NCBI RefSeq assembly: GCF_003259225.1
Contig: NZ_QHJF01000013.1
Location: 1-64,000, forward strand
Direction of reading: 5' to 3'
DNA from: Marinomonas arctica
GTDB lineage: Bacteria; Pseudomonadota; Gammaproteobacteria; Pseudomonadales; Marinomonadaceae
Length of the DNA stretch: 64,000 nucleotides
Positions 1 to 64,000 of this stretch are shown in pieces. A program made the position numbers and the translations under genes. Positions within the stretch are counted from its first letter, which is position 1. Each line of letters opens with the position of its first letter. The notes beneath the pieces were generated by a model. That model did not search any database. It was not told the DNA's origin and worked only from the letters and a program-made list of their open reading frames with translations.

Positions 1-1016
1 AGTTTAATGCTTGGGAATACGAACATACGGACAACCTACAAGCCGGTATCGCCCAAGAAATGATCAAAGCGCTATCTAGCCCAGAACCTAAACCTGTTTA
101 TTGGGAAAAAGCAAGTTGGCCTTTGAGAAAAGTCTTGTTGACAGCTCGGTTCGCATTGAGCTTACATGGCTTCAAAGTGCTCATCCCCTTGTCACTGTTT
201 GCAGCCTCCCTTGCTCCTTTATGGGTGCCCGATTCGCTAAAAGGCGCTTTTACAAGCCTGGTTCAACCATTAGGAAACGGTGTCGCATCCATTTTACCTT
301 ATGCTTGGGTTGGTGCGTTTTTGATACCTACATTCAAAAAAACCAAAGAAGTGTTTGCAGGACCACTAGCAAAAGAGCTTTTAACCTATTTGAAGTTACC
401 GGATTATGGCAAACACTTAGGCACGATTCCTGTGATGCGCGAGCATATTAAAAAACTCACCAAGGTACGTTTGGGTAATGAAAAACGCTTACTCTATGTG
501 GTGGATGATTTAGACCGTTGTGGACACAAAGGGATTGTCAAAGTGCTTGAAGCGGTGCGCATGGTATTGGACTTGGACAATGTGATCGTAGTGATCGCCG
601 TAGACCAACGGATTGCCTTAGCGGCATTAGCACTTAATTATAAAGAACTCGCCACACAACATCATATTGAAGACCCAAGGCTGATCGCTCGTGACTATTT
701 GGCGAAAATTATCCACCTTCCTATTGTGCTCACTGAGCCAGATGAAGCATCTGTAGCTAGTTACCTAGCTAACCTTTGGGATGAAACCAGCTCACCCGAA
801 AGTAAAGCGCTAGCCAAAAAAGCAGGCACCTTACTTCAAGAGGATAGTAGCTTTATTAAAAACAACACCAACAACACAGATGAAGCAAACCAGACAGATG
901 GTATTGGTCAAGAAGCAAAGACTAAAAAGAAGGAAACGTCATTAGACAGAATACTGAAAAAACCAACACAGAAACGTCGGAAACAGACTCTCCCATTGAA
1001 AAAAACGAAACAGTAG
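1..1016 (+). CDS. KAP-family P-loop NTPase, 5'-truncated by the window and frameshifted at its 3' part
   Basis: The frame is open from base 3, so the gene starts before the window; the first ATG seen (base 60) is internal. Bases 3-23 encode FNAWEYE, which resembles the conserved segment after Walker A in KAP NTPases. Two hydrophobic segments lie near bases 171-230 and 282-332, as expected for the membrane insertions of this family. A Walker B strand, LLYVVDDLDRC, lies near bases 489-521. KAP proteins are membrane-associated ATPases, some plasmid- or phage-borne, and the exact role is usually unknown. The frame runs into an unnatural basic tail and stops at 1016, while clear KAP C-terminal sequence continues in another frame (next entry). 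The Walker A motif is outside the window, so activity cannot be judged. Confidence 0.8.
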   Translation, partial: FNAWEYEHTDNLQAGIAQEMIKALSSPEPKPVYWEKASWPLRKVLLTARFALSLHGFKVLIPLSLFAASLAPLWVPDSLKGAFTSLVQPLGNGVASILPYAWVGAFLIPTFKKTKEVFAGPLAKELLTYLKLPDYGKHLGTIPVMREHIKKLTKVRLGNEKRLLYVVDDLDRCGHKGIVKVLEAVRMVLDLDNVIVVIAVDQRIALAALALNYKELATQHHIEDPRLIARDYLAKIIHLPIVLTEPDEASVASYLANLWDETSSPESKALAKKAGTLLQEDSSFIKNNTNNTDEANQTDGIGQEAKTKKKETSLDRILKKPTQKRRKQTLPLKKTKQ

Positions 1017-1489
1017 CTCCCACAAAAGATATTAAACAAATAGAGCAACTCACCGAGCCACAAAAACGTGCCTTCACTTATTGGCTTAAGCATTTCGAGT
1101 TATCTAACCCTCGTCAGATAAAACGTTTGAATAACAGTTTTAATCTACTTCGTAATTTTTACTCCGGAGAGGATAAAGAGCCAGTAGAAGTAACAACCGA
1201 AGAAGCAGGAAGTGAACATGCCTTTCCCATGATGGTGACGCTGTTTGCTTTTGAATACCTGAACAATCTTGATGACATACAAAAGCGGCAAAAATTAAAA
1301 AAACTGAGTAATAAAGAAAGTGATGATTTAACTGAGAAGGAAGAGGCATATCTAACAGACTACAAAATAACGCCATTGGTAATTGAGCTGGCAAACCTTA
1401 GCTTAAAAAACACCACCATGATCCTAGGTATTGAGCCCTTCGTCCTTCCAGGAATTGATATGATCGATAAAACAACAGAAAGTAGCTAA
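962..1489 (+). pseudogene. C-terminal part of the same KAP NTPase, in the -1 frame
   Basis: From about base 962 the frame one base back is open to the stop at 1489. It first encodes an acidic linker, then a helical segment (HFELSNPRQIKRLNN, near bases 1091-1135) typical of the C-terminal region of KAP and AAA-like ATPases. The first start codon in this frame is a TTG at 1127, which lies inside that conserved segment, so an independent gene is unlikely. The join with the upstream frame is best placed at the A6 run at 957-962: one extra A would restore a single reading frame. This may be a real mutation, a sequencing error in a homopolymer, or slippage. The separate product is not expected to be functional alone. 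Confidence 0.6.
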
Positions 1490-1508
1490 TCACGCACGAC
1501 TACGCTAT

Positions 1509-1820
1509 CTAAACCCGTTTAATAGCATTTTTATAAACCTCATTACGCTCCCGCTTTCCTACTGCCAACACAGTGACAATAACGACATCGTCTTGTACTT
1601 CGTAGACAAGGCGATAACCTGATTGGCGTAATTTGATTTTGTAAAGGTTGTCAGCCCCTGAAAGCTTTGAAGCAGGAACATGTGGATGATCTAAACGTTC
1701 GATCAGTTTTTTCTTAAATTGCTGTTGCAGCGTAGCACCAAGTTTTCGCCACTCCTTCAAGGCGCTCTTTTTGAATTCGAGTTTATAAGTCAGCGATGCT
1801 GACTGAGATACTTTCTTCAT
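1509..1820 (-). CDS. RelE/StbE-type toxin of a type II toxin-antitoxin system
   Basis: The 103-residue product closely follows the E. coli RelE pattern: ALKEWRKLG near the N-terminus, YKIKLRQSGYRLVY in the middle and VGKRERNEVY at the end. RelE toxins cut mRNA in the ribosomal A site and are neutralised by their partner antitoxin. The ATG at 1820 is preceded by AAGGA at good spacing, so the roughly 10-residue extension relative to RelE seems genuine. The gene overlaps the antitoxin gene by 38 bases, which implies coupled translation. Family assignment is firm from these motifs; the activity is inferred. Confidence 0.9.
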   Translation of the reverse strand: MKKVSQSASLTYKLEFKKSALKEWRKLGATLQQQFKKKLIERLDHPHVPASKLSGADNLYKIKLRQSGYRLVYEVQDDVVIVTVLAVGKRERNEVYKNAIKRV

Positions 1821-2031
1821 TGACGCGTTCCTTCGCGAGTGAGATCAGTTCCATATCTTCCAATTTATCCATTAAGGCTTCATAAGCTTCAGCAGGGACA
1901 CAGTAAAACGCAGGTTCATTGCGATTTAATACTGCAACCGCTTTACCATGTGCGCTTGCAGCGACTTTCATCGGGTTGGCTTTAAACTCAGTAATGCTTG
2001 CAGCCACGTCGGAAAGGATTCTAGAAGTCAT
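1783..2031 (-). CDS. Phd/YefM-superfamily (StbD-like) antitoxin
   Basis: This 82-residue protein precedes and overlaps the RelE-type toxin gene. The N-terminal part (ITEFKANPMKVAASAHGKAVAVLNR) fits the Phd/YefM fold, which binds DNA and represses its own operon; the C-terminal part (EDMELISLAKERV) is the likely toxin-binding segment. The arrangement (antitoxin first, Phd-like antitoxin with RelE-like toxin) is that of stbDE-type stability modules. A 7-bp inverted repeat lies 24 bases upstream of the start and is a candidate operator. A classical RelB is less likely because the N-terminus does not read as ribbon-helix-helix. Confidence 0.85.
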   Translation of the reverse strand: MTSRILSDVAASITEFKANPMKVAASAHGKAVAVLNRNEPAFYCVPAEAYEALMDKLEDMELISLAKERVNEESISVSIADL

Positions 2032-2054
2032 TTAAAAGCACCTTTAATCGACCT

Positions 2055-2073
2055 ATTAAAAGATCATTTTAAT
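2055..2073. promoter_or_regulatory. Inverted repeat, candidate operator of the toxin-antitoxin operon
   Basis: The arms ATTAAAA and TTTTAAT are perfectly complementary around a GATCA spacer, 24 bases upstream of the antitoxin ATG. A related TTTAAAA...TTTAA motif lies at 2032-2047. Paired AT-rich palindromes at this spot fit autoregulation by a Phd-type antitoxin; this is inference. Confidence 0.45.
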
Positions 2074-2213
2074 TTCCATTTGATCACTTATCAAGCAGAA
2101 GTTTATTAACTAGCTCTAGATAAAGTATTTGCTCTGCCCTCCAATCAAACCAAACCAAACCAAGTTGATAGAAAATCTTATTTTTTAGGGATAAGATAAA
2201 CAAACCATCAATA

Positions 2214-2945
2214 ATGAAACCTATAGGAAACATTGTGAATTATACTCTACGCTCGATAACACTTGCGCTGGCTTGTATCGCCAGTCTCTCTGCTCACGCA
2301 GATCCAAAAACACCAGGCACTCATAAAGGTTATTCCACCATTGATATGACCACGGCGGGTATGCCATCAGATGTGACCATGATCTCTGTTGCGGACATTC
2401 AGCAAGAGCTGCAAGGCAAAGCGCCGTTTGCGGTGGGCTTTGATATCGATGATACGACCCTGTTTAGCACGCCGGTTTTTTATCGTGGCCAGCAAGAGTT
2501 CTCGCCAAATGGTTATTCTTACCTAACGAATCAAGACTTCTGGGACAAAGCAAACTGTGGCTGGGACGCCTTCAGCATGCCTAAGAACATTGCTAAAGAG
2601 TTAATTGCCATGCACCAAGAACGTGGTGATAGTATTTATTTCATCACAGGTCGCACTGGTTCTGATTGTAATTTCACGACAGAATATCTAAAAAAGACGT
2701 TTGATATCAAAGATATGCACGATGTCATTTTTGCAGGATCGAGTCGTACGGAATACACAAAAACCAAGTACATCAAAGAGAATGGCATCAAAGTGTATTA
2801 CGGCGATGCAGATGGCGACATTATTTCTGCCCGTGACGCGGGTGCCGAGGGAATTCGAGTCATGCGCGCGGCCAACTCTAGCTACACACCGATTCCAAAA
2901 AATGGCATCTATGGCGAACGAGTGTTAAAAGACTCTCAGTACTAA
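2214..2945 (+). CDS. aphA: Class B acid phosphatase AphA, periplasmic
   Basis: Residues 1-29 form a signal peptide ending in AHA. The mature part carries the DDDD-superfamily motif FDIDDTTLFSTPVF, a threonine-containing FITGRTGS motif and a C-terminal YGDADGDI motif. All three are typical of the Mg-dependent class B phosphatases that hydrolyse phosphomonoesters, including nucleotides, in the periplasm. Length (243 residues) matches AphA. An alternative start is the GTG at 2235, which has AGGAAA just upstream, whereas the ATG at 2214 has no obvious ribosome binding site; both keep a usable signal peptide. The gene stands alone and is followed by a strong terminator. Confidence 0.93.
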   Translation: MKPIGNIVNYTLRSITLALACIASLSAHADPKTPGTHKGYSTIDMTTAGMPSDVTMISVADIQQELQGKAPFAVGFDIDDTTLFSTPVFYRGQQEFSPNGYSYLTNQDFWDKANCGWDAFSMPKNIAKELIAMHQERGDSIYFITGRTGSDCNFTTEYLKKTFDIKDMHDVIFAGSSRTEYTKTKYIKENGIKVYYGDADGDIISARDAGAEGIRVMRAANSSYTPIPKNGIYGERVLKDSQY

Positions 2946-2972
2946 CCTATCTTTCGATGAGTATCAGATAAC

Positions 2973-3010
2973 AAAAGCCAACAATCATGGAATTGTTGGC
3001 TTTTTATTTT
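2973..3010 (+). terminator. Rho-independent terminator after aphA
   Basis: The stem AAAGCCAACAAT / ATTGTTGGCTTT has a 6-nt loop and is followed by a T-rich tract. It lies 28 bases after the aphA stop and could also serve the convergent Stealth gene. Confidence 0.85.
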
Positions 3011-3016
3011 CTACCC

Positions 3017-4108
3017 TTACGCGACTGACTCTATCGCTGCAGCTTTTGGTGGCAAACACAATGTATCAAGAGTTGTATGTTCAGCGAGCTCAGAAAAGCC
3101 ACCTATTGCCTGCGTCACCCATTCAGCGGCATTTGGGATGATTTCTACCAATTGAGGGAGATCATTCACACATAAAAACTTGATATCAGGATCTGTCGCT
3201 CTGCTAAGCAAGGCTAGCGTGTCGCTGGCTGGTTGCCCTTTCCCCTGCCCGCTTGAAATATGAAGATGATCATCTACCAGGCTGATTTTGGCTTCTTGGT
3301 CATGGATACAAGCATGGTTGTGTAACCCCTGCGGGAGAAATTGCGCCAAGTTGCGAAATCGATACGTTATGTTATTGAAAAAGTCATCAGGATAACGGGC
3401 AAACAATTCGGCCATCTTTGAACGCCGAAAGGGATGCACAACATGCGCCGCAGAAAACAGTTTTGTAGCAGGATATCCTATGATTTGCGCCGCATTGATC
3501 TGCATAAAACAATGAAATTTCGCGGGGTCTTCTCGCATTTCAGCGCAACCAAGCACGCCGCTATAATCAACCCATTTGCCTCGCAGAACAGGAGTAAGGC
3601 CATCAAAAACATCTGCAGGACTTAAAGGTGCCGTCAAGAAAACATCGTCATTGAAGTACATAAATCGCTCGCTCAGCCCTTCTATCCGCCAGAGCATGCT
3701 CTCAATCGCCAAGGAATTGAAAGTCGGCAAAACCTGTGCAAAGCCATCAAAAATTTGCGAATGATAGGCAAGATGCACTTTAGCTCTAATGCTTTCTGAG
3801 AGACTGGATAAATCAGGGCCATCTTCATCCACAACCACCCAAATTTTGTTTATCCATGGCGCGTGGTTTTCAATGGATTGAATGCAGAACAGAATCTCAT
3901 CGTTACACATCCAACGATGTGGATTAGACGCATTTTCGTGAAGTGGCAAAGACTCCAGTGCCATATATTTTTGTCTTTTTTGTTGATGTTTCGCAGCATT
4001 CCCATCGACCCAAGTGATAACCGCATCGATTGGGTCAAGCTCGCGCTCGATTGCATTACTTAGCATATCAGTATCCGTATACATTGATGATATTTTAGCT
4101 GATGCCAC
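3017..4108 (-). CDS. Stealth-family protein (sugar-phosphate transferase type)
   Basis: The four-block layout of Stealth proteins can be seen: IDAVITWVDGN (residues about 27-37), NDEILFCIQSIENHAPW followed by KIWVVVDE, FMYFNDDVFL in the middle, and a later HPFRRSK/HIHDQ-like region. Stealth proteins include bacterial hexose-1-phosphate transferases of capsule synthesis and eukaryotic GNPTAB. The DD of FNDDVF is the presumed metal/substrate site. No signal peptide or capsule genes are adjacent, so the acceptor is unknown. The start is uncertain: GTG at 4108, or ATG at 4084 or 4066, none with a convincing ribosome binding site. Confidence 0.85.
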   Translation of the reverse strand: MASAKISSMYTDTDMLSNAIERELDPIDAVITWVDGNAAKHQQKRQKYMALESLPLHENASNPHRWMCNDEILFCIQSIENHAPWINKIWVVVDEDGPDLSSLSESIRAKVHLAYHSQIFDGFAQVLPTFNSLAIESMLWRIEGLSERFMYFNDDVFLTAPLSPADVFDGLTPVLRGKWVDYSGVLGCAEMREDPAKFHCFMQINAAQIIGYPATKLFSAAHVVHPFRRSKMAELFARYPDDFFNNITYRFRNLAQFLPQGLHNHACIHDQEAKISLVDDHLHISSGQGKGQPASDTLALLSRATDPDIKFLCVNDLPQLVEIIPNAAEWVTQAIGGFSELAEHTTLDTLCLPPKAAAIESVA

Positions 4109-4326
4109 TACGGGTTCAGGCTGATCATCGAACGAGTCAATTCTAGGTGAGTCAGCTCGTCACTGAGATGACTTGATAGTGAATCTATCTTTATTCTCCA
4201 ACCCTTTAGAAGGGGTAGATGTTTGTCTTAGGTGGCTTCTTCAACAGGATATTTGCTTCTTATGAGGGGGGGTTCTCTCGCTTTATAGTGAAGAAATACA
4301 TAAAAACAGACGTTTGATCAGCTTAC

Positions 4327-4524
4327 TTGTCTAACCTATACATACGCAAATATACAGAAAATGGATCTATAAAGAGCGGTATAAGCACACGATTCTGGTT
4401 TCATGCCACTACAATTCGTCATCTTGGTAAAAAAGAACGTAGCATCAAACAGGACTCAGACTCTCTAATTTTTGAGCTAAACCTAGACGAGTACAAAGCG
4501 AATCAAACGCTTGCTGATGGATAA
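4327..4524 (+). CDS. Possible small protein of unknown function (65 aa)
   Basis: A TTG-initiated frame of 65 codons lies in the 430-base gap between the Stealth gene and the bidirectional terminator at 4540. The product is basic at first and acidic at the end, with no motif I recognise, and no clear ribosome binding site precedes it. It is the only candidate gene in this stretch. It could be a chance frame or a remnant. The rest of 4109-4539 holds only AT-rich promoter-like sequence. Confidence 0.2.
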   Translation: MSNLYIRKYTENGSIKSGISTRFWFHATTIRHLGKKERSIKQDSDSLIFELNLDEYKANQTLADG

Positions 4525-4539
4525 TGACAGAAGAAAAAC

Positions 4540-4571
4540 GTGATAAAAGCCCATCAGTGGGCTTTTATCAC
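4540..4571. terminator. Bidirectional terminator downstream of dkgB
   Basis: The arms GTGATAAAAGCCCA and TGGGCTTTTATCAC are perfect complements around a TCAG loop. The stem sits 12 bases after the dkgB stop on the minus strand and after the small plus-strand frame, so it can work both ways. Confidence 0.75.
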
Positions 4572-4583
4572 TAGACTGAAACA

Positions 4584-5399
4584 CTAACGAGAGGTGTCCC
4601 ATAGGGGAGCGAAATCAGGATTAGCCTGTCGGTCATTACAATCCAGTTCCGCAATGTCCGCCATTTCATCTTTGCTTAATCTAACACCAGTTTCTTTAAG
4701 ATTAGACACTAAATTATGACGCTTAGTAGATGATGGAATGGTCACTATAGCACGCTGAGCAAGCCACTGAATCACCAATTGTGCTGGACTAATCTGATGC
4801 TTCTCAGCCATGCTGTTTAGCACATCATCGACCAGCACTTTGCCATAAGCAAATGGCATGTAGCCTGTCACGGTAATCTTGTTGGCCTGACAAAAGTCCA
4901 CTAATTTAATGTTTTGCAGATAAGGATGAACTTCAATCTGATTGGTATATATATTGTCCACACCAAGGATCTCAATCGCTTTTTTTGTTTGCGCAATGGT
5001 AAAATTAGAGATACCAATTTCACGTGCCAAACCCATCTCTTTCGATTTCTTCAATTCATTTAGATACACCGCCATATCAATTTCATCTTTCGGTGACGGC
5101 CAATGAATCAAGAGTAAATCCACATAATCGGTTTTTAACTTCGTAAGGCTATCTTTAACACTATCAATGAATTTATCCTCGCTAAAGGCTTCGAACCACA
5201 CTTTTGTCGTGATGAACAGTTCATCTCGTGAAATATCGCTGTCTGCAATGGCTTGCCCCACCTCGGCCTCATTACCGTAGATTTGTGCGGTATCAATATG
5301 GCGATAACCTTCTTCTAACGCCATTTTTACCGAGTCGTAAGCGACTTGGCCTTGTAGTCGAAAAGTGCCCATTCCCATCGTAAAGCTGGTATTTTTCAT
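4584..5399 (-). CDS. dkgB: Aldo/keto reductase, 2,5-diketo-D-gluconate reductase B type
   Basis: The 271-residue product follows E. coli DkgB closely: GTFRLQGQVAYDSV, YRHIDTAQIYGNEAEVGQAI (containing the catalytic Asp and Tyr), LLLIHWPSP (catalytic His), EIGISNFTI and IPSSTKRHNL (NADPH binding). It is a soluble NADPH-dependent (beta/alpha)8 reductase acting on small aldehydes, methylglyoxal and keto-sugars. It lies 19 bases after an MFS exporter gene and is probably co-transcribed with it. The divergent LysR gene is the likely regulator of both. Confidence 0.92.
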   Translation of the reverse strand: MKNTSFTMGMGTFRLQGQVAYDSVKMALEEGYRHIDTAQIYGNEAEVGQAIADSDISRDELFITTKVWFEAFSEDKFIDSVKDSLTKLKTDYVDLLLIHWPSPKDEIDMAVYLNELKKSKEMGLAREIGISNFTIAQTKKAIEILGVDNIYTNQIEVHPYLQNIKLVDFCQANKITVTGYMPFAYGKVLVDDVLNSMAEKHQISPAQLVIQWLAQRAIVTIPSSTKRHNLVSNLKETGVRLSKDEMADIAELDCNDRQANPDFAPLWDTSR

Positions 5400-5418
5400 A
5401 ATATTTTTTCCATTCCTG

Positions 5419-6606
5419 TTAAACGTTATTTAATTGAGCAGTAAAGCGATCTTTTTTATCTAAATAGCCACTAAAACGTGTTAGAGCCAATGCCATCAAA
5501 ACAATCACGGCACCAACCCAAGCCGTATCAACAAGACGATATTGATCAACAATATGACCGCCAACAAGCGCCCCAAACGCAATGCCGACATTAAACGCTG
5601 CGATGTTTAAACCAGAAGCCACGTCTACCGCATGTGGCGTTTCTCGCTCCGCGATTTGCACCACATAGACTTGCAAACCTGGCACATTGCCAAAAGCAAA
5701 AGCCCCCCAAAGTAGTACCGTTACCAAAGCGAACCAAGGATATGGCGCAGTAAAGTAAAATAGCAAAAGCACCGCCGACAAGGCCAAGAAGATGTACGAT
5801 AAAGCACGAATTGGACCAATGTTGTCAGCCATTTTGCCGCCCCAAATATTGCCAAATGCGACTGAAACACCATACACCAACATGATCAAACCAATAGCAG
5901 AAGATGGAAAACCACTCACAGACTCAAGAATAGAAGCAAGAAAAGTAAAGGCAACAAACGTCCCGCCATAACCCACAGCTGTCATGGCGTATACTAAAAG
6001 CAAACGCGGTTTGGTTAAGACTGACAGCTGTTTTACTAAACTCGCACTCGGTGATTGCTTAAGATTATTGGGAACCAAGAGCGCACTACCGATCATAGCG
6101 ACTAAGCCTAATGCCGATACCACTAAAAAAGTCGCACGCCAGCCAAAATGCTGACCAATCCAAGTACCTAACGGTACACCAGTGACAAGCGCAACGGTTA
6201 AACCTGTGAACATCAAAGCAATAGCACTGGCCTCTTTTTCTTTCGGTACCAAACGAGTCGCAATCGTTGACCCTATGGAGAAAAATACACCGTGAGCCAA
6301 ACCGGTTAAGATCCGCGCCACAATGAGCGAGTGATAGCCTGGTGCCGCCCACGCCAACATATTGCCGACAATAAACACACTCATTAATCCGATCAGCAAC
6401 CATTTACGGTTCAACTTCCCAGTCAAAGCCGTTAGCACTGGCGCGCCAACCGCGACACCTAACGCGTAAAGACTGACCAATAAGCCAGCACTAGGTAAAG
6501 ACACAGACAAATCATTGGCAATGGTTGGAATCAACCCAACAATAACAAATTCCGTGGTTCCAATAGCAAAGGCACTGAGTGTCAGCGCCCAAAGAGCAAG
6601 TGGCAT
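5419..6606 (-). CDS. MFS transporter of the DHA1 (AraJ/YdhP-like) group
   Basis: This 395-residue protein has about 12 hydrophobic segments. The start (LSAFAIGTTEFVIVGLIPTIA) is characteristic of the DHA1 exporters that include AraJ and YdhP. The motif-A-like loop GKLNRKWLL lies between TM2 and TM3 and motif C-like GVPLGTWIGQHFGWR in TM5. The substrate is unknown; drugs or small organic metabolites are usual for the group. It heads the MFS-dkgB unit, with the divergent LysR gene 152 bases away from its start. Confidence 0.88.
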   Translation of the reverse strand: MPLALWALTLSAFAIGTTEFVIVGLIPTIANDLSVSLPSAGLLVSLYALGVAVGAPVLTALTGKLNRKWLLIGLMSVFIVGNMLAWAAPGYHSLIVARILTGLAHGVFFSIGSTIATRLVPKEKEASAIALMFTGLTVALVTGVPLGTWIGQHFGWRATFLVVSALGLVAMIGSALLVPNNLKQSPSASLVKQLSVLTKPRLLLVYAMTAVGYGGTFVAFTFLASILESVSGFPSSAIGLIMLVYGVSVAFGNIWGGKMADNIGPIRALSYIFLALSAVLLLFYFTAPYPWFALVTVLLWGAFAFGNVPGLQVYVVQIAERETPHAVDVASGLNIAAFNVGIAFGALVGGHIVDQYRLVDTAWVGAVIVLMALALTRFSGYLDKKDRFTAQLNNV

Positions 6607-6643
6607 GATTATGCACTCCTAAGTTGAAGAGATACTTTATTAA

Positions 6644-6660
6644 AAAACATCTCATGTTTT
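6644..6660. promoter_or_regulatory. Inverted repeat between the MFS and LysR genes
   Basis: AAAACAT-CTC-ATGTTTT lies 38 bases upstream of the MFS start in the divergent promoter region. It is a candidate LysR-type site, although the short spacer is not the classical T-N11-A form. Confidence 0.3.
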
Positions 6661-6758
6661 GTTGGAGTGGAGTATGAAGCTTGCTAATATTCACAAAAAT
6701 AGCATTAATGACAAATCACTTTATCAAAAACAGCAACAATAATACGATGGAATACTCA

Positions 6759-7649
6759 ATGAATGGCATTCGATCTAAAACGGAAGACTTAGAAATATTG
6801 CTTGCAGTCGCTGATCATGGCGGTTTCTCAGCCGCTGCCAATGCACTAGACATTCAAGTGGCAAAAGTCTCGCGCGCGATTGCTCGTCTTGAACAAGAGC
6901 ACGCCTGCAGCTTATTTACCCGTACGACTCGAAAAGTCAGCCTAACCCAGGAAGGCGAGCAGTTTATCATCGCGATTCGCAGCGCAATGGAGCAAATTGC
7001 GGGTGCAGAGTTTGCCCTCACAGCTCAGAAAACTCGCCCTAGTGGACGATTGCGCGTGGATGCCGCTAGCCCCTTCGTACTTCACCAATTGGTTCCACTC
7101 GTGAAGCCTTTTCGTACCGCTTATCCAGATATCGAGCTAGAGTTGGTATCAAATGACAACATTATTGATTTAATAGAAAAACGAACAGACCTTGCTATTC
7201 GCATTGGCGGATTGAGCGACTCGGGATTGCATGCAACCTTGTTAGGTAGGAGTCCACTCCATCTAGTTGCAGCACCGGATTATTTGGCACTACACGGCAC
7301 CCCAACCACAGTTGACGCACTTACCTCACATACCATTATCGGCTTTTCCGACACGGCCAATCTCAATAAACTGCCCACTACCCCAACAATTCAACTTTCG
7401 GTGAACATAAAGGCCAGCAGTGGTGAAACCGTTCGACAACTTTGTCTCGAAGGCAATGGCATCGCTTTGCTCTCTCATTTCATGATCAGCAAAGACATTC
7501 AATCAGGCCACTTGGTTTCGCTGCTACCAGGGCTTATCGATAGCCCTAATCCAAGGGAGCAAGTCCAAGCGGTCTATTACAAACACTCCACTCTGGCTTC
7601 ACGCATTGAGGCATTCTTAAATTTCATCAAAAACAAATTAACGATGTAA
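6759..7649 (+). CDS. LysR-family transcriptional regulator
   Basis: The N-terminal winged HTH is clear (LEILLAVADHGGFSAAANALDIQVAKVSRAIARLE), followed by the linker and a periplasmic-binding-protein-like effector domain containing LAIRIGGLSDSGLHATLLG, a pattern of the DsdC/AaeR-like single-gene LysR group. It is divergent from the MFS-dkgB unit and probably controls it. I chose ATG 6759 because GGAA precedes it by 7 bases; ATG 6708 and 6747 are alternatives with no ribosome binding site. The effector is unknown. Confidence 0.88.
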   Translation: MNGIRSKTEDLEILLAVADHGGFSAAANALDIQVAKVSRAIARLEQEHACSLFTRTTRKVSLTQEGEQFIIAIRSAMEQIAGAEFALTAQKTRPSGRLRVDAASPFVLHQLVPLVKPFRTAYPDIELELVSNDNIIDLIEKRTDLAIRIGGLSDSGLHATLLGRSPLHLVAAPDYLALHGTPTTVDALTSHTIIGFSDTANLNKLPTTPTIQLSVNIKASSGETVRQLCLEGNGIALLSHFMISKDIQSGHLVSLLPGLIDSPNPREQVQAVYYKHSTLASRIEAFLNFIKNKLTM

Positions 7650-7724
7650 TATTTATCACCCAAAAAAAAGAGATTGATTCACAACCTCTTCTCAATAGAT
7701 GACATGCTATAACGTGTCTTTACA

Positions 7725-8498
7725 TCAAATTCGATTCAGTAGATCGGTCTTTTTTGAATTGTATTCATTATCCGAAATCGCGCCCATATCTCGTAATTTC
7801 GCCAACTTCTCGATCAGCTGAATCACTTCATCAACAGACGATGCATTAGTCAAATTCTGAGGGGCTTGTATTGCCGGAGCTGGCGTAAACACCGTAGGCG
7901 CAGGCGGTTCAACAAAGTTATTGTGTGGTGCAGGCATAGGAGAAGAAGCAGAACTTCCGCCAGACACAACAGGTAAAGAGCTGACGAGAATGGTGCCGTA
8001 TTGGCTGGAAAACGTCAGTGACGAATTACCGCCCTGCTGCTGGCTAATACCGCCAATATTATTGTCCAAGGTGTCATACACAGTCACCTGACCATTGACT
8101 TCCACCGCCAAACGATTCGGGAAAATCGCGTAACGTGTGCTATTTTGCGCACCACTGCTAAACGGCTGACCAAGATCACCAGGCCACCATTGATTGCTTG
8201 AGAGTGAGCCTTTGGGTAAAGGCATAAAGACTTGCATGCTCGCCAAGCCGTTGGCAAGCTCGTTACACAGGTTATCCACCATCGATTTCAAACCATAATT
8301 AAACATGTCGCCGACCATGGTCATACCACCACGCATCCACTGGCCACCGCCACCGAGCTCAGGGCAATTAAACTGCGCCATAGAACCATTGCCATTATTG
8401 ACAGCAATCAGCATGTGCATCACAGCATCAAAACTTAGGTTGTAACGACGGGAAAGGGAATGAACGAGATTTTGTCCATCTTGCGTTAAATTTTGCAT
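7725..8498 (-). CDS. SHOCT-domain protein with an uncharacterised N-terminal region
   Basis: The last 30 residues (KLAKLRDMGAISDNEYNSKK) are a SHOCT domain, a short helical module often at protein ends and linked to oligomerisation. The first 35 residues (LTQDGQNLVHSLSRRYNLSF) look like a helical hairpin. A Gly/Trp/Met-rich segment, a beta-rich middle with a PNRLAVEVNGQVTVYDT stretch, and a Pro/Ala-rich linker follow. No signal peptide is obvious from the chosen start. I prefer ATG 8498 (AGAG upstream) over the ATG at 8594, whose extension looks unnatural. The function is not known. Confidence 0.75.
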   Translation of the reverse strand: MQNLTQDGQNLVHSLSRRYNLSFDAVMHMLIAVNNGNGSMAQFNCPELGGGGQWMRGGMTMVGDMFNYGLKSMVDNLCNELANGLASMQVFMPLPKGSLSSNQWWPGDLGQPFSSGAQNSTRYAIFPNRLAVEVNGQVTVYDTLDNNIGGISQQQGGNSSLTFSSQYGTILVSSLPVVSGGSSASSPMPAPHNNFVEPPAPTVFTPAPAIQAPQNLTNASSVDEVIQLIEKLAKLRDMGAISDNEYNSKKTDLLNRI

Positions 8499-8737
8499 TA
8501 TAAAGCTCTCTAAAAGGGACGTAGAGCTGTTCTCTTTTATCTCGCCGCTGCAAAAAAAGAAGGCATACATCGCCTCATACATAGACACAAACAAAGAGTA
8601 GGTTGCAGCATCATGCTGGCCAACAGATTTCGTAAGTCACTACTCTAACATATTCCCACCTTACAAAACGGTGACAAACCGCAGAATAGACGCAAATAAC
8701 GGTTTATTTTTTGAGCACATGTTTTGTACGACTATAA

Positions 8738-8776
8738 AAAAAGAGACAAGTCATTTAATCAACTTGTCTCTTTCAC
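8738..8776 (-). terminator. Terminator after the GST gene
   Basis: The stem AAAGAGACAAGT / ACTTGTCTCTTT has a 10-nt loop. On the minus strand it ends in a run of T residues, 34 bases after the GST stop. Confidence 0.8.
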
Positions 8777-8809
8777 TTATCGAGAAGCGCTCTACTAACG
8801 CGTTATTTT

Positions 8810-9658
8810 TTATTCAATAAGCCCATCAAAATCGGATGCATCATGACGCTCAGCAAGGGAAACCTCTCCCCATGTCCGATTAACGATGCGACCTCGTTGC
8901 ACAGCAGGGCGCTGCTCAATCGCTTTTGCCCAACGCAGTACATTGGTATAACTGGCTACATCAAGAAACTCAGCCGCGTCGTACAAATTCCCCAGTACCA
9001 AATTGCCATACCAAGGCCAAATAGCGATATCTGCAATAGAATACTCGTCACCCGCCATGTAGGTATGATCCGCCAAATGCTTGTCCAGTACATCTAACTG
9101 ACGCTTAGTTTCCATGGTAAAACGGTCAATTGGGTACTGCATTTTCGTTGGCGCGTAGGCATAAAAATGCCCAAAACCACCACCTAAATAAGGCGCCGAT
9201 CCCATTTGCCAAAATAACCAGTTACGGCATTCCGTCTTAGAGACCAGATCTTTTGGCACCAAGGCATCAAACTTTTCGGCCAAATACTGCAAAATAGAAC
9301 CCGACTCAAACACACGCGTTGGTGGCGTCGTCGAATGGTCCATCAAGGCGGGGATTTTAGAGTTAGGATTCACTTCAACAAACCCAGAACCAAACTGGTC
9401 GCCTTCACCAATGTTAATCAAATACGCATCGTATTCAGCCGCATCGATGCCCAATGCCAACAACTCTTCCAGCATGATGGTCACTTTTTGACCATTTGGC
9501 GTACCAAGGGAATGAAGCTGCAGTGAATGCTTACCAACAGGCAAGACTTTTTCATGTGTGGCACCCGCAACAGGACGGTTGGTACTGGCAAACTTACCAC
9601 CGTTTTCGGTATTCCATGTCCACACCTTGGGAGGAAGGTAATCTTGGCTAGAACTCAT
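8810..9658 (-). CDS. yghU: Glutathione S-transferase-like disulfide-bond oxidoreductase, YghU type
   Basis: The 282-residue product matches the Nu-class YghU/YfcG group in having a long N-terminal extension before the thioredoxin fold (LQLHSLGTPNGQKVTIMLEELL). It has the glutathione-binding cis-Pro segment NPNSKIPALMD, the ESGSILQYLAEKF segment and an all-helical C-terminal domain with SIADIAIWPWYG. These proteins reduce small disulfides with two bound glutathiones. AGGAGA precedes the ATG at 9658. It is 45 bases downstream of fpr and may be in the same unit, consistent with redox defence. Confidence 0.92.
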   Translation of the reverse strand: MSSSQDYLPPKVWTWNTENGGKFASTNRPVAGATHEKVLPVGKHSLQLHSLGTPNGQKVTIMLEELLALGIDAAEYDAYLINIGEGDQFGSGFVEVNPNSKIPALMDHSTTPPTRVFESGSILQYLAEKFDALVPKDLVSKTECRNWLFWQMGSAPYLGGGFGHFYAYAPTKMQYPIDRFTMETKRQLDVLDKHLADHTYMAGDEYSIADIAIWPWYGNLVLGNLYDAAEFLDVASYTNVLRWAKAIEQRPAVQRGRIVNRTWGEVSLAERHDASDFDGLIE

Positions 9659-9703
9659 AACATCTCCTAAATATATTCATCAACGAAAGCATAACCCTCG
9701 CGA

Positions 9704-10480
9704 CTAATGTTCGACAAACGCTCGCTCAATAACATAATCCCCAGGCACACCGATTTTTGGCGACTCGTTAAAGCCCAGCTCATCAAGCAGCGCTGACGTG
9801 TCTTTTAGCATACTGGGGCTACCACAAATCATCACTCTGTCATTCATGGGGCTAAGTTGCGGTAATCCAATGTCTTCGGCCAATTTCCCACTGCGAATCA
9901 AATCGGTCAGGCGACCTTGATTGCGAAACGGCTCACGTGTCACGGTCGGATAATAAATCAGTTTGTCACGAACTTGATCACCAAAAAATTCATTCTCAGG
10001 CAATACTTTCTCAATAAAATCCGCATAGGCTAATTCATTAATATGACGAACCCCGTGAACCAAAACAATTTTTTCGTATTGCTCATAGGCGTCAAAATCT
10101 TGAATCACACTGAGAAATGGCGCCAAGCCAGTTCCCGTTGATAACAAATAAAGATGTTTTCCTGGCAGCAAATCCCGCGTCACCAAGGTACCAGTCGGTT
10201 TACGGCTCACCAAGATGTCATCACCAACCTGTAGATGCTGTAAACGCGAGGTAAGTGGACCATTAGGCACTTTAATACTGAAAAACTCTAAATGTTCTTC
10301 ATAATTTGGGCTGGCAATACTGTAAGCACGCATCAAAGGCCGAGTCTCGGTTTCCAAGCCAATCATCACAAACTGACCATTATCAAAACGTAAACTCGGA
10401 TTACGCGTGGTCTTGAAGCTGAATAAACTGTCATTCCAGTGGTGAACGCTCAAAACACGTTCCGTAACAAATGCGCTCAT
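9704..10480 (-). CDS. fpr: Ferredoxin/flavodoxin--NADP reductase
   Basis: The product has the FAD-binding RAYSIASP motif, the KPTGTLVT loop, the NADP-binding GTGLAPFLSVI segment and CGSPSMLKDT, in that order, with the E. coli Fpr length. It passes electrons between NADPH and ferredoxin or flavodoxin in the cytoplasm. The C-terminal sequence ends ERAFVEH, like the short C-terminal tail of bacterial subclass I enzymes. I chose ATG 10480 (GGGG upstream); a TTG at 10495 would add five residues. It probably shares a promoter region with the divergent msrA gene. Confidence 0.93.
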   Translation of the reverse strand: MSAFVTERVLSVHHWNDSLFSFKTTRNPSLRFDNGQFVMIGLETETRPLMRAYSIASPNYEEHLEFFSIKVPNGPLTSRLQHLQVGDDILVSRKPTGTLVTRDLLPGKHLYLLSTGTGLAPFLSVIQDFDAYEQYEKIVLVHGVRHINELAYADFIEKVLPENEFFGDQVRDKLIYYPTVTREPFRNQGRLTDLIRSGKLAEDIGLPQLSPMNDRVMICGSPSMLKDTSALLDELGFNESPKIGVPGDYVIERAFVEH

Positions 10481-10794
10481 AACGACCCCATTCAAATTTA
10501 AAGAAACATTAACGATTGATAGGCATACTATAAGACAAGCCTATATTTGTTTAATTGATTATTCAGATGTCTTTAATATGCTCAGCATATATAAAGAAAC
10601 CACACTAGACGAACCAATGAATAAGCACAGTGTGCCATGAAAATGGCTAAAAAATAGGCGATTAAATAGGAAGAATAGAGCATCATGACAATTAGTCAGC
10701 ACAAACTGTAAGAAAAATGCTTCTTGGCGCGTCAAAGAAACCAATCAACAAAATAGTCGCCTGACTATTTTTGAACAAGCAGAGGGCTTTCAAA
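10481..10794. promoter_or_regulatory. fpr/msrA divergent intergenic region with two palindromes
   Basis: This 314-base stretch has no convincing gene. It holds a perfect palindrome, ATATGCT-C-AGCATAT, at 10576-10590. It also holds an 8-bp inverted repeat, AAATAGTC/GACTATTT, at 10751-10770, only 24 bases before the msrA start. Both are candidate binding sites; the second could also form a hairpin in the msrA leader. Confidence 0.4.
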
Positions 10795-11421
10795 ATGACA
10801 ATGAAAAATACGCTCACTCGCACCTTAGGGTTGCTGGTTTTTGGTGGCGCTGCCAGCTTAAGTAGCATGCTGCACGCTGCGCCACAAACCATGGTGGTTG
10901 CTGGCGGATGCTTTTGGTGTGTGGAGTCCGACTTTGAATTAGTACAAGGTGTCAGTGATGTGGTTTCCGGCTACACAGGCGGCCACACTGAAAACCCAAC
11001 CTACAAGCAAGTATCTGCAGGTGACACTGGACACTTTGAGGCCGTGGTTATTTATTTTGATGATGACATTGTCTCGCTCAACACCCTTGCCAATTATTAT
11101 TGGAAAACCATAGATCCCACCGACGCAGAAGGCCAGTTCTGTGACAAAGGAGCACCTTACAAAACCGCGATGTTTTATCAGAACGACCAACAAAAAGCGG
11201 TTTTTGAAGCCTCACTCGCCAATGTTAAAAAAACCAAACCGTTCAAAGACGATGTTGTGACACAGATTCTTCCTGCAAAAACCTTTTACCCTGCAGAGGA
11301 ATATCACCAAAGCTACTACACCAAAAACCCGATCCGTTATGCGTACTACCGCGCCAGCTGCGGACGCGACAACCGTATTGAACGCTTATGGGGCGAAGTG
11401 GCCAGTCACCAGTACCATTAA
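10795..11421 (+). CDS. msrA: Peptide methionine-S-sulfoxide reductase MsrA, exported form
   Basis: The catalytic motif GGCFWCVES is present, with the QFCDKGAPYKTAMF block, the EEYHQSYY block and a C-terminal Cys (SCGRDNR). The protein has an N-terminal signal peptide (TLGLLVFGGAASLSSMLHAAP), so unlike cytosolic MsrA it should repair oxidised methionine in envelope proteins. Start ATG 10795 has AGAGGG at a spacing of 8; ATG 10801 is an alternative. A strong terminator follows. No msrB domain or gene is adjacent. Confidence 0.93.
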   Translation: MTMKNTLTRTLGLLVFGGAASLSSMLHAAPQTMVVAGGCFWCVESDFELVQGVSDVVSGYTGGHTENPTYKQVSAGDTGHFEAVVIYFDDDIVSLNTLANYYWKTIDPTDAEGQFCDKGAPYKTAMFYQNDQQKAVFEASLANVKKTKPFKDDVVTQILPAKTFYPAEEYHQSYYTKNPIRYAYYRASCGRDNRIERLWGEVASHQYH

Positions 11422-11461
11422 AGCGACACACTCGAGCCCTTTCAATGCGTTGTATTCCACG

Positions 11462-11497
11462 AAAAAGATGCCAAACGACAGGCATCTTTTTTTATTT
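11462..11497 (+). terminator. Terminator after msrA
   Basis: AAAGATGCC and GGCATCTTT pair around an 8-nt loop, followed by a T tract, 40 bases after the msrA stop. Confidence 0.8.
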
Positions 11498-11695
11498 AAA
11501 GCCGCTTAGCCTCTTTTATAAAACGAAAAACGGCCCTCGCAAGTATCAGCAAAGTGTTTCTTACCTAGGTTTACCGCATAGAAAATGAAGCAAATAGGTA
11601 ACTGAACGCGAAAACCTAGCCTTCGATCTCGTCATACGCCACATTAATAGCGCAACTCACGAAGTTCTCAAAAAGTAACTAAAAGGAGTTATAAA

Positions 11696-12265
11696 ATGAA
11701 AAAGTTCATTCCCGTAATAGCAGGTAGCATCGCTTTAGCTTCTCTCAGTGGCGTAGCAAAAGCTGAAAACATGGCTAACAACAACAGCGGCCTTTATGTT
11801 GGTGGTAACTACGGTTACCTTAAAGTGGAAAGCGACGACGACTTTGATGACAACAACGATGTAGTACAGGGAATTGTCGGCTATCGTTTTAATTCATTCC
11901 TTGCGCTAGAAGGCAGCTACATTGACTTTGGTAAATACGGTGGCAGCGCCGCTAACGCCGAAACAACAGGTTATACAGCGGCTTTGAAAGGGACCATTCC
12001 GATCACCCAGACGGTTGAACTGTTTGCCAAAGCGGGTCAACTTTGGCATGACACCGACTACAATATTGCCTCAGTAAAAGGCAGCTCAGACGACAGAAGC
12101 TTGTTCGCCGGGGCCGGTGTGAACTTCAAAGTAACGGAAAACTTGCTCGTAAACGCACAATACACCTGGTACGACGTCGACTTGAATGCCGATAACGTCA
12201 ATTCCGACTCTTCCTTCGACACCGACTTCAAACAAGCCAGTGTGGGTGCTGAATACCGTTTCTAA
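11696..12265 (+). CDS. Small outer-membrane beta-barrel protein (OmpA/OmpX-like barrel)
   Basis: A signal peptide ends near residue 23 (GVAKA). The mature part begins GLYVGGNYGYLKV and shows alternating beta strands (IVGYRFNSFLALEGSYIDFG, LFAGAGVNFKV, LLVNAQYTWYDVDL), ending in ASVGAEYRF with the terminal Phe needed for barrel assembly. About 165 mature residues fit an eight-stranded barrel without the OmpA peptidoglycan domain. A strong AAGGAG precedes the ATG. It has its own terminator, so it is monocistronic. The function is unknown beyond an outer-membrane location. Confidence 0.85.
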   Translation: MKKFIPVIAGSIALASLSGVAKAENMANNNSGLYVGGNYGYLKVESDDDFDDNNDVVQGIVGYRFNSFLALEGSYIDFGKYGGSAANAETTGYTAALKGTIPITQTVELFAKAGQLWHDTDYNIASVKGSSDDRSLFAGAGVNFKVTENLLVNAQYTWYDVDLNADNVNSDSSFDTDFKQASVGAEYRF

Positions 12266-12284
12266 AACAGACGTTTCCCTTAAG

Positions 12285-12323
12285 GGAAAGACTTAGCCCA
12301 GCGGTTAGGTCTTTCCTTTGTTT
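12285..12323 (+). terminator. Terminator after the beta-barrel gene
   Basis: GGAAAGAC and GTCTTTCC pair perfectly across a 16-nt loop that can itself form CTTA/TTAG contacts; a short T-rich tract follows. Confidence 0.65.
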
Positions 12324-12409
12324 ATGCTTATTTCTTAACCTGAAGCTCTTTGACCCATCACCACTAAGCCTCTAGTATTTGTGCATCTCATTAATAAAAG
12401 TTGTGAATT

Positions 12410-13147
12410 ATGAACCCGATTCTTCAAGCACAGTCAAATCACAAATCCATTCGTCAATACACAGATAAAACGATTGATGAATCCCTAATAAAACAACTGA
12501 TCCAAAGTGCCCAAGGCGCTGCGTCTTCAAGCTTTATTCAGGCCTACTCCCTTGTCCAAGTGAGCAACCCAGAAAATCGCCAAAAAATTGCTACCTTGGC
12601 GGGCGGACAAAAATGGGTCGAATCGGCAGCGGAATTTTTCGTTATTTGCGCGGACCTGACTCGCGTTGAATATTGCAGCTTAAAACAAGGCTTGGGCGCA
12701 TTAGAAGGCAATACCGAACACTTCATTGCAGCCACAACAGACGCCACGTTTTTTGCGCAAAACCTAATGCTAGGCGCGGAGTCGGTCGGTCTAGGGGCTG
12801 TGTTTATTGGTGGCATTCGTAACGATCCTGAGCAAGTCGCCGAGCTGTTAAACCTGCCAAATCAAGTGTATCCCATCTTTGGCCTTTGCTTAGGTTATCC
12901 TGACGCCCAGCCCGACTTAAAACCCCGTCTGCCCGTCGATGTTATATTGCACAAAGACAGCTACGACAGCCACCGCTGCGCCGACGATGTCAACGCCTAC
13001 GATGCACAAATGCAAGCCTACTACCAAAGTCGTGGCGACAATCAGAAAAACAGCAACTGGTCTGAGCAAACCGCGGCTGCAGTTCAAAGGAAAAAGCGCG
13101 AACACATGCTCGACTTTTTGCAAGCGCGCGGTTTCTTAAAACGCTAA
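12410..13147 (+). CDS. nfsA: Oxygen-insensitive NADPH nitroreductase, NfsA type
   Basis: The 245-residue flavoprotein has the FMN contacts of NfsA: HKSIRQYTD at the start, GAASSSFIQAYSLVQV, GAESVGLGAVFIGGIRND and FGLCLGYPD. The C-terminal Lys/Arg-rich stretch (VQRKKREHML) ends as in NfsA/Frp proteins. It reduces nitroaromatics, quinones or flavins with NADPH in the cytosol. It stands alone on this strand, convergent with the DadA-like gene, and its upstream sequence shows no obvious regulator box. Confidence 0.92.
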   Translation: MNPILQAQSNHKSIRQYTDKTIDESLIKQLIQSAQGAASSSFIQAYSLVQVSNPENRQKIATLAGGQKWVESAAEFFVICADLTRVEYCSLKQGLGALEGNTEHFIAATTDATFFAQNLMLGAESVGLGAVFIGGIRNDPEQVAELLNLPNQVYPIFGLCLGYPDAQPDLKPRLPVDVILHKDSYDSHRCADDVNAYDAQMQAYYQSRGDNQKNSNWSEQTAAAVQRKKREHMLDFLQARGFLKR

Positions 13148-13152
13148 CCGGC

Positions 13153-14391
13153 TTATCGCATTAAGCGTTTGGCAGGTGAAAGCGCCTCTAATAAAGGATG
13201 GCTTTCACCGTCCATCGCCTGCACCAATAACGCCGCAGTCGTTGGCCCAAGCGTAAAGCCCTGATGCCCATGACCAAAATGAAACCACAAACCTTTATGA
13301 TTGGGGGCAGCCCCTACTAAAGGCAACATATCTGGCATGCAAGGACGCGTACCCGACCATTGTGGTTCGTCTACTTTTTTCCCTAAATCGATCATCTCAT
13401 TTAACGCAGTGGCTCCACGCTCAAGCTGCTTAATGTTTTTCGCAGCCTTCATAGGCACCAACGCCGCCCCCGTTGTGACTCTGAGCCCTTGGCACATTGG
13501 CGCGGCTAAAACCCCATTTGCCACATCTAAAAATGGACGTTGGAGCGTGTTAGGGGCATGAAAATGCCCATGATAACCTCGCTTGTAAACCATAGGAATG
13601 CGGTAACCGAAGCGTTTCAATAGCTCTGGCGACCAAGGTCCAAGCGCCACCACCACTTGCCCAGCGGTTAACTCGCCATCACGCGTTAGAATTTTCCAAC
13701 TCGACACACCATGCTGCAAGGTACTGGCATCGCCTGTCACAAATCGTCCACCACGTTTAACAAACAAATCACAATACGCCTTGGTCAAACCTCCCGGCGA
13801 AGTACAGCTCCAACTTTGCGTATAATGCACGGCCCCAGCTGGTGCCTTCTTCAGAGCCGGTTCTTTTTGCTGATAACTCTTACCGTCAAAAATATCGGCA
13901 GTAACACCATATTCTTGCCGCAAAAATTCGGCTTTCTTCACGGCTTTTTCAAATTCACGTTCATCACGATGCAGCATCACAAGACCACAATGGCTAATCA
14001 AGTGCTCAGATTCCGAGTCACGAATTAAAGGCTCATGATCCGCCGTAGAGCGAAAGGTTAATTGCGAATGAATGTGAGAAATCTTAGCGTGCTTTTCTAA
14101 CGATGAATGACGAAAATACGACCACAAGGCAGGCGCCATTTGTAAGGCTCCAGACAATGTCCAAGTCACATCATTACTGATCTCGAAGGCGTATTTAAGC
14201 AGTGTCACCATGTCCCTTGGTAACGCATAAGGCTCCGCCGCCTCGACTTGAATCATCCCGGCATTGCCGTAACTAGTTTCCAGCCCTGCGCCTATGCGAT
14301 CCACAATGGTTACCTGATGACCACGAGCCTGTAGCGCCAAAGCACTGCTCACACCCACCATGCCAGCACCCAACACAAGAAACTCCGCCAT
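13153..14391 (-). CDS. FAD-dependent D-amino-acid dehydrogenase-like oxidoreductase (DAO family)
   Basis: An N-terminal dinucleotide-binding motif (FLVLGAGMVGVSSALALQARG) begins the protein, followed by SYGNAGM and a C-terminal GLWFHFGHGHQGFTLGPTTA block typical of DadA/SoxA-like flavoproteins. It oxidises an amine or D-amino acid, probably at the inner membrane face. I chose ATG 14391, with GAGG upstream. No alanine racemase gene is next to it, so identity as DadA itself is not assured; a glycine or sarcosine oxidase-like role is possible. The neighbouring LysR gene on the same strand may regulate other targets. Confidence 0.82.
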   Translation of the reverse strand: MAEFLVLGAGMVGVSSALALQARGHQVTIVDRIGAGLETSYGNAGMIQVEAAEPYALPRDMVTLLKYAFEISNDVTWTLSGALQMAPALWSYFRHSSLEKHAKISHIHSQLTFRSTADHEPLIRDSESEHLISHCGLVMLHRDEREFEKAVKKAEFLRQEYGVTADIFDGKSYQQKEPALKKAPAGAVHYTQSWSCTSPGGLTKAYCDLFVKRGGRFVTGDASTLQHGVSSWKILTRDGELTAGQVVVALGPWSPELLKRFGYRIPMVYKRGYHGHFHAPNTLQRPFLDVANGVLAAPMCQGLRVTTGAALVPMKAAKNIKQLERGATALNEMIDLGKKVDEPQWSGTRPCMPDMLPLVGAAPNHKGLWFHFGHGHQGFTLGPTTAALLVQAMDGESHPLLEALSPAKRLMR

Positions 14392-14494
14392 ATCCCTACC
14401 TCGACAGCATTGCAAAGGAAAAATAATTTACTCTCATCACTATAGCAATGAAATGACGTGACGCAGCAAGAGACCATAATATTTAAATAAAACG

Positions 14495-15445
14495 CTAATC
14501 CGCCAAAACAGCCTCTGTGACAAACCTCCTGTCGACCAACTGTTTTAATAGTCCCTCGGTTCGTTCACGAAACATATCACGCAATAGCCTTACGGTTGGG
14601 GTAATAGATTGACGACTAGGGCAAACCAGCCACAGTTCACCGGAGGGAATGCTATAATTCAGCAGAAGTGGTACTAAACGCCCTGCCAGCAGGTCGTTAG
14701 CAATATCCAGCGACGACTTTATCGCCACCCCTTTTCCAGCCACGCACCAACGCCGTACCAGATCCCCATCGTTCGCCGCACAATAGGCTTTGGGCTTAAT
14801 TTTGTAAGATCGTTCCGTCCCTGACGCTTTACACGAGAAGTGCCAAGTATCATTGAGTATATTCTGCAACTGATAAAACAACCCCTGATGTTGCAGCAAC
14901 TCTTTAGGGTGTTCAGGCACACCTTGAGCTTCAAGGTAACTGGGACTGGCCACCAGCAAGCGTGGCACATTGCAGATTTTAAAACCGTATAAATTGGAAT
15001 CAGCTGGCGGGCCGTAACGCAATGCGATATCCAGCGCATCACGATAAAAGTCAATGTTGCTGTCACTAACATGCACCCGCAAAGTCACTTTAGGATGCTG
15101 TGTCATGAACGCATCAACCCAAGGGATCGCCACATTTCGACCTAAATCAGACGACACCGCCAAACGGATTTCCCCGCTAATAATGTCCAAATCATTGTGT
15201 ATCGTCTGCTTGGCTTGCTCTAACAAAGCCAGCGCCGCCGTACACTGTGGTAAATAACGCTCGCCCGCACTAGAAAGACGTAAATGACGCGTCGTACGGA
15301 CGAATAGCTCGACACCGAGTGACGCTTCCACTCGCTTAACCGCCGCACTGGCCGTGGCCATCTGCATATCTAGATGAGTCGCTGCTGCCGTGATATTGCG
15401 AAACTCCGCTACTTTTAGCACAACACGAAGATCTTCCAGCTGCAT
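14495..15445 (-). CDS. LysR-family transcriptional regulator
   Basis: The product begins with a clear HTH (MQLEDLRVVLKVAEFRNITAA) and has the usual 316-residue length with an effector domain containing LDIALRYGPPADSNLYGFK and GKGVAIKSS. AAGGG lies 8 bases before the ATG. It is divergent from the nfsB-like gene, with a 12-bp-arm palindrome between them, which points to nfsB as its target and to autoregulation. The inducer is unknown. Confidence 0.9.
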   Translation of the reverse strand: MQLEDLRVVLKVAEFRNITAAATHLDMQMATASAAVKRVEASLGVELFVRTTRHLRLSSAGERYLPQCTAALALLEQAKQTIHNDLDIISGEIRLAVSSDLGRNVAIPWVDAFMTQHPKVTLRVHVSDSNIDFYRDALDIALRYGPPADSNLYGFKICNVPRLLVASPSYLEAQGVPEHPKELLQHQGLFYQLQNILNDTWHFSCKASGTERSYKIKPKAYCAANDGDLVRRWCVAGKGVAIKSSLDIANDLLAGRLVPLLLNYSIPSGELWLVCPSRQSITPTVRLLRDMFRERTEGLLKQLVDRRFVTEAVLAD

Positions 15446-15474
15446 AGCTTAACCCTTAAAGAAAAAATGATGGA

Positions 15475-15503
15475 GTTATTATCAAATATATTTTGATAAT
15501 AAC
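15475..15503. promoter_or_regulatory. Perfect 12-bp-arm palindrome between lysR and nfsB-like gene
   Basis: GTTATTATCAAA and TTTGATAATAAC are exact complements with a TATAT spacer. The site is 30 bases from the LysR start and 100 bases from the nitroreductase start. Size and place suit a LysR operator; no terminator-like T tract or gene end is nearby. Confidence 0.6.
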
Positions 15504-15602
15504 TCAATAAAAACCCTATTTTTCATTTAATAAAGTCTCGTTACCATAGTGTCATCAAGACTCGCCACGCGTGAGTCATCACCCTAATGATGGAAACAAA
15601 AA

Positions 15603-16259
15603 ATGGCACACCCAATTATTACCGACCTGGAAAAACGCTACACAGCAAAACACTACGATGCCGCAAAACGCATTCCCCAAGCAGATCTAGAAATCATCTA
15701 CGAAGCACTGCGCTTATCACCTTCTTCCATTAACTCACAACCATGGAAGTTCATCGTGATTGAGAGTGATGCCGCCAAACAACGCTTCCATGATACTTTT
15801 GCGAACAAATTCCAGTTCAACCAAAAACATGCTAAAAGCGCGTCACACATTGTACTGTTTGCACACAAAACCCACTACAAACGCGAGGACTACGCAAAAG
15901 TCGTTGACAAAGGCATTATGGATGGCCGTACAAAGCCAGAAAACAGAGAGCAAGCATTTGGTAGCTTCGCTTTTGCCGAACTCAACACAGAAGAAAACGG
16001 CAGCACAGCACAATGGACCAAAGCGCAAGCTTACATCGCTCTAGGTAACCTAATGCACACATTGGCACGTCTCAACATCGACTCGACCCCAATGGAAGGT
16101 GTAGATGCCGAATTGATTGGCGAGCTATTTCATAATGAGCTCGTGGGTTACCAATGCGACGTAGCACTCGCGATCGGTTATCACCACAAAGACGAAGACT
16201 ACAACGCGACATTACCAAAATCTCGCCTCGCCTTAGAAGACGTCGTCACCGTATTGTAA
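15603..16259 (+). CDS. nfsB: NAD(P)H nitroreductase, NfsB type
   Basis: The 218-residue protein matches NfsB/FMN-reductase length. It has RYTAKHYD near the N-terminus, the FMN-binding LSPSSINSQPWKFIVI segment, QAYIALGNLMHTLARLNIDSTPMEG, and ALAIGYHHKDEDYN near the end. It reduces nitroaromatics and quinones using NAD(P)H and FMN as a cytosolic dimer. The divergent LysR gene and the intervening palindrome suggest inducible control. The NfsB subgroup is assigned by similarity of these motifs. Confidence 0.9.
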   Translation: MAHPIITDLEKRYTAKHYDAAKRIPQADLEIIYEALRLSPSSINSQPWKFIVIESDAAKQRFHDTFANKFQFNQKHAKSASHIVLFAHKTHYKREDYAKVVDKGIMDGRTKPENREQAFGSFAFAELNTEENGSTAQWTKAQAYIALGNLMHTLARLNIDSTPMEGVDAELIGELFHNELVGYQCDVALAIGYHHKDEDYNATLPKSRLALEDVVTVL

Positions 16260-16379
16260 AATCCACCACAAATTAGACATAGATGACAGTTCAGGTCTGC
16301 CCCTCCCATTGGGTTTTTAAGGGAAAGAGACGGTTGTTGTGAGGTAAGGCTATTTTTTGTCTGTTGCAGAGGGATTTAC

Positions 16380-16870
16380 ATGTTGGATATTAAGCATCAT
16401 GGTGCGGTGCAGAGTGTGACTGGGTCTTGCCATGAGTTGTTTGTGGATGGTGATAACTCAGTTCTGGTGGATTGCGGTTTGTTTCAGGGGGCCGAGACGT
16501 CTGGTGCTGGGGCGAATTCGAATCGTTTGGAGATCGAATTTGATGTGTCAGTGGTGCGGGCTTTGGTGGTGCCCCATGTGCACATCGATCTGGCATGTCA
16601 CTAAATTGGGAGGATATTGATATTATTATCGACTCCCCTCTCGCCAGTCGTTTTACTCGTGTTTATCGATCTCTTGAACCCTACTGAGATGTGGAAGCGA
16701 AACGCCGTGTGAACGCGGGGCAACAGGATTTATTGGATTTTATAAAAGGCATGCGAGTGCGCCCCGGAAAAGTGCACTTGGTGCATGGTGACGACCGTGC
16801 TAAGCAAGCCTTAAAGGGATTGATTGAAATAGCTCATCCAATGTGTAAGGTGGACGTACCTCAAATGTAA
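16380..16870 (+). pseudogene. Decayed MBL-fold / beta-CASP RNA-processing hydrolase
   Basis: The first 70 codons read like the N-terminus of a beta-CASP metallo-hydrolase (IKHHGAVQSVTGSCHEL, VLVDCGLFQGAE, then PHVHIDL). The frame breaks just after the metal-binding HxHxD region. In another frame from about 16609, family segments from much later in the protein follow (IIIDSPLASRFTRVYRSLEPY, then EAKRRVNAG, then a C-terminal VHLVHGD...AKQALKGLIE) to the stop at 16870. That part also has an in-frame TGA. Several hundred residues between the pieces are missing. The remnant has lost most of the active site and cannot be functional. Confidence 0.85.
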
Positions 16871-16973
16871 TTTGATATCGATAATGCCTCGACTTAAATA
16901 GATGACATACAATATAAAAATATGGCGGTTGGCCTTGGTTTTAGCAAGAGAGGCTTGGTGGCAAACTCCTTTT

Positions 16974-17513
16974 TCAAGGCACCCGTCTCCTCATGATTTT
17001 GGCGTCTTCACCGTAGCTGTCGCTGGCCTGTTGACTCGTTACTTCATTAAAACCATGCTTCTGCCAAAACGCCACTGAGTCTTGCACGGAAACCAGTAAA
17101 ACGCTGTTAAACCCTAATAGGGTAGCGGTTTCCAATAAATGCTTGACCATTTGAGAGCCAACTCCTCTGCCTGCAGCCCGTTTTGACAAGGCTAAGTCAT
17201 GCAAAAATAAGATAGAACCATGGCTGCCTTCCGGTAAGGTTTGATAGAGTTTGGGCGGCGTTTCACTGTGCCAAGCATGAGCCAATAAGTATCCCAATAT
17301 GCCTTGTGCTTCTTCTTTATCTTCTGGCCCATTTTGCTCTTCCAGCTCTCTTTTTTCGTCAAGGTAAGCAAAACAACACGCTGGCGATTGTTGCCATTTA
17401 CTCTGTAATACTTCTAGGCTTTCAGGTTCGATTTCTGAGTAAGCTTCGGCTTGAATCTGGCGTATGTCATCCCACATAATTTGCGAAATAGGTTGTATGG
17501 GCATGTTTTTCAT
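16974..17513 (-). CDS. GNAT-family N-acetyltransferase
   Basis: The acetyl-CoA-binding motif A is present as LFLHDLALSKRAAGRGVGSQMVKHLLETA (R/QxxGxG/A as RAAGRG), followed by SVLLVSVQDSVAFWQKHGF, the usual motif B. The substrate cannot be read from sequence. The ATG overlaps the stop of the upstream GNAT gene (ATGA), so the two are translationally coupled. An unusual charged insertion (EKRELEEQNGPEDKEEAQ) lies in the middle. Confidence 0.85.
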   Translation of the reverse strand: MKNMPIQPISQIMWDDIRQIQAEAYSEIEPESLEVLQSKWQQSPACCFAYLDEKRELEEQNGPEDKEEAQGILGYLLAHAWHSETPPKLYQTLPEGSHGSILFLHDLALSKRAAGRGVGSQMVKHLLETATLLGFNSVLLVSVQDSVAFWQKHGFNEVTSQQASDSYGEDAKIMRRRVP

Positions 17514-18004
17514 TCGTTTTCAGCTCCAATGCTGGGTTCAATCGCTTTCATCAAAATATGCTGTGGGCCCGCTGGCCCACCATGGTACAGGTTGTTGGTA
17601 TCTTCAAAGCCGCCCTTTAAATAAAGTTCTTTAGCAACGGGGTTTTGGCAGTTTACGGTTAAATAAATAATCGAATGCGTTGGAAATGTTTCTTTCAGAT
17701 AATGGGGCAATGCCAAGATGGCTTGCTTGGCGAAGCCTCTGCCTTGGAACTCTTTACTGATAAAAAAACTACGCAGTCCTAGACTGTGTTTTTTAGCAAA
17801 ATCAAAGTGTTTTGCATAAATGGTATCAATTAAAAAAAAGCCAACAACGATACCTTCTACAAAAATCACATGAGGACGAATTTGCGCATTAGCGCTTTTT
17901 AATATTTCCTCGATACTGCCAACAAACCGCTGCTGTTCGTCTGCAACGCTTAGCAATAGAACATCAGCTAAGTGCCGAGTCGTCATTTTTTCAATGTGAA
18001 TCAC
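17510..18004 (-). CDS. GNAT-family N-acetyltransferase (spermidine/antibiotic acetyltransferase-like)
   Basis: This 164-residue protein has motif A as LRSFFISKEFQGRGFAKQAILALP and motif B-like LTVNCQNPVAKELYLKGGF. It resembles the many small GNATs related to SpeG or aminoglycoside acetyltransferases. Its start is a GTG at 18004 with GGAG at good spacing. It is the first gene of a two-gene GNAT unit, with a 4-base overlap into the second. The substrate is unknown. Confidence 0.85.
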   Translation of the reverse strand: MIHIEKMTTRHLADVLLLSVADEQQRFVGSIEEILKSANAQIRPHVIFVEGIVVGFFLIDTIYAKHFDFAKKHSLGLRSFFISKEFQGRGFAKQAILALPHYLKETFPTHSIIYLTVNCQNPVAKELYLKGGFEDTNNLYHGGPAGPQHILMKAIEPSIGAENE

Positions 18005-18165
18005 GTTGGCTCCTTTCTACCTTAATCAAACGTTTGGCTCAGTTTACTCAACTACCATACAGATCTGAAGTCTGGACACTTGCTTATTATTAACACAATT
18101 CTATGATTGTGTTTTATCCATTAGCCCAAATTATAAGCTGCTATCTAACCTAAAAGTGATTATCT

Positions 18166-19257
18166 ATGTTTGTGGTCAAACTCTTTGTTGCCTTAATTGT
18201 TGCACTCGCTCTGGCGATTTACATCGTTAACCTAAACATTAAATCAAAGGTGCCTCCTATTACGGAGGTCACTTCTGCGCCTTATAAAGACGCTAAATTT
18301 CATAATACAGCACCGCGTCAGCCCATGACGTTTAGCGATACTGCTGCCCTATGGGTGCGTTTTTTCACGGAAAAGAAAGTGGATACGACGCCAGATATCA
18401 ACATTCCAGTTAGCCGCATAAGTCGTGCCGATTTAGACGCACTGAGCAATAACACCTTACACCTGGTTAAGCTTGGACACTCTTCTATTTTGTTAAAGGT
18501 GTATGGTGAATACTGGCTAATCGACCCTGTTTTCTCAGATCGAGCATCCCCCTTTCCGTTTGCCGGTCCCAAACGATTCCACCAGCCTCCCATTAGTTTA
18601 GAAGACTTACCGCCTATCGATAAAGTATTGATTTCTCACAACCATTACGATCATCTAGATAAGGCAAGCATCAAGATTTTACGCACAAAAACACAACAGT
18701 TTTTAGTACCAAAAGGCGTGGATGGTGATCTCATTGCTTGGGGCGTTCAGGCCGACACAATCACCACGTTTGATTGGTGGCAAGAGCTGCAAACCAGCCA
18801 AGGATTGGTCGCCTTCACACCAACTCAGCATTTCTCTGGGCGTGGCATGGGCGATGGTAATGCGACTTTATGGGGCGCTTGGGTAATTAAAACAGCGCAA
18901 GAAAGTATTTTCTTTAGCGGTGACTCTGGCTATTTTCAGGGCTTTAAGGAAACAGGAGACAAATACGGCCCCTTTGACCTCACCATGATAGAAACCGGTG
19001 CGTACGATGCAGACTGGGCTGACATCCATATGAAACCAGAAGAAAGCGTTCAAGCGCATATCGATCTGAAAGGAAAGGTTATGATGCCCATTCATAATGG
19101 CACGTTCGACCTCGCATTCCACACTTGGCATGATCCATTTGATCGCGTGGTGACTGAGTCTGCAAACCGAAATGTGGTATTGAGCACACCTCAGTTTGGG
19201 CACATTTTTTCGATCAACACACTTCCACCACTAACACCTTGGTGGAAGTCTGAGTAA
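18166..19257 (+). CDS. Membrane-anchored MBL-fold hydrolase, NAPE-PLD/RomA-like
   Basis: Residues 4-24 form a single N-terminal hydrophobic anchor or uncleaved signal. The metallo-beta-lactamase fold shows LVKLGHSSILLKVYGEYWLIDPVFSD, the zinc motif SHNHYDHLD, FTPTQHFSGRG, FFSGDSGYF and MPIHNGTFDL. This is the pattern of the UlaG/NAPE-PLD-like subgroup (COG2220). The catalytic part should face the periplasm. The substrate is unknown; phospholipid-like compounds are only a family guess. It is convergent with a LysR gene downstream. Confidence 0.85.
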   Translation: MFVVKLFVALIVALALAIYIVNLNIKSKVPPITEVTSAPYKDAKFHNTAPRQPMTFSDTAALWVRFFTEKKVDTTPDINIPVSRISRADLDALSNNTLHLVKLGHSSILLKVYGEYWLIDPVFSDRASPFPFAGPKRFHQPPISLEDLPPIDKVLISHNHYDHLDKASIKILRTKTQQFLVPKGVDGDLIAWGVQADTITTFDWWQELQTSQGLVAFTPTQHFSGRGMGDGNATLWGAWVIKTAQESIFFSGDSGYFQGFKETGDKYGPFDLTMIETGAYDADWADIHMKPEESVQAHIDLKGKVMMPIHNGTFDLAFHTWHDPFDRVVTESANRNVVLSTPQFGHIFSINTLPPLTPWWKSE

Positions 19258-19279
19258 TAACAAGATAGAGACCTTAGAA

Positions 19280-20173
19280 TCAATAAAACGCTTTGGCTTC
19301 GTCTCTTAGATACTGAATCAAAGCGTGCATTTTCCTTGGTAAATGACCGAAAGGGTATTGTAGGTAAACGGGCTGTGACTTGCCTTTCCATTCCGGCAAG
19401 CAGGACACAAATACTTCAGGGTGGCGGGCCAAATGCTTTTCAGCAAAATAATGTGGCAGTAGACCGACGCCTTTGCCTCGAATGACGGCTTCGGCATGCA
19501 ATATATATTGATCCACGGTCAGTCGTGACTTAGGCAAATCAAAAGATACATCGCCTTGCGTCTCATGCTCCAACACGATGCTATTTTGCTCACTTTTTAG
19601 TGTGTCGATCCAAGCGTATTGACTCAGCTCGCTCGGATGACTCAGCCTTCCAGTTCGTTCTAAATAATCGGCACTGGCATACAAGCCTTGACTTAACTGT
19701 CCAATCCGTTCAGAACGTAATTGATCGTTAGCAGGTTCACCAACCCACACACACACGTCGTTACTTTTTATCTCTTGGGATAACTGATTACCTGTACGAA
19801 CATCTATATTAACCTGTGGGAATTCCTCCAAGAAATCAAACATCAATGCTGAAAACCAGCCTCGTACTAGCGTGGTGTGTACATAAACGACTAACGACCC
19901 ACTAACTTCCTCTTTTAACTCTTCCACTGCTTTATGGCCTTCATCGGCCACATTGAGCATTTTTCGAGCAAAAGGCAAAAATTTAAGCCCCGCCTCATTG
20001 GCGATAAGCCGATTCGCTTGGCGACGTAATAAGGGTTGATTTAAGGCATTTTCTAAATTACTAATCCGGCGACTCAAAGTGGATTTTGATACCCCAAGCT
20101 TATGAGCACTGTCTTTTAAACTGCCCGTTTCCATGACAGACACAAAGGTCTTCACTTCATTAAGATCGTACAT
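19280..20173 (-). CDS. LysR-family transcriptional regulator
   Basis: A standard HTH (VKTFVSVMETGSLKDSAHKLGVSKSTLSRRISNLE) is followed by a LysR effector domain. The 297-residue length is typical. AGGAG lies 8 bases before the ATG at 20173. It is divergent from the TonB receptor gene, but the Fur-like box there explains that promoter better. Its own target is therefore not clear; the MBL gene downstream is convergent. Confidence 0.9.
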   Translation of the reverse strand: MYDLNEVKTFVSVMETGSLKDSAHKLGVSKSTLSRRISNLENALNQPLLRRQANRLIANEAGLKFLPFARKMLNVADEGHKAVEELKEEVSGSLVVYVHTTLVRGWFSALMFDFLEEFPQVNIDVRTGNQLSQEIKSNDVCVWVGEPANDQLRSERIGQLSQGLYASADYLERTGRLSHPSELSQYAWIDTLKSEQNSIVLEHETQGDVSFDLPKSRLTVDQYILHAEAVIRGKGVGLLPHYFAEKHLARHPEVFVSCLPEWKGKSQPVYLQYPFGHLPRKMHALIQYLRDEAKAFY

Positions 20174-20340
20174 TCATACTCTCCTGACCTTCTACCTGAT
20201 GTAACCACTGAAGCCCATTAAATCTCATTGTTAACACGCCTTATTTTGTCCACGGGATATATCACGTCTTATCAAACCTGCCATGTTGCAAAAAGAGGAA
20301 CAATACGTACCACCACAAAAAAGCAATATTACTAGATAAT

Positions 20341-20359
20341 ACAAATGATAAGGATTCTC
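20341..20359 (+). promoter_or_regulatory. Fur box upstream of the TonB-dependent receptor
   Basis: By eye this 19-mer matches the classical Fur consensus (GATAATGATAATCATTATC) at about 13 of 19 positions, including the AATGATAA core. It lies 57 bases before the receptor start, the usual place for iron repression. Confidence 0.6.
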
Positions 20360-20415
20360 ACTACAATTTACTGACAATATGATACGAAATAAGTTCGACC
20401 ATAACCAAGGAGAAA

Positions 20416-22461
20416 ATGTTCACAATGATCCCTTCACCTCGTCATTATAAGCTTACGGCCTTAGCCACTCTAATTAGCGCCGCCGCTCATTCTTCCATAT
20501 TGCTTGCGGAAGACACGCTTACAGAAGATTCAATCAACTTAGATCAGCTAGTTGTGACAGCATCAGGAAATGATATTGATATAAAGGATGCTCCAGCCTC
20601 TATCAGTGTTATTACTCGTGAAGACATAGAAAGAACACCAACCACAAGTCTGTCTGAACTACTCGGTGAACTACCTGGTGCTTCAGGTGGCTACACGAAT
20701 GCTGGAGCGGGTTCTAAAATTTCGTTTCGCGGCATGCCAAGCCAATACACTTTAATTATGGTTGATGGTAAACGTGTGGGCGGATCGTCATTAACAGGGT
20801 ACCGAGCAAACCTTGTAGGACAAGATCTGGATTGGATTTCCACTGAAATGATAGAACGCATAGAAATTATTCGTGGGCCTATGTCTACTCTGTATGGTTC
20901 AGAGGCGATGGGCGGTGTTGTAAACATCATTACTCGCAAAATCCCAGCAAAATGGGGGGGATCAGTCTCTACAAACTATCAAAAGCCAGACAGTGGTTCG
21001 TTCGGTGACACCACTCAGGTAGGAGCAAATATTGCGGGGCCACTAAGCGACAGTGTAGGGCTAAAAATTGGGTTAAATAAAACGGAGCGTGATGCCGATA
21101 CTAATGCGCGCGGGAGCTCTGGTTTCGACAACAATAGTGTAAATACTGCCTTAAATTGGGAAGTAAACAAAAACCACACACTAAAGTTTGACTTTAACTA
21201 TGGCTTACAAAAGTCAGACTCAGCGCCAAATGCGGAGTACGAACAATATCGTGTCGGTGAACTAGAACATCGTGGCTACGGTATTGGTTATGAAGGGTAT
21301 TTAGGAAACGTTAAAAACACGATCAACTTGTACCACAATCAATACAACAATAATGACCAAGCATTACCAAATGGACGTGGTGGATATAGCACGGGAGATT
21401 CTGAAGCCAACGAAACCGTACTTGACGCAAAAACCAATATCCCAATGTCGTTAGGCGTGGATCAGGACTTGACCCTTGGCCTGCAATACAAAACCGAAGA
21501 TATCTATAATCGCTCTATTATTGGCAACCTAAGCGAAGACAAAGATGGTAATTCAATTACGCCTGAACTAAACCCAGACGGCTGGTCTGGCTCACTGTTT
21601 GCGGAAGATCAATTATATTTGAAAGATAATTTAACGCTAACATTAGGGGCACGTTTAGATAAAACAGACGGCTTTGATGCCCACCTAAGCCCTAGAGCCT
21701 ATTTGGTCTATCACCCTTCCCATATTTGGACGATCAAAGGTGGTATCTCGCAAGGCTTTAGAGCACCGACGCTACTTGAGCGATCACCTAGTTCTGGAAC
21801 GTTCTCACGGGGCAACGGTTGCACCTCATTAGTTGCGTTAGGCTACACTGGTGGTGGCTGTACTATGTTAGGTAACCCTGACCTAGAGCCTGAGGTTAGC
21901 ACCAATTACGAAGTCGGCTTTATCTTTGAAAATGCTGGCTACCAATTTGATGCGACTTATTTTTATACCGACATTGAAGACCTAATCCAAAATAATTTAT
22001 ACGGAATCATTGATGGTCAGTGGTACACCATCCAACGTAACGTTGGGGCAGCTAAAACCAGTGGTATTGAAACGACCTTTACCGCACCGATCGTAAGCAC
22101 AGTTAACCTAAAAAGCAACTTAACCTACATGATTGAGTCAGAAAGGAAAGACAATAATGAGCCGTTATTGCTGGTTCCAGAAGTGACAGCCAATGTTGGC
22201 CTATACTGGGATGTCAATGAACAATGGAACACCTTTACAAAAGTACAATATTTAGGCAAGCAAGCCTACAACACAGAAGACGAAATACGCTTTGCGAAAG
22301 CCTACACCACACTGGATGTAGGCACGACGTTCCAGGTCAATAAGAGTGTTAGCTTGCGAGCTGGCGTTGAAAATCTAACTGGCACTATCGTTAGAACAGG
22401 TGATGACCATGGCGATGGCAACCCTCGTGTTTATTACATGGGGTTGACCAGCCGTTTTTAA
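20416..22461 (+). CDS. TonB-dependent outer-membrane receptor, siderophore (CirA/FepA-like)
   Basis: The 681-residue precursor has a signal peptide (to about residue 32, ending in a ...HSSILLA segment). A TonB-box-like stretch (LDQLVVTAS) comes next. The plug domain follows (DAPASISVITREDIE, ISFRGMP, IERIEIIRGPMSTLYGSEAMGGVVNIIT), then a 22-strand-type barrel ending in YMGLTSRF. These are hallmarks of iron-siderophore and colicin receptors. AAGGAG is close to ATG 20416; ATG 20425 is an alternative. The Fur box suggests induction under iron limitation. No siderophore genes or permease genes are adjacent, so the ligand is unknown. Confidence 0.92.
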   Translation: MFTMIPSPRHYKLTALATLISAAAHSSILLAEDTLTEDSINLDQLVVTASGNDIDIKDAPASISVITREDIERTPTTSLSELLGELPGASGGYTNAGAGSKISFRGMPSQYTLIMVDGKRVGGSSLTGYRANLVGQDLDWISTEMIERIEIIRGPMSTLYGSEAMGGVVNIITRKIPAKWGGSVSTNYQKPDSGSFGDTTQVGANIAGPLSDSVGLKIGLNKTERDADTNARGSSGFDNNSVNTALNWEVNKNHTLKFDFNYGLQKSDSAPNAEYEQYRVGELEHRGYGIGYEGYLGNVKNTINLYHNQYNNNDQALPNGRGGYSTGDSEANETVLDAKTNIPMSLGVDQDLTLGLQYKTEDIYNRSIIGNLSEDKDGNSITPELNPDGWSGSLFAEDQLYLKDNLTLTLGARLDKTDGFDAHLSPRAYLVYHPSHIWTIKGGISQGFRAPTLLERSPSSGTFSRGNGCTSLVALGYTGGGCTMLGNPDLEPEVSTNYEVGFIFENAGYQFDATYFYTDIEDLIQNNLYGIIDGQWYTIQRNVGAAKTSGIETTFTAPIVSTVNLKSNLTYMIESERKDNNEPLLLVPEVTANVGLYWDVNEQWNTFTKVQYLGKQAYNTEDEIRFAKAYTTLDVGTTFQVNKSVSLRAGVENLTGTIVRTGDDHGDGNPRVYYMGLTSRF

Positions 22462-22507
22462 GCGCCAAATACTGTAAAACTTTTTCCCTTAGTGCTTATT
22501 TGCACAC

Positions 22508-22537
22508 AAAGACCGCTTTTTTAGCGGTCTTTTTTTG
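22508..22537 (+). terminator. Terminator after the TonB receptor
   Basis: AAAGACCGCT and AGCGGTCTTT pair around a short T loop and run into a T7 tract. Confidence 0.85.
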
Positions 22538-22572
22538 TTTGTATTTTGGCAAAAGCCACATCACAGATATAA

Positions 22573-22608
22573 AAAAACCACGACTCTCAAACAAGAGGCG
22601 TGGTTTTT
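22573..22608 (-). terminator. Terminator after glycyl-tRNA synthetase
   Basis: AAAAACCACG and CGTGGTTTTT pair, with an inner CTC/GAG extension, ending in a T tract on the minus strand 17 bases after the synthetase stop. Confidence 0.8.
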
Positions 22609-22625
22609 AGTCCATCAATAAAAAT

Positions 22626-24002
22626 TTAGTTTTGATTGATGAAATAGTTAATCACGTACGCTGGCAAGTCCGCTGCGTTAACAACGATTTGCTCCATTGT
22701 GTCACGATCACGAACGGTCACTGGTGCGCCTTCTTTCTCAATAGAATCGAAATCAACCGTCACACAGATTGGCGTGCCTACTTCGTCATGACGACGGTAG
22801 CCCTTACCTACGTTACCCGTGTTTTCATAAAGAATACGACCAAGCCCCAATTTCTGCAGCTTGTTTTTCAATTCTTTAGCAAGCTCAACGATTTCTGGCT
22901 TATTCTTTTTAAGCGGCATGATAGCGACTTTAATCGGCGCTAAATGTGGCTTGAACTTAAGTACTGTACGAGATGTGCCGTTTGGTAGCTCTTCTTCTGT
23001 GTAAGCTTCTGTCATCACAGCCAATAAACCGCGGTCTAAACCGGCAGAAGGCTCGATACAGAAAGGCACTTCCCATTTGTTTTCATCTAGATCACGAATC
23101 GCCAACTTAGCCGTTGAATGCTCGTTTTTCTTAACCTTGGCAGACAAACCAAACTCTTCTTGTGCTTTAGTGTGTGAACCTAGATCGTAATCAGTACGGT
23201 TGGCAACGCCTTCTAGCTCTTCAAAACCATGTGGAAACTTGTACAAAATATCCACAGTCGATTTAGAATAATGCGCTAGATCATCACCCGTCACATACTC
23301 AAACTGGATATTCTCTTCTGTCAGGCCTTGATCCAACCACCACTGTTTACGAGCATTAACCCAGAATTCATGCCATTTTTCATCTTCACCTGGCTTACAG
23401 AAGAATTCCAATTCCATTTGTTCAAATTCACGAACGCGGAAAATGAAGTTACGCGGTGTGATTTCGTTACGGAATGATTTACCAATCTGCGCGATCCCAA
23501 ATGGTAAGGTACGAGAAGTTGAGTCCACCACGTTTTTAAAGTTGGTGAAAATACCTTGAGCGGTTTCTGGGCGAAGATAAGTGTAAGACTCTTCGTTCAC
23601 CATTGGGCCAACGTTGGTTTTAAACATCAGGTTAAAATCACGTGGTGGGGTCACATTGGTGGAGCCACAATTGTCACACACCTTGATGTCTTTCATATGA
23701 TCGGCGCGCATACGAGACTTACACTCGTGGCAATCGACCATTGGATCTGTAAAGGTATCTTCGTGACCAGAATATTTGTAAACATGTTTGTTTTGGATGA
23801 TCGCCGCATCTAAGCCTTCAACATCATCGCGCTCATACACCATTGAACGCCACCAAGCGGCTTTTAGGTTGTTTTTCAACTCAATACCTAGCGGACCGTA
23901 ATCGTAAGCACCTTGCATACCACCGTAGATTTCACTGCCTTGGAAAATAAATCCGCGACGTTTACACAGGGAGACGAGTTCATCCATTGTTTTAGCTGGC
24001 AT
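22626..24002 (-). CDS. glyS: Glycyl-tRNA synthetase, single-chain homodimeric type
   Basis: The product is the homodimeric alpha2 Gly[25 protein letters not shown] at the start, YDYGPLG, a zinc-ribbon-like insert with two pairs of cysteines (CHECK and CDNCG), the class II motif 2 region FRNEITPR and motif 3 region [15 protein letters not shown]-terminal anticodon-binding domain (PIKVAIMPL...[19 protein letters not shown]) ends it. It attaches glycine to tRNA-Gly. Most gammaproteobacteria use the unrelated alpha2beta2 GlyQ/GlyS enzyme, so this type is unusual. ATG 24002 has AAGGTG at a spacing of 9. The symbol follows common use for the single-chain form (also written glyQS). Confidence 0.93.
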
Positions 24003-24317
24003 TTCTAAACACACCTTAAGCAAATTTGTTTAATAAGGACATGAATACCAATGTGGCACCACGTTCAAGACATAATAGCCGTCCATTGTACTCTTTGACC
24101 GTATTCTGCTCAATGGCGATTCCATGCAAGGGAGGAATAAGTCTTCGCTGACACAAAACAAGGGAACAATCACTTTTTACCATTCAAAGAGTAGACAAAC
24201 ATTTACACTTTTATGCCAGAAAATAGGACAAAACAAGGAAATTAATTACTGTTTTAAAGTCCATTTTGTTAGATAATCCGTATTGTTTACATATTCTTCT
24301 TTTAGTTAGGTACAGAC
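24003..24317. other. Intergenic region, glyS / DUF3429
   Basis: These 315 bases hold no gene I can support. There is AT-rich sequence suitable for divergent promoters. I see no T-box-like leader, terminator or strong palindrome. Confidence 0.5.
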
Positions 24318-24758
24318 ATGCGTTCTTATAAGCCCGTAGTGATGACAGTTGCTACGTTGAGCATACTTCCTTTTGTGTTAGCGACCTATTTTAGTCTCGC
24401 AAATACGCCTTTGTTTGGTAAAGCTGGCGTCACACTTTTCGCCACTTATGGCGCTGTTGTACTCAGCTTGCTCAGCGGCATTATTTGGGGGCGTGTAATC
24501 GAACTTCCCGAAAATCTGCACGGCAGAAAACTGTTAATTTGCTGCAATCTTCTGCTACTCACAGCGTGGGGATCCTTATTGATGAACACCCCAGAACTGT
24601 CTGTGGTGTTGTTATTGCTTGGGTTTGTCAGCATCTACTGGGTTGAGGCACGTTGGCTCAAGCCGTCTAATGCCCACAAGCCTTATCTATCTATGCATTT
24701 TAGCCTCACCTCAGTGGTGTGTATCATGCACCTACTTGTTTTATACCCGCATTACTAG
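24318..24758 (+). CDS. DUF3429 family inner-membrane protein
   Basis: The 146-residue product has four to five hydrophobic segments with the spacing of DUF3429 proteins, including LFATYGAVVLSLLSGIIWG and LLLLGFVSIYWVEARWL. No catalytic motif is visible. It precedes a DCC-type thiol protein gene and an SDR gene on the same strand, with 79 bases before the next start. The function is unknown. Confidence 0.75.
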   Translation: MRSYKPVVMTVATLSILPFVLATYFSLANTPLFGKAGVTLFATYGAVVLSLLSGIIWGRVIELPENLHGRKLLICCNLLLLTAWGSLLMNTPELSVVLLLLGFVSIYWVEARWLKPSNAHKPYLSMHFSLTSVVCIMHLLVLYPHY

Positions 24759-24837
24759 TCACGACCAATATTGAAAAACTGATCTAACACCCTATTTGCT
24801 GCGTATAGTGCTTATACAAAGCATAGGGTGGTTAAAT

Positions 24838-25230
24838 ATGTTAACAATTTTTTACGATGGCTATTGTCCGCTTTGCACAGCAGAAATGGACACACTTCGG
24901 TCTTTAGATACCCATAAAAAACTTCAGCTTGAAGACATTCATGCCAGCAATTTTCAAGAAAGATTTCCACATATAGACCCTGTTGCAGCCGATAAATTAC
25001 TCCATGGTCAACTGGAAAACGGACAAATAATCAAAGGGTTAGATGTCACCTGCCTAGCGTGGAAATTAGTGGGTAAACACAAATGGATGCAAACGCTACG
25101 CTGGCCTGTGATACGTATTTTTGCGGATTGGGGTTATCATTTTTTTGCCCGTTACCGTCATCAGATATCTTCTTTTGTGACGGGAAAACCTCGCTGCGAA
25201 CCCTGTCAAAAAAATCATTGTGACCTTTGA
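24838..25230 (+). CDS. DCC-family (DUF393) thiol-disulfide-type protein
   Basis: The protein begins LTIFYDGYCPLCTAEM, the DCC motif (DxxCxxC with the two cysteines here in CPLC) that defines DUF393. A predicted thioredoxin-like core and a C-terminal cysteine-rich end (CEPCQKNHC) follow. I chose ATG 24838 because AGGGTGG precedes it and the motif begins at residue 5, as in other members. The family is thought to be redox-active but is poorly characterised. The gene order DUF3429-DCC-SDR suggests one transcript. Confidence 0.85.
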   Translation: MLTIFYDGYCPLCTAEMDTLRSLDTHKKLQLEDIHASNFQERFPHIDPVAADKLLHGQLENGQIIKGLDVTCLAWKLVGKHKWMQTLRWPVIRIFADWGYHFFARYRHQISSFVTGKPRCEPCQKNHCDL

Positions 25231-25265
25231 GTCATCTACTTTGACCTCTCATTAGGAAGCTCAGC

Positions 25266-25991
25266 ATGTCCTCATTTTATGCCCTTGTCATTGGTGCAGG
25301 CAGCGTCATCGCTCAGGCAACCATACAGAAATTTGAAGCCGACCCGAATTGCCTTGGTGTGTTTGCCGTTAGTCGCTCTTTGCCCAAAATTTCAACCGAA
25401 TCGAAAGCGTTATGGCTGGAATCTGATTATAGTGAAGAGAGTATTCATCAAATCTGCAAACGCTTGGCACTCTATGCGGGGAAAATCACTAAAGTATTGA
25501 TCTGTAATGGCATGCTGCATGACGAAAGCATAATGCCAGAAAGAAAATTAGAAGAAATTAGTGCATCGCAACTGGAAGCGGTTTTTCATGTAAACACTGT
25601 CATTCCTATGCTTTGGCTAAGTAAACTACTGCCTATTATACAAGGGGAACAACCAACCCAAGTGGCCCTATTTAGCGCCCGAATAGGCAGCATCTCAGAT
25701 AATAAAACTGGTGGCTGGTACAGTTATCGAGCCTCAAAAGCGGCTCTTAACATGTTAATTCAAACCAGTTCCGTGGAATACGCCAGAAGAGCTAAGAATG
25801 TTAAGCTAATCGCTTTTCATCCAGGCACAACAGACACGCCGCTATCCAAACCCTTTCAGCGCGCTGTCCCGCAAGACAAACTTTTTACAGCGGAGTTTGT
25901 CGCTACGCAGTTGTTGTCTATTATGGAAGGCATAACAATGGACAACAAAGCCGCGTATCTTGACTGGAATAACCAAACTATTGAGTGGTGA
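25266..25991 (+). CDS. Short-chain dehydrogenase/reductase, C-factor-like
   Basis: The Rossmann motif is degenerate (ALVIGAGSVIAQATIQKF), the active-site block is SARIGSISDN...WYSYRASKAALNMLIQT (Ser, Tyr, Lys) and the late FHPGTTDTPLSKPFQ segment matches the CsgA/C-factor-like SDRs. The reaction is unknown. AGGA lies 8 bases before the ATG. It overlaps nothing but ends two bases before the convergent DUF1826 stop. Confidence 0.87.
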   Translation: MSSFYALVIGAGSVIAQATIQKFEADPNCLGVFAVSRSLPKISTESKALWLESDYSEESIHQICKRLALYAGKITKVLICNGMLHDESIMPERKLEEISASQLEAVFHVNTVIPMLWLSKLLPIIQGEQPTQVALFSARIGSISDNKTGGWYSYRASKAALNMLIQTSSVEYARRAKNVKLIAFHPGTTDTPLSKPFQRAVPQDKLFTAEFVATQLLSIMEGITMDNKAAYLDWNNQTIEW

Positions 25992-25993
25992 AG

Positions 25994-26722
25994 TCAAATT
26001 ATATCCAAACTTAAAAACAGTCGTTTATCTTCAGCGCTTGCTGAAGGTGAACGATGTACGACTCCGCGCCCTAAAGACGTTGGCCACTCGTCTCCTTTCA
26101 TTACCGCGACATCCCCCACGTTTAACTGATTAATACGACCCTGCTCGTGTAACCCGCTGTTATAGTCTTTAATATGACCACCACGACCTAATTGGTCTCT
26201 GACCACATGAGCATCGTGCAACCATTCACTGCCCGCACCAATATAAGTTGACACAAGACGACAAGGGATTTTGTCTACATGGAAACGCGGACACATCGCG
26301 CTAGACAGCACACTCAAACGCAGCCCCACTTCTTTGAGATCAAACAAACAAGCAAACATGTCGGTCAATAATGACACGTCCTCTATAAATTCCTTTTTAC
26401 CTGGTGCGTCCGGTAAAAGCCGTGCCATCAAGGCGACCATATACTGGGAATCGCCCTGAAGTTTAAGCGTTAAATTAGGAGCTAATATTAATACTGACTG
26501 CGCATACCGCGATAAAATACCGAGTTGACGCTGCCATATCGCCATACTGATATTGTTTTGATAAATGTCTGCCAGTACGTCTTGATGAATCGATTTCACC
26601 ACGCCAAATAAGCTTGGTGTTTTGGCGGTCGCATTTTCATTTACAGACCCACCATCAATAAGTGTTAACACAGCGTCTTTTAAATCAACCGATTGTGGGA
26701 TCTTCTGTAAACTCAAACTCAC
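25994..26722 (-). CDS. DUF1826 family protein
   Basis: The product matches the general DUF1826 pattern: a central FxVDKIPCRLVSTYIGAGSEWL-type block (here FHVDKIPCRLVSTY), and a C-terminal VAVMKGDEWP then GRGVVHRSPS block with conserved His, Cys and Asp that could bind metal. I moved the start to GTG 26722 (GGAG at a spacing of 9); a TTG at 26749 would run into a palindromic promoter element. The biochemical role is unknown. The palindrome 35-50 bases upstream resembles a zinc-responsive (Zur) site, which would place the gene in a zinc-starvation response. Confidence 0.78.
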   Translation of the reverse strand: MSLSLQKIPQSVDLKDAVLTLIDGGSVNENATAKTPSLFGVVKSIHQDVLADIYQNNISMAIWQRQLGILSRYAQSVLILAPNLTLKLQGDSQYMVALMARLLPDAPGKKEFIEDVSLLTDMFACLFDLKEVGLRLSVLSSAMCPRFHVDKIPCRLVSTYIGAGSEWLHDAHVVRDQLGRGGHIKDYNSGLHEQGRINQLNVGDVAVMKGDEWPTSLGRGVVHRSPSASAEDKRLFLSLDII

Positions 26723-26756
26723 GGCTCTATTCTCCAATGTTATAAACAATAAAATG

Positions 26757-26772
26757 ATATGTTATAACATAT
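26757..26772. promoter_or_regulatory. Perfect palindrome, Zur-like box upstream of the DUF1826 gene
   Basis: ATATGTTATAACATAT is an exact 16-bp palindrome containing the TGTTATAACA core found in gammaproteobacterial Zur sites. A partial second copy (AATGTTATAAACAAT) lies next to it at 26736-26750. Identification as Zur is inference from motif and neighbouring gene. Confidence 0.5.
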
Positions 26773-26801
26773 TTAAAATAAAGCCTCGCTGAATAAAAAA
26801 T

Positions 26802-27062
26802 CTACTTAAGTAATGGATCATCTTTTGGTAAATGCTTTTGAATCCACAACGCCAGTTTATGCTTCATACTAGGCAGATCCTCTTTGTCAGCAGGCAAGCC
26901 TACGATCAACTTATCCAGTACCAGTAAACGATAAATGGCCTCGGTTTTTTCATTCGCTGACATGGTCGCGGAAAAGCCATTGTAACCACGTTTCAACGCG
27001 TAGTTCTCACCCACTTGGATGGCTTTTTTACTTAACGCGGCTTCATTTTTAATTTTTTTCAT
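26802..27062 (-). CDS. DUF5062-like small protein
   Basis: The 86-residue product (KNEAALSKKAIQVGENYA at the start, YRLLVLDKLIVGLP in the middle, MKHKLALWIQKHLPKD near the end) resembles the DUF5062 proteins of Vibrio and relatives. It is helical, soluble and lysine-rich. GGGGAAAA precedes the ATG. Nothing about its role can be read from sequence or neighbours; the DUF1826 gene downstream has its own palindromic promoter element. Confidence 0.7.
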   Translation of the reverse strand: MKKIKNEAALSKKAIQVGENYALKRGYNGFSATMSANEKTEAIYRLLVLDKLIVGLPADKEDLPSMKHKLALWIQKHLPKDDPLLK

Positions 27063-27098
27063 GGTTTTCCCCTATCTGTTTTTCCGATAAATCAACAG

Positions 27099-27318
27099 TT
27101 ATGTCGACAACTAAACTCTAGCAGCTTTTTATCTCCCGCCCAGCATACCATTAAGAAATACCTAAAAATGCTTAATAAACATCACGTTAGCAACCTATGA
27201 CACAGATTAAAAAGAAGCGACATACGACCAAAGGATAAGAGAAAAAACAACAAATTGTCGACAATATAACTTGATAAAACCCAAACAACCCACTATAAAT
27301 AGACACATTGTCAACAAT
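27099..27318. promoter_or_regulatory. Three TTGTCGACAA-type palindromes before the prp regulator
   Basis: Related palindromes occur at 27102-27109 (core TGTCGACA, in TTATGTCGACAACTA), 27254-27265 (perfect ATTGTCGACAAT) and 27307-27318 (ATTGTCAACAAT). The last is 18 bases before the regulator start. GntR-type regulators of methylcitrate operons bind sites of this type, so autoregulation and control of prpBCD are likely. The region has no gene. Confidence 0.6.
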
Positions 27319-27335
27319 AAAGCGATTTGTCTTTT

Positions 27336-28025
27336 ATGAACAACCTTATTTCTATCAAGTCCGCCACCCTGTCTGAAGACATCGCTCAGCAACTCACCAA
27401 TGCCATAGTGCAGGGTCACATTCCCCAAGGCAGCAAAATCTCAGAACCAGAACTTGCCAAGCAATATGGCATTTCTCGCGGCCCGCTCAGAGAAGCCATT
27501 GTAAAATTAGAAGGGCTTGGTCTAGTAACACGCACCGCCAATGTGGGTGCTCGTGTTATCCAACTGAATACACAAGACATGCTGGATACCTTCACCATGC
27601 GCGAGGCGTTAGAAGGCATGGCGGCACGATTGGCGGCCACCACGATGCCAGCGGATGAAATAAACAATCTGTACGCATTACTCGATAAACACCAAGCCCA
27701 CCTTGATGCCAACCAAGACGAACACTACGTGCAACAAGGCGGCAATGATGACTTCCACCTACGCATCATCCACGCCAGCGGCAACGCCAAGCTGATTCGT
27801 TTATTAACAGAAGAACTGTATGCGGTGATTCGTATGTATCGCCGTCATACGTCGGATCAACGCAGTGATCCACGCCAAGCATTGCGCGAGCACAAAGCCA
27901 TTCTCGACGCGATTGCCAATCACGAAGGCGATCTTGCGGAACTATTGATGCGTCGCCACATTAGCCGCGCCAGTAAATTACTCGAACAAGCGATGCACCA
28001 AGCGGCATCGGCTGCCTCACGTTAG
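27336..28025 (+). CDS. GntR-family (FadR/FCD) regulator of propionate catabolism
   Basis: An N-terminal winged HTH (IVQGHIPQGSKISEPELAKQYGISRGPLREAIVKLEGLGL) is followed by an FCD effector domain with the metal-binding pattern (DDFHLRIIHASGN, then RREHKAILDAI-like REHKAILDAIANHEGD). It heads the prpBCD cluster with 32 bases to prpB. ATG 27336 is the likely start; the TTG at 27327 is less likely. It is the GntR type used in many Proteobacteria instead of the sigma-54-dependent PrpR of enteric bacteria. The inducer is probably 2-methylcitrate or a related compound, by family. Confidence 0.9.
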   Translation: MNNLISIKSATLSEDIAQQLTNAIVQGHIPQGSKISEPELAKQYGISRGPLREAIVKLEGLGLVTRTANVGARVIQLNTQDMLDTFTMREALEGMAARLAATTMPADEINNLYALLDKHQAHLDANQDEHYVQQGGNDDFHLRIIHASGNAKLIRLLTEELYAVIRMYRRHTSDQRSDPRQALREHKAILDAIANHEGDLAELLMRRHISRASKLLEQAMHQAASAASR

Positions 28026-28057
28026 CCAAACATTAACAAAAATAAGAGGAGACAAGC

Positions 28058-28936
28058 ATGACAAGACTTTCAGCCGGGGCCCGTTTTAGACACGCGGTTG
28101 CCACCCAATCACCTTTGCAAGTGGTAGGAGCCGTAAATGCCTATTGCGCCATGATGGCAGAACAAACGGGACATCATGCCATTTACTTATCAGGCGGCGG
28201 GGTTGCGAACGCTTCTTATGGCTTGCCAGATCTTGGCATGACAGATTTACACGATGTCTTAGAGGACGTTCGTCGCATTACTTCCGCGTCAAACTTGCCC
28301 TTATTAGTCGATATCGATACTGGCTTTGGTGGCGCTTTTAACATCACCAGAACCATTCAACAAATGGAAAAAGCGGGCGCGGCGGCGGTGCATATTGAAG
28401 ATCAAGTTCAGCAAAAGCGCTGTGGTCACCGCCCCAACAAAGCGATTGTCAGCCAAGACGAAATGGTCGATCGCGTGAAAGCCTGCGTAGACGCTCGTGT
28501 GGATAGCAACTTTGTCATCATGGCGCGCACTGATGCCTTGGCGGTGGAAGGCATGGAATCGGCCATCGAGCGAGCCATTGCTTGTGTTGAAGCCGGTGCC
28601 GATATGATCTTCCCAGAAGCCATGATCACCTTGGACCAATACAAAGAATTTGTCGCTGCCGTAAAAGTACCAGTCTTGGCAAACATCACCGAATTTGGCG
28701 CAACGCCACTGTTCAGCAAAGAAGAATTAGCCAGTGCTGGCGTAGATTTGGTGCTTTATCCACTCAGTGCGTTTCGCGCTATGAACAAAGCCGCGCTTAA
28801 CGTGTACCAACATTTATTACATGACGGTCACCAGCGCAATGTGGTCGACAGTATGCAAACCCGTAATGAGCTTTATGAGTTTCTCAACTACCATGAATAC
28901 GAAGACAAATTAGACGCACTTTTCTCCAAGAAATAA
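28058..28936 (+). CDS. prpB: 2-methylisocitrate lyase
   Basis: The PEP-mutase/isocitrate-lyase fold is clear, with the active-site KRCGH loop, the metal site [12 protein letters not shown] and the [12 protein letters not shown] segment. It cleaves 2-methylisocitrate to pyruvate and succinate, the last step of the methylcitrate cycle. Length (292) matches PrpB. GAGGAG precedes the ATG. It lies in a gntR-prpB-prpC-prpD run with short gaps. Confidence 0.96.
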
Positions 28937-28959
28937 CAATAAATGAAAGGAGTATAAAA

Positions 28960-30099
28960 ATGGCTAAAGTACTTTCTGGCGCCGGCCTACGTGGTCAAAG
29001 CGCAGGCGAAACCGCACTCTGTACCGTTGGCAAAGCGGCCTCCGGATTAACCTATCGCGGCTACGACATTGATGTCTTAGCTGACAAAGCGAGCTTTGAA
29101 GAAGTCGCTTATCTCCTACTGTACGGTACGTTACCTAACCGCACTCAGCTGCATGATTACCAACAAAGATTGATGAGTTTGCGGTGTTTACCAGAAGAGC
29201 TAAAAGCGGTCTTAGAACTTATCCCAGCCAGTGCACACCCAATGGATGTGATGCGCACTGGCTGCTCCTTTTTAGGCAATCTAGAGCCCGAGCTGCCGTT
29301 TGAAAAGCAACCTTCTCTAGCGCTGCATACCGCGGATCGATTGGTCGCGACGCTGCCGGCTATGGTCGTTTATTGGTATCGATTCACCCACGATGGCGTG
29401 CGCGTTAATACACACAATGCCAACGTACCTTCTTTGGCTGGTCATTTCCTCACCATGCTGCATGACAAAGAGCCAAGCGCTCTTCATACGCAAGTGATGA
29501 ATGCGTCTTTGATCTTGTACGCAGAGCACGAATTCAACGCGTCCACCTTTACCGCCCGCGTTTGTGCTTCCACCTTGTCTGATATGTATTCTTGCGTCAC
29601 TGGCGGTATTGGTAGCTTACGCGGCCCACTTCATGGTGGCGCCAATGAAGCGGCAATGGACATGATCGAACCATGGAAAACCCCAGACGATGCCGAAGCG
29701 GCCTTGATGCAAAAGCTCGCCAATAAAGAAAAAGTCATGGGCTTTGGGCACGCTATTTACAGTGAGCGCGATCCACGCAATGACATCATTAAAAAGTGGG
29801 CCAAAAAGCTCAGCGAAGACGTCGGCGACGACCATTTATATGCTGTGTCAGAACGTTGCGAAGCCGTGATGTGGCGCGAGAAAAAACTCTTCTGTAACGC
29901 CGATTTTTTCCACGCCAGCGCCTATCGCTTTATGGGCATTCCAACAAAATTATTTACGCCGATTTTCGTTTGCTCCCGCGTGACTGGCTGGGCCGCCCAC
30001 GTGATGGAGCAGCGTGCTAACAACCGCATTATTCGACCCAGCGCCGATTATATTGGACCAGATCATTCTGAATGGGTGGATATTGACGACCGCCATTGA
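28960..30099 (+). CDS. prpC: 2-methylcitrate synthase
   Basis: The 379-residue protein belongs to the citrate-synthase family. Catalytic histidines lie in LYAEHEFNAS and GPLHGGANE, with GFGHAIYSERDPR and the catalytic Asp in CNADFFHASAYRFMGIP. The short length and the early GLTYRGYDIDVLAD block distinguish it from the longer GltA. It condenses propionyl-CoA with oxaloacetate. AAAGGAG sits 7 bases before the ATG. It is 23 bases after prpB. Confidence 0.95.
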   Translation: MAKVLSGAGLRGQSAGETALCTVGKAASGLTYRGYDIDVLADKASFEEVAYLLLYGTLPNRTQLHDYQQRLMSLRCLPEELKAVLELIPASAHPMDVMRTGCSFLGNLEPELPFEKQPSLALHTADRLVATLPAMVVYWYRFTHDGVRVNTHNANVPSLAGHFLTMLHDKEPSALHTQVMNASLILYAEHEFNASTFTARVCASTLSDMYSCVTGGIGSLRGPLHGGANEAAMDMIEPWKTPDDAEAALMQKLANKEKVMGFGHAIYSERDPRNDIIKKWAKKLSEDVGDDHLYAVSERCEAVMWREKKLFCNADFFHASAYRFMGIPTKLFTPIFVCSRVTGWAAHVMEQRANNRIIRPSADYIGPDHSEWVDIDDRH

Positions 30100-30139
30100 G
30101 CCAACATCAGCATTAAAATTTAACGATTAAGGAAAAGAA

Positions 30140-31627
30140 ATGAGCAACAACGTAGACCTAAACAACCGCCCAGATTACGACCAAGTCATCCAAGACATCG
30201 CGGATTATGTACTGAACTTTAAAGTAGAAAGCCAAGAAGCCCTCGACACAGCTCGTAACTGTTTAATGGATACGCTCGGCTGCGGCTTACTCGCCCTACG
30301 CTTCCCAGAATGCACTAAACACCTTGGCCCCATCGTACAAGGCACAGTGGTACCCAATGGTGCTCGCGTTCCGGGCACGTCTTTATCGCTCGACCCCGTT
30401 AAAGCCGCCTGGGACATTGGTTGTATCATTCGCTGGTTGGATTACAACGATACCTGGTTGGCGGCAGAATGGGGACATCCTTCCGATAACTTAGGTGGCA
30501 TTTTGGCGGTCGCGGATCATCTTTCACAGGTTCGACTATCAAAGGGCGACAGCCCAATGACCATGCGCGAAGTGCTAGAAGCCATGGTCATGGCTCATGA
30601 AATACAAGGTGTTATTGCCCTAGAAAACTCGTTCAACCGTGTGGGTTTATGTCACGTTCTTTTAGTACGGGTGGCGTCGGTTGCGGTCGTTACCAAGATG
30701 ATGGGCGGCGACAGGGAGCAAATCATGGCGGCGATTTCGCAAGCTTGGGTCGATGGCTCGGCTTTACGTACTTATCGTCATGCGCCAAACGCTGGCTCAC
30801 GTAAATCTTGGGCAGCGGGCGATGCCACGTCCCGCGCGGTGCGCTTAGCGGACATGTCGATGCGAGGTGAAATGGGCATACCTGGTGTACTAACGGCTGA
30901 TCAATGGGGCTTTTATGACGTGTCTTTCTCAAAAACCAACAAAGACCAAGCCATTAAGCCGAATGACAAACGTCAGTTTTCTTTCTCGCAAGATTACGGC
31001 ACTTATGTGATGGAAAACGTCTTGTTTAAAATCTCGTTCCCAGCCGAGTTCCATGCCCAAACGGCAGCCGAAGCCGCGGTGACCTTGCATCCTTTGGTGA
31101 AAGACCGTTTAGCCGACATCGACAAGATCGTTATTCGTACCCATGAATCGGCGATTCGTATTATTTCCAAATCCGGTCCTTTGGCGAATGCCGCCGACCG
31201 CGATCATTGCTTGCAATACATGGCCGCTGTGCCGCTGGCCTTTGGTAATTTGATCGCTGAACATTACGAGGATGACTTTCATGCGGCTAATCCCATCATC
31301 GATGAACTGCGTAACAAAATGGAAATCGTCGAAGATAAACGCTTCACAGCCGAATATCTAGAAGCCGATAAACGTTCGATTGCCAATGCCATTCAGGTGT
31401 TCTTTAAAGATGGCAGTAGCACCGAAGAAGTGGTGGTGGAATACCCAGTCGGACACCGTCGTCGTCGTGAAGAAGGCATCCCTCTGCTTGAACAGAAGTT
31501 TAAAAACAACTTGGCAACGCGTTTTCCAAGCCATCAATGCCAGAACATTTTTGCCCTTTGCAAAGATCAAAAAGCCCTTGAAAACACTGCAGTAAATCGC
31601 TTCATGGATTTATTTGTCATCGCGTAA
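30140..31627 (+). CDS. prpD: 2-methylcitrate dehydratase, MmgE/PrpD family
   Basis: The 495-residue product has PrpD landmarks: [17 protein letters not shown] near the start, [43 protein letters not shown] and [18 protein letters not shown]. It dehydrates 2-methylcitrate without an iron-sulfur cluster. It therefore takes the place of the AcnD/PrpF pair used by some gammaproteobacteria. No prpE follows, so propionyl-CoA must come from another synthetase or from beta-oxidation and amino acids. AAGGAAAAG precedes the ATG. Confidence 0.95.
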
Positions 31628-31708
31628 GCGTATTTATCCAGCAAACATTCATTGGCTCTGCCTTGTGGTCACAGTATGATAATGCGACCACAAGGAAATT
31701 TTATTGAT

Positions 31709-33811
31709 ATGTCTGACCACCATCGCCATTGTTTTCTCTTAAAAGGCTCGCCCAACGAGGTGTTGTCTGGCTTTCTGACTCTTAGTAAAAATTTTTCTAC
31801 CCCCTTGATCGCGGCGTATGATGTTAGCCAGTACGACACGGCACTCCTGTCTTCTACCACGCCTTTTATAACCTGCTCTTTTAAACAAGCTCGTCAGCAG
31901 CTTGGTCGCAGTCATGAGGCTATTTTGGTGGATTTGAATCAAGGTGTATCGGCGAGTGCATTGGCTATTTTGTCTGGTACGGTTCGAGGCAATGGCCTCT
32001 TTGCCATTGCACTGCCTGATGACGAGTGGTTATCAATGGCAGATCAAGACTTGGCGAGATATTTACCTTGGCCTTTTGAACCAGAACAAGTCACATCGTA
32101 TTTTAAGCATTACCTGCTGAATAAATTACAAGACGCGACATCACCTTTTACACTATTACTCTCTGGCAAGAACAAAAAACATAGCGTAAACCCGTTACCG
32201 GCTTTAAAACCAATAGAACCTAACGCGCCGCTAACCCAAGAACAAGCGGAAGCTCAGTCGTGTTTATTGGCAGAACTGGCCAAATCCTATGTATTAATTG
32301 CCCCCCGAGGTCGAGGAAAATCGACCTTATTAGGCGACAGCTTAGCCAAGCTGTTAGGACGTGGCAAACGTGTAGCCATTACCGCGCCGAACCAAGATGC
32401 GATCCTCTCTCTGCGATCTCGTTTCGAAAGCACTCTGAGCCAAATCGGCATAGAGTATGAACTGCCTTTTTTCGCGCCTGATGCCCTCATCAATGACCCT
32501 AATGAGTGGGATTTTCTCTTTATCGACGAAGCAGCCATGATTCCTTTACCTATGCTCATGGCCTTAAATGAAAAAGCCAAACATTGTCTTTTTAGCACCA
32601 CAGATTATGGCTATGAAGGCGCTGGCAAAGGCTTTGGCATACGGTTTTGTCGTGACTTATCCGCGCAAAAAACCACGCAAAGCATAGCGCTACAGGAGCT
32701 CACATTAAATCAACCCATTCGATGGGGGGGAAATGACCCACTGGAAAATTGGATCAATGATTGCTTTTTTCTAGCCGCTACCGACTCACACACTATCGAT
32801 AGTATTGATGAAAACACAACCAAACCAGCAACAGAATTCAAACGCCTCACTGGTGAAAATTGGTTAACGCACTCAGACAGGCTCGCTGATACCTTTAACC
32901 TACTGGTAAGCGCTCACTATCAAACATCACCCGATAACCTGCGCTGGATATTAGACGACCCTTCTGTGTCAACTTACCTTTTGCTCGATAAAGACCAAGT
33001 CCAAAGTGTTGCCATTATTACCGAAGAAGGGGATTTACCAGCCGCACTTAGCCAAGAAGTCATGCAAGGAAAACGTCGACCGAGAGGCCATTTAGTACCG
33101 CAATCCCTGCTTGCTCACGAAGGCATTGAGGACGCTGGACAGTACTGTTACTGGCGCATTAGCCGAATTGCGACCATACAAAGCCAACAAAATAAAGGCT
33201 CGGCAAGTAAACTACTTACGCATATAGAAAGCCTTGCCAAGGATCGTTGCGACTTTCTATGCAGCAGTTTTGCAGCGACTCCTGATGTCGTATCTTTTTG
33301 GTTAAAAAATGGCTACGTTCCGGTTAGATTGGGTACCACCAAAGACCAAGCCAGTGGTAGCTATTCTTTGATGATGGTAAAGCCAATAACAGAACAGGCC
33401 TATAAGCTAGCCAGTGCATGGCGGACTCGCTTCATTGAACACTTTTTACTGAACTTATTGCTGCAATATTCCGACCTATCAACCGATTTAGTCATGCTTA
33501 TGTTGGGACACAAACATGACCCAAGAGCAAACCTGCCCGCTTTAGCCCAACTATCAAAACAGGATTTACACGATATTGTGCTATTTGTCGAACACCATCG
33601 CCCGTTCGATAGCATTCGTGCCATTTTTCTCAAAGCAATGCTGTCTCTCACCCTGAAAGGCTTACTCAGCCCTAATAACCCAATCGAAAAACTGGCTCTC
33701 GAAGTGGCGTTAGGCCGTGAGGTCAAACAGACGCTGCAAAATGCGCAATTATCAGGTAAAAAAGCCATGCACCAAAGCTTCAAAAGCCTTTTACAAAAGA
33801 AAGCCCTATAA
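31709..33811 (+). CDS. tmcA: tRNA(Met) cytidine acetyltransferase
   Basis: The 700-residue multidomain protein has an N-terminal DUF1726-like region, a RecD-like helicase core with Walker A APRGRGKSTLLG and Walker B FLFIDEAAMIP, a GNAT domain (RISRIATIQSQQNKGSASKLL) and a C-terminal helical domain. It makes N4-acetylcytidine at the wobble base of elongator tRNA-Met using ATP and acetyl-CoA. I chose ATG 31709, which has AAGGAAA upstream; ATG 31676 lacks a ribosome binding site. It follows prpD by 81 bases and may have its own promoter. Confidence 0.93.
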   Translation: MSDHHRHCFLLKGSPNEVLSGFLTLSKNFSTPLIAAYDVSQYDTALLSSTTPFITCSFKQARQQLGRSHEAILVDLNQGVSASALAILSGTVRGNGLFAIALPDDEWLSMADQDLARYLPWPFEPEQVTSYFKHYLLNKLQDATSPFTLLLSGKNKKHSVNPLPALKPIEPNAPLTQEQAEAQSCLLAELAKSYVLIAPRGRGKSTLLGDSLAKLLGRGKRVAITAPNQDAILSLRSRFESTLSQIGIEYELPFFAPDALINDPNEWDFLFIDEAAMIPLPMLMALNEKAKHCLFSTTDYGYEGAGKGFGIRFCRDLSAQKTTQSIALQELTLNQPIRWGGNDPLENWINDCFFLAATDSHTIDSIDENTTKPATEFKRLTGENWLTHSDRLADTFNLLVSAHYQTSPDNLRWILDDPSVSTYLLLDKDQVQSVAIITEEGDLPAALSQEVMQGKRRPRGHLVPQSLLAHEGIEDAGQYCYWRISRIATIQSQQNKGSASKLLTHIESLAKDRCDFLCSSFAATPDVVSFWLKNGYVPVRLGTTKDQASGSYSLMMVKPITEQAYKLASAWRTRFIEHFLLNLLLQYSDLSTDLVMLMLGHKHDPRANLPALAQLSKQDLHDIVLFVEHHRPFDSIRAIFLKAMLSLTLKGLLSPNNPIEKLALEVALGREVKQTLQNAQLSGKKAMHQSFKSLLQKKAL

Positions 33812-33842
33812 AAATGGGCGGCATTCCACCCATTTCATTTTC
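33811..33842 (+). terminator. Terminator after tmcA
   Basis: AAATGGG and CCCATTT pair across a 10-nt loop; a modest T-rich tract follows. Confidence 0.6.
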
Positions 33843-33948
33843 TATCATGTGTGCAATTCCCCCTATTCGATAATCTCTGAATAATTTAAAAAACTGAAAA
33901 CAAACAAAAAATCCTTATTAATCAAAAGTCTATAAAAAAGTTAAAGAC

Positions 33949-33966
33949 TTGGCATAGATTGTGTAA
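33949..33966 (+). promoter_or_regulatory. Candidate sigma-54 promoter of dctPQM
   Basis: TTGGCA at the -24 position is followed at the right spacing by GTGTA near -12 (consensus TTGCA). The -24 element is good and the -12 element imperfect. The sigma-54-type activator DctD is encoded in this window, which supports the call. It lies about 120 bases before dctP. Confidence 0.35.
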
Positions 33967-34084
33967 AGAGTATGGTTAAGCATCGCCTGTTTTGCTCTGC
34001 CTGTTTCTTACGTTAAAAGCGAGATGCACTTCAGGCTAAAAACCAGGTAAACAATAATAATTCAGTTTTTGGAGTCTTATAACA

Positions 34085-35077
34085 ATGAAAAAAATCAGCC
34101 TTGCTCTTACCTCTTTGGCACTTGCACTTTCTGCGAGTACTGCAATTGCAAACTGCGATCCAGGTGAACGTGTTGTAAAATTCAGCCATGTAACTGGTGG
34201 CACAACGCACCCTAAAGTGGTGGCAGCAAATAACTTCGCAGACCGCGTAAACAAAGAAATGAACGGCAAATTGTGTGTAGAGGTTTTCCCTAACTCCACA
34301 CTATTTGGTGACTCAAAAGAACTGGAAGCCCTCTTATTAGGCGACGTACAACTGCTTGCCCCTTCTCTTTCTAAATTCGGTTCTTATACTGACAAATACG
34401 GTGTATTCGATCTTCCTTTTATCTTTAAAGACATGGACCATGCCATCCGTTTTAGTAAGACACCAGAAGGTAAAAAACTGTTACTGGAAATGGATGAGTA
34501 CGCGGGCTTCGTTGGTTTAGGTTACTGGATGTCTGGTATGAAATATTTTTCTGCCAAAAAACCTCTTTTGGTTCCTAGTGACGCGAAAGGCATGAAATTC
34601 CGTGTACAAACCTCTGATGTTGCGAAGCAAATGATTGAAGCCATGGGCGCGTCACCACAAGCGATGGCATTTTCTGAGGTATACGGCGCTCTACAAACAG
34701 GCGTTGTAGACGGTCAAGAAAACACTTGGTCAAATATTTACACACAAAAATTCTACGAAGTACAAGACAGTACAACCGACACAAACCATCAGTTGTTGGC
34801 TTACTTGTTCATGACGTCGTCTGAATTCATGAAGAGCCTGTCTCCTGAAGATCGTGCTCAATTCATACAGATTGCTGATGAAGTCACTCAAGAAGCCAAC
34901 TTAAGTGTGAAAGCGGCAGAAGAAGAAAATCGCGACAACATCATCAAAGCTGGCGGTAAAATTAACTACTTAACGCCTGAGCAACGCCAAGAGTGGGTAA
35001 ACACGATGAAGCCTGTGTGGCAACAATTTGAAAGCTACATTGGTAAAGATCTGATTGACGCTGCTGCCGGCGCATAA
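34085..35077 (+). CDS. dctP: TRAP transporter substrate-binding protein, C4-dicarboxylate type
   Basis: A signal peptide (ending STAIA) precedes a DctP-fold protein. It contains the family block FRVQTSDVAKQMIEAMGASPQAMAFSEVYGALQTGVVDGQENTWSN, whose Arg and Asn contact the carboxylate ligand. The protein binds a dicarboxylate such as succinate, malate or fumarate in the periplasm and delivers it to DctQM. Length 330 is usual. It is followed by a hairpin and then dctQ and dctM. Ligand identity is inferred from close DctP resemblance and the presence of dctBD. Confidence 0.92.
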   Translation: MKKISLALTSLALALSASTAIANCDPGERVVKFSHVTGGTTHPKVVAANNFADRVNKEMNGKLCVEVFPNSTLFGDSKELEALLLGDVQLLAPSLSKFGSYTDKYGVFDLPFIFKDMDHAIRFSKTPEGKKLLLEMDEYAGFVGLGYWMSGMKYFSAKKPLLVPSDAKGMKFRVQTSDVAKQMIEAMGASPQAMAFSEVYGALQTGVVDGQENTWSNIYTQKFYEVQDSTTDTNHQLLAYLFMTSSEFMKSLSPEDRAQFIQIADEVTQEANLSVKAAEEENRDNIIKAGGKINYLTPEQRQEWVNTMKPVWQQFESYIGKDLIDAAAGA

Positions 35078-35098
35078 TCACTTTTTATCCAGCAATCC

Positions 35099-35124
35099 AG
35101 CTGACCCTAACGGGTCAGCTTTTG
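35099..35124 (+). terminator. Hairpin between dctP and dctQ, likely partial terminator
   Basis: AGCTGACCC and GGGTCAGCT pair around a TAAC loop and are followed by TTTTG. A weak T tract between binding-protein and permease genes is a usual way to make more binding protein than permease. Confidence 0.65.
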
Positions 35125-35234
35125 TGGTTGTGTGGCGTACTTTTTGATACCAATCGCTGGCCAACGCTGACGCAAAGTACACCAACACACTACTTATTAT
35201 TTTATACCGGTCCACTTAATACTAGGAGACCCCC

Positions 35235-35912
35235 ATGGCATATTGGCCGCACCTTTATCTACTTATTTTTATACTTATCCTTTGGGCATTAGAAAAACGC
35301 TTCCCCAAAGTCATGGAACGAGCAGAAGAAAACCTTTTGATCCTAGTGATTTCGTCGATTATGGCGGTCTCTTTTGGTCAGGTCATCGCTCGTTATGGGT
35401 TTAATACCGGCTGGGATGCAGCGCTAGAATTTAACATGGTGGCTTTCTCTTGGCTTATTCTGCTGGGCATGAGTTACGGCATCAAAACCAACCTTCACCT
35501 TGGTGTCGACATTGTGCTGAATGCTGTTCCTAAGCGCACAGCAAAAGTTTTGTCTTTAATCGGTGCCGCGGCGGCGATGCTATATGGACTACTGCTTCTC
35601 GATTCAACTTGGTTGGCGATGCTAGGTGTCAATGTCAGCGGTGGCGCTATCGAATACTGGTTGAAAATGTTCAAAATTGGCATAGGTTCAGATGAGCTAC
35701 GCTACCCAGAATTTGTGCAAGAGTTGTTTGGTTTACGTCCTCGCGTGCATCGCTGGCTCGTACTGGTAGTTCTGCCTATTAGTTTAGCGTTACTTTCCTA
35801 TCGTTCTTTACAAGCGTTTATCGATATTGCTCGTGATAAGCGCAGCATGCTGATCAGCGGCCATGAGGCGCAAGATCTTGTTAAAGAAAACCAAAACGTC
35901 TTGAAAGACTAA
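35235..35912 (+). CDS. dctQ: TRAP transporter small permease subunit
   Basis: The 225-residue protein has four hydrophobic helices in the DctQ layout (LYLLIFILILWALEK first, ILVISSIMAVSFGQVIARYGFN, EFNMVAFSWLILLGMSYGIKTN, then the last near VVLPISLALLSYRSLQ). It is longer than many DctQ proteins because of a loop of about 45 residues between helices 3 and 4. AGGAGA precedes the ATG. It forms the membrane part of the transporter with DctM, 15 bases downstream. Confidence 0.9.
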   Translation: MAYWPHLYLLIFILILWALEKRFPKVMERAEENLLILVISSIMAVSFGQVIARYGFNTGWDAALEFNMVAFSWLILLGMSYGIKTNLHLGVDIVLNAVPKRTAKVLSLIGAAAAMLYGLLLLDSTWLAMLGVNVSGGAIEYWLKMFKIGIGSDELRYPEFVQELFGLRPRVHRWLVLVVLPISLALLSYRSLQAFIDIARDKRSMLISGHEAQDLVKENQNVLKD

Positions 35913-35927
35913 CGCGGGAGCTTCATT

Positions 35928-37541
35928 GTGGAATCACTTATTCTCTTTTTATTGGTAATCGTCCTGCTGTTTATCGGCTTGCCGGTTGGTATATCTTTGG
36001 GCTTATCGTCCATATTGTTCATTACTTTTTTCTCACATGATTCTCTGTCATCTGTCGCCATATCTCTGTTTGGGGTTGGTCAACATTATACCTTGTTGGC
36101 TATCCCGTTTTTCATCATTGCCTCGTCTTATATGTCGACGGGGGGCGTGGCTAAGCGACTCATCAACTTTGCAATCGCCAGTGTCGGTCACTTCCGCGGT
36201 GGTTTAGCCATGGCGTCGGTATTGGCTTGTATGATGTTCGCGGCCTTGTCTGGTTCTTCTCCAGCCACAGTGGTTGCCATTGGTACCATTGCCATCGCTG
36301 GCATGGTGCAGGTGGGTTACTCAAAAGACTTTGCCGCCGGTATTATTGCCAACGCGGGTACATTGGGGATTTTGATTCCGCCTTCTATCGTGATGGTGGT
36401 CTATGCGGCGTCTGTTAACGTTTCTGTTGGACGTATGTTCTTAGCAGGGGTGATTCCTGGCCTAATCGCAGGCGGTATGTTGATGTTGGCTATTTATGTT
36501 GTCGCTCGCATCAAAAACCTACCCGCAGAAGAATGGAAAGGCTTCAGTCACATTGTGAAAGGTGGTAAAGAAGCGGGTTGGGGCTTGTTCCTAGTCGTCA
36601 TTATCATGGGTGGTATCTACGGTGGTGTCTTTACACCAACAGAAGCGGCTGTTGTGGCTGCCGTTTACTCCATGTTTATCGCTTTGTTTGTTTATCGCGA
36701 CATGGGACCACTGAAAGGCAAAACATGGACGAATGACGAAGACGCGCCTCACGCACGTGTTGGCTTTAACGGCATGGTTTACGGTGTATCCTTCTTCCTA
36801 GTGTGGGAAATCATGTCTTTCTTCGCGTTCGCAAGCAGTGAAACCGTTACAGGTGGTGATCGTGCATTGTGGGGCGCTATTATGTCCGTGATCATCGCCA
36901 TTTTTTACGTTTATAAACGCTCAAGCAAATTGGAAGAATCGGTCGGTGCTTGTTTGGCCGCTGGAACGCCAATCTGGGGACGTAACTTGTCTATGATGCT
37001 GCGTGGTTTTTTCCCTTCTTTGTTTGGTGAAGAATCTCGTAAAGTGATGCTTGAAGGCACAAAAACAACTGTGATGCTGATGTTTATCATCGCTAACGCT
37101 TTGCTGTTTGCTCATACCTTATCGGCAGAACGTATTCCACAAGCCATCACTGAGTGGATGCTCGACGTTGGCTTTAACTGGTTTACCTTCCTGATCGCCG
37201 TTAACATCTTGTTGTTAATTGGTGGTCAGTTCATGGAGCCGTCAGGCCTATTGGTTATCGTTGCCCCTATCGTGTTCCCTATTGCGATGGAGCTAGGTGT
37301 CGACCCTATTCATCTAGGTATCATCATGGTGGTAAACATGGAAATCGGTATGATCACGCCACCTATTGGTCTAAACCTATTTGTGACCTCGAGTATCACT
37401 GGCATGAGTTTAGCTCGCGTAGTAAAAGCCGCGATGCCGTTCGTGTTGGTATTGATGGTGTTCTTGGTAATGGTCACTTACATTCCAGCACTGTCTACCG
37501 CTCTTCCATACAGCATAATGGGACCAGAGATCATTCAGTAA
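35928..37541 (+). CDS. dctM: TRAP transporter large permease subunit with an inserted segment
   Basis: The protein has the DctM pattern: LPVGISLGLSS, FFIIASSYMSTGG, ALSGSSPATVVAIGTIAIAGM, TLGILIPPSIVMVVYAASVNVSVGRMF and GMITPPIGLNLFVTSS. It is the sodium-coupled membrane subunit of the dicarboxylate importer. At 537 residues it exceeds the usual ~427: about 110 extra residues between FVYRDMGPLKG and KVMLEGTKTTVMLM add two hydrophobic segments. The start is GTG 35928 with GGAG at a spacing of 8. A strong terminator follows. Confidence 0.92.
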   Translation: MESLILFLLVIVLLFIGLPVGISLGLSSILFITFFSHDSLSSVAISLFGVGQHYTLLAIPFFIIASSYMSTGGVAKRLINFAIASVGHFRGGLAMASVLACMMFAALSGSSPATVVAIGTIAIAGMVQVGYSKDFAAGIIANAGTLGILIPPSIVMVVYAASVNVSVGRMFLAGVIPGLIAGGMLMLAIYVVARIKNLPAEEWKGFSHIVKGGKEAGWGLFLVVIIMGGIYGGVFTPTEAAVVAAVYSMFIALFVYRDMGPLKGKTWTNDEDAPHARVGFNGMVYGVSFFLVWEIMSFFAFASSETVTGGDRALWGAIMSVIIAIFYVYKRSSKLEESVGACLAAGTPIWGRNLSMMLRGFFPSLFGEESRKVMLEGTKTTVMLMFIIANALLFAHTLSAERIPQAITEWMLDVGFNWFTFLIAVNILLLIGGQFMEPSGLLVIVAPIVFPIAMELGVDPIHLGIIMVVNMEIGMITPPIGLNLFVTSSITGMSLARVVKAAMPFVLVLMVFLVMVTYIPALSTALPYSIMGPEIIQ

Positions 37542-37599
37542 CCCTCTCTGATCTTCTCAGCGTACGCCCTACTGTACGCAAAAAGTTTATACAGTTTAG

Positions 37600-37622
37600 C
37601 GCCCTTCGGGGCGTTTTTTTTT
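37600..37622 (+). terminator. Terminator after dctPQM
   Basis: CGCCC and GGGCG pair around a stable TTCG tetraloop and end in a long T run. Confidence 0.9.
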
Positions 37623-37659
37623 GCATCGGATTAGAAGCACTGAGAAAGGATATGGTAGC

Positions 37660-37697
37660 CACTTAACGCCGATCATTCTTTTATCAACCGTTAAGTG
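37660..37697. repeat. 9-bp inverted repeat in the dctM/udh gap
   Basis: CACTTAACG and CGTTAAGTG are exact complements separated by 20 bases, between two convergent genes. There is no T tract, so it is not a standard terminator. Its role is unknown. Confidence 0.4.
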
Positions 37698-37755
37698 ACT
37701 TATCTTAAGAGGGAAAAGCTTACGTTATGAATCAAAAAACACCTAAGCGTATGAA

Positions 37756-38553
37756 TCATTTATCCTCAAAATGACCGGCCGTCGCAAAAACGCCACCTTG
37801 ATAAAGCAACACAGGATCATCTGAACGTAATAGCGGATCATTGCGCAGCACTTCTTCTTCAAACTCGGCAGAGGAATCCTGTGGTTGCCACCCAATAAAA
37901 TTAGCGTGACTATTATCCCACCATGACCATGGATTATTCGAAGCGCCATACATCATGGTGCAACCTAAGCGATTGACTACAAACACTCTTTTAATCAAAT
38001 TCGCCAAATCCCTTTCACTTAGCCAAGTGGCTAGCATACGACGATTAACCGGTTTAGGCAGACAACTGCCAATTCGAATCAAAGCAGACTCAATACCAAA
38101 TTTATCAAAATAATATTGGGCAACTAATTCACCAAAACCTTTTGACACACCGTATAAACTGTCTGGCCGCATTGGACTTTTATCATCTAACCGCTCTTCA
38201 CGAGAATGGAAGCCTGTAAGATGGTTTGAACTCGCAAAAACAATGCGCTTCACCGACTGTTGGCGTGCCGCTTCGTAGATATGATAACCTCCCTTTAGAT
38301 TACCATTCATGATGTTTTCAAAGCTTCCTTCGACAGACACACCACCTAGATGAATAATGCCATCGCAGCCTTTAACAAGCGCTACAACGGACGCAAAATC
38401 CCCCAGATCACATTTAACAAAAGACTCACCTTTGTTTAGCTCTGTGATTGGCACTATATCTGATAACACCAGTTCATCGACCCAGCCCACTAGCGCTTTT
38501 CTCATCGCTGAGCCAAGCGTACCCGCTGCGCCAGTTAATAAAATACGTTTCAT
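37756..38553 (-). CDS. udh: Uronate dehydrogenase
   Basis: The 265-residue SDR/epimerase-fold enzyme resembles Agrobacterium Udh along its length: RILLTGAAGTLGSAMR (NAD binding), GCDGIIHLGGVSVEG, IVFASSNHLTGFH, YGVSKGFGELVA (Tyr-Lys pair), ALIRIGSC, and WWDNSHANFIGWQP. It oxidises galacturonate or glucuronate to aldarolactone. It is the last gene of a TRAP operon, 25 bases after the large permease, so its substrate is probably what that system imports. AAGGAG precedes the ATG. Confidence 0.92.
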   Translation of the reverse strand: MKRILLTGAAGTLGSAMRKALVGWVDELVLSDIVPITELNKGESFVKCDLGDFASVVALVKGCDGIIHLGGVSVEGSFENIMNGNLKGGYHIYEAARQQSVKRIVFASSNHLTGFHSREERLDDKSPMRPDSLYGVSKGFGELVAQYYFDKFGIESALIRIGSCLPKPVNRRMLATWLSERDLANLIKRVFVVNRLGCTMMYGASNNPWSWWDNSHANFIGWQPQDSSAEFEEEVLRNDPLLRSDDPVLLYQGGVFATAGHFEDK

Positions 38554-38578
38554 TTATTACTCCTTAGCACTTTGAGCT

Positions 38579-39865
38579 TTAAAGACCATTGATCCAATTA
38601 GGCAGAGTCATTGATACCGCTGGAACAAATGTTACCAACATCAGCGCGGCTAAAATCGCCAAATAAAATGGCCAAATACTTTTCACTGCTTTTTGAATCG
38701 ACACACCACCTATAGCGCAGCCTACAAACAGACACCCACCAACCGGAGGCGTACAGAGTCCCAACCCTAAATTCATCATCAGCATTACGCCAAAATGGAT
38801 CGGATCCATGCCTAGACCAATTGCCACAGGAAGGAAGATAGGTGTACAGATAAGAATTAACGCAGCCATGTCCATAATCATGCCCAACAGAAGCAAGATT
38901 AGATTCATCATTAGTAAAATAACAATGGGGTTATCAGAAATGGATGTTAAAGTCTCAGCTAATACTCTTGGCACTTCGTATAGGGCTAACATGTAACCAA
39001 ATGCAGACGCACAACCCACTAAGATCATCACTAAACCTGTGGTTCGAACAGAACGTATCACCGCAATCCAAAAGTCTTTTAGACTTAAAGAACGGTACAC
39101 TAACCCTGTGATGATGATGGCGTATATTGCACCAATAGCACCCGACTCCGTCACTGTAAACACACCAGATAGCGCACCACCGACAACAATCACAGCGGTA
39201 ATCAATCCCGGAACAGAGGCCAAAAAGGCTAAAAATACCATTTTAAATCCGGGAAACGTCTCCGTCGGAAAATGCTTTCGAATCGCAATCCAACGCGCCA
39301 CTAATCCCAAGAATAAACACATAAGAATGCCAGGTACCACTCCCGCCATAAATAAACTGGCGACAGAAATACCACCACCCGCTGCCACAACGTACAAGAT
39401 CATATTGTGACTAGGTGGAATCATGATACCGGCAATGGAGGACGTCACCGTTACGTTGACGGCATAATCATCATCGTAGCCTTTCTCTTTCATCACAGGA
39501 ATTAACAAGGAGCCTAATGCCGAAACATCCGCAACCGCCGATCCGGAAATCCCCCCAAATAACATGCTAGAAAACACATTTACCTGACCTAAACCACCAC
39601 GCATCCAACCCACTGCAGACGAAGCAAGACGGATTAACCGTGCGGCGATACCGCCATGTAACATCAGTTCACCAGCAAAAATAAAAAAAGGAATTGCGAG
39701 AAGAGAAAACGTTGAAGTGCCCGCGACAATACGCTGAAAGCCAATCATCAAAGGCAAACCTTCATACCAAAAAGCCGAAATGGCTGCCATCCCCAAAGCA
39801 AACGCCACAGGAACACCAATGAAAGTGAGTAATGCAAACAAACCTAATAAAATCGCCAATCCCAT
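38579..39865 (-). CDS. TRAP transporter large permease, probable uronate uptake
   Basis: A DctM-type protein of 428 residues, the usual length, with AIPFFIFAGELMLHGG, SMLFGGISGSAVADVSALGS, IAGIMIPPSHNMILYVVAAGGGISVASLF and GLGLCTPPVGGCLFVG. Its ATG follows the small permease stop by one base (TAACATG), so translation is coupled. The substrate is inferred to be a uronic acid from udh in the operon and from the KdgR-like box upstream. Confidence 0.92.
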   Translation of the reverse strand: MGLAILLGLFALLTFIGVPVAFALGMAAISAFWYEGLPLMIGFQRIVAGTSTFSLLAIPFFIFAGELMLHGGIAARLIRLASSAVGWMRGGLGQVNVFSSMLFGGISGSAVADVSALGSLLIPVMKEKGYDDDYAVNVTVTSSIAGIMIPPSHNMILYVVAAGGGISVASLFMAGVVPGILMCLFLGLVARWIAIRKHFPTETFPGFKMVFLAFLASVPGLITAVIVVGGALSGVFTVTESGAIGAIYAIIITGLVYRSLSLKDFWIAVIRSVRTTGLVMILVGCASAFGYMLALYEVPRVLAETLTSISDNPIVILLMMNLILLLLGMIMDMAALILICTPIFLPVAIGLGMDPIHFGVMLMMNLGLGLCTPPVGGCLFVGCAIGGVSIQKAVKSIWPFYLAILAALMLVTFVPAVSMTLPNWINGL

Positions 39866-39866
39866 G

Positions 39867-40436
39867 TTACTGATCCCCTTTTACGCGTGAAGAAAGTGAA
39901 TCAGTCGCTTCAGACTCAGGTTCTACAATAAATAACGCCATCACACCCATTACGACCCGATAACCAGAAAACAACGACATCAACACACCACAAGCAACCA
40001 CGGGGAAATAGCGAACGCCATCCGATATACCCAATAGAGAAATTGTTCGCAGCCAAGCAAAATCGACTAAGGCTTTGCCATATACCAACATCGCCACACC
40101 AAAAGCCAGTAACGTTAGATCAATCACAACATTAATGATCTGGTTAAACCGCTTTGGCACACACAATGACAAGATATCAACACTTAGATGGGTACGTTCA
40201 TGTATACCAACAGCGGCGGCCAAAAAGGTGATATTCGTCACCAACAATAAAGCCATTTGTTCTACCCAAGTCGGCGTATCATTCAACACATAACGACCAA
40301 ATACCAACCAGCCAAAAGAGGCAACAAGCACGACCAAAAACACTCCAGACAATGCCATAGCAAGGTAAGCAAGCGCATCTAAAAAGGTTTTGATAGGAAT
40401 CTGTTTAGAGTGAAAAGAATCCATAGAGCTACTCAT
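39867..40436 (-). CDS. TRAP transporter small permease, probable uronate uptake
   Basis: The DctQ-type protein has four hydrophobic segments (YLAMALSGVFLVVLVASFGWLV, MALLLVTNITFLAAAVGI, DLTLLAFGVAMLVYG, VACGVLMSLFSGYRVVMG) and the conserved TWVEQMALLLVTN region. ATG 40436 is preferred; a TTG at 40457 or ATG at 40424 are possible. It lies between the binding-protein gene, about 110 bases upstream, and the large permease gene. Confidence 0.88.
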   Translation of the reverse strand: MSSSMDSFHSKQIPIKTFLDALAYLAMALSGVFLVVLVASFGWLVFGRYVLNDTPTWVEQMALLLVTNITFLAAAVGIHERTHLSVDILSLCVPKRFNQIINVVIDLTLLAFGVAMLVYGKALVDFAWLRTISLLGISDGVRYFPVVACGVLMSLFSGYRVVMGVMALFIVEPESEATDSLSSRVKGDQ

Positions 40437-40543
40437 TCTGTCAAAATCATCAAACAAAGCTTATCGATAGACCATCATCAAATAAGCTTCGCCAAGAGAA
40501 ACGCAAGGCGTATAAGGTCAGCCTTACACGCCTTTAATCGCCA

Positions 40544-41542
40544 TTACTGTGTATTTTGAATTTGCTCGATGAAGCTCTTGAGAGTGGGATTGTCTTTTAC
40601 CGCTTTAGCATAAACGGGTTTCATTGCATCTTGGAAAGCAGATTTGTCTTGGATTTCGTTGAACTTAACCCCTGAGGCTAAAACTTTTTTACGGCTTTCA
40701 GCATCGCCTTCCGCCCATAACTTACGTTGTAATACGGAACTGTCACGTGCTGCTTTTTTCACAGCGACTTGATCGGCTTCAGACAAACTATTCCATGTTT
40801 TTACGTTGACACACAAACACTCAGGCAAAATTAAATGCTCGGTTAATGAATAATAAGGCGCCACTTCAAAATGGTTACTCGTGTCATACGATGGCCAGTT
40901 ATTTTCAGCACCATCGACCACACCAGTTTTCAAAGATTGATAGACTTCTGAATAGGCCATAGGGGTTGCGTTGCCACCTAAAGCTTCTACCATGCCAACA
41001 TATAATTCATTGTTCATAACACGGAATTTTTCGCCTTTCATATCCGCTGGCGTTTGTATCGGCTTAGATGTGTTGTAGAAAGACCGAGCACCACCGTCGT
41101 ACCAGGCCAAAGATATAATGCCTTGTTTCGCCATCGCCTCACTCAATTGATCGCCAACGGGGCCATCCATGACACGATGCATATGATCCAAATTTTTGAA
41201 AATGAAGGGCAAAGACACCACGTTAACCTCAGGTACCGCTTCCCCCATTGGCCCTAAGTTAAAGCCCGCAAATTGGATCGCGCCAACTTGCAACATTTGA
41301 ATAGAATCAGACTGACTTCCTAGTACACCGCCGTTGTAGACACGACCACTAACACGACCATCTGTCACTTTATTGGCTTCTTTGATGAAGGATTCCATGG
41401 CTACCGTAACAGGGTAATCGGCGTTGTGGATATTCCAGCCTTTCCATTCTGCCTGAGCCAGAGCGGAAAAAGTGACAGAAGAAACAGCAGTAACAAGTGC
41501 TAAGGTCGTTCTGAGTGTTTTAGAGTGAAGCTTTATTATCAT
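40544..41542 (-). CDS. TRAP substrate-binding protein, probable uronate-binding
   Basis: The signal peptide ends SALAQA and a DctP-fold domain follows, with FRVMNNELYVGMVEALGGNATPMAYSEVYQSLKTGVVDGAENNWPSYDTSNH containing the carboxylate-binding Arg and the conserved Asn. The YDGGARSFYNTSKPI segment is typical of the sugar-acid-binding TRAP branch. GGAG lies 8 bases before the ATG. It leads an operon with small permease, large permease and udh. The divergent gntR gene and the KdgR-like box at 41589-41607 are the likely controls. Confidence 0.9.
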   Translation of the reverse strand: MIIKLHSKTLRTTLALVTAVSSVTFSALAQAEWKGWNIHNADYPVTVAMESFIKEANKVTDGRVSGRVYNGGVLGSQSDSIQMLQVGAIQFAGFNLGPMGEAVPEVNVVSLPFIFKNLDHMHRVMDGPVGDQLSEAMAKQGIISLAWYDGGARSFYNTSKPIQTPADMKGEKFRVMNNELYVGMVEALGGNATPMAYSEVYQSLKTGVVDGAENNWPSYDTSNHFEVAPYYSLTEHLILPECLCVNVKTWNSLSEADQVAVKKAARDSSVLQRKLWAEGDAESRKKVLASGVKFNEIQDKSAFQDAMKPVYAKAVKDNPTLKSFIEQIQNTQ

Positions 41543-41588
41543 TGTTATATCTCCAAGTGCTAACGTTTAATTTTTCCCATCAAATAGT

Positions 41589-41607
41589 TAAGAAACAGCT
41601 TTTCAAA
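41589..41607. promoter_or_regulatory. KdgR-like box upstream of the uronate TRAP operon
   Basis: TAAGAAACAGCTTTTCAAA has the KdgR form GAAA-N5-TTTC. On the other strand it reads TGAAAAGCTGTTTC, the same 14 bases as in the box before kdgF. It lies about 47 bases before the binding-protein start. Confidence 0.55.
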
Positions 41608-41801
41608 AAAAACGCATAAACTTAACAAATTTATTTGTAACACAATGGCTATCAAAGAAACAACAGTCATACTATGAATTTTAGACTATTTTTCACTCAA
41701 CCATGGCAATCACCTATTAAGCCAACATCAAGGCATGTGATACATTAACAACAACCTAATTTCAGCCCTACAGCAGAACACTGACACTGAGTCTTCAAAA
41801 C

Positions 41802-42527
41802 ATGCCACCGATCAAAAAAAACAAAACAAGCTTACCGCAACAAACGGCTGAAAAAATTCGTCGTCGCATTCATACCCAAGGCATGAAAGTAGGGGATAAA
41901 TTACCCACCGAACCAAATCTAATGGTTGAGTTTAATGTCAGTCGTACCGTCCTTCGTGAGGCGATCGCGACATTGAAAGCAGAGGGCTTAGTTGAAGCAA
42001 AACAAGGCATTGGCGTCTTTATTGCACAACCTAAGGCAGCCCTTACCCTGTTGCTGCAAAAAAGTACCCAGACCCTTACGGATACCATAGAGTCTCTAGA
42101 ACTCAGGACTGCTGTGGAAGTAGAAGCGGTTGCATTAGCGGTGGCTCGTTGTTCCCTTGCCCAAGAAGCGGATCTTTACCGTTGCTATGATGCCTATGAG
42201 AAAAAAGCTCAAAATGGTGAAATCGCAGAACAAGAGGATTTTGAGTTCCATCTTGCGATCGCCAGAGCGACCAACAACCAACATTTTATCGACTTTCTAG
42301 AGCTGTTAGGAAAACGCACCATACCCCGTGCTAGATTAAGAGAAGAAGCGGGGCTGCCACGTGACCCAGCCATGGAAATAACCCTAAACAATGAGCATAA
42401 AGCCATTCTTGATGCCATCGTGGCACGTGATACCAAGGCCGCACAGCAAGCAATACGCAAGCACCTTCATAATGGCTGCGAACGTTATCGTGCCTTAATG
42501 AGAGAAATCGAACGCAGCAAGTCATAG
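41802..42527 (+). CDS. GntR-family (FadR/FCD) regulator, likely of uronate uptake
   Basis: The winged HTH (GMKVGDKLPTEPNLMVEFNVSRTVLREAIATLKAEGLVEAKQGIGVFI) is of the FadR type, followed by an FCD domain with FEFHLAIARATNN and NEHKAILDAIVARD (metal-site histidines). It is divergent from the TRAP-udh operon, the common arrangement for a uronate or aldarate-responsive repressor. A 6-bp-arm palindrome (ACAAAT/ATTTGT) at 41625-41638 could be its site. Confidence 0.88.
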   Translation: MPPIKKNKTSLPQQTAEKIRRRIHTQGMKVGDKLPTEPNLMVEFNVSRTVLREAIATLKAEGLVEAKQGIGVFIAQPKAALTLLLQKSTQTLTDTIESLELRTAVEVEAVALAVARCSLAQEADLYRCYDAYEKKAQNGEIAEQEDFEFHLAIARATNNQHFIDFLELLGKRTIPRARLREEAGLPRDPAMEITLNNEHKAILDAIVARDTKAAQQAIRKHLHNGCERYRALMREIERSKS

Positions 42528-42646
42528 TATGATAAGTGAGATGGCTTCACTTTTTACAACTTCATAGCATTTATAGCACTTCACTCAGCGGCGTTTTTTT
42601 GTTTTGATGGTGTGAACGATTTATGTTTGCATCAATAAGGATTTTT

Positions 42647-44407
42647 ATGACGCCTAGAAAACGCTGGTTACCCCATTTCTGTTTACTGAGTTTATTCGCT
42701 ACCGGACAAATGGCATTAGCAGCGGGACAAGCTGCCGATGCAGTCGCCCCAGAAGGGGCGAGTGGCGTTCAACAAAAGACGCTCGTGCAAGCAAAGGATT
42801 TCATGGTCGCCACAGCTAACCCAGAGGCCAGCAAAGCGGGTTACGACGTGCTAAAAGCAGGAGGCTCTGCCATCGACGCACTGGTTGCCGTACAAATGGT
42901 ACTGGGGTTAGTCGAACCACAATCTTCGGGTTTAGGCGGTGGCGCTTTCGTGGTGTATTACGACGCCGTTAATAAAAAACTCACCACCTTTGATGGCCGA
43001 GAAACCGCGCCACAAGAAGCGACTCCAGAACTGTTTCAAGATGAAAACGGTGAGCCACTTGCCTTCTACGACGCGGTTGTCGGTGGTCGTTCTGTCGGCA
43101 CGCCAGGTACAGTCAAACTGATGGGAGAGCTTCACACTCGCTATGGAAGAATGCCATGGGCTGACCTTCTGGCGCCAGCGGAAAAACTCGCTCAAGAAGG
43201 CTTTATTGTCTCACCACGCTTGGCTGGTGCCATCAAAGAAAGTGCCGAACGCCTATCACGCTATCCTGAAACCAAAGCGTATTTTTTTAATCTCGATGAT
43301 ACACCTGTCGAAGCCGGTAGCCGTTTACAAAACACCCAGTACTATACAACTTTACGGACCTTAGCCACCTATGGTGCCGATGAGTTTTATAATGGACAAA
43401 TTGCTCAAAACATTATCTCTAAGGTACGCGGTGCACTCGACAATCCAGGTGTACTATCGGAAAAAGATTTTGCCAGCTACCGCATCAAAGAACGCGCCCC
43501 TGTGTGCTTGCCTTATAAGGAATACGACATTTGTGGCATGGGACCACCGAGTTCTGGTGCCTTAACGGTTGGACAAATATTGGGGATGACCGAACAATTT
43601 GATCTTGCTAAATTAGGGGCCAATTCGCCTGAAGCGTGGCAGATTATTGGCGATGCTTCTCGTCTTGCCTTTGCCGATCGTGGCCGTTACATAGCTGATA
43701 CGGACTTTGTCCCTATGCCACAAGGTTTACTGGATAAAGACTATCTAGTTGAACGAGCCAAGTTAATCACTCCAGGAAAAGCCTTAACCTCTGTGTCAGC
43801 TGGGGAGCCTGAATGGCGACACCCTATCAAACAAGCAGACGACATATCGCTTGAGCTGCCTTCAACCAGTCATATCTCCATCGTCGACAAAGAAGGCAAC
43901 GCGGTCTCCGTCACCACCACCATTGAAAACGGTTTTGGCTCCCATTTGATGGCCAATGGTTTTTTGCTAAACAACGAATTGACCGATTTTTCTTTTAAAA
44001 CCTATCAAGATGGCTACCCCATTGCCAATCGCTTAGAGCCAGGCAAGCGCCCTCGTTCTTCCATGTCACCAACCATAGTCATGAAAGATGATAAGCCTTA
44101 CTTAGTAGTCGGCTCTCCCGGTGGTTCTCGTATTATTGGTTACGTGGCTAAAACGCTGATCGCACACCTTGAATGGGATATGGACATACAAGATGCCATT
44201 ACATTACCAAATGTACTCAATCAATTTGGCACCTTCAATCTTGAAAAAGGCACCCAAGCTACCGCCCTAGAAAAATCCCTCACGGATATGGGCTTTAAGG
44301 TGTCGATACAAGATCTAAACTCAGGTGTACAGGGTATCGTTATCGAAGATAAAGCCTTATTCGGCGGCGCCGACCCAAGACGGGAAGGCTTGGTATTAGG
44401 AGATTAG
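42647..44407 (+). CDS. ggt: Gamma-glutamyltranspeptidase
   Basis: The precursor has a signal peptide (LLSLFATGQMALA) and the GGT fold: FMVATANPEASKAGYDVLKAGGSAIDA, GLGGGAFVVYYD, and the autocleavage/catalytic Thr in SLELPSTSHISIVDKEGNAVSVTTT. Later come the oxyanion/substrate SMSPTIV and GSPGGSRII motifs. It acts in the periplasm on glutathione and other gamma-glutamyl compounds, after cutting itself into two subunits. I chose ATG 42647 with AAGGAT at a good spacing over ATG 42623. The gene is monocistronic and convergent with a GGDEF gene. Confidence 0.95.
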   Translation: MTPRKRWLPHFCLLSLFATGQMALAAGQAADAVAPEGASGVQQKTLVQAKDFMVATANPEASKAGYDVLKAGGSAIDALVAVQMVLGLVEPQSSGLGGGAFVVYYDAVNKKLTTFDGRETAPQEATPELFQDENGEPLAFYDAVVGGRSVGTPGTVKLMGELHTRYGRMPWADLLAPAEKLAQEGFIVSPRLAGAIKESAERLSRYPETKAYFFNLDDTPVEAGSRLQNTQYYTTLRTLATYGADEFYNGQIAQNIISKVRGALDNPGVLSEKDFASYRIKERAPVCLPYKEYDICGMGPPSSGALTVGQILGMTEQFDLAKLGANSPEAWQIIGDASRLAFADRGRYIADTDFVPMPQGLLDKDYLVERAKLITPGKALTSVSAGEPEWRHPIKQADDISLELPSTSHISIVDKEGNAVSVTTTIENGFGSHLMANGFLLNNELTDFSFKTYQDGYPIANRLEPGKRPRSSMSPTIVMKDDKPYLVVGSPGGSRIIGYVAKTLIAHLEWDMDIQDAITLPNVLNQFGTFNLEKGTQATALEKSLTDMGFKVSIQDLNSGVQGIVIEDKALFGGADPRREGLVLGD

Positions 44408-44416
44408 AATCTTTTT

Positions 44417-45157
44417 CTAAGAAAGGTAAACGCGGTAACAGTCTCGCCCTGATTTTTTGGCTTCATACAGGGCGAGATCTGCGTACTTAAAGGCATTTTC
44501 AATAGTACTTTTTTGACCGTTCATGTTAATAGAAACACCAATACTAACGGAACAGGATACCTTTTCACCATCCCACTCGATTACTGAACACCTCATGGTT
44601 TGACAAATGCGAACCGCTAAATTTTCTGCTTCTTGTTGGCTCGCGTTTGGGAGAAACACAGCAAACTCCTCACCACCAAGACGACCAACAATATTCGGAC
44701 TTGGTGCTATTTCTTGCAAGACAACACCAAATCGCTCAAGCATTTTGTCTCCACAGAGATGGCCATGCTGATCATTAATACCTTTAAAAAAATCCAAGTC
44801 GAGAATAAAAAAAGCATATACCCTGCTTCGATTAGACTCAGTGGCTAACCAGTCACTGGTTTGTTGATAAAAATATCGACGATTAGAAAGCAACGTTAAA
44901 CTGTCAATTCTCGCTAATACACTCATATCCTTTTCTAACGAATCCAGCAGATAAAACATCCCCACTAAATACCAAGACAATAAAGGTGCCAAAAAAATAG
45001 GAATAACAGCAGCACGAAACACATCTTCAAACCAAGTCGTTTGAAAATCAAAAAGCCAAGATATAAATAAGTTTGCTAACACTGCCAGAACCACAGCAGC
45101 AAGAGTAATAGCACCAACTAGCTTAACTCGGCCCAAGTTTTGGAGTCGCTCTCTCAT
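44417..45157 (-). CDS. Membrane-bound diguanylate cyclase (GGDEF domain)
   Basis: Two hydrophobic segments near the N-terminus (VGAITLAAVVLAVLANLFISWL and AAVIPIFLAPLLSWYLVGMFYLL) precede a GGDEF domain with DSLTLLSNRRYF, FFILDLDFFKGINDQHGH and the active-site GRLGGEEFAVF, so it should make cyclic di-GMP. The RxxD inhibitory site expected just before the GGEEF loop is not seen, so product inhibition may be absent. AAGGAAGG precedes ATG 45157. The sensory input is unknown. Confidence 0.92.
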   Translation of the reverse strand: MRERLQNLGRVKLVGAITLAAVVLAVLANLFISWLFDFQTTWFEDVFRAAVIPIFLAPLLSWYLVGMFYLLDSLEKDMSVLARIDSLTLLSNRRYFYQQTSDWLATESNRSRVYAFFILDLDFFKGINDQHGHLCGDKMLERFGVVLQEIAPSPNIVGRLGGEEFAVFLPNASQQEAENLAVRICQTMRCSVIEWDGEKVSCSVSIGVSINMNGQKSTIENAFKYADLALYEAKKSGRDCYRVYLS

Positions 45158-45469
45158 AATTACCTTCCTTTGCAAATCGCGTTGAAGTTACGCCGTAAGC
45201 AAAACGATCGACTGCCAAATCAGTCTTAATGCCAGTGTTAACACTATATAAAAACGCCATGAAAGTAACGCTCTGGCATAGGCTTTAATCGCATAAGAGC
45301 AATCCCTGCTCCCATTATCATACGGATAAAGGTAACCACGCACCAAAGAGGTCACCTGCGGTTTCAAAAAAAAGAGAGTAATCCAGAAATAACAACAAGA
45401 ATAGAAAGGGCCTTAGAAATATCATCAAGCCCATTAGTGTTGGTAATAGCGACTATACAAGAGCGTCTA
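45158..45469. other. Intergenic region between dctD and the GGDEF gene
   Basis: These 312 bases hold no gene I can support. On the minus strand a short open stretch just after the dctD stop reads hydrophobic residues but has no start or family resemblance. No T-tract terminator was found. Confidence 0.4.
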
Positions 45470-46828
45470 TTACTGTTTATAAATATCCTTATCTAAACCG
45501 TATTTTCGCATTTTATCGTAGAGGGTTTTTCGCGGTAGTCCAAGTGCGTCCATGGTGTCTTTGATGGAACCTTTTTGACGAAGCAACTCTTGCTCTAACA
45601 GGGTTTTCTCAAAACGTTCTAACTGCTCGGGAAGCGTCATCACGCCTGGATTATTCTCATTAATGATAATTTGATCAAACTCAAATGAACCCGCCTCTCC
45701 CATCAACACATAACGCTCAGCAAGATTGCGTAACTCCCGCACATTTCCCGGCCAATCATAACTTAACAAACTGTGCATACGGGCGGCAGAGAGCGGTTCC
45801 GACTCACGCTTATATTGCGCAATCGCTACCAAACAAAAGTGCTGCCAAAGCAGAGAGATATCGTCTTTTCGTTCTCGTAGCGGCGGAATATCAACACGCA
45901 CGACGTTGAGCCGATAGTACAAATCCTCACGAAAAGTGCCGCCTTCGCTGAGTTGTTTCAAGTCCACTTTGGTGGCCGCCAGAATACGCAGATCCAGATC
46001 AATTGAGGTATTAGAACCCAAACGTTCTAAGCGCCGTTCTTCCAACACTCGCAATAAGCGAATTTGCATGGACATGGGCATGCTTTCAATTTCATCTAAG
46101 AAAAGCGTGCCGCCATTGGCATGCTCCAGTTTACCAATACGTTGGGCTTTAGCATCGGTAAAGGCACCTTTCTCATGACCAAAGAGTTCAGATTCCATAA
46201 TAGAGTCGGGGACCGCACCACAGTTAATCGCCACGAATGTACGACCTCGGCGAGAGCTGTGTTCATGAATATAACGTGCCACCAACTCTTTACCTGTACC
46301 CGTTTCCCCCTGAATCAGAATATCCGCTCCGGTATCAGCGACATGCAATAAAGCCTGACGCAAGCGATGTATTCCCGGTGTATTGCCGATAATCCGTGGA
46401 CCGGGGGCATTTTGCGCCACCAATTCTAAACGTAAATTACGGTTTTCTAAGGTGAGGCGACGTTTTTCTGAAGCGCGACGCACCACCTCAAGGAAATCTT
46501 CATTGGAAAAGGGCTTTTCAATAAAATCATAGGCACCATCACGAATAGCACTCACCGCCATGCTAATATCACCGTGACCCGTGATCAAAATAAACGGAAT
46601 CTCGGCATCAATTTTTTTAACGTCTTCGAACAACTCCAAACCACTTTTACCCGGCAGGTTAATATCGCTAACAATCACCCCAGACCAGTCTAAAGACAGT
46701 TTTTCAATCACACCTTGTGCCGATGCAAACTCCATGACCTGAAAATCTTCAAGCTGCAATGTCTGAGAAATGGCCATGCGAACCGCTTGCTCATCATCAA
46801 TTAATATTACTTGCTTGCTGTCCGGCAT
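45470..46828 (-). CDS. dctD: Sigma-54-dependent response regulator DctD
   Basis: A receiver domain (residues ~5-120, phospho-Asp in VIVSDINLPGKSG) precedes an AAA+ domain (Walker A GETGTGKE, Walker B GGTLFLDEIE, arginine finger region FREDLYYRLNV) and a FIS-type HTH at the end (GSIKDTMDALGLPRKTLYDKMRKYG). The loop that touches sigma-54 reads GAFTDA rather than the usual GAFTGA. GAGGA precedes the ATG. It follows dctB by 32 bases and should activate dctPQM when dicarboxylates are present. Confidence 0.93.
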   Translation of the reverse strand: MPDSKQVILIDDEQAVRMAISQTLQLEDFQVMEFASAQGVIEKLSLDWSGVIVSDINLPGKSGLELFEDVKKIDAEIPFILITGHGDISMAVSAIRDGAYDFIEKPFSNEDFLEVVRRASEKRRLTLENRNLRLELVAQNAPGPRIIGNTPGIHRLRQALLHVADTGADILIQGETGTGKELVARYIHEHSSRRGRTFVAINCGAVPDSIMESELFGHEKGAFTDAKAQRIGKLEHANGGTLFLDEIESMPMSMQIRLLRVLEERRLERLGSNTSIDLDLRILAATKVDLKQLSEGGTFREDLYYRLNVVRVDIPPLRERKDDISLLWQHFCLVAIAQYKRESEPLSAARMHSLLSYDWPGNVRELRNLAERYVLMGEAGSFEFDQIIINENNPGVMTLPEQLERFEKTLLEQELLRQKGSIKDTMDALGLPRKTLYDKMRKYGLDKDIYKQ

Positions 46829-46860
46829 TAGAATTCCTCTTTAGACTCTCAACATAGAGA

Positions 46861-49128
46861 CTAGGATAACTGGTGATTAAAACGCGGTAGCCTAACACAA
46901 AATTCTGCACCGCCAGAGTCTCGATTTTTTGCACTAATTTGCCCACCCATTGCTTCAACGATACGCTGACTAATCGACAACCCCAAACCTAATCCCAGAC
47001 CGAGCGACTTAGAGGTAAAAAAGGGCTCAAATAAATGACGAATCGCCTCTTCACTCAGCCCATTACCAGAGTCTTTAACGCAGATCACGACTTGATTTTC
47101 CTCGCAGGTTTGCTCAATACAAACACATTTTAGATTATCTGATGCCTCTAAAATCGCATCCGCAGCGTTGGCGAGTAAATTCACCAGCACTTGTTCCAAA
47201 AAGACCATATCGCCATTGACAATAAAGCCCTGATCTTCTGTCACCTGCAGCTCAATACCCACTTCTTTGTAACGTGGCCCCATGATTTTCAATGCCCCCA
47301 TGATCGCGGTTTGCACGGCAATCGGTCCTTGGTGAACATCGCCTTTACGCGCAAAGACTTTAAAGCGCGCGATAATATCCCCCATGTGGTGACCCAATTG
47401 ACTAATGTGCTGCAAATTCGTATGGGCTTGTTCGTACTGCCCACGATCCAAAAATTTTAAGCCATTCCCCGCAAAAGCTCGAATCGCGGTTAACGGCTGA
47501 TTCAGCTCATGGTTTAACCCAGCACTTAATTGTCCTAATACCGCTAATTTCGCGGTTTGAATCAGCTCCCGTTGCGTGCCTTTATGCTCTTCTATCTCAT
47601 GGCGCAATCGAGTATTGGCGCCCTCTAATTCAACAGTACGCTCTTTTACACGCTCTTCTAATTCTATTCGCGCTTGGGTAATGTCTTGCTCGTACCGTTT
47701 ACGCTCGGTCATATCATGAAACGTGACCAAATAACTCAACCGATTTGGCAGTTGCATCTTACACAAAGTCATTTCAACGGGAACCGCTTGATCGGAATAG
47801 CATAAATGCCCTTCTCTAGTTAGCACTTTGATACCCAAATCATTGGCCGCCCCCCAAAAATCCGCGTGGGAAGATAACGCAGTAGAGTCTTGCTCATCAG
47901 GTTGGAACAACACACCTAATGGCTGTCCAACTAGCGGTGCTAATGGGCGCCCTACCAACCTTTCTACCGCCGGATTAAAAGATTCTATTTTGTGATGTTC
48001 GTCCAAGGTCACCAAACCCGCTTGTGTATTTTGAATCACTTCACGAATATAGGCCTGATTATGCCGTGTCATTTCATTGGCGTCAGAGCGCTCCCTGAGC
48101 ATTCGTCTGCGCAATACAGCCAAACCAAATAGCAACGCAGTGATGGTTGCGCCACCAGCAAAAATCGCTCGCCAGAGTGAGATTTCTTCATTGATGATTC
48201 TTAATGGTGCCAGAATGGAAATCTGAAAATCCAGTAATCGAATCGGACGGCTCATTCGTAAAAACGATAACCGCTGTAGCTCTTCTACACCATTGGTTGC
48301 GCTATTTTCTAATACATCAACAATCTGCGATTTTTCATCAAACGGCTTTTGATAAACAATCGCTAACTTTTCAATCGACTGACCAAAATAACGTTGGGAT
48401 TCAGCAATACGCTGTAGCTCAGTGTGAGACAATTCGCCCAGCACTCGATACAACCAATTTGGTCGAGAACTACTAAACACTATGTTATCGGGGTCTAATA
48501 AAAGAAACTCATAATTTTGATTAGCAAAGCGTTTTTCAAACTGCGTTAAATCCACTTTGACGACAGCAATACCAATGATCGAACTGCCTTCATAAACAGG
48601 GTAGGAAAAGTAATAACCACGACGGTTAGAGGTGGTACCAAGCGCATAATAGCGCCCAGGCTTACCTTGGATAGCGTCTTTATAGTAGGGTCGAAAAGAA
48701 AAATTTCCGCCGACAAAACTGGCGTCCTCTCGGTAATTCGATGCCGCAATGGTTAAGCCATCAGTGTTTAAAATATAGCTGTCCGACGCTTCTGTGATGC
48801 GATTAATCTGTTCCAGTTCGCGATTTAACTGATTAATATCCGATTCTAGGCCATCTCGTAGTGCCTTTTTCACCCTATCGTTCGAGGCCAATAGGGTCGG
48901 CATATGCTGATACTTGGCAATGGCACTTTCCAGCACACTCGCAAGCTGATTGAGTTGTTCAAAAGAGTCTATTCGTAATGCTTTGATCTGCTGATTCCGT
49001 AAAGCCTCACCACCTTTCCAAATCAGCAGAACCACAACGAGAAAAGCACACACATAGAGCCAAACAAGTTGTTTTGAGGACAACAACCACCTCATATCCA
49101 AACCGTACTTTTCTTTCAATGTGTTCAC
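46861..49128 (-). CDS. dctB: Sensor histidine kinase DctB
   Basis: Two membrane segments (residues ~19-40 and ~325-345) enclose a periplasmic double-PAS/dCache domain with the dicarboxylate-sensor pattern FRPYYKDAIQGKPGRYYALGTTSNRRGYYFSYPV (split here: RPYYKDA, RYYALGTTS, GYYFS). A PAS domain, a coiled coil near residues 480-530, the phospho-His H-box AGLNHELNQPLTAI and an ATPase domain ending in GLGLGLGLSISQ follow. The start is GTG 49128, or possibly ATG 49095. It senses external C4-dicarboxylates and phosphorylates DctD. Confidence 0.92.
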   Translation of the reverse strand: MNTLKEKYGLDMRWLLSSKQLVWLYVCAFLVVVLLIWKGGEALRNQQIKALRIDSFEQLNQLASVLESAIAKYQHMPTLLASNDRVKKALRDGLESDINQLNRELEQINRITEASDSYILNTDGLTIAASNYREDASFVGGNFSFRPYYKDAIQGKPGRYYALGTTSNRRGYYFSYPVYEGSSIIGIAVVKVDLTQFEKRFANQNYEFLLLDPDNIVFSSSRPNWLYRVLGELSHTELQRIAESQRYFGQSIEKLAIVYQKPFDEKSQIVDVLENSATNGVEELQRLSFLRMSRPIRLLDFQISILAPLRIINEEISLWRAIFAGGATITALLFGLAVLRRRMLRERSDANEMTRHNQAYIREVIQNTQAGLVTLDEHHKIESFNPAVERLVGRPLAPLVGQPLGVLFQPDEQDSTALSSHADFWGAANDLGIKVLTREGHLCYSDQAVPVEMTLCKMQLPNRLSYLVTFHDMTERKRYEQDITQARIELEERVKERTVELEGANTRLRHEIEEHKGTQRELIQTAKLAVLGQLSAGLNHELNQPLTAIRAFAGNGLKFLDRGQYEQAHTNLQHISQLGHHMGDIIARFKVFARKGDVHQGPIAVQTAIMGALKIMGPRYKEVGIELQVTEDQGFIVNGDMVFLEQVLVNLLANAADAILEASDNLKCVCIEQTCEENQVVICVKDSGNGLSEEAIRHLFEPFFTSKSLGLGLGLGLSISQRIVEAMGGQISAKNRDSGGAEFCVRLPRFNHQLS

Positions 49129-49177
49129 TTAACAAGCCTATTTTTATTATCATCAAATTCGCTTTGTGCCTGCATTA

Positions 49178-50155
49178 TTAAGCCCTAGCATGGGCAAAGG
49201 GCAACACCTCAGCAATATGGTGTTTATGGCACAGTAACATCAACAAACGATCTACGCCTAATGCCACGCCCGCACAATCCGGCAAACCGTTTTCTAACGC
49301 GATTATTAAGCGTTCGTCAAATTGTCGGTTCGCCAAACGCATTGCCTGACGTGTTGCTTTATCTTCGGCAAAGCGTTTTGCTTGCTCTTTGGCATCGGTC
49401 AATTCATGGTAGCCATTTGCCAGTTCCATGCCTTGCCAATACAACTCAAAACGGGCCGCGACTTGCTGGCCTTTTTCATCCAAATGCGTTTTAGCCAGCG
49501 CCGCCTGAGAAGCAGGATAACTGTGAATAAAACAAGGGACATATTTACCAATAGCGGGTTCCACCACACTGGAGAAAAGCAACTCAAGCAGGGTATCGCG
49601 ATCCTCTTCTTGCAAACCGTATTCCGTATGCTCATGAGCGCATGTTTGTAACTGGAGCAATGTCGCGGTGAAAGGATCCAATCCCGTGTGACGTAAAAAC
49701 GCCATTTGATAGCTGAGTCGTTCACACGTTAACGATGCATCGTCCAATAACACCGACAGCAGATCTTGGATCTCATCCATCAACTGCCAATGATCAAAAC
49801 CGACTCGATACCATTCCAACATAGTAAATTCGATGCTGTGGCGGCGGCCGATTTCCTCAGCTCTGAATACTTTACCCAACTGATAAATAGAACCAGAGCC
49901 CGCGCAAAGTAAGCGTTTCATAGCGAACTCTGGGGAAGTTTGCAGGTAATAAGTAAGGTCTTGGCCTTGGGAGCGTGTCTTGCTGGTTAACACTTCAATA
50001 TGTGGATCAGTGATACTACCCAGTGACAAACATTGAGTGTCCACCTCCATCACCTCACGCGCATCAAAAAAAGCGCGAATGGCTTTCAGTAACTGCGCGC
50101 GTTTTTGCAAGATAGAAAGATCCGCACTGGGTTGCCACAAAGAAGCATCGTACAT
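49178..50155 (-). CDS. epmA: Elongation factor P beta-lysine ligase EpmA
   Basis: The product has the class II aminoacyl-tRNA synthetase core without an anticodon domain: QTSPEFAMKRLL, motif 2 VFRAEEIGRRHSIEFTMLEWYR (split: VFRAEE, EFTMLEWYR), WQGMELANGYHELTD and motif 3 GVALGVDRLLML. This is EpmA (PoxA/GenX), which attaches beta-lysine to EF-P. The partner epmB is not in this window. ATG 50155 is favoured over a TTG at 50164. It is downstream of the Fic gene on the same strand. Confidence 0.93.
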   Translation of the reverse strand: MYDASLWQPSADLSILQKRAQLLKAIRAFFDAREVMEVDTQCLSLGSITDPHIEVLTSKTRSQGQDLTYYLQTSPEFAMKRLLCAGSGSIYQLGKVFRAEEIGRRHSIEFTMLEWYRVGFDHWQLMDEIQDLLSVLLDDASLTCERLSYQMAFLRHTGLDPFTATLLQLQTCAHEHTEYGLQEEDRDTLLELLFSSVVEPAIGKYVPCFIHSYPASQAALAKTHLDEKGQQVAARFELYWQGMELANGYHELTDAKEQAKRFAEDKATRQAMRLANRQFDERLIIALENGLPDCAGVALGVDRLLMLLCHKHHIAEVLPFAHARA

Positions 50156-50256
50156 AGCAAACACTCTGAAAAATAAAGTGCATCATAACAAATACAGCGA
50201 AGTCTTTGCACGAGAAGACAAAACAAGGGGAAATAGAGTGAGCTCTTTAATGCTGA

Positions 50257-51231
50257 CTATTGAATCTCCCAATAACCCGCTTTATCGGAACCGATCCTTT
50301 TTAACTTACCCACTTGCTGCAATTTAGCAATCGCTCTGCTAATAGTACGCACATCTTTAGCAACAATATTGGCTATTTGTTGACGTGTAATCGCTGGATT
50401 TTTCTGGATTAACATGATGATCGCATCAGGCGTTTTACACTCGGCCATATTTACAGGGGCGTTTACAGGGGCGCTTACAGGGGCGTTTTGCGCTAAAGTT
50501 TGAGCAATGACTGACAGCATAAAATGAATAAACGGCGTGCTATCCGCTTGTTGATCAGCTTGTTCAAGCGCTTGGTAATATTGTTGTTGATTGTCTTTGA
50601 TGACACTTTCCAGCGGTAACGACAAAAACAGTGGATGCCATTGGGATAAAATTAAGGTTTGCCATAAGCGCCCCATACGCCCATTACCATCACTAAAAGG
50701 ATGGATAAATTCAAATTCATAATGAAACACACAGCTTGTTATTAACGGATGATCTTTTGCTTGTTTTAACCACTGGGTTAAATCAGCCATCAAACCCGAT
50801 ACCTGATGCGCAGGTGGGGCTATATGATGCACCACACCCCCTTTATGAATACCTACCGCCTTATTACGAAACGTGCCAGCGTTTACCAAAATATCTGACA
50901 TCATCAAACCATGAGCAATGAGTAAATCATCGATATTGTCAGGTTGAAACATTGGCAGAGCATCATAAGCTTGAATCGCACCTTTTACCTCAGCCAATTC
51001 ACGCACATTACCCAACACCCGGCGACCATCTACAATTGCCGTGACCTGCTCTTCGGTTAAAGTATTGCCTTCAATTGCCAATGTACCTGTTATGGTTTTA
51101 ATACGGTTTTGCTTGCGTAATTGTGGCGAAGAATGTAATACACTGGCATTAAGTACGCCCATTTTTTCACTGATTTGAGCGACCAAATTAAGAATATCAG
51201 AAGTAATGGTAAAGGGGGGGTTATAACGCAT
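50257..51231 (-). CDS. Fic-domain protein (class II) with C-terminal winged helix
   Basis: The Fic active-site motif is HPFSDGNGRMGR, full and intact, following the FEFI block. An N-terminal inhibitory helix matches class II, T-x-x-x-E-G (TLAIEGNTL near residues 50-57). The C-terminal end has a winged HTH (ITRQQIANIVAKDVRTISRAIAKLQQVGKLKRIG), as in many bacterial Fic/DUF4172-like proteins. It probably AMPylates a cytosolic protein. A tandem 12-bp repeat encodes APVSAPVNAPVN between the Fic and HTH parts. GAGG precedes the ATG. Confidence 0.92.
   Translation of the reverse strand: MRYNPPFTITSDILNLVAQISEKMGVLNASVLHSSPQLRKQNRIKTITGTLAIEGNTLTEEQVTAIVDGRRVLGNVRELAEVKGAIQAYDALPMFQPDNIDDLLIAHGLMMSDILVNAGTFRNKAVGIHKGGVVHHIAPPAHQVSGLMADLTQWLKQAKDHPLITSCVFHYEFEFIHPFSDGNGRMGRLWQTLILSQWHPLFLSLPLESVIKDNQQQYYQALEQADQQADSTPFIHFMLSVIAQTLAQNAPVSAPVNAPVNMAECKTPDAIIMLIQKNPAITRQQIANIVAKDVRTISRAIAKLQQVGKLKRIGSDKAGYWEIQ
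50451..50486. repeat. Three tandem 12-bp repeats inside the fic gene
   Basis: The unit TTACAGGGGCGT occurs three times in a row (with one T/C difference), encoding a repeated NAPV/SAPV linker. The unit length is a multiple of three, so copy-number change would keep the frame and only alter linker length. Confidence 0.85.
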
Positions 51232-51316
51232 ACATTGACCTCATTGATGTCTACTTTCTTAATTTTCACAGATGCCCAGAACACCTAACGTGTAGCCCTA
51301 AATATTCCAGTCTATG

Positions 51317-51526
51317 CTAGTGAAAAATTTTACGCTTCAACGTCTTCCAAATCACCTTAATGCTGCCCAAAATTTTATGAAATACAAAACTGCTATCAGC
51401 ACTGTTGGCCTCATAAAAAGCTTGTTCTTCACGTTGTTTAATCGATGGTGAGGCGTGAGAAAACGGTATATGACTAACCCCATTATACTTTTTTTCTGGC
51501 TTATCCCTACCCATTTCGTTTTCCAT
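51317..51526 (-). CDS. Small protein of unknown function
   Basis: The 69-residue product starts MENEMGRDKPEKK and has a conserved-looking NGVSHIPFSHASPSIKQREEQAFYEA region, then a basic, aromatic C-terminus (KVIWKTLKRKIFH). I chose ATG 51526, which has AAGGGGG at 7 bases; the ATG at 51532 is too close to it. No known domain, signal peptide or membrane segment is seen. It lies alone between Fic and LysR. The ribosome binding site and non-random composition support a real gene, but this is not certain. Confidence 0.5.
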   Translation of the reverse strand: MENEMGRDKPEKKYNGVSHIPFSHASPSIKQREEQAFYEANSADSSFVFHKILGSIKVIWKTLKRKIFH

Positions 51527-51675
51527 ATCCATACCCCCTTATCGCTATTGAATATTATGTCATTTAACCTCTTGGTGAATTTTCTTATCAGCAATTGGCT
51601 TGTTAGTTATTGACCCACTCATAGGGTACGAGATATTTTCTTTTCATCAATAAAACAGAAAGAAAAGGAATTTTC

Positions 51676-52497
51676 ATGAATGAAAAGAACATAGACTGGA
51701 ATGACCTTAAACTCTTCCTTGCTGTGGCACGAGAAGGTGGTCTTTCCGCTGCGGCGAAATCGACTCAGCGGAGCCCAGCAACATTGGGCAGAAGAATGTA
51801 TGAGCTAGAGCGGAGCATGGAACGTGAATTGTTCATTAGGCATGATCGAGGCTATGAATTAACACCAGAAGGCAAAGCTTTATTAGACGAGCTAACTTTG
51901 GTTGAACATCAGATTCACCGCCAAACAACGCCAACCAGCCAAAGTGCTCGCCCCTTGGTTAAAATCTCTGCGGGCACTTGGACGACGCTTTCATTGATTA
52001 AGAATCTAGACATGCTCGCAGGTTCACCGCCAGACATCCTACTACGCTTTGTTTCTGCAGAAAAAGTACTCGACATATCACACCGCGAGATAGTGATAGG
52101 AATCCGTAATCAACGACCAAAGGAAGACTCTCTGGTATGCCGTAAATTAGCCCGTGTTGAGTTCGCGCCTTATGCAACAAAAAGTGCGCCAGACTTTTAT
52201 ATAAAGGTAATGGCTGATACGCCATCAGCACGCTGGATTCACAACAATATTAGTAGCAACGGTATTGTCTGTGAAGTTAACACCCCAAGGAACAGCCTTG
52301 ATTTGGCTCTTGAAAGCAAAGGCATCGCGCTGCTTCCCACCTTTATTGGTGACGCTCAGTCACAATTGCAGCGCGTTGGAAATATTGTTGAAGAATTAAG
52401 CCATGAACAATGGTTGGTGACTCATCATGAAGACCGCTACCTGCCAGAGGTAAGGAGATTGATCCAACGCATCGGAACGGCATTAGACCAATTGTAA
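51676..52497 (+). CDS. LysR-family transcriptional regulator
   Basis: The HTH (DLKLFLAVAREGGLSAAAKSTQRSPATLGRRMYELE) is clear; the effector domain is shorter than usual (273 residues in total). AAAGGAA lies before the ATG. The genes nearby (LysE-type exporter, convergent) give no firm target. The TLGRRM variant of the recognition helix belongs to a branch of LysR proteins seen beside exporters, which is only suggestive. Confidence 0.87.
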   Translation: MNEKNIDWNDLKLFLAVAREGGLSAAAKSTQRSPATLGRRMYELERSMERELFIRHDRGYELTPEGKALLDELTLVEHQIHRQTTPTSQSARPLVKISAGTWTTLSLIKNLDMLAGSPPDILLRFVSAEKVLDISHREIVIGIRNQRPKEDSLVCRKLARVEFAPYATKSAPDFYIKVMADTPSARWIHNNISSNGIVCEVNTPRNSLDLALESKGIALLPTFIGDAQSQLQRVGNIVEELSHEQWLVTHHEDRYLPEVRRLIQRIGTALDQL

Positions 52498-52503
52498 AAC
52501 GAG

Positions 52504-53133
52504 TTAGGGAGCCAACTTACTCAACAATATTTTAATGCCCGCTGCGCCAAACATCAGCGCGAAGGTGACATCAAAGCCGCGTTTCATTTTGAAATACCCT
52601 TGACGAATGCTTGGGTTGGAAAACAGCATAGCGTAGCCAAAGAAAAGACACGCACTCTGTATACCCACTAAAAAAATAATAGACAATAGACCGTCTATAC
52701 CGACGGTACTAGGCACGCCCATTGAATATAGTGCACCAAAAAACAAGATGACTTTAGGGTTGGTTAAGTGAATCGCCAAACCACGTAAATAGTCATTCTT
52801 CACCGAAAGTGAAGCCGTATTTTCCAGCACTAATTCTTTATGAGACAAAGCAGACTTAAAAGACTTGTATGCTAAAAACAATAAATAGGCGGCGCCAAAA
52901 TAACGAAATAAGTCAAACAACCAAGCATTGGCGTACATCAAAGCGGCCATGCCAAACGCCGCCGAAAACGACCATATAAAAGACCCTGTGAGAATCCCAA
53001 ACGCCATAGCAATTCCATTACGTCGACCAGAATTCATGGATGTTCCAGCAATCGCCAAGGTTGCAGGCCCAGGACTTGCCGTCGCAACTAACGCCGCAAT
53101 CAAAATCAAACCATAATTAATTTCTTGCATCAT
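52504..53133 (-). CDS. LysE/RhtB-family amino-acid or metabolite exporter
   Basis: The 209-residue protein has six hydrophobic segments and the LysE signature ATASPGPATLAIAGTSMNSGRRNG with the SPGP motif, then LAIHLTNPKVILFFGALY. It exports amino acids or similar compounds. It overlaps the upstream EamA stop (TAATG), so the two exporters are translationally coupled. The start may be ATG 53133 or the second ATG at 53130. Confidence 0.9.
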   Translation of the reverse strand: MMQEINYGLILIAALVATASPGPATLAIAGTSMNSGRRNGIAMAFGILTGSFIWSFSAAFGMAALMYANAWLFDLFRYFGAAYLLFLAYKSFKSALSHKELVLENTASLSVKNDYLRGLAIHLTNPKVILFFGALYSMGVPSTVGIDGLLSIIFLVGIQSACLFFGYAMLFSNPSIRQGYFKMKRGFDVTFALMFGAAGIKILLSKLAP

Positions 53134-54023
53134 TAAACTCCCTTATATTGCTTAACAGATAAAAATCTCGGCAAGGCCATTTGCCCCACAAACAACCCCA
53201 ATAAAATCAGCACGGCGGCGATGATTTGACTCGTTTGTATTGCTTCATCGTAAAACCAATAACCTCCTAAAATACCGAACACAGGGACCAGCAAGGTCAT
53301 TGGTGCAACACTGGATACTGAGTATTTCATGATCATCTTATTCCAAAACCAGTAGCCCAATAATGTCGTCGGGTAAGCTTGAAACAAAGCAGAAAACAGC
53401 GTCCATTGGGTTAATTGATTCGGTAGCTCAGTAATAACCTGCGTCCCTTCCAACATAACCGCCAGCAACAATAAAGGCAAAGGTGCAAACACCATTCCCC
53501 AGATATTAAATGCAAAAATCGATTTGGTGTTTGCGCGTTTTACAATCAAGCCATTAATACTCCAAAACACAGACGCCATTAATACTAAGACTAGCCCCTT
53601 GCCAGTCACCGATCCACCTTCGGAGTACATGATCAATATAAGCCCAAGCAAAGCCAATCCAGCGCCAAGCAATTTGTTACGCGTCATGGTTTCGTTTAAG
53701 CACAGCCACCCCACCAGCAAACTACTGACCACACTCATATCCAACAGCAAAGACGCCATGCCCGCCGAAACGCCAGCACCAATGGATAACGTCGTTAATC
53801 CCCACACACCGACACCAAACGACAAGCCGTAAGCGATCAAATAACGCCACGGCACATCTGGCTTCTTAATAAAAAAGATCAAAGGAAACACCGCAAAACT
53901 AAAGCGCAATGCGGTTAATATCAAAGGATGAACGCTGCTCACCCCCAGCTTAATCACACTGAAGTTCAATCCCCATAGCGCCATCAAGGCAAACAATAAG
54001 CCGAAGTCTCGTAGTTTCATCAT
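53133..54023 (-). CDS. EamA/DMT-superfamily transporter
   Basis: Ten hydrophobic segments in two repeated EamA halves (ALMALWGLNFSVIKLGVSSVHPLILTALRF at the start, VLMASVFWSINGLIVKRANTKS at the middle) mark a drug/metabolite transporter. It is the first gene of an EamA-LysE pair. It is divergent from a MocR-type regulator, which is the common arrangement for this regulator family, so MocR probably controls it. The substrate is unknown. Confidence 0.9.
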   Translation of the reverse strand: MMKLRDFGLLFALMALWGLNFSVIKLGVSSVHPLILTALRFSFAVFPLIFFIKKPDVPWRYLIAYGLSFGVGVWGLTTLSIGAGVSAGMASLLLDMSVVSSLLVGWLCLNETMTRNKLLGAGLALLGLILIMYSEGGSVTGKGLVLVLMASVFWSINGLIVKRANTKSIFAFNIWGMVFAPLPLLLLAVMLEGTQVITELPNQLTQWTLFSALFQAYPTTLLGYWFWNKMIMKYSVSSVAPMTLLVPVFGILGGYWFYDEAIQTSQIIAAVLILLGLFVGQMALPRFLSVKQYKGV

Positions 54024-54070
54024 TCGTTCCTAAATTTTCTAGTAAATTATGCATGTCGCAACATTCCAAT

Positions 54071-54196
54071 AAACACCGTGTTTCGATGAGGTAGGCGCTA
54101 GTTTCGAAAAGAAACACGGTGTTTCATGTTGAGTCAGTGTGGTGATTCTTGAGGTAGGCGCTAGTTTCGAGAAGAAGCACCACACTGACTCAACAT
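54071..54196. repeat. Two adjacent hairpins with different stems and an identical 20-nt loop
   Basis: Hairpin 1 has perfect 14-bp arms (54071-54084 / 54111-54124). Hairpin 2 has perfect 19-bp arms (54126-54144 / 54178-54196), extended inward by five more pairs after one mismatch. The stems are unrelated in sequence. Both loops contain gaggtaggcgctagtttcga exactly (54088-54107 and 54151-54170). One base separates the hairpins. They lie in the EamA/MocR promoter gap, without terminator T tracts. They look like copies of a structured repeat element. Confidence 0.9.
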
Positions 54197-54294
54197 TGCC
54201 GCTAGTATCACTAGAAAACCAAAAAGAACACAGATTCAATTTTTGATAAAAATAAGAGTACAATCTAGAGAGATGAAACACTTTTGGAGAGGTT

Positions 54295-55719
54295 ATGGCG
54301 CTTTACGAAACCCTTGCTCAGCATTATATCGACGACATACAAGCACAAAGACTGCCTGCGGGAAGCCGTTTGCCAGCGTTACGAACCATGGCAAAGCAGC
54401 ATCAAATCAGCATGACGACAGCGACTAAAGCCTATGATTACCTGCAACAAACGGGTTGGATTTATGCGCAGCCTCAGTCTGGTTATTTTGTTGCCAATCA
54501 ACTCGAAGCCACGACATTCCCCAGTCTAGACATCAAAAGTATTGAACAACGGGACCCAAAACGCTTTGCGCCGTTAAATGGCTATAACCCTGCCTCGGCG
54601 CTTTTTAGTCCGCTCGGTACCTCGATGATTGCGCCAGAATTACAACCAAGCATCGCACTGCAACGCAGCATTAAACGTGTCACCCAAAGAGCCGAAAAAC
54701 ATCTGTTTCAATATCCAGAGACACAAGGTGATAAAGGGTTAAGAAGTGCGCTAGCCGAGCATTTTCGTCATCACAATCTCGCCTTTTCAGCCGCAGACTT
54801 TGTCATTACCAATGGCTGTATCGATGCGGTAAGACTGGCGATAGAAAGCGTGACCAAAGAAGGTGACACCATTGCCATTAGTTCGCCCTGTTTTAGTGGC
54901 TTGCTCGATTTGCTCAGCGCCCTATCTCGCAAAGTGATTGAAATCCCCGTTAGTGATAAAGGCTTGGATTTGGACCATCTAGAAACCTTAATGCAACAAG
55001 GATTAATTAAAGCCTCTCTGTTTAGCACCTCGAATATGAACCCAACCGGCATGACGCTGCCCGTTGAGCAAAAACAAGCTTTAGCCAGACTCGCTGCACA
55101 ATACAACACGCCGATGATAGAGGACGACGTGTATTTCGAGTTAAGCCATCAGAAACAACACACACTACCCGCCAAATATTGGGACAAGGAAGGTTATGTG
55201 ATTTGGTGCGGGTCTTTTTCAAAAACCTTAGCGGCAGGACTGCGACTTGGTTGGTGTGTTCCGGGACGATATTTAACGCCTTATATCAAACAACACGCCT
55301 TAACCAGCTTTGGTGTGAACGGACTAATACAATCTTGTATGGCAGAGTTTATTAACACCGGTGAATATCGCTCTCATGTGAATAAAATTCGTACGGTATT
55401 GAACCAACACATCCACCTTTATCAGCAATGTTTGATCGAGCATTTACCTGAACAAGCCAAAATCAGCACCCCACAAGGCGGGATCGTGCTGTGGGTGCAA
55501 ATCCCCAGCCTAAATGCGGTACAGCTTGAAAAAGAAGCCAATAAACAGGGCATCGACATCCGCAGCGGCGCGTGCTTCAGCACCCATGACTTCTACCATG
55601 ATTGCTTTCGCCTAAACTGCGGTTGGCCGCTCGATAATACCGAGGATAAACACAGCACTTATCAACAATTAATCAGCTTATGCGACATAATCAACCGTTT
55701 GATAAAAGCAAAGACTTAA
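54295..55719 (+). CDS. MocR-family regulator (GntR winged helix fused to PLP aminotransferase-like domain)
   Basis: An N-terminal GntR-type winged HTH (LPAGSRLPALRTMAKQHQISMTTATKAYDYLQQTGWIYAQPQSGYFV) is fused by a linker to a fold-type I aminotransferase-like domain. The PLP lysine lies in GSFSKTLAAGLRLGW and FSTSNMNPTGM binds the cofactor. MocR proteins sense a PLP-linked ligand and activate nearby transport or metabolic genes. It is divergent from the EamA-LysE pair. GGAGAGG precedes the ATG at a good spacing. Confidence 0.93.
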   Translation: MALYETLAQHYIDDIQAQRLPAGSRLPALRTMAKQHQISMTTATKAYDYLQQTGWIYAQPQSGYFVANQLEATTFPSLDIKSIEQRDPKRFAPLNGYNPASALFSPLGTSMIAPELQPSIALQRSIKRVTQRAEKHLFQYPETQGDKGLRSALAEHFRHHNLAFSAADFVITNGCIDAVRLAIESVTKEGDTIAISSPCFSGLLDLLSALSRKVIEIPVSDKGLDLDHLETLMQQGLIKASLFSTSNMNPTGMTLPVEQKQALARLAAQYNTPMIEDDVYFELSHQKQHTLPAKYWDKEGYVIWCGSFSKTLAAGLRLGWCVPGRYLTPYIKQHALTSFGVNGLIQSCMAEFINTGEYRSHVNKIRTVLNQHIHLYQQCLIEHLPEQAKISTPQGGIVLWVQIPSLNAVQLEKEANKQGIDIRSGACFSTHDFYHDCFRLNCGWPLDNTEDKHSTYQQLISLCDIINRLIKAKT

Positions 55720-55831
55720 CAAGATTGGAACAATTGCACATTTACTCCTTCAATCCTAACCTTTAGATCAATAAAAACAGCCCAAACTCTCTATGTAACT
55801 ATTAAGAGAAACATTAAGAGGAATATTTGCT

Positions 55832-56824
55832 ATGTCTTACCGTTCCGTAAAACTGATAAAGCGTCCTGAATTAGAAATCACTGCAGATGTCTTCAACATT
55901 GTTACTCAAGATATCCCAAGCCCAGCAGAAGGCGAAGTCTTGGTAAAGCTTTCTCACCTTTCGTTAGATCCGGCTATGCGTGGTTGGATGAGCCCAGATG
56001 AAAACAGCTACATTCCACCGGTAAAATTAGGCGATACCATGCGCGCCAGTGGCATAGGTGAAGTGGTTGCATCCAATAATGAAAAATTCCCCGTTGGTGC
56101 TCGTGTCATGGGGCTAATGGGGTTAACAGAATATGCCATTAGTGATGGCAATGGTTTAAACGTCATTCCAAAAGAATTGCCTGCCGAAGCGATTTTATCT
56201 GTTATTGCTCTACCCGGCATTACCGCCTATCACGGTGTGTTTGAAGTGCTTAAACCAGAAGCGGGGCAAACGCTGATCGTCACTGCCGCAGCAGGATCTG
56301 TCGGTTCTCTTGTGGGTCAAATGGCGAAAAACCTCGGTTTAACCGTGGTTGGTGTCGCAGGCACAGATGAAAAATGCCAATGGTTGACCAAAGAGCTGGG
56401 CTTTGATCACGCCCTGAACTACAAAGACGCAGATTTTGTCGAACAACTGACCCAAACCACGCCAAATGGCATTGATCTTTTCTTTGAAAACACCGGTGGC
56501 GCGGCACAAGGGCCCATTTTTGAACGCATGAACGCCCATGGACGTATTGCCGTCTGCGGCCTGATTGCTGACTACCAAACCGCTGAACCCTCCCCTGGGC
56601 CAAGCTGGGTTGGCATCATCAAACGCCGCTTGTCTATTCAAGGCTTCACCATGCCGGATCATTTCCATCGCATCCCTGAATACGGCCAAGCACTGGGTGC
56701 TATGTTAGGAAAAGGCGAATTAAAATATCGTGCCCATGTAATTGAAGGTCTTGAAAGCGCCACCACGGGCATTAACCTGTTATTTGAAGGGAAAAATACC
56801 GGCAAATTGATCGTTAAGCTGTAA
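55832..56824 (+). CDS. NADPH-dependent medium-chain reductase (CurA-like)
   Basis: The 330-residue MDR protein lacks catalytic zinc ligands and has the NADP-binding TAAAGSVGSLVGQMAKNLGLTVVGVAGTDEKC, plus LSLDPAMRGWMS near the start and ENTGGAAQGPIFERM in the middle, as in CurA and prostaglandin/leukotriene-type reductases. It reduces alkenal or enone double bonds. AGAGGAA precedes the ATG. It is monocistronic with its own terminator and convergent with an SDR gene. Confidence 0.9.
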   Translation: MSYRSVKLIKRPELEITADVFNIVTQDIPSPAEGEVLVKLSHLSLDPAMRGWMSPDENSYIPPVKLGDTMRASGIGEVVASNNEKFPVGARVMGLMGLTEYAISDGNGLNVIPKELPAEAILSVIALPGITAYHGVFEVLKPEAGQTLIVTAAAGSVGSLVGQMAKNLGLTVVGVAGTDEKCQWLTKELGFDHALNYKDADFVEQLTQTTPNGIDLFFENTGGAAQGPIFERMNAHGRIAVCGLIADYQTAEPSPGPSWVGIIKRRLSIQGFTMPDHFHRIPEYGQALGAMLGKGELKYRAHVIEGLESATTGINLLFEGKNTGKLIVKL

Positions 56825-56856
56825 CGTTTTCCGACGATAAGATTTAGTAGAAACGC

Positions 56857-56892
56857 AAAAGGGAATGGTTAGACGACCATTCCCTTTTTCTT
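56857..56892 (+). terminator. Terminator after the CurA-like gene
   Basis: AAAAGGGAATGGT and ACCATTCCCTTTT pair around a 6-nt loop and run into T residues. It is palindromic enough to act for the convergent SDR gene as well. Confidence 0.85.
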
Positions 56893-56922
56893 TTAGATCA
56901 GTTTCATAAGCCGAATGGCGAG

Positions 56923-57651
56923 TTATAGGTCAAATTGCGACGGCAACATCACCACATCCCGAATCGTCACATGACGAGGACGCGTGAGCATAAAGATTAA
57001 CGCCTCTGCTACATCGCTGGCATCCATCAAGCTGCCTTTCGCTTTCGCCTCCGCAAGTTTCTCTGCTGGCCAATCAGATAATAAAGACGTGATCACTGGA
57101 CCAGGCGATACCGAGCCAACACGAATACCATGTTGACCCACTTGACGACGTACGGTTTGCACGAAGCAATTCATCGCCCATTTCGATGACGCATAAACCG
57201 GTTCCCAAGGCGTCGGATAGTGCCCCGCCAAAGAGCTGGTGACTAATATATCGCCCACGCCTCGTTCCATCATATGCGGCAAAACATCACGGACATTTTT
57301 CATCACCACGTTAATGTTTAAATTGAGCATCCGATCTATCGCATCGTTTTCGGCATCAACGAGATCTCCGCCCACATACAAGCCCGCATTGGCGTGAAAA
57401 ATATCAATGACGTTGGTTTTTGCTAAAATGTTTGGTATCAAGGCAGCGCACGCGGCAGGATCCAATAAATCCACCACTAAGGTCACAACCGCACTGCCAT
57501 GTTTGTCTTGCAACGCCTTTAGTGCCGACTCATCTCGGTCAACAATAACTACCTGGGCGCCTTCGGCCATCATGGCTTCGGCACTGGCAAGACCAATTCC
57601 CGATGCGCCCCCCGTCACGACAGCGACTTTCCCTGTTAAAGTTTGAGACAT
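56923..57651 (-). CDS. Short-chain dehydrogenase, ribitol 2-dehydrogenase-like
   Basis: This classical SDR has GGASGIGLASAEAMMAEGA, the NAG motif in FHANAGLYVGG, SSLAGHYPTPWEPVYASSKWAMNCF (Ser, Tyr, Lys) and a C-terminal VTIRDVVMLP. The whole sequence, including the FHANAG and EPVYA blocks and the late SDWPAEKL..GSLM segment, resembles Klebsiella ribitol dehydrogenase. No ribulokinase gene is nearby, so its polyol substrate is open. AGGAT precedes the ATG. Confidence 0.85.
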   Translation of the reverse strand: MSQTLTGKVAVVTGGASGIGLASAEAMMAEGAQVVIVDRDESALKALQDKHGSAVVTLVVDLLDPAACAALIPNILAKTNVIDIFHANAGLYVGGDLVDAENDAIDRMLNLNINVVMKNVRDVLPHMMERGVGDILVTSSLAGHYPTPWEPVYASSKWAMNCFVQTVRRQVGQHGIRVGSVSPGPVITSLLSDWPAEKLAEAKAKGSLMDASDVAEALIFMLTRPRHVTIRDVVMLPSQFDL

Positions 57652-57906
57652 GTTTTATCCTGCTTATTGTTATTGAAAGGTATCAACACGCTACCATTCT
57701 AACCACGGAAAGTTCTGCTACTTTTTTGCTTATAACTAAACCAAATAGGGAGATTTACCAATAAAAAGCGCATCCGAGGCAGCATTTCAGTGAATGTTCA
57801 ATTTTTTTGATCAATTACCTCAAAAAGCTCCGTTACTCTATTTCTTTTTTTTATATATAGTACACACAACTTAAACAGAGCATCACTCACACCGAGGTAA
57901 ATAAAT

Positions 57907-58344
57907 ATGGCATCTTTCATTCAAAAAATGACTAACACAACGTCTGGCGTCGCTAGCACTATTCTGCGTATTCCAGTGGGTTTAATCCTAATGGCACATG
58001 GCGCGCAAAAATTGTTTGGGTCTTTTGGCGGTTACGGTTTGGAAGGCACTGGACAATGGATGGCCTCTATCGGTTTAGAGCCGGGTTACTTGATGGCACT
58101 TTTAGCCGGTAGCGCAGAATTCTTTGGCGGCTTGGCGCTCGTTATCGGTTTACTGGTTCGCCCAGCAGCCGCGGTGGTTGCTTTTACTATGCTTATAGCC
58201 ATTTTCTCTGTGCATTTTTCAAATGGCTTGTTCATGGCAAACAACGGTTATGAATACGCGCTGACCCTATTGATTGTTGCGGTTTCTTTGGTGTTCAGCG
58301 GTGCGGGTGCTTTCTCTGTGGATAAAGCCATTTCTGCTAAATAA
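57907..58344 (+). CDS. DoxX-family membrane protein
   Basis: The 145-residue protein has four hydrophobic segments and the DoxX pattern LRIPVGLILMAHGAQKLFGSFGG and AGSAEFFGGLALVIGLLVRPAA. The family is of uncertain function; some members associate with membrane redox or stress systems. GAGG precedes the ATG. It is monocistronic and followed by a strong terminator. Confidence 0.88.
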   Translation: MASFIQKMTNTTSGVASTILRIPVGLILMAHGAQKLFGSFGGYGLEGTGQWMASIGLEPGYLMALLAGSAEFFGGLALVIGLLVRPAAAVVAFTMLIAIFSVHFSNGLFMANNGYEYALTLLIVAVSLVFSGAGAFSVDKAISAK

Positions 58345-58365
58345 AAAGTTGCTTTACCAAACACT

Positions 58366-58399
58366 AAAAAACCTCTATGGAAATCCATAGAGGTTTTTT
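58366..58399 (+). terminator. Terminator after the DoxX gene
   Basis: AAAAAACCTCTATGG and CCATAGAGGTTTTTT pair around a very short loop and end in a T run. Confidence 0.85.
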
Positions 58400-58465
58400 A
58401 ACATTAGACCTACCAATCCCCTCAAGAATCCATCTGGTTGTTGAGACCAGATTGAGCCTTTAAAT

Positions 58466-59101
58466 TTATAACAAAGAACGCACGTAGGCTTCGATATCTG
58501 AGTTTTGGTTGTTGTCGAAGAAGCATTGCTGGAAGCGTTCGCCGGATACGGCGGTTTTCACTAAGTCTTGGTCCATGGCTTTTAGGCCATCCAAGTAGTT
58601 GTCTTTCATGGTGGCGGCTTTGATTTGGTTGAGAATGCCGGCGTTTTTGACTTGTGGTTCTTTACGCTCGACTGGGTAGCCTTCGCCACGGGGGCCGGTG
58701 AAGGCTTTTTCGAAGATGTAACGTGCGTTGAGTTCAGCGGCCCAGCCGAAGCCTTTGGCAAAGGCCATGGCGATGGCGTTGCCATTGTTAATTTGGTTAA
58801 ACAAGAAGGCGTCGGAAGGTTCTAGGCAGTAGCCACATATCACGCCTGGATGAGCGTTTAGCGACATCATGGCACCTTGTCCTGTACCGCAGCCAGAAAC
58901 CACGAAGTCGACGGCTTTTGAGTTCAATAATAGGCTCGCCATGATGCCTAGGTGAATGTAGGTTAGGTGGTGATCGTTTTCATCGCTCATGCCCACGTTA
59001 AAAACGTCATGGTTTAAGGGGCCTGCAACGGCGTTGAGTTGTGCCAGGATGGTCGCGTTTTTGCCCGCTTGGCTGTTTTCCATCATCAGTGCAATTTTCA
59101 T
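58466..59101 (-). CDS. dhuI: RpiB/LacA/LacB-family sugar isomerase, DhuI-type uronate isomerase
   Basis: The 211-residue protein is the RpiB-like fold with a C-terminal extension, as in the streptococcal DhuI that isomerises 4-deoxy-L-threo-5-hexosulose uronate: MKIALMMENSQAGKN at the start, AVDFVVSGCGTGQGAMMSLNAHPGV (active-site Cys in SGCGTG) and LFNQINNGNAIAMAFAKGFGWAAE. It takes the role of KduI, which is absent here, and its product feeds KduD. It follows kdgF by 48 bases on the same transcript. AGGAG precedes the ATG. The specific function is inferred from sequence likeness and neighbours. Confidence 0.85.
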   Translation of the reverse strand: MKIALMMENSQAGKNATILAQLNAVAGPLNHDVFNVGMSDENDHHLTYIHLGIMASLLLNSKAVDFVVSGCGTGQGAMMSLNAHPGVICGYCLEPSDAFLFNQINNGNAIAMAFAKGFGWAAELNARYIFEKAFTGPRGEGYPVERKEPQVKNAGILNQIKAATMKDNYLDGLKAMDQDLVKTAVSGERFQQCFFDNNQNSDIEAYVRSLL

Positions 59102-59149
59102 TATTTTCTCCTGAGTGGTGTGATTAGGTCCTTGTGGCAGGACGCTTGT

Positions 59150-59470
59150 TCATAAAAAGTCTTTACGTACGGGGGTGAAGTTGTCGAGCAGTGTGCCGGG
59201 TTCTAAACAACGGCAGCCGTGCAGGACGTTTGGTTTTTTGTACAGAGTGTCGCCTGGGCCAACGATTTTGGTTTCATCGCCGATAGTGAATTCAAATTTA
59301 CCCGACAAAACATAGGTCAATTGTTCATGAGGATGGCTATGCAGTGGACCAATGGCGTCTTTTTCAAAGTGCACTTCCACTGTCATGATGTTATCTGAAT
59401 AGGCCATGATTTTGCGAGATACACCTGCACCAAGGTCTTCCAGAGGAACTTCGTTATTGTAAACAAACAT
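59150..59470 (-). CDS. kdgF: Cupin-fold KdgF, unsaturated-uronate linearisation
   Basis: The 106-residue single-domain cupin has a metal-binding pattern GPLHSHPHEQLTYVLSGKFEFTIG (split: HSHPHEQ, YVLSGKFEF) and a second LHGCRCLEPG histidine, and ends DNFTPVRKDFL, a KdgF hallmark. KdgF converts 4,5-unsaturated monouronates (from pectin or alginate) to the open-chain form. It is the first gene of a kdgF-dhuI unit, with a KdgR-type box about 70 bases upstream. Confidence 0.93.
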   Translation of the reverse strand: MFVYNNEVPLEDLGAGVSRKIMAYSDNIMTVEVHFEKDAIGPLHSHPHEQLTYVLSGKFEFTIGDETKIVGPGDTLYKKPNVLHGCRCLEPGTLLDNFTPVRKDFL

Positions 59471-59539
59471 AGGACAACTCTTTGTATTTTTGTTTTAGAC
59501 CTCTCTACTATAGCAGTGATAAAACATTATTCAATCTTT

Positions 59540-59560
59540 TATGAAAAGCTGTTTCATTTA
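59540..59560. promoter_or_regulatory. KdgR box upstream of kdgF
   Basis: ATGAAA and TTTCAT are perfect arms around AGCTG, giving the KdgR form TGAAA-N5-TTTCA. It lies 71 bases before the kdgF start, on its promoter side, and close to the kdgR gene itself. Confidence 0.75.
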
Positions 59561-59632
59561 TTTTTATAGCTATACAGTTAATTTTCTACAATCCACATGC
59601 AGCGATGATAAACCCAATCAAGAGCCCAAAAA

Positions 59633-59663
59633 AAAAGCTGGCGTCATAATGAGGCCAGCTTTT
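59633..59663 (-). terminator. Terminator after kdgR
   Basis: AAAAGCTGGC and GCCAGCTTTT pair around an 11-nt loop. The T tract on the minus strand is long. It lies 19 bases after the kdgR stop and separates it from the kdgF promoter. Confidence 0.88.
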
Positions 59664-59681
59664 AAAGAGACTAAGGTCATA

Positions 59682-60464
59682 CTATTTAGTGTGACCGAGT
59701 TTTTCCGATATTTTGCTCGTTGCTTCTTGCAATAGGCTAACGTACTTTTCAAACTTCTCTGGCGTGTAACGTAGGGTTGGGAAAGACAAACTTAGCCCTG
59801 CAATAACATTGCCTAGACGATCATAAATAGGGCTACCTATGCAGCGTAGACCTTCTTCTTGCTCTTCATTGTCAACGCCATAGCCTTGTACTTTGACTTG
59901 CTGGAGCTCTTCTAACAAGGCGTCTATGGTACGGTGTGTCTTTTCCGTAGAAGGTACAAATTGCGTGTCTTTAAAAACGTCGCGAATATAGCTTTCTGGG
60001 CGTTCCGCCAGTAACACTTTACCAATGGCAGTGGAGTAAAGCGGGTTACGACCACCAATACGAGATTGCATGCGCAGATTGTATTGTGCGTCTACTTTAT
60101 AGATGTAGATGATGCCATCACCGTCACGAATACCAAGGTGTAATGCTTCTTTGGTTTGCTCGGCAATGCTCGCCATGTAGGGTTCCGTTAAGGACACAAG
60201 ATCTACATGTTCCAGTGCTTTTGAGCTAACTTCAAACAGTTTTAACGTTAGTGAATAACGGTCATCGTCGCCTTCTTGGGAGACGAAGCCGAGCATCTTC
60301 ATGGTTTGTAAAAACCGATAGACGGTACTTTTTGATGTCATAACGGTTTGCGATAACTCTGTTACGCCGACGGATTTGTGTTCTGCCATCGCGTTTAATA
60401 TCGCAAACACTTTCATGACCGAGGATACAGGTTCGATTTGTTGATTGTTCTCTTCGTTTGTCAT
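59682..60464 (-). CDS. kdgR: IclR-family regulator KdgR of uronate catabolism
   Basis: The winged HTH (VGVTELSQTVMTSKSTVYRFLQTMKMLGFVSQEGDDDRYSL) is followed by an IclR effector domain (ALHLGIRDGDGIIYIYKVD, GRNPLYSTAIGKVLLAERP, RCIGSPIYDRLGNVIAGLSLSFP). The length of 260 and these blocks match enterobacterial KdgR, which is relieved by 2-keto-3-deoxygluconate. It is placed within the oligogalacturonide locus and two KdgR-type boxes were found in this window. Confidence 0.9.
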   Translation of the reverse strand: MTNEENNQQIEPVSSVMKVFAILNAMAEHKSVGVTELSQTVMTSKSTVYRFLQTMKMLGFVSQEGDDDRYSLTLKLFEVSSKALEHVDLVSLTEPYMASIAEQTKEALHLGIRDGDGIIYIYKVDAQYNLRMQSRIGGRNPLYSTAIGKVLLAERPESYIRDVFKDTQFVPSTEKTHRTIDALLEELQQVKVQGYGVDNEEQEEGLRCIGSPIYDRLGNVIAGLSLSFPTLRYTPEKFEKYVSLLQEATSKISEKLGHTK

Positions 60465-60570
60465 ATTAGTTTCATTTTTTTTGAAATAGGATTTTGCAAT
60501 TGTAATGCAATTTTATAGTTGTTACAGCCAAGATTACAAAATGAAACCGTATTAGTCACTCTCACCTATC

Positions 60571-60590
60571 AAAAAACGTCAGACATGACG
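60571..60590 (-). terminator. Terminator after kduD
   Basis: CGTCA and TGACG pair around a 4-nt loop and are followed on the minus strand by TTTTTT. It lies about 70 bases after the kduD stop. Confidence 0.75.
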
Positions 60591-60591
60591 G

Positions 60592-60640
60592 GTGCGGACA
60601 TCTGTTATGGCTTACACCATTGTCCGCAAACTGTCCGCAC
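60592..60640. repeat. Three TGTCCGC-type repeats between kdgR and kduD
   Basis: GTGCGGACA at 60592-60600 is the exact inverse of TGTCCGCAC at 60632-60640, with another TGTCCGC copy at 60621-60627. The arrangement is an inverted repeat with an inner direct repeat. It is neither gene nor a standard terminator. Confidence 0.6.
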
Positions 60641-60658
60641 GACTTGAAAATAGGCAAG

Positions 60659-61408
60659 TTATCGCGCTAGCCAGCCTCCGTCTACCGCAATGGTATAGCC
60701 ATTTACATAACGCGATGCCTCCGATGCTAAGAACACAATGGGTCCGGCCATGTCTCCAGGCGTTCCCCAACGACCCGCAGGGATACGACTTAAGATTTCA
60801 CTTGAACGATCTTCATCGGCGCGTAACGCCGCTGTGTTGTCCGTCGCCATGTAACCAGGAGCGATAGCATTGACGTTAATGCCATGTTTTGCCCATTCGT
60901 TAGCCAATAAGCGAGTCACGCCCATTACGCCACTTTTTGATGCTGTGTAAGATGGTACTCGAATGCCACCTTGGTAAGACAACATAGAGGCAATATTGAT
61001 AATGTTGCCTGAAGTGCCTTGGGTGATGACTTGTCTGGCAAAGCCTTGAGACATAAAAAAGACCGCTTTAATATTTAAGTCCATTACATCGTCCCAATCT
61101 TTTTCGGTGAAATCCAGCGCATCATTGCGACGAATGATTCCTGCGTTATTCACAAGAATATCGACTTTCCCAAACGCTGAAACCGCCTCTTTGATCACAT
61201 AATCAACGCTGTCCATTTTGCTCATGTCGGCAATAACGCTGTGAAATTGACGGCCTGTTTTTGCCATGAGTTCGATGGTTTGTGTTGGATTGTCACGATT
61301 AACACCCACCACATCAGCGCCTGCTTTTGCCAATGCTAATGCCATTCCTTGCCCAAGGCCGGTATTACATCCTGTCACAATGGCTACTTTTCCTGTCAGG
61401 TCGAACAT
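60659..61408 (-). CDS. kduD: 2-dehydro-3-deoxy-D-gluconate 5-dehydrogenase
   Basis: The 249-residue SDR has GCNTGLGQGMALALAKAG (NAD binding), NNAGIIRRNDALDF, IASMLSYQGGIRVPSYTASKSGV (Ser, Tyr, Lys) and GINVNAIAPGYMATDNTAALR, the KduD pattern. It converts the DhuI/KduI product to 2-keto-3-deoxygluconate. GAGGAA precedes the ATG. It follows togB on the same strand, with a REP-like pair in the gap. Confidence 0.94.
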   Translation of the reverse strand: MFDLTGKVAIVTGCNTGLGQGMALALAKAGADVVGVNRDNPTQTIELMAKTGRQFHSVIADMSKMDSVDYVIKEAVSAFGKVDILVNNAGIIRRNDALDFTEKDWDDVMDLNIKAVFFMSQGFARQVITQGTSGNIINIASMLSYQGGIRVPSYTASKSGVMGVTRLLANEWAKHGINVNAIAPGYMATDNTAALRADEDRSSEILSRIPAGRWGTPGDMAGPIVFLASEASRYVNGYTIAVDGGWLAR

Positions 61409-61442
61409 AGTGTTTCCTCATCTTTATTAAATTTTGGACAAT

Positions 61443-61517
61443 ATAGGTCGTGTCTTTAGGCCGACAAAAAACTCACTACAACAAATTACGTCTTGTCGGG
61501 CTAAAGCCGCGACCTAC
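61443..61517. repeat. Inverted pair of REP-like sequences
   Basis: ATAGGTCGTGTCTTTAGGCC (61443-61462, continuing to about 61467) and, inverted, the REP-like sequence at 61492-61517 (reads GTAGGTCGCGGCTTTAGCCC on the minus strand). They share the GTAGGTCG...CTTTAG.CCGAC pattern of REP/RAYT-type repeats. The two are about 25 bases apart, between togB and kduD. Confidence 0.8.
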
Positions 61518-61567
61518 AAAAGTCAATTGTGTGTCATGCCTCTTTCCTAGGGTTTACAACGCTATGC

Positions 61568-62854
61568 TTATTTAATCGCTCTACGCAAAATGCGATTTCC
61601 CTGAGACATGAATTCCTTTGCCGCTTGTTCGACCGTCATCGATCCTTGGTCCATCTTTTCGATCATCTCTTCAAATAACCCCAGTAATTTCGGATTCTCA
61701 AAATGCGGTGAGGTGATCAGTTTTTTTGGCAAATCGTCGATTTGAGCCAAACCAGCGACCGATAAATCATCGTCTTTGATGGTACCATCCAGTGATAAGG
61801 CACGACGGGCAGCCAGACTCAATGGCACACCACGAGCCAAGCCCATTGCGTTGTAGCCTTCTGGCTCGTTTAATAGGAAGTTAATCAACTTCGCAGCATC
61901 TTCCGGGTTTTGGCTGTTTTTGCCGATAGAGAGCATCAGTGCAGGTTTGTAGAACAGACCTGCGTCATCGGCGCCTTTTTGCATTAGGTAAAAGCCCAAT
62001 TCCATTGACTGTGGTGGTCTTAAATTGTCGTTGTATTTGTTGATGGCAGAGTTCCACATATACACACCTGCCCATTCCCCATTAATCCAAGGTTTATGCT
62101 CGTACAGGTTGGCTTTACCGAAACTCGCCACGTATTTACTGCTGGGGGTAACATGGTTGTTGACCATGTCTTCGTACATTTTGAAAAATTCGAGCATTTG
62201 TTCATCGCTGTAAGCGAACTTTTTCTTCGCTTCATCGATCATCGGGATGCCGTATTTTTGCACCATAAAAGAACGGTTCATGGCAATAATGTCACGGCCT
62301 TCTAACATGAGAGGAAAGTATTCATCTCCCAATTTTTCTTTAAAAACAGGTCCCGCTTTCATCAAATCATCCCAAGTAACGGGATAAGGCAATCCGGCTT
62401 TTGCCCAAGTGTCTTTGTTGTAATAAAAGACTCGTGCAGTCATGGAAACAGGAATACCGTTTAACTTGCCATTATTAGTGCCTGCCTCAAGGGCCGACTG
62501 ATCAAACTGAGATAGGTCCAGCACATTACTGTATTCACGCAAGTCTTTAAAACCATCCCCTCGCGCGGAGAAAATTGGCATCCAATTCCAGTTGGTTTGC
62601 ATCACATCTGGCTCGGTATTACCCGCTATCTGGGTGGTTAATCGTTCTAAATGACCACCCCAGCCGGTGTATTCTGTTTTAACAGAAATCTCTGGATGCA
62701 CTTTTTCGAACTCTTTAACAGCCTCGTTGGTTGCTGTGTGTCGGGAGTTCCCTCCCCACCATGACATGCGCAGTTCTTCTGCGCTGGCATTGATGCTCAT
62801 CATGGAACCTGCGGACGCTAATCCGACGAACAGAGCGATTGTTCTTATTTTCAT
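61568..62854 (-). CDS. togB: ABC transporter substrate-binding protein TogB for oligogalacturonides
   Basis: The 428-residue binding protein has a signal peptide (ends SINASA) and the TogB-type run EELRMSWWGGNSRHTAT, KTEYTGWGGHLERLTTQIAG, EPDVMQTNWNWMPIFS, INGEWAGVYMWNS and GLARGVPLSLAA, matching Dickeya TogB throughout. It binds oligogalacturonides in the periplasm. GAGGAAA precedes the ATG. The membrane genes togM and togN are presumably beyond the window end. Confidence 0.93.
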   Translation of the reverse strand: MKIRTIALFVGLASAGSMMSINASAEELRMSWWGGNSRHTATNEAVKEFEKVHPEISVKTEYTGWGGHLERLTTQIAGNTEPDVMQTNWNWMPIFSARGDGFKDLREYSNVLDLSQFDQSALEAGTNNGKLNGIPVSMTARVFYYNKDTWAKAGLPYPVTWDDLMKAGPVFKEKLGDEYFPLMLEGRDIIAMNRSFMVQKYGIPMIDEAKKKFAYSDEQMLEFFKMYEDMVNNHVTPSSKYVASFGKANLYEHKPWINGEWAGVYMWNSAINKYNDNLRPPQSMELGFYLMQKGADDAGLFYKPALMLSIGKNSQNPEDAAKLINFLLNEPEGYNAMGLARGVPLSLAARRALSLDGTIKDDDLSVAGLAQIDDLPKKLITSPHFENPKLLGLFEEMIEKMDQGSMTVEQAAKEFMSQGNRILRRAIK

Positions 62855-62914
62855 GCTGCTTTTCCTCGTTGGCTTTTTTATTTGCGATACAATTTTTTCG
62901 TGTGTGGCTGTCTT

Positions 62915-64000
62915 TTACAGCGAGATGTTTATCTCGGTTGCTTTGCTAAAAATATGACCGTTGTTCATTTCAAAATGGAAAAGGTGTTCTTTGCCAATGG
63001 CGTCTAATAATTTGGCTTCGACCACATCCGCAGGTATCCGTGTACAAAGTTCTCTGTCTTCTACGGTAAAGTGGACATAAAACTCTGCGCCCATGTTTTC
63101 CATACGCACAATCGTGCCTTTGATAAGTTCATCCCGTGGTGAATTGTCATCGGCTAATTTGATGAATTCAGGGCGAATGCCAAACACCACGTCTTCGGTG
63201 AAGTTGGTTAAGACTTTCTGCAGTTTTTCATCTGGCAAACCCAACATCTGAGACGACAAGGCTAAGTGGCACTTACCCTCACCCGTACGATCTAAACGGG
63301 TCTCAACCATGTTCATTTCTGGCGCGCCAATGAATCCGGCAACGAACAAGTTTTTTGGGTACTTATAAAGGTTGGCTGGCGTATCTACTTGCATGATGTG
63401 TCCGTCTTTCATCACGCAAATACGGTCGCCCATGGTCATGGCTTCGGTCTGATCGTGGGTGACATAGACACTGGTGGCCGAGCGGTTGGTTTTTTTCAGG
63501 GTTTTATGCAGATCTGAGATACGCACCCGCATAGATGCGCGTAACTTGGCATCCAGATTAGATAAAGGCTCATCGAACAAGAAGACTTGAGGGCGTTTGA
63601 CAATGGCACGACCGACCGCAACGCGCTGCGCTTGGCCGCCAGAAAGCTGACGCGGCAAGCGATCTAGCAAAGGCGTAAGCTCAAGCAGCTCAGCAGCTTC
63701 ATTCACTTGTTTCTCAATATCCGCCTTACTGACTTTTGCTAATTTCAAACCAAAGCCGAGGTTTTCCCGCACACTCATATGGGGATACAGAGCGTAGTTT
63801 TGAAATACCATGGCAATACCGCGATCTTTGGGTGGCAAACCATTTACGACTTTTCCGCCAATGCTGATCGAGCCGCCAGTAATGGACTCCAATCCCGCCA
63901 ACATACGTAAGGTCGTTGATTTCGCACAACCAGAAGGCCCGATGACAACGAGAAATTCACCATCTTCAATTTCTAGGTTAATCCCATGAACGGCTTTAAA
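62915..64000 (-). CDS. togA: ABC transporter ATP-binding protein, TogA-type (5' end beyond the window)
   Basis: The frame is open from the right edge, so the start is outside. Walker A reads GPSGCAKST rather than the usual GPSGCGKST. The signature LSGGQ is in QLSGGQAQRVAVGRAI, Walker B in VFLFDEPLSNLDA and the H-loop in VYVTHDQTEAM. A C-terminal regulatory domain follows, with FGIRPEFIKL typical of MalK/UgpC proteins. It probably energises TogMN with TogB, 60 bases downstream. The identity as TogA rests mainly on the neighbour togB. Confidence 0.88.
   Translation of the reverse strand, partial: FKAVHGINLEIEDGEFLVVIGPSGCAKSTTLRMLAGLESITGGSISIGGKVVNGLPPKDRGIAMVFQNYALYPHMSVRENLGFGLKLAKVSKADIEKQVNEAAELLELTPLLDRLPRQLSGGQAQRVAVGRAIVKRPQVFLFDEPLSNLDAKLRASMRVRISDLHKTLKKTNRSATSVYVTHDQTEAMTMGDRICVMKDGHIMQVDTPANLYKYPKNLFVAGFIGAPEMNMVETRLDRTGEGKCHLALSSQMLGLPDEKLQKVLTNFTEDVVFGIRPEFIKLADDNSPRDELIKGTIVRMENMGAEFYVHFTVEDRELCTRIPADVVEAKLLDAIGKEHLFHFEMNNGHIFSKATEINISL

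Follow-up and report, generated by a model that had tools for sequence, protein, structure and literature searches.

Two adjacent hairpins in the genome of Marinomonas arctica are probably two copies of a dispersed, REP-like extragenic hairpin repeat of Marinomonas that lacks GTAG and in which one strand would fold and be read through its loop. They lie in the window, by which we mean the whole stretch of 64,000 nucleotides that was analysed. Hairpin 1 has plus-strand arms at 54071-54084 and 54111-54124, which pair at 14 of 14 positions, and hairpin 2 has 25-nt arms at 54126-54150 and 54172-54196 on the same strand, which pair at 24 of 25 positions (19 pairs, one mismatch and 5 further pairs). 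The single base 54125 separates the two, and the loop GAGGTAGGCGCTAGTTTCGA is identical in both (54088-54107 and 54151-54170, plus strand). The first-pass annotation had described this pairing, the shared 20-nt loop and the one-base spacing, and all three were confirmed; no third match to the loop was found in the window at up to 3 mismatches, and none in 100 shuffles. Both hairpins folded better than every shuffle on either strand, with z-scores for hairpins 1 and 2 of -5.2 and -9.2 on the plus strand and -4.4 and -8.7 on the minus strand. When positions 53900-54400 were compared with the Rfam families, the best of 4 matches reached 25.2 bits against a gathering cut-off of 245. An 80-aa open reading frame runs across both hairpins (54039-54281, minus strand) and contains the letters CFFSKLAPTS twice because of the twin loops; this reading frame is probably spurious.

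The hairpins belong to a dispersed structured repeat that is, so far, specific to the genus Marinomonas. Their own genome contains 8 matches to the loop at up to 3 mismatches, 7 of which lie in hairpins with paired arms as judged by eye, and the arms of the eighth (L008, 3 mismatches) are not paired. A covariance model of the 7 copies gave 10 matches in this genome at E <= 10 and 9 at E < 0.001. Within the genus, 26 of 48 genomes gave matches at E <= 0.01 (1 to 24 each, 167 in total, some in short arrays), a count made under stricter filters by which weak matches are lost. The possibility, raised beforehand against a recognised element, that only the two window copies exist among all relatives is thereby removed. 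A sample of the order gave matches at E <= 1e-4 in 5 of 194 genomes, all five of them Marinomonas. An exact scan for the loop in one genome per species (84,980 species, among which records near the own genome may be missing) returned 78 stretches, 69 from Marinomonas and 9 from other genera, the latter compared with about 7.5 expected by chance under a uniform base model. It had been suggested that loops without flanking arms should be looked for elsewhere, and they occurred at this near-chance level: none of the 9 matches outside Marinomonas had arms or an arm score above 5, whereas 75 of 81 distinct Marinomonas copies scored at least 10, compared with 2 of 2000 random positions. The six Marinomonas exceptions comprise a copy truncated where its stretch ends (L229), a mismatched stem (L225), a short stem (L215), the fused copy of genome G017 described below (L252) and two broken left arms (L198 and L244). 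In L198 (3976-3995, plus strand) the right arm is kept and the left arm has been replaced, and in L244 (2583-2602, plus strand) the right arm is kept and the left arm is mostly deleted. A search of the open PMC literature for Marinomonas repeats, structured intergenic repeats and the loop letters turned up no description of the family among the papers listed, in agreement with the earlier remark that none was known.

The counts that follow refer to 127 copies from loci among the best matches of the 167, with identical contexts counted once. One wrong-strand match (L007:1478) is included in the analyses of covariation, loop conservation and stem families and excluded from the counts of G.T and A.C, orientation, REP proximity, GTAG palindromes, dispersal, GTAG foot and loop start. 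Among 120 distinct copies, 95.8% of the pair cells were standard and double changes occurred at all 14 of 14 pairs. The covariation score of these copies was 0.659, compared with a shuffled mean of 0.304 and with 0.221 for the best slid version, and it should be underlined that this alignment was fitted to the hairpin structure and that the copies are related. A seven-copy alignment that was not fitted to the structure gave 0.673 against 0.311. The element has a long variable stem (median 16 bp), an inner Y-R pair, then G.A and A.G, and a near-fixed 20-nt loop with a variable tip; the loop is almost fixed across copies whose stems differ. A longer tip, with both loop ends kept, was seen in L050, L059, L138, L063, L016, L042 and L107. 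The inner pair beside the tandem G.A (pair 24-75) covaries. A covarying Y-R pair adjoining tandem G.A fits poorly with a kink-turn, which had been considered by eye; a hammerhead-like core was set aside by eye only. With regard to the stems, the first-pass annotation had called them entirely different, and this is true of hairpin 1 compared with hairpin 2, but across the genus the stems group into related families, and most of the differences between these are paired changes at shared sites.

How strictly the pairing is kept can be judged from 19 groups of copies that share both flanks, some of which include tandem paralogs. In their pair columns, 15 changes were double and 26 were single but preserved the pair, and 24 columns contained a broken cell; pairing is therefore favoured without being strict. 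On the loop strand, G.T exceeded A.C by 90 to 35 over all cells. Counted by cluster, the figures were 25 to 17 at the coarsest level (p = 0.28), followed by 36 to 19 (p = 0.03), 45 to 22 (p = 0.007) and 62 to 26 (p = 0.0002). This tilts the evidence towards the GAGGTAGG strand being the one that folds. The excess is nevertheless to be taken with caution, since asymmetric pair frequencies are also put down to template switching in the excerpts of PMC8794818, and its lack of significance at the coarsest clustering counts against our preferred reading, as do the 24 broken columns.

The gap that holds the hairpins is flanked by genes that, named by eye, look like a DMT/EamA-type transporter (53133-54023, minus strand) and a MocR-type regulator, GntR plus aminotransferase (54295-55719, plus strand). 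It also contains a 34-nt motif, CAGATTCAATTTTTGATAAAAATAAGAGTACAAT (54231-54264), which is not part of the hairpin element, has 0 to 4 differences in all 21 of the 21 genomes shown and is probably a divergent promoter or operator. This motif lies between hairpin 2 and the MocR start; the hairpins are therefore located between the motif and the start of the transporter gene, which would place them in the leader of the latter. A scan of the gap for promoters of the sigma-70 type gave no match, and only one terminator-like site, with a weak 5-bp stem, was found in it.

The locus was compared in 21 genomes, namely the own genome (G000) and the 20 genomes whose MocR is nearest to its own, and the element is present in the gap in 11 of them and absent from 10. 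G000 has both hairpins one base apart, and G001, G016, G032 and G039 have both with a spacer between them, hairpin 2 being kept. G017 has a single hairpin, a fusion across the loops that joins the left half of hairpin 1 to the right half of hairpin 2, so that the right arm of hairpin 2 survives in the fused copy. G038, G024, G012, G031 and G034 have one hairpin each, with the loop inverted. In G032 the left side of the inverted-loop type is joined to the right side of the other type, and G001, G032 and G039 each have a decayed hairpin 1. The right arm of hairpin 1 in G000 shows clustered differences from G016 and G039 towards a match with the left arm, which it now matches exactly, and they lie beside a deletion of the spacer. 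Judged from these alignments, the inverted loop, the fusion, the decay and the re-matched arm appear to be marks of template switching during replication, for which arm homogenisation and spacer inversion (PMC8604942, in excerpt) and compensatory changes (PMC8794818, in excerpt) are reported products. Since relatives bear such marks at this locus, covariation alone is no proof of selection on the fold.

The pairing could thus be mainly mutational, with template switching re-perfecting palindromes and flipping spacers in neutral repeats that are copied by recombination and have no recognised fold. The rewritten arm of G000, the five inverted loops, the G017 fusion and the three decayed copies of hairpin 1 are what would be expected from this, as are the reported template-switch products, and we consider it a serious but less likely alternative. 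It does not sit well with a loop that is near-fixed across copies with different stems, nor with the bias in gene orientation described below (26 of 34 locus groups), and among the 40 largest flanking-protein clusters shown, the same two neighbours occurred on swapped sides only at the window locus. The initial idea that stem variation around a fixed loop is the sign of a recognised fold holds up as far as the many copies, their paired arms and the strong covariation are concerned, but part of the pattern may be mutational, as the arm matching and loop inversion at the window locus suggest. The decay of hairpin 1 in the three genomes also weighs against the reading that we prefer, that of a REP-like repeat recognised through its loop.

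The genomes without hairpins bear on a further suggestion of the first-pass annotation, that the element lands in palindromes already present, from which the stems would derive. In G018 and G028, a small palindrome (ATGTTGAATAACAT or ATGTTGAATCACAT) occupies the site of the outermost arms of hairpin 2. This is the single hint in favour of such insertion, and it could be a deletion remnant; no comparable palindrome was found by eye in the other 8 hairpin-less genomes of the gap comparison. At another locus, beside a globin-like gene and shown for 26 of 46 genomes, the intergenic sequence of the hairpin-less genomes is different and cannot be aligned; these genomes have either shorter gaps or palindromic repeats of another kind. 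The stems, moreover, are related within families and carry paired changes at shared sites. The suggestion thus found no general support, and we regard it as very improbable. At the globin-like locus, several hairpin-less relatives have a CCCTCCCC...GGGGAGGG palindrome instead.

That the element moves as a short unit is indicated by two copies in G011 (L138_4766 and L059_3896), for which the comparison gave 0.97 in the core, 0.17 in the left flank and 0.35 in the right flank. Near-identical cores in unrelated flanks of one genome imply that a unit of roughly 60-70 nt disperses. An origin from phages or plasmids was dropped, since the exact loop had 0 matches in viral contigs and a 141-base stretch had no match to plasmids and phages.

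The hairpins are oriented with respect to genes. There are 37 locus groups, and both neighbours were called in 34; among these, the gene on the 3' side of the loop points back at the hairpin in 26 (p = 0.003). The open reading frames are mechanical calls. Distances between hairpin and gene range from a few to several hundred bases. The right-hand neighbour is often the same gene in many species, for example pgi or a luciferase-like (LLM) gene (names by eye), and maps of 21 stretches show variable genes on the far side of hairpins beside LLM or pgi. A genomic-island or cassette attachment site, with accessory genes on one side and outward-facing pairs, was considered and rejected, since the stretch between two hairpins in G001 contains genes common to the relatives, core by eye.

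Lying behind the 3' end of LLM or pgi, with the variable genes beyond it, the hairpin is also placed as would be expected of a transcription terminator or an mRNA 3'-end stabiliser that stands in for ordinary terminators. The LLM gene is present in 24 of 48 genomes, 22 of which were surveyed (G024 and G041 were left out). Of the species without the hairpin, 10 of 14 had a U-tract terminator within 120 nt after LLM, compared with 1 of 8 of those that have it (p = 0.024, ignoring shared ancestry), and this single site lies inside the hairpin, so that a U-tract directly after the stem was not otherwise encountered in these 8 species. The loss of terminators need not stem from the hairpin, however, because four hairpin-less species (G028, G018, G009 and G011) are also without a U-tract terminator at this locus. 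The window pair likewise fits poorly with termination, lying in a divergent gap whose only terminator-like site is the weak one mentioned above, and we consider a terminator or stabiliser role possible but doubtful. In L257, L259, L260, L262 and L263, a second palindromic repeat, CCTTCCCCTT...AAGGGGAAGG, is present beside the hairpin after the LLM stop codon.

GTAG REPs are also present at loci around the hairpins, and their stems vary around large loops that are fixed. REPs are described and tabulated as abundant elements, as a rule with more than 100 copies per genome (PMC2817692, in excerpt), families of them are tagged by GTAG (PMC3733652, in excerpt), and the excerpts of PMC8266576 report that GTAG is crucial for TnpAREP of E. 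coli and that Marinomonas sp. MWYL1 has the REPtrons Ma (group-2) and Mb. The hairpin occurs at 1 to 24 matches per positive genome, well under that copy number. GTAG stood no more than 6 nt from the 5' foot in 2 of 120 copies, and on the other side in 0 of 120; the other 7 of the 127 copies are not in this count, 5 because their arms could not be measured and 2 because they had no loop match. A listed REP (REP-B, R or A) was present within 300 nt of 30 of 127 copies, as judged by patterns that test the loop and not GTAG, the R pattern being derived from a hairpin's own flank. REP-B lay to the left of 13 copies and to the right of 12; for the R type the counts were 17 on the right and 4 on the left. 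These were always on the opposite strand, and the only copy with a REP on the same strand had a REP-A match. Opposite-strand REP-B or R was thus near 29 of 127 copies, and some arrays alternate hairpin and REP. By our own grouping the REP-neighboured copies amount to six to eight loci, at which the strand bias is at best 8 to 1 (p = 0.04). Strict GTAG-footed palindromes lay within 150 nt of 8 of 127 copies, compared with 18 of 4000 random positions.

The alternating arrays lend some weight to the view that the hairpin is a true REP of the group-2 REPtron Ma type which has lost GTAG and is still spread in trans by a Y1 transposase. The start of the loop also resembles REP-B: 46 of 127 copies have GATGAGGTAGG, one base from the REP-B sequence GATGAGGGAGG, and GAGGGAGG is present in 16, but none of the 127 agrees with REP-B at all 11 bases. 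REP-B is present in 20 of 48 genomes, 19 of which have the hairpin (p = 1e-6), and group-2 RAYT in 14 of 48, namely 12 of 26 with the hairpin and 2 of 22 without (p = 0.009); neither p value takes shared ancestry into account, and both overlaps may reflect it. In contrast, the two genomes with the highest counts, G045 (24 matches) and G011 (14), have neither REP-B nor group-2 RAYT, and G019 and G046 have group-2 RAYT without the hairpin. The almost complete lack of a GTAG foot also argues against a true REP, given its importance for TnpAREP of E. coli in the source cited above. Linkage to a Y1 transposase was rejected: any Y1 gene was present in 22 of the 26 hairpin-bearing genomes and in 15 of the 22 others (p = 0.30), and 14 chosen Y1-gene regions contained no good loop match, only 7 weak ones with 4 errors each. 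For the linked transposase or RAYT gene that the first-pass annotation proposed to look for, these regions and the partial overlap across genomes gave no clean link, and we hold a true REP spread in this way to be unlikely. In the own genome, a RAYT-like gene (159 aa; L300, 1981-2606) is flanked by two GTAG repeats of 45 nt, which are 98% identical. It should be noted that the 97 of 127 copies without a listed REP within 300 nt, together with the absence of REP-B and group-2 RAYT from the two top-count genomes, also speak against the REP-like repeat that we favour.

In the favoured reading, one strand of this GTAG-less repeat would fold, either as single-stranded DNA while the element spreads or as RNA at the 3' ends of genes, and a putative protein would read the loop; the hairpin is probably recognised as a folded single strand through its loop. 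Two processes may act jointly to keep the arms complementary, selection for the folded form and the correction of the palindrome by template switching when it is replicated. The hairpin lies downstream of a gene at most of its sites, perhaps as a 3'-end structure. The pair in the window, between the start of the transporter gene and the promoter-like motif, is probably tolerated rather than regulatory. We put forward with low confidence the more specific conjecture that the conserved loop of this fixed-orientation, GTAG-free hairpin, with its tandem G.A and variable tip, is the site for a putative Marinomonas HUH enzyme acting on single-stranded DNA or for an RNA-binding protein, which would spread the element to the 3' ends of genes, where it would replace ordinary terminators.

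The family is a compact natural system for telling selection on a folded strand apart from template-switch correction of palindromes: at many loci the loop is almost constant and the stems change, at one locus the loop is inverted, and some species have the element and others do not. It also extends the REP-like hairpins by a class that has no GTAG, the tag considered crucial for TnpAREP action, and this raises the question of how such hairpins spread.

Among known systems, intrinsic terminators and 3' stabilising hairpins resemble the Marinomonas hairpin in lying downstream of genes at many loci; the latter differs in that its stem is not followed by a U-tract at the LLM locus, in its near-fixed loop and in its occurrence also in a divergent gap. 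IS200/IS605-type elements and their non-autonomous derivatives have subterminal hairpins. A one-strand hairpin that may serve as a substrate in single-stranded DNA would be common to them and to the Marinomonas hairpin, which is distinguished from them by the lack of a good loop match in the 14 Y1 regions. GTAG REPs and BIMEs in general (REPtron Ma of MWYL1, PMC8266576; PMC3733652, both in excerpt) differ from it in the GTAG foot, in copy number, with 1 to 24 matches per genome for the hairpin, and in the link to RAYT, which is not a clean one here. The family thus fails two defining features of REPs and BIMEs, the GTAG foot and the copy number, yet it is to these that it stands closest, sharing with them the extragenic hairpin, the varying paired stems, the fixed loop and, in some arrays, the alternation with opposite-strand REPs.
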